Under the pieces are notes generated by a model. It searched no databases, was not told the origin of the DNA, and worked only from the letters and a program-made list of their open reading frames with translations. A program made the position numbers and the translations under genes. From Chthoniobacterales bacterium (GTDB lineage Bacteria; Verrucomicrobiota; Verrucomicrobiia; Chthoniobacterales; JAATET01), in assembly GCA_036569045.1 (NCBI GenBank), contig DATCRI010000022.1:1-34011 (forward strand): a stretch of 34,011 nucleotides of DNA, in the 5' to 3' direction. Positions 1 through 34,011 of the stretch are shown here, piece by piece. Within the stretch, counting starts at the first letter, position 1. Each line of letters starts with the position of its first letter.

Positions 1-4
1 AGGT

Positions 5-1975
5 TCACCGTCTCTTGGCGCGATCGGTCGGTGAATCCCGGAAGGCGAGCAGGCGCAGGCCGTTCAGACAGACCAGCACGGTGCTGCCTTCGTGCCCGAC
101 GACGCCAAGCGGCAGGGGAAGCGCAAACCCGAAGGCGGAGATGACGAGCAGCACGATCACGCCGATGGCAAAGGCCAGGTTTTGCCAGACGACGCGACGG
201 GCCTGCCGACTGATCGCGATGGCGAAGGGAATGTGTTGGAGGTTGTCTCCCATCATCACCACGTCGGCGGTTTCCATCGCGACATCCGTGCCTGCGGCGC
301 CCATGGCGACGCCGACGGCCGCCGTGGCCAGCGCTGGGGCGTCATTGACTCCGTCGCCCACCATTGCCACGGGTCCGCGGGTCGAAAGCTCGCGGACGAT
401 GCTCACCTTGTCGCCGGGCAGGAGCCCCGCCCGAAACTCATCCACGCCCGCCTGGCGCGCGATGGCCGCCGCGACCCGTTCGTTGTCGCCCGTGAGCATG
501 ACCACATGCTCGATGCCGAGCTCGTGGAGCTGTCGAACCGTCGTCGAAGCGCTCGGGCGCAACACGTCGGCAATCGCGATGGCGCCCCAGATGCGCCCGC
601 CGTCGTCGTGAATCTCGCCGACAAGAATGCCGGTCTTTCCGGCGTCGTGGAGGACATCGAGACGCGCGTCGAGCTCCGCCGGACACGCGATCTGGCGGGC
701 CGCGAAATAGCGGCGATTCCCAATGGCGATGCGCCGGTTGCCAACGGTGGCGCAGGCGCCTTTTCCAACCGTCGATTGAAAGTCCGCGCACGGCGTAAGC
801 GGAAGCCCGCGGCGGGTGGCCTCCTTGACGATGGCGGCCGCGAGCGGGTGCTCCGACTTCGCTTCCACGGCCGCGGCGAAGCTCAGCAGCGTGGATTCCT
901 CGAGGCCTGGCTCGTGCAGAACGATGTCCGTCACGACGGGCCGGCCTTCCGTCAGTGTGCCGGTCTTATCCAGCGCGACGATCCGGATGACGGCCATTTG
1001 CTCGAGGTGAGCCCCGCCCTTGAAAAGAACGCCGTGCCGGGCGGCGCCCCCGATCGCAGAAAGGATCGAGGCGGGCGTGCTGATGATCAGCGCGCACGGC
1101 GACGCGACGACCATCACCGTCATCGCGCGGTAGAACGTCTCGTCGAAGGGCTTTCCAAACAGCAGCGGCACCGCGATGAGCGCGAGCGTGAAGAGAACGA
1201 TGCCGCTTGCGTAGAATTGCTCGGCGCGGTCGAGCGCCTGCTGGGTGGTCGCCTTTTCGCTCTGCGCCTTCTCGACCATGCGAATGAGCTTCTCGATGGC
1301 GGAATCTCTCGCGAGCCGGGTGACACGGGTCTCGAGGCCGCCGCCCTGGTTGGTGGTGCCGGCAAAGACGGGCTGCCCGGTCCGTTTCAGAACGGGGATC
1401 GATTCCCCCGTGAGCGAGGATTCGTCGATGGCGCTCTCGCCCTCGACGATGACCGCATCGAGCGGAATGTTCTCACCGGGGCGCACGAGCACGATGTCCC
1501 CGATGACGAGCCGATTGATTGGGAGGAGTTGGTGGCGGCCGTCGCGGCGGGTAAGAGCCTCGTCGGGACGCAGCTTCATCAGCGAATGGATCGCCCGCCG
1601 CGTGCGGTCGATGGCGTAGGCCTGGAGCACGTTCGAGAGCGAAAAGAGGAACAGCAGCATGGCGCCCTCGAACGGATGGTCGACGACGGCCGCGCCGAGG
1701 GCGGCGAGGACCATGAGAACGTCGACATCGATGCGTCTTTCCCGCAGCGAACGAATGCCCGCCTGCACTCCGAACGCGCCGCCGGCGGCGTAGGCGAGGA
1801 CATAGAGGAAGTTCGCCCAGGGATGGGGAAAGCCGGGAGCGTGATGGCCGGCCCATCCGCCCAGCAGGAAAAGCAGCGTCAGGGCGGTGCAGAGAATCTG
1901 CAGGCGTTCGCGGGAGATTGGCGGCCTTGATTTTTGAGGAAGGCCGATCGTGGGCTCAGCAGGAATGGCAGACAT
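5..1975 (-). CDS. P1B-4-type heavy-metal-transporting ATPase
   Basis: Inner-membrane P-type ATPase of 656 residues that probably exports a divalent transition metal (Co, Zn or Fe) using ATP. All core motifs are visible: actuator TGES at 189-192, phosphorylation motif DKTGT at 336-340 (Asp336), the P1B SEHPL motif near 374-378, and hinge GDGVND at 540-545. The membrane metal site reads SPC (292-294) instead of CPC, and the last helix carries HEGST (628-632) followed by VCLN. Those two features are the known signature of subgroup P1B-4 (CoaT/CtpD-like). There is no N-terminal HMA domain, which is usual for this subgroup. The ATG lies directly after the TGA of the upstream universal stress gene with AGGTGA just before it, so translation is probably coupled. 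Family is secure; the metal is inferred. Confidence 0.92.
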   Translation of the reverse strand: MSAIPAEPTIGLPQKSRPPISRERLQILCTALTLLFLLGGWAGHHAPGFPHPWANFLYVLAYAAGGAFGVQAGIRSLRERRIDVDVLMVLAALGAAVVDHPFEGAMLLFLFSLSNVLQAYAIDRTRRAIHSLMKLRPDEALTRRDGRHQLLPINRLVIGDIVLVRPGENIPLDAVIVEGESAIDESSLTGESIPVLKRTGQPVFAGTTNQGGGLETRVTRLARDSAIEKLIRMVEKAQSEKATTQQALDRAEQFYASGIVLFTLALIAVPLLFGKPFDETFYRAMTVMVVASPCALIISTPASILSAIGGAARHGVLFKGGAHLEQMAVIRIVALDKTGTLTEGRPVVTDIVLHEPGLEESTLLSFAAAVEAKSEHPLAAAIVKEATRRGLPLTPCADFQSTVGKGACATVGNRRIAIGNRRYFAARQIACPAELDARLDVLHDAGKTGILVGEIHDDGGRIWGAIAIADVLRPSASTTVRQLHELGIEHVVMLTGDNERVAAAIARQAGVDEFRAGLLPGDKVSIVRELSTRGPVAMVGDGVNDAPALATAAVGVAMGAAGTDVAMETADVVMMGDNLQHIPFAIAISRQARRVVWQNLAFAIGVIVLLVISAFGFALPLPLGVVGHEGSTVLVCLNGLRLLAFRDSPTDRAKRR

Positions 1976-2557
1976 TCACCTCGACCGCGTTCTGCGGTTA
2001 GAGGAACCCGCGGGCCGGGATTTTCGATCCGCCCACGACCGGACCACCAGCACCGGGCACTCGGCCTGCCGCACGACGCGTTCCGTGGTGCTCCCGATCA
2101 GCAAACGGTGGAGGCCCGTGTAACCGTGCGTCGCCATGATGATGAGATCCGCTCCCAAAGCTTTGGCGGCCTTCAGGATCTCGACGGACGGGACGCCCTC
2201 GCGAATCTCGCAGTCTGTTTTGATGCCCTCCAGTTGCTCGACCTGCAACGTGCCCAGTTCACGGGTGACGCGCTCCCTCACCGCGAAGAGCGTATCCCCC
2301 GCGTAGCTTCCCTGACGTTGGAAATAGACGTCGCCCTCGGGGAAGATGTGATGAAGGACGTGGAGCAGGCACAGCGTGGCCCCGGTGAGTCCGGCCATCG
2401 ATCTCGCGTAGGCAAGGGCCGGCCGGCCAGCCTCGGAAAAATCGATGGGCACGAGAATTTTTTGGATGGCGAACGGCTTTGCGAGTGCCCTGGGACGAGG
2501 GCGGGACGCCTGTCGGCGCTCGACCGGCGAGGGACGGGAAGGTTTTTTCGTTTTCAT
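1976..2557 (-). CDS. Universal stress protein (UspA family)
   Basis: A 193-residue cytoplasmic single-domain Usp protein. After a basic, proline-rich N-terminal tail of about 30 residues, the fold starts with ILVPIDFSEAG. The C-terminal nucleotide-binding segment reads ATHG, nine residues, GST, which fits the G-2x-G-9x-G(S/T) ATP-binding motif with the first Gly changed to Ala, a common variant. It then ends in CPVLVV. Such proteins bind ATP and help cells endure stress; the client process is unknown. Its stop codon touches the start of the P1B-4 ATPase, so the pair is probably a two-gene metal or general stress operon. No convincing Shine-Dalgarno is seen before the ATG. Confidence 0.88.
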   Translation of the reverse strand: MKTKKPSRPSPVERRQASRPRPRALAKPFAIQKILVPIDFSEAGRPALAYARSMAGLTGATLCLLHVLHHIFPEGDVYFQRQGSYAGDTLFAVRERVTRELGTLQVEQLEGIKTDCEIREGVPSVEILKAAKALGADLIIMATHGYTGLHRLLIGSTTERVVRQAECPVLVVRSWADRKSRPAGSSNRRTRSR

Positions 2558-2734
2558 GGATCGTCGCGGGAGGTCACGAGCCTAATCTGCCGCGGCGACC
2601 GGCCGCCCGCTCGCCTTCAATTGCGGCAATTGCACCGCGGCTTGCTCGACCGGTTTCCTGCTTTACGCAATCAGTCAGTCGCCGCATGATCAGCCTGTCT
2701 CCGCAAGCTTCCCACCGCTGGTTTTCGGAAGGTC

Positions 2735-3982
2735 GTGCGGTTGAAAATCCCGGCTCCCCGAACCATGACGCCTTCGGCCGAAATCGAAGATCCTCTCGAA
2801 GCTTCGCTCGCCGAGCCTTCATTGATTCCGGCTCTCAAGGAATTGCAGGACCTGAAGGACGCCCTCGACGCGCATTCGATTGTCGCCATCACGAACGCCC
2901 GCGGACGCATCACCTATGTGAACGAGAAGTTCTGCGAGATTTCGAAATTCAGCCGGGAGGAGCTGCTCGGGCAGGATCATCGCATCATCAATTCCAGCTT
3001 CCACCCGCCGTCGTTTTTCCACGAGCTGTGGACGACGATCGGGCAGGGGCGTGTGTGGAAGGGGGAGATCCGCAACCGGGCGAAGGACGGCTCGCACTAC
3101 TGGGTGGCAACCACGATTTTTCCGTTCGTCGACGCTGCGGGAAAGCCCACGCAATACATCGCCATCCGCACGGACATCACCGCCCGCAAGCGCGACGAGG
3201 AGCAGCTCGCGGAACTGGCGCGAAATCTCACGGAGAAGAACAAGGAGCTCGAGGCCATCGTCTACGTGGCCTCGCACGATCTCCGCTCGCCGCTGGTGAA
3301 CATCCAGGGCTTCTCCCGGGAGCTGCAGGATTCCTGCGAGCGAGCCCGCACCCTGCTGGCCCCCGGGTTGTTGCCGCGGGAAGTGCAGGACAAGCTCGAA
3401 ACGATCCTCGGGGCAGAGGTCTCCGAGGCGATGGAATACATCCTCGCCGGCGTCACGAAGATCGACACGCTTCTCGCGGGTTTCCTGCGCTTTTCGCGCC
3501 TCGGCCGCGCCGCGATGAACATCGAGCCACTCGACATGAACGCCATGCTCTCCGACATCTCGCTCGCGATGGAATTCCAGCTGAAGGAAGCCGGGGCCGT
3601 GCTCGAGATCGACGACCTGCCGCCCTGCCTCGGCGATGCGGGGCAGACCAACCAGGTTTTCTCCAACCTTCTCGACAATGCGCTGAAATACCGAAGTCGC
3701 GACCGTGCCTGCGAGATCCATGTCTTCGGGCGCGTGCAGAACGGAGTCGCCACGTTTTCCATGCGGGACAACGGCATCGGAATCGCGTCTGAACATCAGG
3801 CGAAGATTTTCGAGATTTTCTACCGGCTCAATCCTACGGCTTCGCAGGGCGAGGGCCTCGGCCTCACCATCGCACAGCGCATTCTCGAGCGTCAGGACGG
3901 CCGCATCACCGTGGAATCCGAACCCGATGTCGGGAGCACGTTTGTGCTGACGATGCCCGCCGCTACCCTCGGAACGAAATGA
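2735..3982 (+). CDS. PAS-domain sensor histidine kinase (cytosolic)
   Basis: Soluble histidine kinase of 415 residues with no membrane segment, so it should sense an internal signal. A PAS domain with PAC motif covers about 40-155 ([13 protein letters not shown] to [10 protein letters not shown]). A short coiled linker leads to a HisKA domain with H-box SHDLRSPL, phospho-accepting His181. The HATPase domain covers about 300-410, with N box [10 protein letters not shown]1 DNGIGI and G2 GEGLGLTIA. The start is uncertain: GTG 2735 has GGAAGG only 2 nt upstream, TTG 2741 has the same GGAAGG at an 8-nt spacing, and ATG 2765 has no clear ribosome site. The stop overlaps the next gene as ATGA, so it should phosphorylate one or more of the three downstream partners. 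Confidence 0.88.
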
Positions 3983-4434
3983 GCAAGCCGTCGGATGTCG
4001 TCATTCTCATCACGGACGATGATCCCGGCCACGTGCGGTTGATCGAACGGAACCTGAAGCGTTCGGGGCTGCGCAATCCGGTCGAGCGGTTCGAGAATGG
4101 CCAGGAGATCCTCGATTTTCTGTTCTGTCGGGGCCGCCGCCAGCGGGCGAGGGATCTTCGCTACCTGCTCCTGCTCGACGTTCGCATGCCGCAGGTCGAC
4201 GGGGTCGAGACGCTGCGACGGATCAAGTCCGATCCCGAGTTGAAGAAGCTGCCGGTGATCATGCTCACGACGACGGACGATCCGCGCGAGGTCGAGCGCT
4301 GCCACGCCCTCGGCTGCAACACCTACATCGTGAAGCCGGTGGACTCCGAAAGATTCTTCGAAACCATCAATCTGCTCGGCCAGTTCATCGCGCTCATGCA
4401 GGTGCCGGAAGTGCAGACCCGATTCCCCGAATGA
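3979..4434 (+). CDS. Single-domain response regulator (Rcp1/CheY-like receiver)
   Basis: A 151-residue stand-alone receiver with no output domain. The acidic pocket is DDD at 13-15, the phospho-acceptor is Asp67 in LLLLDVRMP, the switch Thr lies in MLTTTD (95-100) and the conserved Lys is Lys119 in IVKP. The 20-residue arm between Asp15 and the acceptor strand, containing DFLFCRGR, is typical of Rcp1-like receivers that pair with PAS or phytochrome kinases. It overlaps both neighbours by four bases (ATGA), so it is probably the direct phosphate acceptor of the upstream PAS kinase or a shuttle to the next protein. Confidence 0.9.
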
Positions 4435-5477
4435 AGAACGCCTCACTCTTCGTGGTGGATGACGATCCCGGCGTGCTGCGCCTCGTGAAAACGGCGCTCG
4501 AGCGGGCGGGCTTTCCGGTGGCCGCGGCGGCGTCCGGGATGGCGGCCCTCGAATGGCTGGGCGAGCACCGGGCTGACCTGCTCCTTCTCGATTTGAAACT
4601 CCTCGATCTCGAGGCCCGCGAAGTGATTGCCCGTCTGGAGGAGCAGGGGCGGCTGCCGGCTTTCATGATCATCACCGGGCAGGGTGACGAACGCGTCGCG
4701 GTGGAGATGATGCAGCGCGGCGCGATCGACTACGTCGTGAAGGACGGCGACTTTCTGGAATTTCTTCCCGCCCGGGTGACCCGTGCGCTCGAGCAGATCG
4801 AGAAGGACCGGCGACTGGAGCAACTCGAGCGCGAGGTCCTGCAAATCAGCGAGGCCGAGCAGCGGCGCATCGGCCAGGATTTGCACGACAGCATCTGCCA
4901 GCGCCTGATCGGCATCGAGCTCCAGTGCCATCGACTCGAGCAAAGGATCGGCCGCCGTTCGAAGATGTTCGCCGTTCAGATGGCCGAGATCTCCCGCCAT
5001 GTCCGCGAGGTTGCCGCGCAGACGCGCTCGCTTGCGCACGGGCTTTCCCCACTCGTAATGGGCGCCGAGGGGCTGACGGATGCCCTGCGCGAGTTTGCGG
5101 AGAACACCGGCAGCATGTTCCGCGTGACCTGTCGGTTCGAGAATCCCACGCCGCTCACCCTCGAGGATTTCGGCGCGGCGACGCATCTGTATCGGATTGT
5201 CCAGGAGGCCGTGACGAATGCGATCCGGCACGGCAAGGCGACGTCGATCGAGATCCGGATCGACGAAGGTCCGGACGGAATATGCCTCCGGATTTCGGAC
5301 GATGGCCGCGGCTTCGGCCAGCCGACCCCCGACAAGTTCGGGATGGGCCTCCGCATCATGCAGTATCGCGCGAACCAGATTTCGGCCGATCTGTCGGTTG
5401 CGTCGCTGTCCGTCGGCGGAGTCGTGGTCACCTGCACCATGCCGCGCAAAAGCCACGCGTCCCTTTTCTCGCCATGA
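4431..5477 (+). CDS. Receiver-HisKA_3 hybrid histidine kinase (NarX/DegS-type)
   Basis: A 348-residue soluble protein with an N-terminal receiver (about 1-120; Asp54 acceptor, Lys104). A short coiled coil leads to a HisKA_3 dimerisation domain with RRIGQDLHDS, His152 being the predicted phospho-site, then a NarX-type ATPase domain (HLYRIVQEAVTNAIRHG, DDGRGF, GMGLRIM). A receiver placed before the kinase means phosphorylation by another kinase can set this kinase's activity. HisKA_3 kinases normally phosphorylate LuxR-type regulators, and one follows directly with an ATGA overlap. The local order supports the relay PAS kinase to receiver(s) to HisKA_3 kinase to LuxR regulator. Confidence 0.9.
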   Translation: MKNASLFVVDDDPGVLRLVKTALERAGFPVAAAASGMAALEWLGEHRADLLLLDLKLLDLEAREVIARLEEQGRLPAFMIITGQGDERVAVEMMQRGAIDYVVKDGDFLEFLPARVTRALEQIEKDRRLEQLEREVLQISEAEQRRIGQDLHDSICQRLIGIELQCHRLEQRIGRRSKMFAVQMAEISRHVREVAAQTRSLAHGLSPLVMGAEGLTDALREFAENTGSMFRVTCRFENPTPLTLEDFGAATHLYRIVQEAVTNAIRHGKATSIEIRIDEGPDGICLRISDDGRGFGQPTPDKFGMGLRIMQYRANQISADLSVASLSVGGVVVTCTMPRKSHASLFSP

Positions 5478-6154
5478 ACCGCCGCAACTCCGGCCCTCGG
5501 ACCAAAATTCTCATCGTGGACGACCATCCGATGATCCGTGAAGGCCTCGGACAGTTGATTGCCGACGAGGCGGATCTCGAGACCTGCGGCGAGGCGTCCA
5601 CCGCGGATGAAGCGCTCGAGATGGCGCTGGCCCGGCAACCCGCCCTGGTCGTGACGGACATCAGTCTTCCCGGAAAAAGCGGATTGGAACTCACGAAGGA
5701 TCTGCTCGCGGCACAGCCGAAGACGCTGGTGATGGTGCTCTCGATGCACGACGAACTGGTCTATGCCGAGCGAGTGCTTCGGGCCGGAGCACGAGGTTAC
5801 GTGATGAAGCAGGAAGGCGGCAAACGCATCATGGAAGCCATTCGCAGCGTGCTCGCGGGCAAGGTGGCGGTGAGTCCGAAGATGGCGGCGCGGCTTCTCG
5901 AGACATTTTCGGGTCGTCGCTCGACCGAAGGGGCGTCCTTTACCGAAAGGCTGACCGACCGCGAACTCGAGATTTTCCGGCATCTGGGACGCGGGCGGGG
6001 GACGCGGGACATCGCCACGGCGCTGCATATCAGCCCGAAGACGGTGGAGGCGCATCGAGCTAACATCAAGGCGAAGCTGAAGATCGGCACTCACGCGGAA
6101 CTGATCCGGCGGGCGGTGCAGTGGACCGACCAGCACGCCGGCGCCGAGGGCTGA
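5474..6154 (+). CDS. LuxR/NarL-family response regulator
   Basis: DNA-binding response regulator of 226 residues. The receiver domain (about 10-125) has DD at 16-17, acceptor Asp62 in VVTDISLPG, a switch Ser in MVLSMHD and Lys112 in YVMK. A LuxR-type helix-turn-helix spans about 157-220 (LTDRELEIFRHLGRG, ISPKTVEAHRANIKAKL). The ATG at 5474 overlaps the upstream kinase stop as ATGA, and the protein begins naturally at this point although the frame stays open further upstream. It is the probable transcriptional output of the four-gene relay; its targets cannot be read from the window. Confidence 0.93.
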   Translation: MNRRNSGPRTKILIVDDHPMIREGLGQLIADEADLETCGEASTADEALEMALARQPALVVTDISLPGKSGLELTKDLLAAQPKTLVMVLSMHDELVYAERVLRAGARGYVMKQEGGKRIMEAIRSVLAGKVAVSPKMAARLLETFSGRRSTEGASFTERLTDRELEIFRHLGRGRGTRDIATALHISPKTVEAHRANIKAKLKIGTHAELIRRAVQWTDQHAGAEG

Positions 6155-6172
6155 TGCGCTGGCCTAGGGTTT

Positions 6173-6193
6173 TTCCCGAGTGCGTCTCGGGAA
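6173..6193 (+). terminator. Hairpin after the phosphorelay operon
   Basis: An 8-bp perfect stem (TTCCCGAG / CTCGGGAA) with a 5-nt loop lies 18 nt past the LuxR stop codon. The T-run is before the stem rather than after it, so it is an imperfect intrinsic terminator. It may instead only stabilise the transcript end. Confidence 0.35.
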
Positions 6194-6224
6194 TTCGCGG
6201 ATTCGCGGATGGGGTGAGCCCCAA

Positions 6225-6254
6225 TTGTCGGAAAAACTACCGCGGCGGTAGCAT
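6225..6254 (+). promoter_or_regulatory. Putative promoter with embedded palindromic operator
   Basis: A possible -35 TTGTCG (6225-6230) and -10 TAGCAT (6249-6254) are separated by 18 nt. A perfect inverted repeat, CTACCGC-G-GCGGTAG (6237-6251), fills the spacer and runs into the -10 box, a repressor-type arrangement. Six bases after the -10 lies an ATG (6261) opening a short ORF that runs into the PocR-AraC gene. Promoter elements are weak matches judged by eye; the inverted repeat is exact. Confidence 0.4.
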
Positions 6255-6260
6255 CCGGGC

Positions 6261-6416
6261 ATGAATCGGAAGCGGAACCGACTCACGTGCCCGGCGATGG
6301 TCGGACGCGGCTTCGAGACGATCATTCCCTCGCCAGAATCTTTCCTGTGCGAGGCGATGAAAATCGGCGCCGTTTCCGCAGCGCCCGTTCGAGCCGTTTC
6401 CGGCAACATCCGATGA
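6261..6416 (+). CDS. Possible 51-aa upstream ORF coupled to the PocR-AraC gene
   Basis: A short open frame of 51 codons begins at an ATG six bases after the putative -10 box and ends in a TGA that overlaps the PocR-AraC start as ATGA (6413-6416). The product is basic at its N-terminus (MNRKRNRL) with no recognised domain or membrane segment. The exact overlap and promoter position suggest a translationally coupled leader peptide, but no homology supports it. The untranslated-leader explanation remains open. Confidence 0.3.
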   Translation: MNRKRNRLTCPAMVGRGFETIIPSPESFLCEAMKIGAVSAAPVRAVSGNIR

Positions 6417-7288
6417 ATACGGTCCTGGTTGCCACGCTGGTCGACTCCGCCATCTATCGGGACTACGCGCGCGCGTGGCGGGTCGCCACTGGCATGCCGT
6501 TGCAGTTCATCGCGGCGGAGGCCTGGAATTATGCCGCGGGTCCGGCCTCGAAACGCACGCCACTCTGCGCGCTCATCGAGAGCCACTCGTCCACGTGCGC
6601 GGTGTGGCTACAGGCCCGTGCCCGGCTCCTGCGCGAGGCCGCCGCCGGCCCGTGCACCCGCATCTGCTCCTTTGGGCTTTGCGAGACGGCAGTCCCCGTC
6701 CGGCTGGGCGAGACGACGATTGGATTTCTCCTCACTGGGCAGGTGCTGCGCGAGGCGCCCAGCGAAAAGTCGTTCCAGGAATTTCGAAGACGTGTCGGGC
6801 AGACGGCGGCCAGCATCAGCCCGGAAAGGTTGCGCGAGGCATATTTTCAAACGCCGGTCGCCGGTGCCAAGGTGCAGCGTGCCGCCCTGCATTTGCTCGT
6901 GATCTTCGCCGAGCATCTCGCGTCGCTGGCGAACCAGATCGTGCTCGATTCCACGCATGCGGAGCCGCATGTGCTCCAGCGGGTGAAGACCTACATCAAC
7001 GACCATCTCGACGAGGAGGTTTCGCTCGACGAACTGGCCCGGCACATCGGGAGCAGCAAGTTCTACATCTGCAAGTTGTTCAGACGCAGTATGGGTATCA
7101 CGTTCACGGAATATCGCGCGCGCCGCCGGGTGGAGCGCGCGAAGGCGCTCCTGCTGGAGCAGAATCGCCGGGTGAGCGAGGTCGCCTACGACGCGGGCTT
7201 TCAATCACTCACGCACTTCAACCGCATTTTTCGGCGGTTCGTCGGCACGTCGCCGTCCGACTTTCGCGAGCATCTGGCCCACGCCTGA
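6413..7288 (+). CDS. PocR-domain AraC-family transcriptional regulator
   Basis: A 291-residue regulator. Residues about 10-180 match the PocR ligand-binding domain, including the segment RICSFGLCETAVPVRLG, then IGFLLTGQV, with cysteines at 62, 81, 85 and 90 that could bind metal or sense redox state. Residues about 188-288 are an AraC DNA-binding domain with two helix-turn-helix motifs (VSLDELARHIGSSKFYICKLF and VSEVAYDAGFQSLTHFNRIF). The frame stays open to 6287, but homology begins near ATG 6413, which also overlaps an upstream short ORF. PocR proteins usually sense small metabolites and activate catabolic genes; no such target is adjacent. Confidence 0.87.
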   Translation: MNTVLVATLVDSAIYRDYARAWRVATGMPLQFIAAEAWNYAAGPASKRTPLCALIESHSSTCAVWLQARARLLREAAAGPCTRICSFGLCETAVPVRLGETTIGFLLTGQVLREAPSEKSFQEFRRRVGQTAASISPERLREAYFQTPVAGAKVQRAALHLLVIFAEHLASLANQIVLDSTHAEPHVLQRVKTYINDHLDEEVSLDELARHIGSSKFYICKLFRRSMGITFTEYRARRRVERAKALLLEQNRRVSEVAYDAGFQSLTHFNRIFRRFVGTSPSDFREHLAHA

Positions 7289-7300
7289 GCGCTCTGCGAA

Positions 7301-7606
7301 TTACTCGCGGCCCTCGCTTTCGAAGGTGGGTCCGTTCGAATGGATGAAGAAGCGCGGCTCCATTACCGGAGGGGCGATGTGGCCGTTCTTGGGAGCGTGA
7401 TCGGCGAGCGATGGGGCGCCGGGCGTCGGAGGGGAATCTGCTCGTGGCTTGCTGCGCGCCATGTGCCAGCCCGCTCGATGAAGATAGACCGAGATCCGGC
7501 TCTCCTCGACGAGGACATATTCGGTGAGGTTGCGTTGCAGGAGCGCCGCCAGTCGGGCGTAGCGTCGGGCTTTCACCCGGTGGATGAATCTGGATATGGG
7601 GTTCAT
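7301..7606 (-). CDS. Small hypothetical protein (101 aa)
   Basis: Unrecognised. The basic N-terminal half (MNPISRFIHRVKARRYARL, about 1-55) looks helical and soluble, and is followed by a proline-rich, probably disordered tail. A strong ribosome site, GGAGG at 7616-7620, sits 9 nt before the ATG, which is the main reason to accept the gene. It is followed convergently by the PocR-AraC gene, whose end is only 12 bp away. It lies downstream of a degenerate receiver on the same strand, separated by 176 bp. Confidence 0.55.
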   Translation of the reverse strand: MNPISRFIHRVKARRYARLAALLQRNLTEYVLVEESRISVYLHRAGWHMARSKPRADSPPTPGAPSLADHAPKNGHIAPPVMEPRFFIHSNGPTFESEGRE

Positions 7607-7782
7607 CGCTTGAATCCTCCGTGGTGTGATTGGCGGGAGGGGATGCCGCCGTGATCAGGTTTCGGTTTCCGATACGCGGGTATTCTGGCCGCCAGCTGGG
7701 GGCGCGACCGCCCCGATCTTGCCGAATGTCTCGCGTGGATTGGCTCGAGTGCCCGAGGCGTCCCGCCGGGGGGGAATCGGGA

Positions 7783-8232
7783 TCAGGTTTTGAGCGGATA
7801 GGGCAGGGCGACCGAGTGATGCCTGCCGCGCAGCCGTGGAAGCGACTCCTCGCAGATGAGTTCGAACTCGCGGCACAGCTCGCGGATTGTCTGCGCCAGC
7901 TCTCCGCTGGAGATCGGCTTGAGGAGGAAGTCCGCCATCACGTTCGCGATCTCGTCGTCGCGGGTGACGGCGTCGGCCTCATCGGCGACGACCAGCACGG
8001 GGAACCCGGGTTCGCTCTCGGCAAGGAGTTTCAAGAGCGATGGCCCCGGCTGGTCGAAATCCAGATCGATAATGGCGAGGGCGACGTCGCGGGTGTCGCC
8101 TGCGAGAATGCGGACGGCGTCCGGATATTCGCGGATGCGGCGCAGGCCGTGGGAAGTCTCGAGAATGGCGTCCGTGGCGATCTGCTCGAGTTGGGGATCG
8201 CTGGTGGCGAGAAGAATGATGGCGCGTTGCAT
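7783..8232 (-). CDS. Receiver-like (REC) protein, stand-alone
   Basis: A 149-residue protein with a CheY-like fold. The predicted acceptor is Asp56 in LAIIDLDFDQPGPS, and Lys105 lies in LLKPIS near the C-terminal switch region. The acidic pair that normally binds Mg2+ after strand 1 is reduced to one Asp in ATSD (9-12), so phosphorylation may be weak or absent. There is no output domain. ATG 8232 was chosen over the upstream in-frame start because the receiver fold starts there. It lies 88 bp downstream of the helicase gene on the same strand; its partner kinase is not identifiable here. Confidence 0.7.
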   Translation of the reverse strand: MQRAIILLATSDPQLEQIATDAILETSHGLRRIREYPDAVRILAGDTRDVALAIIDLDFDQPGPSLLKLLAESEPGFPVLVVADEADAVTRDDEIANVMADFLLKPISSGELAQTIRELCREFELICEESLPRLRGRHHSVALPYPLKT

Positions 8233-8320
8233 GGCGGGAGAGGGGATTCCAAACGCAGCCTCGCGCTGGCCGGCTTTTCTCACTCTCCGCGACTTGTCGA
8301 ATGATCCGCCTGGATTGTTC

Positions 8321-10621
8321 TCAGGGCCGGCCGCGCTCGATTCGCCACCAGGCCGGAAGCAGGAGCCGCGTGCGAGTCTCGTGAAAACGACGGTCGATCA
8401 GCAGCGCGGCGCCGCGATCGGTCTCGGTGCGAATGAGCCGGCCAACGGCCTGGAGGACACGCTGCATCCCCGGGAAGCGATAGGCGAAATCGAAACCGGC
8501 GCCGCGCGTGGCCTCGAAATGCGCCTGGAGGGCGTCCCGCTCGAGCGAGAGCCGCGGGAGCCCGATCCCGACAATGCTCACCCCGACGATTCGCTCCCCG
8601 GGAAGATCGATGCCCTCGGAAAAAATCCCCCCCAGCACGGCGAGACCGACGGCATTGCCCGCAGCGGCGAAGTTCGCCAGGAACTCGTCGCGGCTGGCTT
8701 CGTCCATCGAGGCCGCTTGCGTGACCGTCGGCAAGCCGAGGGCGTCCAGGGCTTCGGCAAGGTCGTCGAGATACGAGAACGAGGGCGTGAAGACGAGGTG
8801 GTTGCCGGGATGGGCGCGAACGTGGGCCGCGACATCGCGGGCGACGGCGACGAGCGAGGCGGCGCGGCCCCTGAAGGTCACGTCGTGACCGAGGATCGTA
8901 ACGGGCATCTGCGCGGGGTCGAACGGCGAGGGGAGCGCGAGCGTCGGGTCCTCGTCGCGACCGCCAAGAAGCTGATGGAAGTAATCGGTCGGGGAAAGCG
9001 TCGCCGAGAAAAAGATCGCGGCCCGCAGCTCGTCGAGGGTTTTGCGCAGATGCGCCGATGCATCGACGCAGAAGAGCGTGACCTCCCGTCGGCGGGGATC
9101 GAGCAGCGTGCGAAAATTTTCGTCGAAGAGGTCCGCCGCGCGCAGGAAAGCCAGCATCGCAAACCACGGCTCGAGCCATGTGCTGAGATCGGTGCCGGCA
9201 TCCTGCTCGGCGAGAAAATCCTCGATCGCGCCGACGCCCGCCCGGAGCGTCTCGATGAGCGCTGTGGGATGCCCGGTCGTGGCGATCGCGCCGTCGTGGT
9301 AATCGCGCGCGGGAAGGGCGGACGCCGGGGCGCTGGCGAGAAGGGTGTCGATGGCTCGGGCGGCGGCGACGAAGGCGCTGCGGGCTCGGCGACTGCCGCT
9401 GCCCTTGATCGGGGCGCGGGGTGCCTCGAACATCTCCGCCGCGATCGTCGCGGAATACATTTCGCGGCTGCGATCGACGAGATTGTGCGCCTCGTCCACG
9501 AGGACGACGTGGCTCGTTCCGCCCTCGGCAAAATGCCGCTGCAGCCGGGCGGTGGGATCGAACACGTAGTTGAAATCGCCGATGATCACGTCGGTCCAGT
9601 TCGAAGCGTCGAGGGAGAGTTCGAACGGGCAGACCGTGTGCTTGCGGGCGATTTCCTCGATGCCCGGGCGATCGATCCGGCCCCGCTCGAGCAATTCGCG
9701 AAGCGCGGGCTTGTAGCGGTCGAAATACCCCGCCGCGTAAGGGCAGGTGCGCAGATCGCAGCCCGACGGGGACTCGCTGAAGCAGATCTTGCGTTTCGCG
9801 GTGAGGCTGATGCTGCGCAGTCGGGCGCCGGCCGCCCGCAGGTGATCGAGCGCTTCCTCCGCCGCGTGACGGCCGGGCGTCCTGGCGGTGACGTAGAAAA
9901 TCTTGCCGTCGTGGAGCGGCAGGGCTTTCGCCGCGGGGAAAAGCGTGGCGAGCGTCTTCCCTGTGCCGGTCGGCGCCTCCGCGAACAGCCGGCCGCCGTC
10001 GCGAATGGTGCGATAAACCGCGGCCGAGAAACTGCGCTGGCCGGGACGAAAGCCGCCGAGCGGGAAGGCCATTGCGGTGACGCTTTCGTCGCGGGCCCTG
10101 CGCCAGGCGGCCTGCGGGATCAGCCAGTCGAACCACAGATCGAGCGTCACCGCGAGATACGTGGCGAGCGCATCGGCCGTCTCGACCTCGTGGAACGGCG
10201 TCTCGGCATCGGTGTCGAGATCGAGGTAGGTGAGCTGCGTCTCCACCTGCGGCCAGGCATTCGCCTCGGCGAGCAGTGCGGCGTAGATGCGGAGTTGCGC
10301 ACGGTGGAGGGGATCGGGAACGCCGGGCCATGCTCCCTCGACGGTCTTGATCTCTTCCACGCGAGGCGGCGTTGCCGTCTCCCACACGCCGTCGACGCGG
10401 CCGACGAGGCGCAGCGTTACGCCGGCGCGTTCGAACGTCTTCTCGATCGCGAGCTCGGCGCGGTAGTCGTCCCCGCGGGATCGCTGCACGCGGCGGTGTC
10501 CCTTCGTGCCTTCGACGGCGCGATTCGCAGCGAGGAATTTCCCGTCACCGCCGAGGCCGCCCGTGCGATACGCGAAATCCACGAACTCCCGCACCGGGAT
10601 GCTGAAGGTCGAATCGGCCAT
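8321..10621 (-). CDS. DinG/XPD-type ATP-dependent helicase with N-terminal PD-(D/E)XK nuclease-like domain
   Basis: A 766-residue superfamily 2 helicase of the Rad3/XPD/DinG group. Residues about 1-175 match a Cas4/RecB-type nuclease fold: His41, Asp77 (GRVD), E90-I-K92 and Gln109 (HRAQLRIYA). The helicase has Walker A APTGTGKT (217-223), Cys280, Cys288, Cys293 and Cys331 for a 4Fe-4S cluster, DEAH at 376-379 and a C-terminal QAVGRLIR arginine-finger motif. It should unwind 5'-tailed DNA or R-loop structures in repair. ATG 10621 places FSIPVREFVDF near the N-terminus, typical of the family; a GTG at 10669 is an alternative. It follows tRNA-Gln by 66 bp on the same strand. Confidence 0.9.
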   Translation of the reverse strand: MADSTFSIPVREFVDFAYRTGGLGGDGKFLAANRAVEGTKGHRRVQRSRGDDYRAELAIEKTFERAGVTLRLVGRVDGVWETATPPRVEEIKTVEGAWPGVPDPLHRAQLRIYAALLAEANAWPQVETQLTYLDLDTDAETPFHEVETADALATYLAVTLDLWFDWLIPQAAWRRARDESVTAMAFPLGGFRPGQRSFSAAVYRTIRDGGRLFAEAPTGTGKTLATLFPAAKALPLHDGKIFYVTARTPGRHAAEEALDHLRAAGARLRSISLTAKRKICFSESPSGCDLRTCPYAAGYFDRYKPALRELLERGRIDRPGIEEIARKHTVCPFELSLDASNWTDVIIGDFNYVFDPTARLQRHFAEGGTSHVVLVDEAHNLVDRSREMYSATIAAEMFEAPRAPIKGSGSRRARSAFVAAARAIDTLLASAPASALPARDYHDGAIATTGHPTALIETLRAGVGAIEDFLAEQDAGTDLSTWLEPWFAMLAFLRAADLFDENFRTLLDPRRREVTLFCVDASAHLRKTLDELRAAIFFSATLSPTDYFHQLLGGRDEDPTLALPSPFDPAQMPVTILGHDVTFRGRAASLVAVARDVAAHVRAHPGNHLVFTPSFSYLDDLAEALDALGLPTVTQAASMDEASRDEFLANFAAAGNAVGLAVLGGIFSEGIDLPGERIVGVSIVGIGLPRLSLERDALQAHFEATRGAGFDFAYRFPGMQRVLQAVGRLIRTETDRGAALLIDRRFHETRTRLLLPAWWRIERGRP

Positions 10622-10687
10622 GCGGAAGAAAGGGTCGGAAGAGGCGATTCCCGACGCGGCGAGGGCCACTTCCCGAGCGGGAGAGGT

Positions 10688-10761
10688 TGGCTACCCGACA
10701 TGGATTCGAACCATGAATAAAAGCTCCAAAGGCTTCTGTGTTACCGTTACACCATCGGGTA
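10688..10761 (-). tRNA. tRNA-Gln (anticodon UUG)
   Basis: A complete 74-nt cloverleaf with encoded CCA end (10688-10690). The acceptor stem TACCCGA pairs with TCGGGTA, the D stem GTGT with ACAC, the anticodon stem GAAGC with GCTTT, and the T stem CATGG with CCATG. The T loop is TTCGAAT. The anticodon loop CTTTGGA gives anticodon TTG (10727-10729 on the complementary strand), reading CAA for glutamine. Confidence 0.96.
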
Positions 10762-10771
10762 AGTGCGAAAA

Positions 10772-10800
10772 CTTCTACGCGAACTCCCTTCTCACCGCAA
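10772..10800 (-). promoter_or_regulatory. Putative promoter of tRNA-Gln
   Basis: On the minus strand TTGCGG (10795-10800) is followed after 17 nt by TAGAAG (10772-10777), ending 10 nt before the mature tRNA 5' end. Spacing is ideal for a sigma70-type promoter; the -10 matches four of six consensus bases. Confidence 0.45.
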
Positions 10801-10824
10801 CGCCCAAAACCGCCGCCGTAACTG

Positions 10825-12072
10825 ATGTCCAAAAAACTGCGCAACCGCTTTATCGCGCTCTTCTGCCTGCTCGCCTTCGTCGGAGCGGGCTTTCTCTTTT
10901 ACACGAACTGGGTCGTCCAGCGGCCGTTCGCGATCATCCTTTTCATCGGTGACGGACTCACCACCGGCATGCTCGCACCGGCCCGGATTTACAACGATGG
11001 CGCGCAGAGCCGCCTCGAACTCGAGCGCCTGCCGCACCTCGCGCTTCTGACGACCTACGCGAACGATTTTGCCGTTCCCGATGCCGCCGCCGCCGCCAGC
11101 GCCCTGGCCACCGGCCGCAAGGTGAACAATCGCGTGCTCTCGCTCGACGCGGCGGGCAAGCCGCTCACGTCCATCGTCGATCTCGCGCAGAAAAGCGGGC
11201 GTTCCATTGGCCTCGTCTCGAACGCCTCGCTCACCGATGCCACGCTCGCGGCCTTCTACGCGAAGACCGCCGACCCGCTCGATCATCAGTCCATCGCCGA
11301 CCAGCTCGCCGCCGCGGATTTCGATCTGCTGCTCGGCGGCGGCTCCGACGATTTTCTTCCCGAGTCCAAGGAAGGCCGCCGCACCGATGGCCGCGATGTG
11401 ATGCTCGCGTTTCGCAAGCGTGGCTACGACATCGTGACCAATCGCACCGAGCTGCTCGAGATTCCCGCCTGGCGCGCGCCGCGCGTGTTCGGCGTCTTCC
11501 AGCACGGCAACCTCGAGTTCGCCGACGTTTCCGACCGCGATGGCTCGCAGCCCTCGCTCGCCGACCTCGTGCGGCAGGCGATCTCGCGTCTGCAATACAA
11601 TCCCAAGGGCTACCTTCTGGTCGTCGACGCCGGACTGATCGCCAAGGCCGCCCACAGCAACGAAGGCGAACGCATGATGCGCGAGATCGTCGAGCTCGAT
11701 CGGGCGGTCGGGGCCGCCCTCCAATACGCGGGAGACAAGGCGCTCATCATCGTCACCGGCAAGCAATCCGTCGGCGGCTTCCGCATGAACGGCTACCCCT
11801 TCAAGAACGATCGCGGGATGTCCGTGATCGGCATCAATCCCCAGACGCTTCCGTTCATCACGTGGTCCACCGGCCCCGGCGGCGCCGTGCCGAAAGACGC
11901 CGCCTCGCCCGATCAGCCTGAAAAGCCCGCCGAGCCCTCGGCCGTGCGGACCTCCGCCGCCATCGGCGTCGCCGAGGACGTCATCGCCATCAGCACCGGG
12001 CCGGGATCCGAGAAACTTCAGGGCTTCAAGGACAACACCGACGTCTTCCGGACGATCTCGGACAACCTCTAG
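10825..12072 (+). CDS. Alkaline phosphatase-fold protein, predicted catalytically dead
   Basis: A 415-residue protein with an N-terminal membrane anchor or uncleaved signal (hydrophobic 9-26), so the body should be periplasmic. Alignment by eye to E. coli PhoA is clear: ILFIGDGLT (Asp43 for Asp51), LTDATLAAFYA (Asp138/Thr140 for Asp153/Thr155) and LLLGGGSDDF. The nucleophile motif T-D-S-A reads P-D-A-A (85-88), so Ser102 is Ala87. Zinc ligands are also lost: Asp327 is Ala273, Asp369-His370 are Lys313-Gln314, and the His412 region has no His. Glu322 is Asp268, and only His331 (His277) persists. It is probably a pseudophosphatase that binds a ligand or partner. Its stop overlaps the convergent uricase stop by four bases. 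Confidence 0.82.
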   Translation: MSKKLRNRFIALFCLLAFVGAGFLFYTNWVVQRPFAIILFIGDGLTTGMLAPARIYNDGAQSRLELERLPHLALLTTYANDFAVPDAAAAASALATGRKVNNRVLSLDAAGKPLTSIVDLAQKSGRSIGLVSNASLTDATLAAFYAKTADPLDHQSIADQLAAADFDLLLGGGSDDFLPESKEGRRTDGRDVMLAFRKRGYDIVTNRTELLEIPAWRAPRVFGVFQHGNLEFADVSDRDGSQPSLADLVRQAISRLQYNPKGYLLVVDAGLIAKAAHSNEGERMMREIVELDRAVGAALQYAGDKALIIVTGKQSVGGFRMNGYPFKNDRGMSVIGINPQTLPFITWSTGPGGAVPKDAASPDQPEKPAEPSAVRTSAAIGVAEDVIAISTGPGSEKLQGFKDNTDVFRTISDNL

Positions 12073-12911
12073 CGCCGGACGACGGCCTCGATCTGGCCGT
12101 GCGGCTCGTCCTGCGGTGTGAACGTGATGTTCGGATTCTCCATGCCAAAGGAGGAGAGATTCGCCGTGAAGTAGTGCTTGTTCGGCATCCTGATCGAGAT
12201 CTCGTCGATCTCCGGCGCGGCGGCGAGAGCGGCCTCACCCATCTCGAAAAGGGTGCGCTGGACGGATGGGCTGAAATTTCTGGCGAAGATTTCGAGCAGC
12301 GCGGTGAGCACTCGCGCGTTGGCCGCGGAGAAGTCGCCGGCCTCGGCGCCAAATTTCCAGCTCGTCTCGATGACCGTCGAAAGGATGCGGTCGGTCGCGT
12401 CCTGCAGAGTGGTGAATTCCGTATGGTCGAAGTTCACGAAGGCGGAGTTCGTGGAATTCAGCACGAGCAGGCCGCGGATGCCGGATTCCAGCTCCTGGCT
12501 GACGCGGGAGATCGTGAGGCGGGTGAAGGGCTCACCGAGCGGAGAGGCGTGGAAGGAATGCGGTGCGGGCCGGCCGGCAATCGTCATGCGCTCCCAGCGG
12601 CGTTCGCGGAGTTCGATATGCACGACGTCCACATGAGCGTGGCGGGCGAGAAAATGGCGGCCGAGGACGAGGGCGAAATCCTCGATGCCGGGGCCGAGGT
12701 GCTGGTGGGCGAGAGCGATGATCGTATTTTTGACCGTGTCGGTGGCGACGATCTGCGTGTTGTCTTCGCTGAGGAAGGAGCGCTCGAAAGCGCCCTCGAG
12801 CAGGGCGTCGGCGGAAATTTCCACGACGGATTGCCGGCCGTTTTCCTCGACGCTCTTGCGCAGCACGCGAACCTTCTGCTTGCCGTATCGGTTGGTTCCC
12901 AGGGTAGCCAT
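12069..12911 (-). CDS. Uricase (urate oxidase)
   Basis: Cofactor-free cytosolic urate oxidase of 280 residues, oxidising urate with O2 to 5-hydroxyisourate and H2O2. It shows the tandem T-fold motifs: YGKQKVRVLR (Lys11), VATDTVKNT (Thr57-Asp58, at the same positions as Aspergillus uricase), NSTNSAF, TTLQDATDRILST (Arg175), SPSVQRT (Val217-Gln218) and MPNKHYF near the C-terminus. It starts at ATG 12911; a longer open frame upstream would run antisense through the decarboxylase gene and has no homology. It diverges from the ureide operon across 99 bp, so shared control is likely. H2O2 production implies a catalase elsewhere. Confidence 0.95.
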   Translation of the reverse strand: MATLGTNRYGKQKVRVLRKSVEENGRQSVVEISADALLEGAFERSFLSEDNTQIVATDTVKNTIIALAHQHLGPGIEDFALVLGRHFLARHAHVDVVHIELRERRWERMTIAGRPAPHSFHASPLGEPFTRLTISRVSQELESGIRGLLVLNSTNSAFVNFDHTEFTTLQDATDRILSTVIETSWKFGAEAGDFSAANARVLTALLEIFARNFSPSVQRTLFEMGEAALAAAPEIDEISIRMPNKHYFTANLSSFGMENPNITFTPQDEPHGQIEAVVRR

Positions 12912-12920
12912 GGCGGTTTC

Positions 12921-12950
12921 TTGACAACAAAGCGCGTCACACGCGATCAA
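12921..12950. promoter_or_regulatory. Divergent uricase/ureide operon control region with inverted repeat
   Basis: Rightward, TTGACA (12921-12926) is a perfect -35 with only a weak -10 (GATCAA, 12945-12950) at an 18-nt spacing. Leftward, TTGATC (12945-12950) and TTGTCA (12922-12927) are 17 nt apart, so the two candidate promoters would overlap face to face. An exact inverted repeat, CGCGT-CAC-ACGCG (12933-12945), lies between the boxes of both. A single regulator bound there could control both directions. The boxes are eye-matched and the regulator is unknown. Confidence 0.45.
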
Positions 12951-13010
12951 AAGATTGGCGATGGCGCGGGCGGGCGGTAGAAGTTTCTCCCCGATGAAGG
13001 ATTCAAGCCA

Positions 13011-13517
13011 ATGACGGTGGCGGAGTTGAATGAGGCATCGGAAGACGATTTTTGCGCCGCCCTCGACGGCATCTGGGAGCATTCTCCCTGGATCGTGAAA
13101 GCGGCGGCCGCGGCGCGGCCTTTTGCGGATGTGGAGTCCCTCGACGCGGCCATGTGGGCTGCGGTCGAAGCCGCGGGGCGGGACGACCAGCTGGCGCTCC
13201 TGCGGGCGCATCCGGACCTTGCGGGAAAACTGGTGCTGGCTGGCGGGCTCACCCGCGAATCGGCCAGCGAGCAGGCTTCCGCCGGGCTGGATCGGCTCAC
13301 CAAAAGCGAGTTCAAGGCGTTCAATGCCTGGAACGAACGCTACCGGCAGCGCTTTGGCTTCCCCTTCATCCTGTGCGTGCGTGGGAACAACAAAAATGCC
13401 ATTCGCGCAGCTTTCCGCCAGCGTTTGAGTCAACCGCTCGCCGTGGAATTCGCCACGGCCCTCGCGGAAGTGCGGAAGATCGCTGATCTGCGCCTGCGTG
13501 ATCGGATTACGGCATGA
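13011..13517 (+). CDS. uraD: OHCU decarboxylase (UraD)
   Basis: A 168-residue protein that decarboxylates 2-oxo-4-hydroxy-4-carboxy-5-ureidoimidazoline stereospecifically to (S)-allantoin, the third step after uricase. Family motifs are present: HPDLAGK with catalytic His67, SEQASAGLD with Glu87, FNAWNERYRQRFGFPFILCVRG. The ATG has GAAGGA (12996-13001) 9 nt upstream. It is the first gene of the rightward ureide run and overlaps the HIU hydrolase start as ATGA. Assignment is very secure from motifs and neighbours. Confidence 0.95.
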   Translation: MTVAELNEASEDDFCAALDGIWEHSPWIVKAAAAARPFADVESLDAAMWAAVEAAGRDDQLALLRAHPDLAGKLVLAGGLTRESASEQASAGLDRLTKSEFKAFNAWNERYRQRFGFPFILCVRGNNKNAIRAAFRQRLSQPLAVEFATALAEVRKIADLRLRDRITA

Positions 13518-13843
13518 GTGCAAGGCTGAGCACTCACGTCCTCGATCTCGTGCGCGGCGGTCCGGCACCGGGCATGCGCATCGACCTGGTCGACGACACC
13601 GGTGCGATCGTCAAAACGGCGATGACGAACGCGGATGGCCGCACGGAGGCGCCGATGCTGGGACCGGACGAAATGCGGGAGGGAGTCTTCGAGCTGCGTT
13701 TTCATGTCGCCGCGTATTTCGGGGTCGCCGAGGGCTTTCTCGAGATCGTGCCGGTGCGTTTTCGCATTACGGACGCGGCGCAGTCCTACCATGTCCCGCT
13801 GCTCTGCACGCCGTGGAGTTACAGCACGTATCGCGGAAGTTGA
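13514..13843 (+). CDS. uraH: 5-hydroxyisourate hydrolase (UraH, transthyretin-like)
   Basis: A 109-residue transthyretin-related protein that hydrolyses 5-hydroxyisourate to OHCU, the step between uricase and UraD. The defining signatures are all present: N-terminal LSTHVLD (His8), Arg43, SYHVPLL (His93) and the C-terminal tetrapeptide YRGS (106-109), which distinguishes HIU hydrolase from transthyretin. It has no signal peptide and should be cytosolic. It overlaps uraD by four bases and its TGA shares one base with the next ATG. Confidence 0.97.
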   Translation: MSARLSTHVLDLVRGGPAPGMRIDLVDDTGAIVKTAMTNADGRTEAPMLGPDEMREGVFELRFHVAAYFGVAEGFLEIVPVRFRITDAAQSYHVPLLCTPWSYSTYRGS

Positions 13844-15039
13844 TGAGCGATCCGCGTATCGACGCCTGGCTCGACGAACTGGCCACGATCACCGACGAAC
13901 CGCCCGGGCTCACCCGCACGTTCCTGTCTCCGGCGCTCGAGCGCGCAAAGGACGTCCTCGCCGGCTGGATGACGGCCGCCGGCCTCACGGTTCACGAGGA
14001 TGAGGCGGGGAACCTGATCGGACGCTACGACTGCGGCGATCCTGCCGCGGGCACGCTGGTCTGCGGATCGCACCTCGATAGCGTCCGCAATGCGGGGCGC
14101 TTCGACGGACCGATGGGCGTGGTCGTGGGCCTCCTCGCGGTGGAGCGCGCCGTGGCCGCCGGGCCGCGCGTGCATCTCGAGGTGGCGGCCTTCTCCGACG
14201 AGGAGGGTGTGCGCTTCCAGACGACCTATCTCGGCAGCCGAGCCTACACCGGTCGCCTCGGCGCAATGGAGCGCGGCTGCGCGGATCGGAACGGCATCAC
14301 CGTCGCCGAGGCGATGGCGGCGCACGTTCCGCGTTTTCCGGCTCCGCCGCCCCGCCGGTTGCTCGGTTACGTCGAAGCGCACATCGAGCAGGGGCCGGTG
14401 CTCGAGGCGGAGAATCTCGCGCTTGGGGTGGTCACGGCGATTGCCGGCCAGACGCGCGCGCGGGTCACGCTCACCGGTCGCGCGGGTCACGCGGGCACCA
14501 CGCCGATGACTCTGCGCCGCGATGCGCTCGCCGGGGCGGCGGAATGCGTGCTGCTCATCGAGGAGATGGGGCGAGCCGCCGGCGGACTGGTGGCCACGGT
14601 CGGGCAGTTGGAAATCCCGGCCGCGGCGAGCAACGTGATCCCGGGCGAGGTGTGGTTCACGATCGACATTCGCGACGCGGACGATGCGACGCGGCAGCGC
14701 TTTTCCCGGGAGCTGTTTGCGGAGATCGAGACGCGGATGGCGCGGCGCGACCTCGCGGTGCGCATCGAGATTCCGCTCGAGGCGCCGGCGGCAAGATGTT
14801 CTCCGCGACTCTGCGAGGCGCTCGCGAAGATCGTGGAGCGGCATCAGCCGCGCTGCCCGCGGTTGGTCAGCGGCGCCGGTCACGATGCGGTTGCTCTGGC
14901 CGAGGTGACGGAGGCTGCGATGCTTTTCGTGCGCTGTCGCGGGGGCCTCAGCCATCATCCGGATGAATTCGCCGCGACGGCGGACATCGCGTTGGCCGTG
15001 GACGTGCTTTCCGAGTTCCTGAGAAATTTTTCGGCATGA
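13843..15039 (+). CDS. Allantoate amidohydrolase (M20 family)
   Basis: A 398-residue M20/AllC-type metallo-amidohydrolase predicted to convert allantoate to (S)-ureidoglycine, CO2 and NH3. Candidate metal ligands are His77 and Asp88 (CGSHLDSV, GRFDG), the acidic motif SDEEG (118-122), His180 (AHIEQGP) and His371/372 (LSHHPDEF). The lid-domain motif GHAGTTPM and C-terminal SGAGHDA fit N-carbamoyl amidohydrolases. ATG 13843 follows from the TGATG overlap with uraH; a longer in-frame extension lies inside uraH and is rejected. Allantoate as substrate rests on the operon and on the second M20 gene being the better ureidoglycolate match. Confidence 0.88.
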   Translation: MSDPRIDAWLDELATITDEPPGLTRTFLSPALERAKDVLAGWMTAAGLTVHEDEAGNLIGRYDCGDPAAGTLVCGSHLDSVRNAGRFDGPMGVVVGLLAVERAVAAGPRVHLEVAAFSDEEGVRFQTTYLGSRAYTGRLGAMERGCADRNGITVAEAMAAHVPRFPAPPPRRLLGYVEAHIEQGPVLEAENLALGVVTAIAGQTRARVTLTGRAGHAGTTPMTLRRDALAGAAECVLLIEEMGRAAGGLVATVGQLEIPAAASNVIPGEVWFTIDIRDADDATRQRFSRELFAEIETRMARRDLAVRIEIPLEAPAARCSPRLCEALAKIVERHQPRCPRLVSGAGHDAVALAEVTEAAMLFVRCRGGLSHHPDEFAATADIALAVDVLSEFLRNFSA

Positions 15040-16373
15040 TGGATCTGGTCATTCGCAATGGAAGTGTGCTCACCGACGGAGCTTTCGCTGCGGTCGACGT
15101 GGGCGTTGAGAACGGCGTCATTTGCGAGATCGCGCCCTCGATTTCTTCCGGGGGGCGCGAGGAGATCGACGCCGGCGGCCGGCTGGTGCTGCCAGGCGTC
15201 GTGGATGCCCACGTGCATTTCAACGAGCCGGGCCGCACCGAGTGGGAGGGATTTGCGACCGGCTCACGCTCGCTCGCGGCGGGTGGGGGAACGGCGTTCG
15301 TCGACATGCCGCTCAACGCCGCGCCGCCGACGATCGACCGCGAGTCGTTCGAACTGAAGCGGGCTGCCGGCGAGGCGTCGTCCGTGCTGGATTTCGCGCT
15401 GTGGGGCGGATTGATCCCGGAAAACCTCGATCGACTCGAGGAACTTGCGGCCTGTGGCGTCGTGGGCTTCAAGGCCTTCATGATCGACAGCGGCATTGCG
15501 GATTTTCCGGGTGTGGATGCCGGCGTTCTGCGCGAGGGAATGAAGGTGGCGGCGAAGCTCGGGCTGCCCGTTGCCGTGCATGCCGAGGACTCGGCAATCG
15601 TTGCGCAGATGACCGCGGAAGTGATGGCGGCCGGCCGTCGGGATGTGAGGGCCTTTCTCGATTCGCGCCCGGTGGCCTCGGAGGTCGAGGCGGTGCGCGT
15701 GGCCCTCGATCTCGCGGGCGAGACCGGCTGTGCGCTGCATGTGGTCCATTTGAGTTCGTCACCGGCGGTGGCTCTCGTCGCCGAGGCGCGCGCCGCGGGA
15801 CGCGATGTCACCTGCGAAGTATGCCCGCACCATCTGCTGCTCGACGAGCGGGCGATGTTCCTTCACGGCGCCATTGCGAAGTGCGCGCCGCCTCTGCGCG
15901 ACGGAGCGACGCGCGAGGGCCTGTGGCAGGACGTGCGGGCTGGACGCGTAGATTGCATCGGCTCCGACCATTCGCCCGCGCCACCCGACATGAAACAGGG
16001 CGACGACATGTTCGCCGTCTGGGGCGGCATCATGGGGTGCCAGCACGGGTTTCTTCTGCTGCTCGATCAATGCGGCGCCGATCTGGCGACCGTGTGGGAC
16101 CTCGTTTCGGCCCGGCCGGCGACGCGCTTTGGACTTGGCGACCGAAAAGGACGCATCGCCATCGGTTGTGACGCGGACGTGATTCTTGTCGAGCGGACGG
16201 AGCCGCGGCGGATCACCACCGAAGACCTGCTCTACCGCCACCGCACTTCGCCCTATGTCGGCCTTGAAATTGCCAGCCGCGTGGCGCGATCCTTGCTGCG
16301 AGGAAGGGACGTTTCCCCCGGCGGCCAGAGCCTGCCCCCTGGCGGCGGACGTTTTTTACCTCGAATTCTATGA
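15036..16373 (+). CDS. allB: Allantoinase (AllB)
   Basis: A 445-residue cyclic amidohydrolase that opens allantoin to allantoate. The binuclear metal site is complete: DAHVHF (His59, His61), carboxylated Lys146 in GFKAFM, His182 (VHAEDS), His238 (HVVHLS) and Asp311 (GSDHSPAP). Loop sequence HSPAP and the flanking ureide genes favour allantoinase over dihydropyrimidinase or dihydroorotase. It overlaps the genes on both sides through ATGA; a second ATG immediately follows the first, so the exact start may be 15036 or 15039. The C-terminal 25 residues are Gly/Pro/Arg-rich and probably disordered. Confidence 0.94.
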   Translation: MMDLVIRNGSVLTDGAFAAVDVGVENGVICEIAPSISSGGREEIDAGGRLVLPGVVDAHVHFNEPGRTEWEGFATGSRSLAAGGGTAFVDMPLNAAPPTIDRESFELKRAAGEASSVLDFALWGGLIPENLDRLEELAACGVVGFKAFMIDSGIADFPGVDAGVLREGMKVAAKLGLPVAVHAEDSAIVAQMTAEVMAAGRRDVRAFLDSRPVASEVEAVRVALDLAGETGCALHVVHLSSSPAVALVAEARAAGRDVTCEVCPHHLLLDERAMFLHGAIAKCAPPLRDGATREGLWQDVRAGRVDCIGSDHSPAPPDMKQGDDMFAVWGGIMGCQHGFLLLLDQCGADLATVWDLVSARPATRFGLGDRKGRIAIGCDADVILVERTEPRRITTEDLLYRHRTSPYVGLEIASRVARSLLRGRDVSPGGQSLPPGGGRFLPRIL

Positions 16374-17113
16374 TGGCTTTTGGCGAGACCCGCACCCGGA
16401 TTGGTAGCAGACATGCCCTGATCGCACCCGACGGGCTGGTGCCGAGCACGCTGCCGGGGGTTTCCGGTGCCGTGGCGAACGTGATCATTTCTCCGGCAAT
16501 GGGGGCGAACCTCACCCAGTTGCTGCTGACGTTTTCGCCGGGCGGCCGGGCGGAATTTGCCGAGGCCGGGATCGAGACGTGTCTCTACGTGATGAGCGGA
16601 AAATGCACCGCCAGCGCCGGCGGGACCTCCCAGGTGCTCACGGAAGGCGGCTACGTCTTCGTCCCGGCGGGCACTCCGCTGGTTCTCGCGAAGCCCGGCA
16701 AAGGCACGCGGGTGACCGTTTTTCAAAAGCGCTTTGTTCCGCTCGCGGGCGTGGCCGCGCCGGAGGTCTGCTTTGGAAATGCCGCGGAAGTCGAGGGACT
16801 GCCGTTCCTTGGCGACCCCGATGCCCGATTGAAAACCCTGCTGCCGGATGGGCCGGCCTTCGACATGGCGGTGAATCTTTTCACTTACCAGCCCGGCGCG
16901 CGGTTGCCATTCGTCGAGACGCACATCATGGAGCACGGCCTCATCATGCTCACGGGCGAGGGGGTTTACCGGCTCGAGGATGCCTGGTATCCGGTGGCCG
17001 CCGGCGACGCCATCTGGATGGCGCCCTATTGCCCGCAATGGTTCGTCGCGATGGGCAAATCACCCGCAAGCTACCTCTACTACAAGGACGTCAATCGCTC
17101 CCCGATGCCATGA
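16370..17113 (+). CDS. (S)-ureidoglycine aminohydrolase (bicupin)
   Basis: A 247-residue bicupin that releases ammonia from (S)-ureidoglycine to give (S)-ureidoglycolate, as AllE and plant UGLYAH do. The C-terminal cupin holds the Mn site: Glu183, His185, His189 and Gln223. Its spacing (2, 4 and 34 residues) equals that of Arabidopsis Glu235/His237/His241/Gln275, and Lys239 fits Lys291. The signature ETHIMEHG followed by CPQWF and YYKDVNR is clear. It sits between allantoinase and ureidoglycolate amidohydrolase with ATGA overlaps on both sides. Confidence 0.95.
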   Translation: MMAFGETRTRIGSRHALIAPDGLVPSTLPGVSGAVANVIISPAMGANLTQLLLTFSPGGRAEFAEAGIETCLYVMSGKCTASAGGTSQVLTEGGYVFVPAGTPLVLAKPGKGTRVTVFQKRFVPLAGVAAPEVCFGNAAEVEGLPFLGDPDARLKTLLPDGPAFDMAVNLFTYQPGARLPFVETHIMEHGLIMLTGEGVYRLEDAWYPVAAGDAIWMAPYCPQWFVAMGKSPASYLYYKDVNRSPMP

Positions 17114-18342
17114 GCGTCGCTGCCGACGTGCTCCAGGGCGAGATCGACGCGCTCGCCGCCATCACCTCCGATCCGCCGCCCGCGGTCACCCGCGTGCTCT
17201 TTTCGCCGGAGGACCTCGCGGCCCGCGCGTGGCTGCGGGAGAAGCTCATCGCCGCCGGCCTCACGATTCACGAGGACGCGGTCGGCAACATCTTCGCGCG
17301 CTGGATCGGCACCGAACCGGAGTTGCCCTCCGTGGCCACGGGCTCGCACACGGACGCGATTCCCAATGCCGGGCGATTCGACGGCGTCGTCGGCGTGCTC
17401 GGGGCGCTGGAGGCGGTGCGCACGCTTCAGCGCGAAGGATTTCAGCCCCGGCGCTCGATCGAGATCGTGATGTTCACGGCGGAGGAGCCCACGCGTTTTG
17501 CTCTCGGTTGCCTCGGCAGTCGCTTGCTCGCCGGCGCCCTCGACGCGGAGACCGTCGCCACGCTTCGCGATCCCGAGGGGCGATCGCTGGAGGACCTCCG
17601 ACTCGCCGCCGGATGCTCGGGCGCGCTCGAATCCGTGCGGCTCGCGCCTGGACATTTCCATGCGTTTCTGGAGCTGCACATCGAGCAGGGGCCGCTGCTC
17701 GAGCGCGAGGGATTTGATATCGGCGCCGTGGAGAAGATCGCCGCGCCGGCCGCGTTCCGCGTGCACATCGAGGGCGAGGGCGGTCATGCCGGGGCGGTGC
17801 TCATGCCCGGCCGCCGCGACGCCTCGCTGGCCGCGGCGGAACTCGCGCTCGCCGTCGAGAAGGCCGCGCTGGAGTCGGGAAGCGCGGACACCGTGGGCAC
17901 GACGGGCGTCTTTCGCATCGAGCCAGGCGCGATCAACAGCGTGCCGGCGCGGGCGATGCTCGAGATCGATTTGCGCGACACCGGCCTCGCCACGCGCGAC
18001 CGCGCCGAGACGGCCATCCGGGCCGCCGCGGAGGCCATCGCCGCCCGGCGCCGGGTGGCGATCAGGATCGACGTCATCAATTCCGACGCGCCCGCGACCT
18101 GCGATCCCGGGCTTGTCGCCACGGTCGCCGCGGCGGCGGATGCCCGCAGCTATAGCGTTTCCCGGATGATCAGCCGGGCGTATCACGATTCGCTTTTCAT
18201 GGCCCGCATCTGTCCGACGGTCATGATCTTCATCCCGTGCCGGAACGGATGGAGCCACCGCCCGGACGAATTCTCGAGCACGGAGGCCACCGCGAAGGGC
18301 GTGCGCGTGCTCGCCGATTCCCTGCGAACGATCGCCGCGTAA
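17110..18342 (+). CDS. (S)-Ureidoglycolate amidohydrolase (plant-like UAH, M20 family)
   Basis: A 410-residue M20 amidohydrolase predicted to cleave ureidoglycolate to glyoxylate, CO2 and two NH3. Metal-site residues are His80, Asp91, the acidic motif TAEEP (123-127), His190 (LHIEQGP) and His383. The C-terminal stretch ISRAYHDSLFMAR (354-366), then MIFIPC and GWSHRPDEFSS, closely resembles plant ureidoglycolate amidohydrolase and differs from the first M20 protein in this operon (SGAGHDA). GHAGAVLM replaces the GHAGTTPM of the first copy. The ATG at 17110 overlaps the aminohydrolase stop; an upstream extension within that gene is a shadow. Confidence 0.9.
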   Translation: MSVAADVLQGEIDALAAITSDPPPAVTRVLFSPEDLAARAWLREKLIAAGLTIHEDAVGNIFARWIGTEPELPSVATGSHTDAIPNAGRFDGVVGVLGALEAVRTLQREGFQPRRSIEIVMFTAEEPTRFALGCLGSRLLAGALDAETVATLRDPEGRSLEDLRLAAGCSGALESVRLAPGHFHAFLELHIEQGPLLEREGFDIGAVEKIAAPAAFRVHIEGEGGHAGAVLMPGRRDASLAAAELALAVEKAALESGSADTVGTTGVFRIEPGAINSVPARAMLEIDLRDTGLATRDRAETAIRAAAEAIAARRRVAIRIDVINSDAPATCDPGLVATVAAAADARSYSVSRMISRAYHDSLFMARICPTVMIFIPCRNGWSHRPDEFSSTEATAKGVRVLADSLRTIAA

Positions 18343-18369
18343 TTTGAGCTGCTGGTTTCGAACCGTCGT

Positions 18370-21300
18370 ATGAGTGCCTCCCGTAGTTCGCGCGTTGTCC
18401 GTTCGGATCATTTTGCTGTCACGGTGAATGGCGTTCGTCGCGAGGTGCGGGGGCTGTCTTCGCAAACGACGTTGCTCGACTGGCTCCGCGAATCCGGCCT
18501 CACCGGCACGAAGGAAGGCTGCGCCGAGGGAGATTGTGGCGCGTGCACCGTTGCGCTCGTCGACCGGGACGCCGCGGGCCGACCGACCTACCGGGCGGTG
18601 AACAGCTGCATCGCGCTACTCCCGATGTTTGCCGATCGCGAGGTCGTCACGGTCGAGGGCCTCGCGAAAGCGGGCGAACTCCATCCCGCGCAGGCCTGCA
18701 TGGTGCGCAACTTCGGCTCGCAATGCGGCTACTGCACGCCGGGCTTCGTCATGTCGATGTTCGAGGGCGCCTACCGTCCCGGAATGGACAATCCAGCCGC
18801 CGTTGCGGATCAACTCTGCGGCAACCTCTGCCGCTGCACCGGTTATCGACCGATCCGCGATGCCGCCCGCGAGCTTTACGCAAACCCCTGCGACGATGCC
18901 TTTGCCGCCCGCCTGCGGAAGCCCGTGCCGCCGCCCTCGGAGCTTGGTTACGAGACGAAGGCCGGCGCCTTTCTGCGACCGACCACGCTCCCGGAACTGC
19001 TCGCGTTGCGGGCCGCCCATCCGGAGGCCGTGCTTGTCGCCGGGGCCACCGAGATCGGCGTCGAGATCAACAAGCGCGCCCGACAGATTCCCCTCCTGAT
19101 TTCTCTCGAAGCCATCGAGGCCCTCCGCGAATGCCAGGCCGACGAGGCGCAGTGGGAACTCGGCGCTGCCGCGACGCTTACACAGATCGAGGAGGCGCTG
19201 GCCGGCGAATATCCCTCGCTCACGGAGATGTTTCCCGTCTTCGCATCGCGCCAGATTCGGAATCGCGCCACTCTCGGCGGCAATCTCGTGACCGCTTCGC
19301 CGATCGGTGACAGCGCGCCGGTGCTGCTCTCGCTCGGTGCTTCCGTTCGGCTCGTTTCCGCTCGCGGGGAACGCGTGGTCCCGCTCGCCGCGTTCTTCAC
19401 CGGCTATCGCAAAACCATGCTCGCGCCCGACGAAGTGATGGCGTCGGTCCTGATCCCGCGGGGCCTGCCCGCGGGCGTGAATTCCCGCCGGGCCCGTTTC
19501 CTGAAGGTCTCCAGGCGCGTCGAGATGGACATCAGCATTGCGGCCGCGGCGTTTTGCATCGATTTCGACGAAGCCGGGACCATTCGGGGGGGGCGTCTCG
19601 CGTTTGGCGGCGTGGCTGCCAGTCCCGCGCTCGCGTCTCAGGCGGGCGACGCGTTGATCGGCCGCAAACTCGATGACGCAACCGTTGAAGCCGTCGCCGA
19701 CATTCTCGCGAAAACCTTTTCCCCGATCACCGATGCCCGCGGCACCGCGGAGTTTCGCGCGGATCTCGTCGTCGGTCTCTGGCGGAAATTCGCTTCGAAC
19801 GAACCCTCGGAAGAACTGCCCGCGGTAGAGGCCGGGGCACGCTGGGACAACGACGATCGCTCGCGTGGCCTCACGCACGAGAGCGCCGTCGGCCACGTCA
19901 CCGGTGCCGCGCAATACGTCGAGGACATCGCGCTGCGTCGCGGGGGAATGCTCACGCTCTGGCCGGTGTGCGCGCCCTTCGCTCACGCGCGCATTCGCCG
20001 AATCGATACCTCTGCGGCCGAGGCCATGCCCGGCGTCTCTGCGGTGCTCACCGCGGCCGACGTTCCGGGCGTTAACGATGTCGGCTGCTCTCGCCCGGAC
20101 GAAATCCTCCTCGCGGATCAGACCGTGGAATTCCACGGCCACATGGTCGCGTGCGTCGTCGGAGAATCCGAGATCGCCTGCCGTGCCGCCGCGCAGGCCA
20201 TCGTCGTCGACTACGAGCCGCTTGCCCCGGTGCTCACGATTGCCGCCGCGATCGCGGCGGAGAGCTACCACACGGAGGCGAACTTCATCCGGCGCGGCGA
20301 CGCCGTTACCGCGTTGGCGGCGGCTCCGCGGAAGATCACCGGCGAGTTCGATCTCGGCGGGCAGGAGCATTTCTACCTCGAGTCGCACGCCGCCTGGGCC
20401 GAGGTGCTTCCGGACGACGGTGTGTTCGTCAGCAGTTCCACCCAGCATCCGACCGAGATCCAGATCATCGTCGCGCGGGTACTCGGCCTGCAGCGCAATG
20501 AAGTCGTCGTCGAAGCGCCGCGCATGGGCGGGGGATTCGGCGGCAAGGAAACGCAGGGGAACACGTGGGCCGCGCTGGCCGCAATCGCTTCGTGGAAGAC
20601 GGGCCGTCCGGTTCGCGTGCAGCTCGATCGCGATCTCGACATGCAGCTCACGGGCAAGCGGCACCCGTTTCACGCGAAGTTCGAGATCGGCTTCGACGCC
20701 GAGGGCCACGTGCTTGCTGCGAAGGTCGAGCTGGTCTCGAACGGCGGCTGGTCGCTCGACCTTTCCATGCCGATCACCGATCGCGCGCTCTTCCATCTCG
20801 ATAACGCCTACTATCTCCCGGCGGTGGAGTTCTCCGGCCGCGTCGCGAAGACCAATCTCGTCTCGAACACCGCCTTTCGCGGCTTCGGCGGGCCGCAGGG
20901 CATGCTGATCATCGAGGAGATCCTCGACCGCGTCGCCCGGTCGCTCGGCCTCCGCCCGGAGGTCGTGCGCGATCGCAATCTCTACCGGGGAACTGGGGAA
21001 ACGAACACGACGCACTACGGCCAGGAAATCGCCGACAATCGCATTCGCACGATCTGGGACGGCGTGCTCGCGGATTCCGATTACGAGCGCCGGCGCGCGG
21101 AGGTCGATGCCTGGAATGTGGCGCACCCGATGCGCAAGCGCGGGCTTGCCATCACGCCCGTCAAGTTCGGCATTTCCTTCACCTACACGCCCTACAACCA
21201 GGCCGGGGCGCTCCTGCTTGCCTACGTCGACGGCAGCGTGCAGGTGAACCACGGCGGCACCGAGATGGGGCAGGGGCTCCACACCAAGATCCTCGGCATC

Positions 21301-22155
21301 GCCATGCGCGAGCTCGGCCTGCCCGCCAGCCGGCTGCGGCTGATGCCCACGCGCACCGACAAGATTCCCAACACGTCGGCGACCGCCGCGTCGAGCGGAG
21401 CGGACCTCAACGGCGCGGCCGTGCGCAACGCCTGTCGCGAGTTGAAGGCGCGCCTGCGCCCGCTCGCCGCCGAGATGCTCGATGCGCCCACCGATGCGGA
21501 AATGATCCTCGCCGACGGCAACGTGAGTTTTTCGCACGATCCGGCGCACACGATCCCGTTCGCCGAGCTTTGCGACACCGCCCACCGCATGCGCGTGTCG
21601 CTCTCGGCCACGGGATTCTACAAGACGCCCGAGATTCACTGGGACCGCGCCGCCGGCAAGGGACATCCGTTCTACTACTACGGCTGCGGAGCAGCGGTCA
21701 GCGAAGTGGAGGTCGATGGCTGGACCGGCGGCCATCGCGTGCGCCGGGTGGATATCCTTCACGACGTCGGCGAATCGCTGAATCCGAGCGTCGATCGCGG
21801 CCAGATCGAGGGCAGCTTCGTGCAGGGCATGGGCTGGCTGACGCGCGAGGAGTTGCTCTGGAATGCCGAGGGACGACTGCTCACGCACAGCGCCAGCACC
21901 TACGCGATTCCCGCCTACAGCGATGCGCCGGCCGACTTCCGCGTGCGTCTGCTGCCGAATGCCGCGCAGGAGGGCGTCGTCCATGGCAGCAAGGCCGTCG
22001 GCGAGCCACCGCTCATGCTTGCGATCTCGGTGCGCGAGGCGATTCGCGATGCGGTGGCCGCCTTCGGAACGCCCGGCGGCCCGGTCGAACTGGCCTCGCC
22101 CGCGACCGGCGAGGCGATCCATTTCGCGATCCGGCGACGCTTGCCGCCGCGCTGA
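18370..22155 (+). CDS. Xanthine dehydrogenase, single-polypeptide type
   Basis: A 1261-residue molybdo-flavoenzyme oxidising hypoxanthine to xanthine and urate, with NAD+ as likely acceptor. The N-terminus has two 2Fe-2S clusters: Cys51, 56, 59, 80 and Cys119, 122, 154, 156. A FAD domain (about 190-480) has the RNRATLGGN motif and FFTGYRKT near its NAD site. The molybdopterin domain (about 500-1255) has GGGFGGKE with Glu727 and Arg805, placed like bovine Glu802 and Arg880 that define purine specificity, AFRGFGGPQ (Arg837) and catalytic Glu1212 in VGEPPL. Most bacteria split this enzyme into two or three subunits. It begins 27 bp after the UAH gene; no XdhC chaperone is in the window. Confidence 0.95.
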   Translation: MSASRSSRVVRSDHFAVTVNGVRREVRGLSSQTTLLDWLRESGLTGTKEGCAEGDCGACTVALVDRDAAGRPTYRAVNSCIALLPMFADREVVTVEGLAKAGELHPAQACMVRNFGSQCGYCTPGFVMSMFEGAYRPGMDNPAAVADQLCGNLCRCTGYRPIRDAARELYANPCDDAFAARLRKPVPPPSELGYETKAGAFLRPTTLPELLALRAAHPEAVLVAGATEIGVEINKRARQIPLLISLEAIEALRECQADEAQWELGAAATLTQIEEALAGEYPSLTEMFPVFASRQIRNRATLGGNLVTASPIGDSAPVLLSLGASVRLVSARGERVVPLAAFFTGYRKTMLAPDEVMASVLIPRGLPAGVNSRRARFLKVSRRVEMDISIAAAAFCIDFDEAGTIRGGRLAFGGVAASPALASQAGDALIGRKLDDATVEAVADILAKTFSPITDARGTAEFRADLVVGLWRKFASNEPSEELPAVEAGARWDNDDRSRGLTHESAVGHVTGAAQYVEDIALRRGGMLTLWPVCAPFAHARIRRIDTSAAEAMPGVSAVLTAADVPGVNDVGCSRPDEILLADQTVEFHGHMVACVVGESEIACRAAAQAIVVDYEPLAPVLTIAAAIAAESYHTEANFIRRGDAVTALAAAPRKITGEFDLGGQEHFYLESHAAWAEVLPDDGVFVSSSTQHPTEIQIIVARVLGLQRNEVVVEAPRMGGGFGGKETQGNTWAALAAIASWKTGRPVRVQLDRDLDMQLTGKRHPFHAKFEIGFDAEGHVLAAKVELVSNGGWSLDLSMPITDRALFHLDNAYYLPAVEFSGRVAKTNLVSNTAFRGFGGPQGMLIIEEILDRVARSLGLRPEVVRDRNLYRGTGETNTTHYGQEIADNRIRTIWDGVLADSDYERRRAEVDAWNVAHPMRKRGLAITPVKFGISFTYTPYNQAGALLLAYVDGSVQVNHGGTEMGQGLHTKILGIAMRELGLPASRLRLMPTRTDKIPNTSATAASSGADLNGAAVRNACRELKARLRPLAAEMLDAPTDAEMILADGNVSFSHDPAHTIPFAELCDTAHRMRVSLSATGFYKTPEIHWDRAAGKGHPFYYYGCGAAVSEVEVDGWTGGHRVRRVDILHDVGESLNPSVDRGQIEGSFVQGMGWLTREELLWNAEGRLLTHSASTYAIPAYSDAPADFRVRLLPNAAQEGVVHGSKAVGEPPLMLAISVREAIRDAVAAFGTPGGPVELASPATGEAIHFAIRRRLPPR

Positions 22156-22176
22156 ACGGAGGACAAAGTTGCGCCC

Positions 22177-23790
22177 ATGGAAACCGCAGACCGGCGCGTG
22201 ATTTCAGGTCAACTCGTGGACCTGCATCGGCGCACCATTTTCCCCGCCGAGATCGAGATTGCCGCCGGTCGCATTGCCGACATCCGCGAGGTTGCCGAGG
22301 CGCCGAGGCGGTATCTCCTGCCGGGCTTCGTCGACGCGCATGTGCACATCGAGAGCTCCATGCTGCCGCCCGCGGAGTTCGCACGCCTCGCGGTGGTGCA
22401 CGGCACGGTCGCAACGGTGAGCGACCCGCATGAGATCGCGAACGTGCTCGGCGTGGCCGGCATCGACTTCATGCTCGCGAACGCGGCGGAATCGCCGTTC
22501 AAGTTCTGCTTCGGCGCGCCGCCGTGCGTGCCGGCGACGACGTTCGAGACCGCGGGCGCCACGCTCGGTCTCTCGGAGGTCACGGAACTGCTCGCGCGAC
22601 CGGGCATCGGCTACCTGAGCGAGGTCATGAACTGGCCCGGCGTGCTGGGTGGCGATCCGGAGTTGCTCGGCAAGATCGCCGCGGCGAAAGCGGTCGGGAA
22701 GCCCGTGGACGGCCATGCACCCGGCCTGCGCGGGGAGGATGCCGCGCGTTACGCGGCCGCCGGCATCGAGACCGACCACGAGTGCTACAGCCTGCCCGAG
22801 GCGCTGGATAAGATCGCCGCTGGCATGTGGATTTCCATTCGGGAAGGCTCCGCCGCCCGCAACTTCGCCGCGCTGGAGCCTCTGCTGCGCACTCATCCCG
22901 CGCACTGCATGCTCTGCACGGACGACCTCCATCCAAACGCGCTCGTGCGCGGGCATCTCGATCGCATCGTGGCCCGCGCCGTGGCCGGCGGGGCGGACGT
23001 CTTCGACGTGCTGCGCTGCGCGTGCGTGCATCCCGTTTTGCATTACCGGCTGCCGGTGGGCTTGCTGCGAGCCGGCGATCCCGCCGACTTCATCGTGGTC
23101 GAGGATCTCACCGACTTCCGCGTCACGGAGACCTGGCTCGACGGCGTTTGCGTCGCGTCGGGCGGCGCTTCGCATCTGGCCACGATACCGGTCGAGGCCG
23201 TGAACCGCTTCGTGGCCACGCCGGTTGTCGCAGAGGACTTCGCGCGAGCGGAGTCGGGACTGGTGAATGTGATCGTCGCGCAGGATGGCGAGCTCATCAC
23301 GGGACATGACGTGGCGGCGGTCGATGCGCCCGATGTGCTCAAGATCGCCGTCGTGAATCGCTACGCCGCGGCTCCACCCGCCGTGGGCTACATTCGCGGA
23401 TTCGGCCTCACGCGTGGCGCCATTGCCTCCTCCGTGGCGCACGATTCCCACAATATCGTCGCGGTCGGCGCGTCCGACGCCGCGCTTGCCGCGGCGGTGA
23501 ATGCCGTGATCGCGGCCAGGGGCGGCGTGGCCGCGACGGACGGCGAGGGGACGAGTCGCGTCCTGCCGCTCGAGATCGCCGGCCTCATGTCCACTCTGCC
23601 GGGCGAGGAGGTGGCAGCCCGTTACGAGGAAGTCGCCGCCTTCGCGCGGGAGCTGGGCTCCTCGCTCCGTGATCCGTTCATGACGCTGTCCTTCATGGCG
23701 CTGCTCGTCATTCCGGATCTGAAAATGAGCGATCTCGGCCTGTTTTCCGGCCGGAAGTTCGAGTTTGTCGACGTCGCCACGTCTGCATGA
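22177..23790 (+). CDS. ade: Adenine deaminase (AdeC family)
   Basis: A 537-residue amidohydrolase deaminating adenine to hypoxanthine, feeding xanthine dehydrogenase. Motifs follow the bacterial AdeC family: DAHVHIESSM (His55, His57), SDPHEIANV, GHAPGL, DHECYS, LCTDDLHP, then the C-terminal domain with SVAHDSHNIV and FMTLSFMALLVIPDLKMSD. These proteins use a binuclear Fe/Mn centre. The start is 21 bp after the xanthine dehydrogenase stop; GGAGG at 22158-22162 lies 14 nt before the ATG, slightly long. Its stop overlaps the methyltransferase start as ATGA. Confidence 0.94.
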   Translation: METADRRVISGQLVDLHRRTIFPAEIEIAAGRIADIREVAEAPRRYLLPGFVDAHVHIESSMLPPAEFARLAVVHGTVATVSDPHEIANVLGVAGIDFMLANAAESPFKFCFGAPPCVPATTFETAGATLGLSEVTELLARPGIGYLSEVMNWPGVLGGDPELLGKIAAAKAVGKPVDGHAPGLRGEDAARYAAAGIETDHECYSLPEALDKIAAGMWISIREGSAARNFAALEPLLRTHPAHCMLCTDDLHPNALVRGHLDRIVARAVAGGADVFDVLRCACVHPVLHYRLPVGLLRAGDPADFIVVEDLTDFRVTETWLDGVCVASGGASHLATIPVEAVNRFVATPVVAEDFARAESGLVNVIVAQDGELITGHDVAAVDAPDVLKIAVVNRYAAAPPAVGYIRGFGLTRGAIASSVAHDSHNIVAVGASDAALAAAVNAVIAARGGVAATDGEGTSRVLPLEIAGLMSTLPGEEVAARYEEVAAFARELGSSLRDPFMTLSFMALLVIPDLKMSDLGLFSGRKFEFVDVATSA

Positions 23791-24527
23791 CCACTCCCGA
23801 GCCACTGGCCGACTACAACCGGAAGTTCTACGACCAGTTGTGGGATCATGCGCACGTGATCGATGCGTCGCATTTCAACACGTGGCCGCTCGTCCAGCGG
23901 CTGCTTCCGGAATGCCCGGTCCGGCTCGAGATCGGCCCCGGCCTCCGACCCCGGCTCCCGCTCGAGGGCACGGAATTCGTCGACCTCAGCGAGGCGGCGG
24001 TGCGTAAACTTCGCGCTGCGGGCGGCCGCGCTGTCGTCGGATCCGCCACGGCTCTGCCCGCGGCGGACGCGACTTACGATCTCGTCTGCGCGCTCGACAT
24101 CATCGAGCACGTCGCCGATCCCGCCGTGGCGCTGCGCGAGATCACGCGGGTGATCCGGCCGGGCGGGCGTCTCTTGCTCTCGGTGCCGCTGCATCCGGGC
24201 CGCTGGACGAGTTTCGATCGCACCGTTGGCCATTCCCGCCGATTCGAACCCGCCGAACTCGTGGACCTCCTCTCCGCGCATGCGGTGACGATCGAATCCA
24301 GCGCCGTCTACGGGATGCAGCCGCAGTCGTCGTTGCTGCTCGATTTTGCCATGGGCTGCCTCGACCGGCACCGGCGGCTCTCCATGTGGTTCTACTCGCA
24401 CCTGTTCATGCCTTGGGCCCTTCGGTGGCAATCCGACCTGGAATTCGCGCTCGATTTCTCCGAAACGGCGACCGCCGACGAGGTGTTGATCGTGGGGCGA
24501 AAATCGCCCGCCGAGGTCCTGAAATAG
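23787..24527 (+). CDS. Class I SAM-dependent methyltransferase, substrate unknown
   Basis: A 246-residue Rossmann-fold methyltransferase of the Methyltransf_11/UbiE-like group. The SAM motif I is LEIGPGLRP (48-55), followed by an acidic strand end FVDLS (Asp66), DLVCALDIIEHV (98-109) as motif II, and the post-motif IRPGGRLLLSVP. No membrane segment or substrate-specific signature is seen. It is the last gene of the purine operon and overlaps adenine deaminase by four bases, so it is co-translated with it, yet no methylation step exists in the known pathway. It could modify a purine or cofactor, or simply be a passenger. Confidence 0.85.
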   Translation: MTTPEPLADYNRKFYDQLWDHAHVIDASHFNTWPLVQRLLPECPVRLEIGPGLRPRLPLEGTEFVDLSEAAVRKLRAAGGRAVVGSATALPAADATYDLVCALDIIEHVADPAVALREITRVIRPGGRLLLSVPLHPGRWTSFDRTVGHSRRFEPAELVDLLSAHAVTIESSAVYGMQPQSSLLLDFAMGCLDRHRRLSMWFYSHLFMPWALRWQSDLEFALDFSETATADEVLIVGRKSPAEVLK

Positions 24528-24546
24528 CGGCTCGAGGCACGTCGTC

Positions 24547-24574
24547 TTGCGGCCCCCGCGGGGGCGTCTATAGT
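24547..24574 (+). promoter_or_regulatory. Putative dnaE promoter, possibly giving a leaderless mRNA
   Basis: TTGCGG (24547-24552) and TATAGT (24569-24574) are 16 nt apart. The -10 ends 8 nt before the GTG start of dnaE, so the transcript would begin at or next to the start codon. No Shine-Dalgarno precedes the GTG, which agrees. A perfect 14-bp palindrome, GCCCCCGCGGGGGC (24552-24565), fills the spacer. Confidence 0.45.
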
Positions 24575-24582
24575 CCTCCGCT

Positions 24583-27500
24583 GTGGCCCACGCTCCCTTC
24601 GTTCACCTCCATCTGCATACGGAATATTCGCTCCTCGACGGGGCCATTCGCACGAAGGACCTGATGAAGCGGGCCAGGGAATACGGCATGCCCGCGGTGG
24701 CCATGACCGACCACGGCAACCTCTTCGGAGCGGTCGAATTTTATCAGGCGGCGGAAAAGCAGGGCGTGAAGCCGATCATCGGCTGCGAGGTCTACGTCGC
24801 GCCGGGTTCCATGCATGAGCGGAAGGCGTCCTCCGCGAAGGAAGCCTCCTACCATTTCACGCTGCTGGCCGAGAACGACGAGGGCTATCGCAACCTCGTG
24901 AAACTCGTCTCCGCGGCGCATCTCGAGGGATTCTACTACAAGCCGCGCGTCGACAAGGAGCTCCTGGCAAAGCATTCCGCGGGCCTCATCGCGCTCTCGG
25001 GCTGCCTCAAGGGCGAGGCCAACCAATGGCTCATCCAGGGGCAGCCGCAGAAGGCGCGCGAGACCATCGCCGGCTACCGCGACATCTTCGGCGCGGAGAA
25101 TTTCTTCGTCGAGTTGCACGATCACGGCATCGACGCGCAGCTCCGCTGCAACCCCGAGCTGGTGAAGTTTGCCCGGGAGTTCGACCTCGGTCTCGTCGCG
25201 GCCAACGACGTCCATTTTCTCGACCGCTCCCACCACGAGGCCCACGACGTGATGATCTGCATCGGCACCGGCTCGATGGTGCATGACGAGAAGCGCATGC
25301 ATTACGTGCCGGAGCTGTATTTCAAGAACGGCGACGAAATGGCCGCCATCTTCCGCGAGTTACCCGAGGCCTGCGCGAATACCGTGCGCATCGCGGAGCG
25401 CTGCACGATGAAGATGGAATTCGGGAAGCCGAAGTATCCCGACTACGAGCCGCCCGCCGGCAAGGGTCGCATGGAATACCTCCGCGAGCTTTGTTTCAAG
25501 GGCCTCTCCGAGCGGTATGGCGAGCGGGCGGAGAACGACCCCGTCGTGCGCGAACGTCTCGAATACGAACTCGGCGTCATCGAAAAGACCGGCTTCGTGA
25601 GCTACTTCCTCATCGTGTGGGACTTCATCGCCTACGCGAAGCAGCGCGACATTCCCGTGGGGCCGGGCCGCGGATCGGCCGCCGGTTCCCTCATCGCCTA
25701 CGTGCTCGAGATCACGGATCTCGACCCGTTGGCCTACGGCCTGATCTTCGAACGCTTCCTGAATCCCGAGCGCATCAGCCCGCCGGATATCGACGTCGAT
25801 TTCTGCATGGATCGCCGCGGCGAGGTGATCGAATACGTGCGCCGCAAATACGGCGAACGTGCCGTCTCGCAGATCGTGACGTTCGGAACGCTTGGCGCGA
25901 AGTCCGTCGTGCGCGACGTGAATCGCGTGCTGGGCAACAGCTACGGTGACGGGGATCGGCTCGCGAAGATGATCCCGAACGAGCTGAACATCGACCTGAA
26001 GGGCGCCGCGGAGAAGAATCCCGAGCTGAAGACGGCGATCGAGAACGAGCCCTCGACGAAGCAGGTGTGGGACTACGCGCTCACGCTCGAGGGCCTCAGC
26101 CGGAATCTCGGCACGCACGCCGCCGGCGTCGTGATCGGCGACCGCGAGCTCGACGAATACATCCCGCTCTGCCGCGGAAAGGAGGAGGAAGTCGTCACCC
26201 AATACGCGATGGGGCCGCTCACCGACCTCGGCATGCTCAAGATGGACTTCCTCGGGCTGAAGACGCTCACCGTCATTCACGAGGCCGTCCTGCTTATTCA
26301 CCAGCATTCGCCCGATTTCGACCTGCGCCAGATCCCGATCGACGATCCCGCGACCTTCGCGCTGCTGAATTCCGGCGAGGTGGCCGGCGTGTTCCAGATC
26401 GACGGTGGCATGAAGACGTGGTGCAAGTCGTTCGACTTCCAGTCGATCAACGACATCATTGCGCTGAACGCCCTGTATCGTCCGGGCCCGATGCAGTTCA
26501 TTCCCGACTACATCGAGCGCAAAAAGGGTGCGCAGAAGGTCGAGTATCCGCACCCGCTGCTCGAGCAGGTCGCCGGGGAGACCTACGGCATTCTGATCTA
26601 CCAGGAGCAGGTGCAGCGCGCCGCGAACGTCCTCGCCGGCTACTCGCTCGGCCAGGCGGATCTGCTCCGCCGCGCGATGGGTAAGAAGGACGCCGAGAAG
26701 ATGGCCAAGGAGCGCGTCGTCTTCGTGAAGGGCTGCGCCGAGGTGAACAACATCCCCGAGAAGCAGGCGAACGCGATCTTCGACTTGCTCGAAAAGTTCG
26801 CCCAATACGGCTTCAACAAGTCCCACTCCGCGGCCTACGGGCTCATCAGCTACCAGACGGCGTATCTCAAGGCGCACTACCCGGTGGAGTTCATGTGCGG
26901 CCTGATGAGCGCCGACTCCGACAACACCGAAAAACTCGCCGTCATGCTCGCGGAGTGCAAACGCATGGGCACGACGATCCTGCAGCCCGATGTGAACGAG
27001 AGCGGCTTCAAGTTCACGCCCGTGCTCACGGCGAATCCGCCGGCGATTCGCTTTGGCCTGGCGGCAATCAAGAACGTCGGCACCGGTCCGATGGAGGCCG
27101 CCATCGCCGAGCGCGCGAAGAACGGCCCCTACAAGTCGATGGAGGATTTCTGCACCCGCCTCGATTCCCGCGCCGTGAATCGCAAGCTCATGGAGAGCCT
27201 CGTGAAATGCGGCGCCTTCGATTGCTTCGACAAGAATCGCGCCCGGCTTTTCTCGCAGATCGAGGAGGTGATGGCCGCCGCCAGCAGCGTGCAGAAGGAT
27301 CGCGCGAGCGGGCAGGCCTCGATGTTCGACGTCTTCGAGGCCAGCACGCCGAAGACGGCCCGTCGCAAGACGCCGGAGGCCGAGGTCGAGCCGTGGTCGC
27401 AGCTCGAGACGCTCGGCTACGAGAAGGAGCTGCTCGGCTTTTACGTCACCGGCCATCCGCTGGATACCTACGCCGGCCACTTTGACAGCGCGAAATACAC

Positions 27501-28014
27501 GCGCATCACCGACGTGCTCGAGATGACGGAATCCGGCAGCGTGAAGATGGCCGGCATCATTCGCAGCGCGGACAACAAGTTCAGCCGCGAGGGCAAGCCG
27601 TTCTGCGCCTTCGTGCTTGAGGATCTCAGCGGCGGCTCGCTGGAAATGACCGTCTGGGACGAGGCCGCGACGAAGAACGCCGAATTCCTCAAGGCCGAGA
27701 AGGTCGTGTCGGTGAGCGCCCGCGTGAACAAGCGAGAGGACAACCTCCGCGTCTACGTGAACTCGCTGCAGGAGCTGAAGCCCCGCAAGTCTCGCAGCGC
27801 TGTCGCCCTGCGCTTCGCAGCGCCCAAGCTGACGGGGGGCGACCTCGAGCGCATCGCGGAATCCATCCGCAAATTTCCCGGCGCCCGCCCGGTGCAGCTC
27901 GGCTTCGTCCGCCCGGACGGGAATTGCCTGGAAGTGCTCGCCGGCGAGGAATTCGCCGTCGGCGACGAACGCGCGCTGCGGGCAGAATTGGTCGACCTGC
28001 TGCTGCCCGGGTAA
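24583..28014 (+). CDS. dnaE: DNA polymerase III subunit alpha (DnaE)
   Basis: The replicative C-family polymerase, 1143 residues, full length. The N-terminal PHP domain (about 6-270) keeps metal-binding residues: HLHLHTEYS (His10, His12), Asp19, Asp43-His44, Glu69, His91, SGCLKGE and NDVHF, so a PHP exonuclease may be active. The palm has GPGRGSAAGSL and PDIDVDF (401-407) with catalytic aspartates. A helix-hairpin-helix region (LAAIKNVGTGP) and a C-terminal OB fold (about 985-1065, VKMAGIIRS) follow. It starts with GTG without a Shine-Dalgarno. It is a housekeeping gene beyond the purine operon, with its own promoter likely. Confidence 0.97.
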   Translation: MAHAPFVHLHLHTEYSLLDGAIRTKDLMKRAREYGMPAVAMTDHGNLFGAVEFYQAAEKQGVKPIIGCEVYVAPGSMHERKASSAKEASYHFTLLAENDEGYRNLVKLVSAAHLEGFYYKPRVDKELLAKHSAGLIALSGCLKGEANQWLIQGQPQKARETIAGYRDIFGAENFFVELHDHGIDAQLRCNPELVKFAREFDLGLVAANDVHFLDRSHHEAHDVMICIGTGSMVHDEKRMHYVPELYFKNGDEMAAIFRELPEACANTVRIAERCTMKMEFGKPKYPDYEPPAGKGRMEYLRELCFKGLSERYGERAENDPVVRERLEYELGVIEKTGFVSYFLIVWDFIAYAKQRDIPVGPGRGSAAGSLIAYVLEITDLDPLAYGLIFERFLNPERISPPDIDVDFCMDRRGEVIEYVRRKYGERAVSQIVTFGTLGAKSVVRDVNRVLGNSYGDGDRLAKMIPNELNIDLKGAAEKNPELKTAIENEPSTKQVWDYALTLEGLSRNLGTHAAGVVIGDRELDEYIPLCRGKEEEVVTQYAMGPLTDLGMLKMDFLGLKTLTVIHEAVLLIHQHSPDFDLRQIPIDDPATFALLNSGEVAGVFQIDGGMKTWCKSFDFQSINDIIALNALYRPGPMQFIPDYIERKKGAQKVEYPHPLLEQVAGETYGILIYQEQVQRAANVLAGYSLGQADLLRRAMGKKDAEKMAKERVVFVKGCAEVNNIPEKQANAIFDLLEKFAQYGFNKSHSAAYGLISYQTAYLKAHYPVEFMCGLMSADSDNTEKLAVMLAECKRMGTTILQPDVNESGFKFTPVLTANPPAIRFGLAAIKNVGTGPMEAAIAERAKNGPYKSMEDFCTRLDSRAVNRKLMESLVKCGAFDCFDKNRARLFSQIEEVMAAASSVQKDRASGQASMFDVFEASTPKTARRKTPEAEVEPWSQLETLGYEKELLGFYVTGHPLDTYAGHFDSAKYTRITDVLEMTESGSVKMAGIIRSADNKFSREGKPFCAFVLEDLSGGSLEMTVWDEAATKNAEFLKAEKVVSVSARVNKREDNLRVYVNSLQELKPRKSRSAVALRFAAPKLTGGDLERIAESIRKFPGARPVQLGFVRPDGNCLEVLAGEEFAVGDERALRAELVDLLLPG

Positions 28015-28121
28015 CGGCAAACTCCCGCAGAGACGCGAGAAGGGGAAGGCTTCGCCAGGCACGGGCGGTGGTCCGCGCCGCTCGACCCATCCGAGGGTGT
28101 AAGCCGTCAGCCAAAAGCAAA

Positions 28122-28148
28122 GGGAGGAGGCGCGCAGCGCCTCCTCCC
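28122..28148. terminator. Strong GC-rich hairpin downstream of dnaE
   Basis: A perfect 12-bp stem (GGGAGGAGGCGC / GCGCCTCCTCCC) with a 3-nt loop lies 107 bp after the dnaE stop. On the plus strand it is followed by CGAAAAAATT, which is not a T-run. On the minus strand the stem is followed by TTTGCTTTT. It could end dnaE transcription imperfectly, or block leftward antisense transcription. Confidence 0.5.
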
Positions 28149-28226
28149 CGAAAAAATTCTCACGCAAGTTCGTCGTTTCACGAAGCCAAGAACGGGGTTA
28201 ACAAATTCATACCGCATCCCTCTCCT

Positions 28227-28751
28227 ATGAAAATAAGCGCGATCGTTCTGTGGATAGCGTGTTCGCTGGTCTCGACGGCCTTTTCAAAAACTTTTGTAGA
28301 CTCCATCACTGGAGCCACCGTCTCAGCTCCTGATTCGTGGATTCATGACGCCGAGGATTTGTTTGGATACCTGATCCGCGACCCCAAAGCAAAAAGAGGA
28401 ATTAAGGTTCGAATTCACCCAGCGAATGCAAACTTCAAAACTCCCGAGGAGGCGGCTGCCAAAGGGTTGGAAAACATCAATAAAAAGAGAGGGGGCAGGC
28501 CGGGCTATCCGAAAGAGGATTTGCTCTATTCCAAGTTCGTAGTCACCAAAAGCGGTCTCAAAGGTTATTTAGCTGCTCATGGTTTTCGGAGTTTTTCGCC
28601 GGTTCCCTACATTAACCACTATTATTTCAAGTCTCTATCTGGACGTATTTTTTGCGTCTGTGTTTACACGGGTTATGACCAAAGAATAGCGAGTGAGTAT
28701 GAAGACATGATTTTAAAGACCCTTACGGTGGCGCAGTTCTCGAAAAGCTAA
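28227..28751 (+). CDS. Exported hypothetical protein (174 aa)
   Basis: Unrecognised. An N-terminal signal peptide is evident (MKISAIVLWIACSLVSTAFS, cleavage near 20), so the mature protein of about 154 residues should be periplasmic or secreted. It is rich in Lys, Tyr and Phe and has no cysteine motif or known catalytic signature. The start at ATG 28227 is chosen because the signal peptide begins there; the frame stays open upstream through non-coding-like sequence. Base composition is clearly lower in GC than dnaE or the purine operon, with many AAA/TTT codons, which suggests acquisition. The next gene follows after 9 bp. Confidence 0.7.
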   Translation: MKISAIVLWIACSLVSTAFSKTFVDSITGATVSAPDSWIHDAEDLFGYLIRDPKAKRGIKVRIHPANANFKTPEEAAAKGLENINKKRGGRPGYPKEDLLYSKFVVTKSGLKGYLAAHGFRSFSPVPYINHYYFKSLSGRIFCVCVYTGYDQRIASEYEDMILKTLTVAQFSKS

Positions 28752-28760
28752 GTTCATTCA

Positions 28761-29306
28761 ATGATCATCTTCCTCGCCATCGCGTTTGTGGTCGCAAATC
28801 CATTCTATTCGGTTGGCCCGGACGTTCGGGAGCACTCCGGCAATCCATGGAACGTCGACATCTGTCTATTTTCAGAGGTCGTGCCGGCGAAGGTCGACTA
28901 CGACGTGACGGAAACTTTTTTGAGAACGCACGCTCCTGGAGTTTCCAAGACCAAAGACGGAACCCACGAATTCAGATGGACCGAAATCTGGAGGAACCGG
29001 CTTCGCGAAGTCATTGAAAAAGAGGTTGGAAAGGTCGATGGAAGGCGCGTCTTATCTTTTAACTATTCCTACCAACAAGGTCTGTTTGTGGTCGCCTACG
29101 AGCAAAGCCCCGGCTTCTTTCGCCCGTTTTTCATCTCGAACGAAGGCGAAGAATACCATGGCGAGCTTGTCGACGAGCACACCGTTTTGATTACGACTTT
29201 TCTCAATGGGACCCGTGGTTACGACACCTTCGATACCTACAAGTTTTCCAACGGCACTTTCGCCCATAGCCGGAAGACCAGCGAGCTGGGCAGCGCTCAT
29301 CCCTGA
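28761..29306 (+). CDS. Membrane-anchored or exported hypothetical protein (181 aa)
   Basis: Unrecognised. A short hydrophobic N-terminus (MIIFLAIAFVVANPF) could be a signal or anchor. The body is mixed alpha/beta with many aromatic residues (FNYSYQQGLFVVAYEQSPGF) and no known motif. It follows the previous exported protein after 9 bp, shares its low GC, and was probably acquired with it. A convergent secreted gene begins its 3' end 37 bp downstream. Confidence 0.65.
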   Translation: MIIFLAIAFVVANPFYSVGPDVREHSGNPWNVDICLFSEVVPAKVDYDVTETFLRTHAPGVSKTKDGTHEFRWTEIWRNRLREVIEKEVGKVDGRRVLSFNYSYQQGLFVVAYEQSPGFFRPFFISNEGEEYHGELVDEHTVLITTFLNGTRGYDTFDTYKFSNGTFAHSRKTSELGSAHP

Positions 29307-29343
29307 GCGGAGGTGCGTAGCGCAGGAGCGACGCTGAATTCGA

Positions 29344-29880
29344 CTACATCCGGCCGCCGCTGAAGCCGAAGATGACTTCGCCTTCGGGGAGGCCTGTGAT
29401 CTTGCCGGTAATCAGGATGGAGCCACCGCCGTTGAGCTTGAAGGTGCCGGTGCCGGTGACTTCGCCGGTGGCGTCCTTGACGACGAAGGTGACGGGGCGG
29501 TTGCCGTTGACGTCGAAGGTGCCGTGGGCGGCGACGTTGCGGCGGCGGGGATCGGCGGTGTTCACCGAGACGGTGCCGTTCGGGTTGAAGACCCACTTCA
29601 TGATGATGTTGTAGGGGCCTTTCTCGGTGTAGAACGTGTTTTTCCACGTCACGCGGGCGGAGCGGCCGTCCTTCGAGGTGGTGATGCGAATCTTCGCCGG
29701 ACCGGTGGCGGTGTCGATCGCCGGGCTCACAGTGTAGCCGCCGAGATACTTCGCGGCAAATCCCTGCCAGCCCACGCGTTTCCTGACCTTCGCGTCGGCG
29801 GAATGCAGAGGCGCGAGCAGGCAAAGAGCGCCGAGAAGGAAAAGCGCCCCGGTTCCGAAACGAAAGGGACGGGATGACAT
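29344..29880 (-). CDS. Secreted hypothetical protein, beta-rich
   Basis: A 178-residue protein with a classical signal peptide (FRFGTGALFLLGALCLLAPL, cleavage near HSADA at about 30). The mature part alternates short beta-prone strands with Gly/Asn turns, for example GTFDVNGNRP and GTGTFKLNGGGSI, reminiscent of small beta-barrel or sandwich proteins. No catalytic residues are recognisable, so no function is assigned. It has its own good promoter 8 nt upstream of the ATG, so it is probably transcribed separately from the permease genes. Confidence 0.72.
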   Translation of the reverse strand: MSSRPFRFGTGALFLLGALCLLAPLHSADAKVRKRVGWQGFAAKYLGGYTVSPAIDTATGPAKIRITTSKDGRSARVTWKNTFYTEKGPYNIIMKWVFNPNGTVSVNTADPRRRNVAAHGTFDVNGNRPVTFVVKDATGEVTGTGTFKLNGGGSILITGKITGLPEGEVIFGFSGGRM

Positions 29881-29888
29881 GAGCGCGT

Positions 29889-29917
29889 AATAAAGGAGCT
29901 CGAACGCCTGTGGTCAA
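29889..29917 (-). promoter_or_regulatory. Putative promoter of the secreted protein, leaderless spacing
   Basis: On the minus strand TTGACC (29912-29917), a 17-nt spacer and TTTATT (29889-29894) precede the ATG by 8 nt. No ribosome site is present. The spacing repeats that seen at dnaE. Confidence 0.5.
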
Positions 29918-29921
29918 GCCT

Positions 29922-29936
29922 ATCCCCGCGGGGGAT
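29922..29936. other. Inverted repeat between permease and secreted gene
   Basis: ATCCCC-GCG-GGGGAT is an exact 6-bp inverted repeat 22 nt past the OppC stop and just upstream of the promoter of the next leftward gene. Without a following T-run it could be a weak terminator or an operator. Confidence 0.35.
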
Positions 29937-29958
29937 GGCGAAAAAATGCCGATGAATG

Positions 29959-30858
29959 CTAGCGCCGCGGGTCGAGGGCGTCGCGGAGGGCGTCGCCAAG
30001 GAAGTTCAGCGCCAGGAGAATGAGCGCCATGGCGAGCGAGGGGAACACGATCATCCAGGAGAGATTGCGGACGGGATTGATGGCGGCGACGCCGTCGGAG
30101 AGGAGCGAGCCGAGACTGGCGTGCGGCGCCTGGATGCCGAGGCCGAGGAAGCTGAGGAAGGATTCGTCGATGATGACGGCGGGGATGGTGAGCGTGAGGT
30201 AGATGATGATGACGCCGAGGAGGTTCGGCAGGAGATGGCGCACGAGGATGCGAAAGTGGGACTGGCCGAGGGCCTGCGCGGCGGTGACGAATTGCCGGCT
30301 CTTCAAGGCGAGCACCTGGCCGCGGACGATGCGGGCCATAGTGAGCCATTCGATGATGCCGAGGGCGAAGACGAGGATGACGATGCTCGAGTAGTCGACG
30401 AGGTCCTGCCAGCCGTGGGCGGAGGCGAAGTTTTGCAGGGAGCGGTTGAAGGCGTTGATGAGGACGAGGATGAAGATGAGGCGCGGGATGGAGTAGAGGA
30501 TGTCGACGAGGCGCATCATCGCGCCATCGATGCGCCCGCCGGCGTAACCGGCGACGAGGCCGTAGGCGGTGCCGATGAAGAGGCTGACGAGCGCGCCGCA
30601 GATGCCAACGACAAGCGAGACGCGGGTGCCCATGAGCACGCGGAGGAGGAGATCGCGGCCGTTGAGATCGGTGCCGAAGGGGTGAGTCCACGACGGCGGA
30701 GCGTATTGGAGCGCGCTGGGCAGGGCGTAGCTCGCGGGGAAAAAGAGCGGGCCGACAAAGGCGGAGAGGGCGAGCAGGCCGAGGATGACGCCGCAGACGC
30801 GCGCGGTGGGATTGCGGGCAAGGCGCTGGCCGCCGGTGAGGGGCGCGCGACTATCCAT
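29959..30858 (-). CDS. Peptide/nickel-type ABC transporter permease, OppC/DppC family
   Basis: A 299-residue inner-membrane permease with an N-terminal helix, the OppC-type segment HPFGTDLNGRDLLLRVL, and about six helices in total. The cytoplasmic EAA loop that contacts the ATPase is seen as TAAQALGQSHFRILVRHLLPN. It forms a heterodimer with the OppB-type protein encoded just upstream, overlapping by 8 bp. Substrate could be oligopeptides or other small solutes. No binding protein or ATPase gene accompanies it here. Confidence 0.92.
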   Translation of the reverse strand: MDSRAPLTGGQRLARNPTARVCGVILGLLALSAFVGPLFFPASYALPSALQYAPPSWTHPFGTDLNGRDLLLRVLMGTRVSLVVGICGALVSLFIGTAYGLVAGYAGGRIDGAMMRLVDILYSIPRLIFILVLINAFNRSLQNFASAHGWQDLVDYSSIVILVFALGIIEWLTMARIVRGQVLALKSRQFVTAAQALGQSHFRILVRHLLPNLLGVIIIYLTLTIPAVIIDESFLSFLGLGIQAPHASLGSLLSDGVAAINPVRNLSWMIVFPSLAMALILLALNFLGDALRDALDPRR

Positions 30859-31771
30859 CGAGCTGGATTCTGCGGTCGAGCACCGAGTAGGCGAGGTCGA
30901 CGACGAGGTTCAGGAACACGAGCAGCGCGCAATAGACGATGACGACGCCGCCGAGGAGGAAGGTATCCTTGTTGAGGATGGAGTTGACGAAAAAGCCGCC
31001 GGCGCCGGGGATGTTGAAGATCGTTTCCACGACGATGGAGCCGGTGAGGAGATTCGCGGCGAGGGGGCCGAGGTAGGAGACGACGGGGAGGATGGCGATG
31101 CGGAGGGCGTGCTTGTAGAGAATGGTGCTCTCGCGGAGGCCCTTGGCGCGGGCCGTGCGAACGAAGTCCTGATTGAGCGTCTCGAGCATGCTGCCGCGCA
31201 TCAGCCGGGCAATGGCGGCCACGTAGGGCGCGGCGAGCACGAGGGCCGGCATGATGAGGTGCGAAAGGCCGCCCCAACCGCCGACGGGCAGCCACCCGAG
31301 CCAAAGGGCAAAGACGAGCACGGCGAGCGGACCGATCACGAAGGACGGCAGCGAGATGGCGATGAGCGCGGCGAGCATGGCGCCGGTGTCGCCGAGGGTG
31401 CCGTGTCGGGTGGCGGCATACGCGCCGAGCCAGACGCCGGCGAGCGTGGCGACGAGAAACGCGGCGGCGCCGAGCGCAAGGGTGACGGGCAGGGTCTGCG
31501 CGAGGATCTCGTTGACGGTGCGGTTGCGGTATTTCGTGGAGAGGCGCAGGTCGCCGCGGAGCAGGTCGCGCAGGTAGTCGCGGTATTGCTGCCAGAGCGG
31601 GCCGTCGAGCTGGTATTTGGCCATGAGCTGTTTCTCGATGGCCGGGGGGAGCTTGCGCTCGGCGTCGAAGGGACTGCCGGGCGAAAATCGCATCAGAAAA
31701 AACGTCGCCGAGATGACGCAGAACAGCACGACGCCGAGGGCGGCGAGGCGACGGAGCAGGTAGGCGACCAT
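30851..31771 (-). CDS. Peptide/nickel-type ABC transporter permease, OppB/DppB family
   Basis: A 306-residue permease with the family's N-terminal helix (MVAYLLRRLAALGVVLF), the periplasmic segment around MAKYQLDGPLWQQYRDYL, then five further helices. The EAA loop is RTARAKGLRESTILYKHALR. C-terminal FNIPGAGGFFVNSI is a strong OppB/DppB signature. It is the upstream partner of OppC. The gene further upstream encodes an MBL hydrolase instead of the usual substrate-binding protein. Confidence 0.93.
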   Translation of the reverse strand: MVAYLLRRLAALGVVLFCVISATFFLMRFSPGSPFDAERKLPPAIEKQLMAKYQLDGPLWQQYRDYLRDLLRGDLRLSTKYRNRTVNEILAQTLPVTLALGAAAFLVATLAGVWLGAYAATRHGTLGDTGAMLAALIAISLPSFVIGPLAVLVFALWLGWLPVGGWGGLSHLIMPALVLAAPYVAAIARLMRGSMLETLNQDFVRTARAKGLRESTILYKHALRIAILPVVSYLGPLAANLLTGSIVVETIFNIPGAGGFFVNSILNKDTFLLGGVVIVYCALLVFLNLVVDLAYSVLDRRIQLDG

Positions 31772-31834
31772 GACTGCGCGGACTCTGCCACAGCGCGCCG
31801 CCGGGGGAAAAGCGTTTCTCCGGCGGGCTGGCGG

Positions 31835-32806
31835 CTAGAACAGGACCGGCTGGCCTTCGGTGAGGAAGTGGACCTTGTCGAGCAGGCCGAGTTTGCGGGC
31901 GCTCTCGAGCAACCGCTCCGGGGGCTCCTGCGGCGGCTCGTAACTCAGGCGGAAGCTGCCGTAGTGCATGGGGATCATCTTCTGCGCGCGCAGCTCGGAG
32001 AAGGCGGTGAGGGCTTCCTCGGGATTCATGTGAACGTTGCGCTTCGTCGGGGCGTCGTAGGCGCCGATGGGAAGAAGGGCGATCTCGATGTTCGCGCGGT
32101 CGGCGATCTGCGGAAAAATGCCGGAGGCGTAGGCGCTGTCGCCGCAATGGAGGATCGAGCGTCCGCCGAACTCGAGCAGGAAACCGCCGAAGCCGCGGTG
32201 CGAATCGTGAAGCATGCGGGCGCCCCAGTGGTGCGCGGGCGTGAGGGTGACCTTCACATCGGCGTGCTCGAGGCAGTCCCAGCGCCTGAGCTCGTGCACG
32301 CGATTGAAGCCGAGGCCGTGGACGAGATTGCCGACGTGCTCGGGCACGACGATGGGTTGATCGGCGGCGACGGCGCGGAGCGTCTTCTTGTCGAGATGAT
32401 CGAAGTGTGCGTGCGTGACGAGCACGAGATCGATGTCGGGCAGGTCGTGCAGCTCGAGACCGGGATGCTTGATGCGTTTGAAGACCTTCAGCCACTTCGC
32501 CCAGATCGGATCGATGAGGATGCTCGTGTGGCGGGTCTGGATGAGGAACGAGGCGTGGCCGATCCAGGTGACGCAGACCTGGCCGTCGGCGATCTCGGGG
32601 AAAATCGGCTTCAGCTTGGAGCCGTTGCGCTTCGCAAACATCGTCGGAATGACGACTTCGGTGAGGAAATTGCGCTCGTGCCAGCCGGCGCCCAGTTTCA
32701 TCGAAGCGTGATGGGCGGGACGTCGCTTCTTGCGGCGCCGCTCGGCGGAAACAGCCATCTTGCGGCGCGCCCGGCGGATTTCCTTGGCGAGAGTTCGCTG
32801 AACCAT
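31835..32806 (-). CDS. MBL-fold metal-dependent hydrolase (NAPE-PLD/UlaG-like)
   Basis: A 323-residue metallo-beta-lactamase-fold protein. The zinc motif is HAHFDH (132-137), with AHHWGAR (His192), GDSAY (Asp223) and His281 as further ligands. LPIGAY and the AHHWGAR pattern recall N-acylphosphatidylethanolamine phospholipase D-like proteins, so a phosphodiester or lipid substrate is possible but unproven. The first 35 residues are very basic and may not be translated: ATG 32701 (MKLGAGW) is an alternative that would leave room for the divergent promoter. It probably precedes OppB in one leftward transcript (63 bp gap). Confidence 0.85.
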   Translation of the reverse strand: MVQRTLAKEIRRARRKMAVSAERRRKKRRPAHHASMKLGAGWHERNFLTEVVIPTMFAKRNGSKLKPIFPEIADGQVCVTWIGHASFLIQTRHTSILIDPIWAKWLKVFKRIKHPGLELHDLPDIDLVLVTHAHFDHLDKKTLRAVAADQPIVVPEHVGNLVHGLGFNRVHELRRWDCLEHADVKVTLTPAHHWGARMLHDSHRGFGGFLLEFGGRSILHCGDSAYASGIFPQIADRANIEIALLPIGAYDAPTKRNVHMNPEEALTAFSELRAQKMIPMHYGSFRLSYEPPQEPPERLLESARKLGLLDKVHFLTEGQPVLF

Positions 32807-32810
32807 ACTA

Positions 32811-32822
32811 ACTTCGCGAAGT
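32811..32822. promoter_or_regulatory. 12-bp palindrome between divergent start codons
   Basis: ACTTCGCGAAGT is a perfect palindrome lying exactly in the middle of the 20-bp gap between the MBL hydrolase ATG and the cyclo-ligase ATG, four bases from each. It may be an operator or chance; its symmetry relative to both genes is the notable part. Confidence 0.35.
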
Positions 32823-32826
32823 CTCC

Positions 32827-33390
32827 ATGATCTCGACGGAAAAGCAAATCCTCCGCGCTCGGGTCCTGGCGATCCTGCGGGCAATGACCCCGGCCGAGCG
32901 GGCGGCACGCTCCGCGATCATTGCCGGGCACCTTGCGAATTTGCGGGGATTCGTCTTTGGCTTTGCGCCCCTGAAGTCCGAGGTGAACTGGCTGTCCGCC
33001 GCCCGGGAGGGAGCTTTCGCGCTGCCCCGCATCGAGGACGGCCGCCTGCGCTTTCATCGCATTACGTCACTCGCGGAACTGGTTCCCGGAGCCTTCGGCG
33101 CCCGCGAGCCGATCGCCGACGCGGCCACGCTTGCGAAGCCCGGGGAAGCCGATGTCGTGCTGGTGCCGGGGCTGGCCTTCGACCGCGACGGCGGCCGACT
33201 GGGACGCGGCGGAGGGTTCTACGATCGTTTCCTCGCGGATCCCGCAGTGCGAGCGCGGCGGGTGGCGGTCGCGTTTGCCGATCAAATCGTCGAGCGGGTG
33301 CCGACCGAGGCGCACGACGTGCACGTGGATGCGATCGTCACCGAGGACGGCTGGCTCGAGCGGCGTAGTAGCGGGCTCGATCGGGATTGA
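32827..33390 (+). CDS. 5-formyltetrahydrofolate cyclo-ligase
   Basis: A 187-residue cytosolic enzyme that uses ATP to convert 5-formyltetrahydrofolate to 5,10-methenyltetrahydrofolate, recycling folate. The N-terminal basic segment (TEKQILRARVLAILRAM) and the C-terminal signature VPGLAFDRDGGRLGRGGGFYDRFL identify the family, though it is slightly shorter than average. No clear Shine-Dalgarno is seen. Its last 53 bp overlap the convergent exonuclease gene. Confidence 0.92.
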   Translation: MISTEKQILRARVLAILRAMTPAERAARSAIIAGHLANLRGFVFGFAPLKSEVNWLSAAREGAFALPRIEDGRLRFHRITSLAELVPGAFGAREPIADAATLAKPGEADVVLVPGLAFDRDGGRLGRGGGFYDRFLADPAVRARRVAVAFADQIVERVPTEAHDVHVDAIVTEDGWLERRSSGLDRD

Positions 33391-33946
33391 GCAGCACGTC
33401 GGCAGGCTCGTCGGCGAGGGCACAGCGAGCGATCAGCCACCGGAGCAGCACCAGGCTGGCAAGGGCGTCGCAGAGGGCGTCGTGCCAGCGAAAGCCGGAG
33501 CGGAGCGCCAGGCATTCCTCTTCGCAACCGCACGCGGCGGCCAGCGCGGAAAGGGAATGGGAGTCGACCTCCGGCAGCGCGGCCTGAAAGAGCGTGAGGG
33601 TATCGACCCAGGGACCGAAGCCATGCCCGGGAAAGGCCCGGAGAAAGCGCTTCTCGGTGCCCGCGCCGTGCGAAACGACCCAGCGACCGGCGAGGCGGGT
33701 CCGCAATTCCGGCCAGAGCGCGACGAGGGGCGGGGCGCCGACGAGGTCATCGTCGGTGATCCCATGAACCTTGCGGGCGCTCCACGCGACCGGCCGATCG
33801 GCGTGGAGATAACTCCCGAATGGCTCCGTGATGACGCCATCGCGCATGGCCGCGATGCCCACCTGGATCGGCACGTCGGTCTGTCCGCGGGCGACTCCGG
33901 CGCTCTCGAAATCGATGGCGGCGAAGGCGATGTCGCGGACTCGCAC
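33338..33946 (-). CDS. DnaQ-like 3'-5' exonuclease (DEDDh family)
   Basis: A 202-residue single-domain exonuclease of the DnaQ/RNase T superfamily. ExoI motif is AIDFESAG (Asp12, Glu14), ExoII lies around VVSHGAGTEKRFL where Glu replaces the usual Asp, and ExoIII is HDALCDALAS with the His and Asp. WSARKVHGIT is the typical post-ExoI helix. It might proofread or trim DNA or RNA; being separate from dnaE it is not clearly the replisome epsilon subunit. It starts with GTG, 14 bp after the stop of the gene upstream. The ExoII Asp-to-Glu change may reduce activity. Confidence 0.82.
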   Translation of the reverse strand: MRVRDIAFAAIDFESAGVARGQTDVPIQVGIAAMRDGVITEPFGSYLHADRPVAWSARKVHGITDDDLVGAPPLVALWPELRTRLAGRWVVSHGAGTEKRFLRAFPGHGFGPWVDTLTLFQAALPEVDSHSLSALAAACGCEEECLALRSGFRWHDALCDALASLVLLRWLIARCALADEPADVLLNPDRARYYAARASRPR

Positions 33947-33960
33947 CGGGTCGGGAGTGG

Positions 33961-34011
33961 CTATCCGCGCAGCAGGGCGGCGGTGGCTTCCCAGTCGAGG
34001 CAGGCGTCCGT
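33961..34011 (-). CDS. C-terminal fragment of a leftward gene, cut by the window edge
   Basis: The frame reads TDACLDWEATAALLRG then TAG, 14 bp before the exonuclease start, so it is probably the upstream gene of the same operon. Only 16 residues are present, too few to identify. Confidence 0.45.
   Translation of the reverse strand, partial: TDACLDWEATAALLRG

Follow-up and report, generated by a model that had tools for sequence, protein, structure and literature searches.

The stretch of DNA analysed here, which we refer to as the window, comprises 34,011 nucleotides of a contig from a Chthoniobacterales bacterium (GenBank assembly GCA_036569045.1, contig DATCRI010000022.1). The gene under study, which we call a pseudo-alkaline phosphatase (pseudo-AP) gene, is transcribed divergently from a tRNA-Gln gene and convergently with a uricase gene, with which its stop codon overlaps (Table 1). 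In a Pfam profile search the protein matched PF00245 (Alk_phosphatase) with an E value of 1.4e-65 and 222 bits against a cut-off of 24.4. The match covers residues 37-412 and profile positions 4-418 of 423, and no other Pfam domain was found in the protein at E<=0.01. Among solved structures the best sequence match is human TNAP (E 2e-33). On the uricase side, positions 12069-17113 hold a compact urate degradation cluster with genes for uricase, OHCU decarboxylase, a hydantoinase/carbamoylase-family amidase (allantoate amidohydrolase-like), allantoinase and (S)-ureidoglycine aminohydrolase. On the other side, next to the tRNA, a gene at 8321-10669 on the minus strand encodes an N-terminal PD-(D/E)XK nuclease domain fused to an XPD/DinG-type helicase.

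Table 1. Features of the pseudo-AP locus, in window coordinates; residue equivalences are to E. coli PhoA
Feature	Position	Strand	Basis or remark
tRNA-Gln (TTG), divergent from the pseudo-AP gene	10688..10761	-	ARAGORN
Pseudo-alkaline phosphatase gene	10825..12072	+	415 aa ORF, ATG start, TAG stop; PF00245
Predicted N-terminal cytosolic K-x-R-N tag and single transmembrane helix (aa 1-35)	10825..10929	+	~15 residues before Asp43
Asp86-Ala87 codons, former D101-S102 nucleophile motif (PDAA)	11080..11085	+	MAFFT alignment
Codons 268-277 (DAGLIAKAAH), zinc-1 site destroyed	11626..11655	+	HMMER/TNAP and MAFFT/PhoA alignments
Lys313-Gln314 codons, former zinc-2 ligands D369-H370	11761..11766	+	HMMER/TNAP and MAFFT/PhoA alignments
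Gly381 codon, former zinc-1 ligand H412	11965..11967	+	HMMER/TNAP and MAFFT/PhoA alignments
Uricase (factor-independent urate hydroxylase), convergent neighbour	12069..12911	-	TIGR03383, E 7.7e-87

An AlphaFold2 model of the protein, computed from an alignment of 73 relatives, reached a mean pLDDT of 92.9 and a pTM of 0.91. When the model was compared with solved structures by VIA-align (Foldseek was also run), the top match was human placental alkaline phosphatase (1ew2; Z 51.8, rmsd 1.8 A over 370 residues), and E. coli PhoA structures scored Z of about 46-47. Across true alkaline phosphatases overall, Z ranged from 46 to 52 and rmsd from 1.6 to 2.8 A with about 344-376 residues aligned, so that the resemblance of the predicted structure to alkaline phosphatase is far above chance. 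An earlier reading of this DNA made without database searches (the sequence-only reading) had assigned the protein a PhoA fold, and both the PF00245 match and the structural superposition bear this out. The fold is modelled for the window's protein and is Pfam-based for distant members of the group described below, since a single-sequence fold of one of these (L118) gave a pLDDT of 36.5 and was unusable.

Residues 3-29 form one helix in the AlphaFold2 model with basic residues ahead of it, and this helix is a predicted single membrane anchor. Because basic residues precede the anchor, the phosphatase-like domain should be periplasmic by the positive-inside rule. The placement of the anchor differs from that of PhoA-type enzymes, which have a cleaved signal or a GPI anchor, whereas the predicted transmembrane segment of the pseudo-AP lies about 15 residues before the D51 position (PhoA numbering is used for equivalent positions throughout). 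A hydrophobic N-terminal anchor segment was found in all 86 members of the group that we aligned, and in the middle half of these its end falls 15-16 residues ahead of the D51 position. The intact 415-residue frame of the sequence-only reading is confirmed, and its membrane anchor is likewise predicted from the model and the 86 members. Conservation is 0.573 over the anchor (residues 1-35) compared with 0.544 over the rest of the protein, and the former catalytic positions are the most variable at about 0.28-0.41. The K-x-R-N motif ahead of the anchor, Phe18, Arg126, Tyr263, Gly303, Trp347 and Gly350-Pro351 are invariant or widely conserved. This pattern suggests that the conserved part of the protein has shifted away from the catalytic centre towards the fold, the tether and a few new residues, as would be expected of a binding or scaffold protein.

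To place individual residues we used two routes that agree with one another: HMMER served to align the protein pairwise with human TNAP, and MAFFT to align it with E. coli PhoA. The numbering of the PhoA sequence was checked at 13 known residues, and at the key positions this alignment matches the one with TNAP, whose sequence comes from the PDB. Lost in the window's protein are the nucleophile (S102 is replaced by A87), D327 (A273), D369 (K313), H370 (Q314) and H412 (G381), while D51 (D43), D101 (D86), D153 (D138), T155 (T140), K328 (K274) and H331 (H277) are kept and E322 is conservatively changed to D268. The zinc-1 site D327/H331/H412 accordingly reads A273/H277/G381 and the zinc-2 site D51/D369/H370 reads D43/K313/Q314, both incomplete as ligand sets, and the M3 (Mg) positions D51/T155/E322 read D43/T140/D268. 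Both alignments confirm every residue that the sequence-only reading had named, namely Ala87 in place of the nucleophile Ser, the loss of the Asp327, Asp369, His370 and His412 equivalents and the persistence of those of Asp51, Asp153, Thr155 and His331, and that residue list is therefore correct for this protein. To it we add the loss of the phosphate ligand Arg166, which is now Pro151, and we note that the His331 equivalent is retained here but in only 2 of the 86 aligned members. Compared with PhoA-type alkaline phosphatases (E. coli PhoA, human PLAP and TNAP, shrimp AP), the protein shares the whole fold, the order of the motifs, Asp101, Asp51 and Thr155 but is without the nucleophile, Arg166 and the zinc-1 and zinc-2 sites.

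Orthologues are present in all four genomes of the window's genus, the other three proteins being 87, 80 and 78% identical to it. Of 147 genomes from the order, 127 yielded matches (E <= 1e-10), a few of which are canonical paralogues only (for example in G041, G047 and G072). Searches of the class and phylum were samples with a capped number of candidates scored per genome; these recovered pseudo-APs from eight or more further families of the class outside the order. Beyond the class, the best matches in our sample have the full catalytic set, apart from L182, which deviates at position 101 alone. We aligned 86 distinct members from about 18 families of the class, and a working active site was found in none of them. 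H412 is kept in 0 members, R166 in 1, D327 in 2, H370 in 10, D369 in 12 and S102 in 17 (lost in 69); over the clade as a whole, position 102 is A, S, E, T, Q, G or D. Zinc-1 ligands number zero of three in 82 members, the zinc-2 ligands never occur all together in one member, and two of the six zinc ligands is the most that any member keeps. Judged by sequence, alkaline phosphatase chemistry is shown to have been lost across the clade.

A metal site rebuilt from other residues is a finding that the sequence-only reading had named as one that would count against it. Among the conserved columns of the clade there is neither a set of His or Cys ligands nor a newly formed group of Asp residues; we rejected a rebuilt site on this ground, and the earlier reading survives. 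What the alignment does reveal at the former ligand positions is basic residues. Lys or Arg occupies position 369 in 50 of the 86 members, always paired with Asp at 51, and another lineage has the charges rearranged as Glu51, Asp369 and Arg327. Counting the five zinc-ligand positions other than D51, 75/86 members have Lys or Arg at one of them. The metal pocket thus looks plugged by basic residues, and these residue pairs suggest that an internal salt bridge may do the structural work of the zinc ions. The same observations bear on metal storage or buffering, a role that the sequence-only reading had listed among its candidates. Descent from a three-metal protein and the partial persistence of Mg-type residues would be compatible with such a role, but we consider it highly improbable and disfavour it because the zinc ligands are gone, zinc-1 wholly so in nearly all members, and Lys or Arg has often been placed in the pocket at their position.

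The main rival to a non-enzymatic function is a cryptic enzyme in which the zinc chemistry has been lost and a site formed by D51, T155 and E322 (or Asp) binds Mg2+ and allows a hydrolysis or transfer reaction that is different, weak or specialised. The precedent is YejM, which was once called inactive and for which Mg-dependent phosphatase activity has been reported in one paper (PMC7576196). D101 is kept in 84 of the 86 pseudo-APs, D/E at 322 in 79, D/E at 51 in 73 and T155 in 62. The Mg-type trio of D/E51, S/T155 and D/E322 is complete in 57 members including the window's protein, so a weak Mg2+ site may survive in the majority; Ser or Thr stands at position 102 in 25, and these two features together make weak Mg-dependent activity possible as far as residues can tell. 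However, the trio is missing in a third of members, and the clade is without a conserved nucleophile, Arg166, a second metal site or a conserved His. On this evidence we regard a cryptic enzyme as unlikely.

We next consider how old the loss is. In an unrooted IQ-TREE tree that also included E. coli PhoA, 25 canonical relatives and nine proteins from another divergent group, the pseudo members fell on one side of a branch with support of 100/99, and every one of 200 bootstrap trees had this split. A single change of the pseudo label suffices on the tree, as it does in 100% of bootstrap trees. The simplest history, given that the tree is unrooted, would be a single loss in an ancestor within the class followed by vertical inheritance, which is also favoured by the divergent upstream tRNA-Gln common to families f1, f7, f8 and f13 of the order. 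Among the four species of the window's genus we found zero indels and dN/dS ratios of 0.09-0.23 (NG86), which are approximate because synonymous divergence is high; these values indicate that the window's protein is under purifying selection. The absence of catalytic residues from this protein could by itself reflect a degenerating alkaline phosphatase in the window's lineage. Such recent decay is refuted by the orthologues, the tree and dN/dS, and with a loss shared by the clade, intact frames and a conserved anchor we assign it a negligible chance. A search for orthologues with a normal TDSA motif, by which decay in a single strain might have been recognised, likewise returned no clade member with TDSA plus metal ligands.

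True alkaline phosphatases are dimers, and a pseudo-AP could in principle pair with a catalytic alkaline phosphatase as a mixed-dimer regulator. Canonical paralogues do co-occur with it in some genomes (L005 in G003, L066 in G005). However, the pseudo-AP is the sole PF00245 protein in the window's genome, and exactly one PF00245 match was found in roughly 83 of the 125 PF00245-bearing genomes of the order. With no second such protein in most of the order's genomes, the pseudo-AP does not rely on a catalytic PhoA; partnership was rejected as a general explanation, and a mixed-dimer role is very unlikely. Some genomes have no PF00245 protein at all, namely every genome sampled from families f5 and f2, along with two reduced genomes of 0.9 Mb (G010 and G019 of f8). 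The absence from f5 and the two reduced genomes indicates that the pseudo-AP is not universally required, and the set of genomes without it offers a possible handle on function through trait comparison.

The genes around the pseudo-AP were compared across lineages. No conserved operon surrounds it inside the order, where gene clusters recur by family only, and an order-wide operon was rejected. The sequence-only reading had set the gene beside that for uricase, which is true of this locus; the pairing is confined to the window's genus, where uricase, OHCU decarboxylase and allantoinase lie near the pseudo-AP in two of three relatives (2.6 kb off in one), and it carries no functional support. 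With the adjacency so limited, we rejected a functional link to urate degradation. In families f3, f4 and f9, gpmI lies divergently upstream (TIGR01307, E 2.5e-199; loci L042, L044, L045, L047, L049, L050, L052, L054, L060, L061, L087-L091 and L096). Its product, the 2,3-bisphosphoglycerate-independent phosphoglycerate mutase GpmI, also belongs to the AP superfamily but is a glycolytic enzyme with an inserted iPGM domain and no close sequence relation to the pseudo-AP. Outside the order, the pseudo-AP is directly upstream of rsmA (ksgA) on the same strand at 14 of 20 loci from five families (L186-L192, L194-L197, L199, L203 and L205). In f44, genes for a Ppx/GppA protein and a Ppx/GppA domain-III/HD protein lie upstream; f37 and f30 likewise have Ppx/GppA-like genes there. 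This lineage-varying context, with tRNA-Gln, gpmI or rsmA as neighbour, points to no single pathway.

A full fold without zinc sites, kept in the same disabled form throughout the class, makes it very probable that the protein has a non-enzymatic job in the cell envelope. The retained non-enzymatic role proposed by the sequence-only reading is strongly supported, with the same disabled site in 86 members of one clade and purifying selection on the window's protein. We think that the pseudo-AP is probably an ancient receptor or scaffold pseudoenzyme tethered to the inner membrane, with a clade-wide dead site and a salt-bridged pocket. The clade would have split off from PhoA-type alkaline phosphatases early in the diversification of the verrucomicrobial class, or before it, and been inherited vertically, losing the nucleophile, Arg166 and both zinc sites while keeping the fold and a short conserved predicted transmembrane tether. 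The emptied zinc-2 pocket would usually be neutralised by Lys or Arg369 facing Asp51 (in the other lineage, by Arg327 with Asp369 and Glu51), and a salt bridge in the metal's place could keep the core closed. The domain at the outer face of the inner membrane may then offer a platform for binding, serving as receptor or scaffold to a partner or ligand in the envelope, and the conserved tether may carry placement or signal.

We infer the receptor or scaffold role by excluding catalysis and metal storage and by analogy with YejM (also PbgA or LapC), an inner-membrane protein of the AP superfamily that senses LPS and acts as a LapB anti-adaptor and regulator (PMC9356133). The likeness lies in an inner-membrane-anchored periplasmic domain of the AP superfamily and a regulatory role, and is one of analogy and not of membership. 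YejM belongs to the sulfatase/LtaS branch and has a five-helix transmembrane domain, compared with one predicted helix here, and its LtaS/EptA-like domain keeps Thr302 and metal ligands, whereas the window's protein is a PF00245 member in which neither DUF3413 (PF11893) nor a sulfatase-type domain was found by Pfam at E<=0.01. A bolder proposition, possible if doubtful, is that the pseudo-AP is a class-wide envelope regulator that arose independently of YejM from a different branch of the AP superfamily, with a salt bridge for a zinc centre and with the domain serving as a tethered receptor that informs the cell of a ligand from the envelope or related to phosphate.

Few enzymes have been studied as thoroughly as PhoA. 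A search of full-text literature, whose coverage leaves many subscription papers outside, found no published pseudophosphatase or inactive alkaline phosphatase of this kind, and PhoA-family pseudoenzymes seem not to have been described previously. The clade would add to a well-known family a pseudoenzyme branch that is class-wide and membrane-tethered and whose metal centre is apparently replaced, and would be a clear example from nature of an enzyme that became a structural or receptor protein, with salt bridges apparently taking the place of metal ions. Because the dead gene is the only PF00245 gene in most genomes of the order, metagenomic counts of PF00245 or 'phoA' would put phosphatase potential too high wherever these Verrucomicrobiota abound.

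A second divergent PF00245 clade was also encountered in the class (L072:6974-8239 on the minus strand, L073, L074, L075, L153, L154, L158, L159 and L160). Its members have the nucleophile motif T/S-S-N-G/A-G and carry Asn for H331, Ser for H370 and Asp for H412 but keep Arg166, Asp327, Asp369 and Glu322, and this clade resembles an alkaline phosphatase whose metal site contains no histidine.
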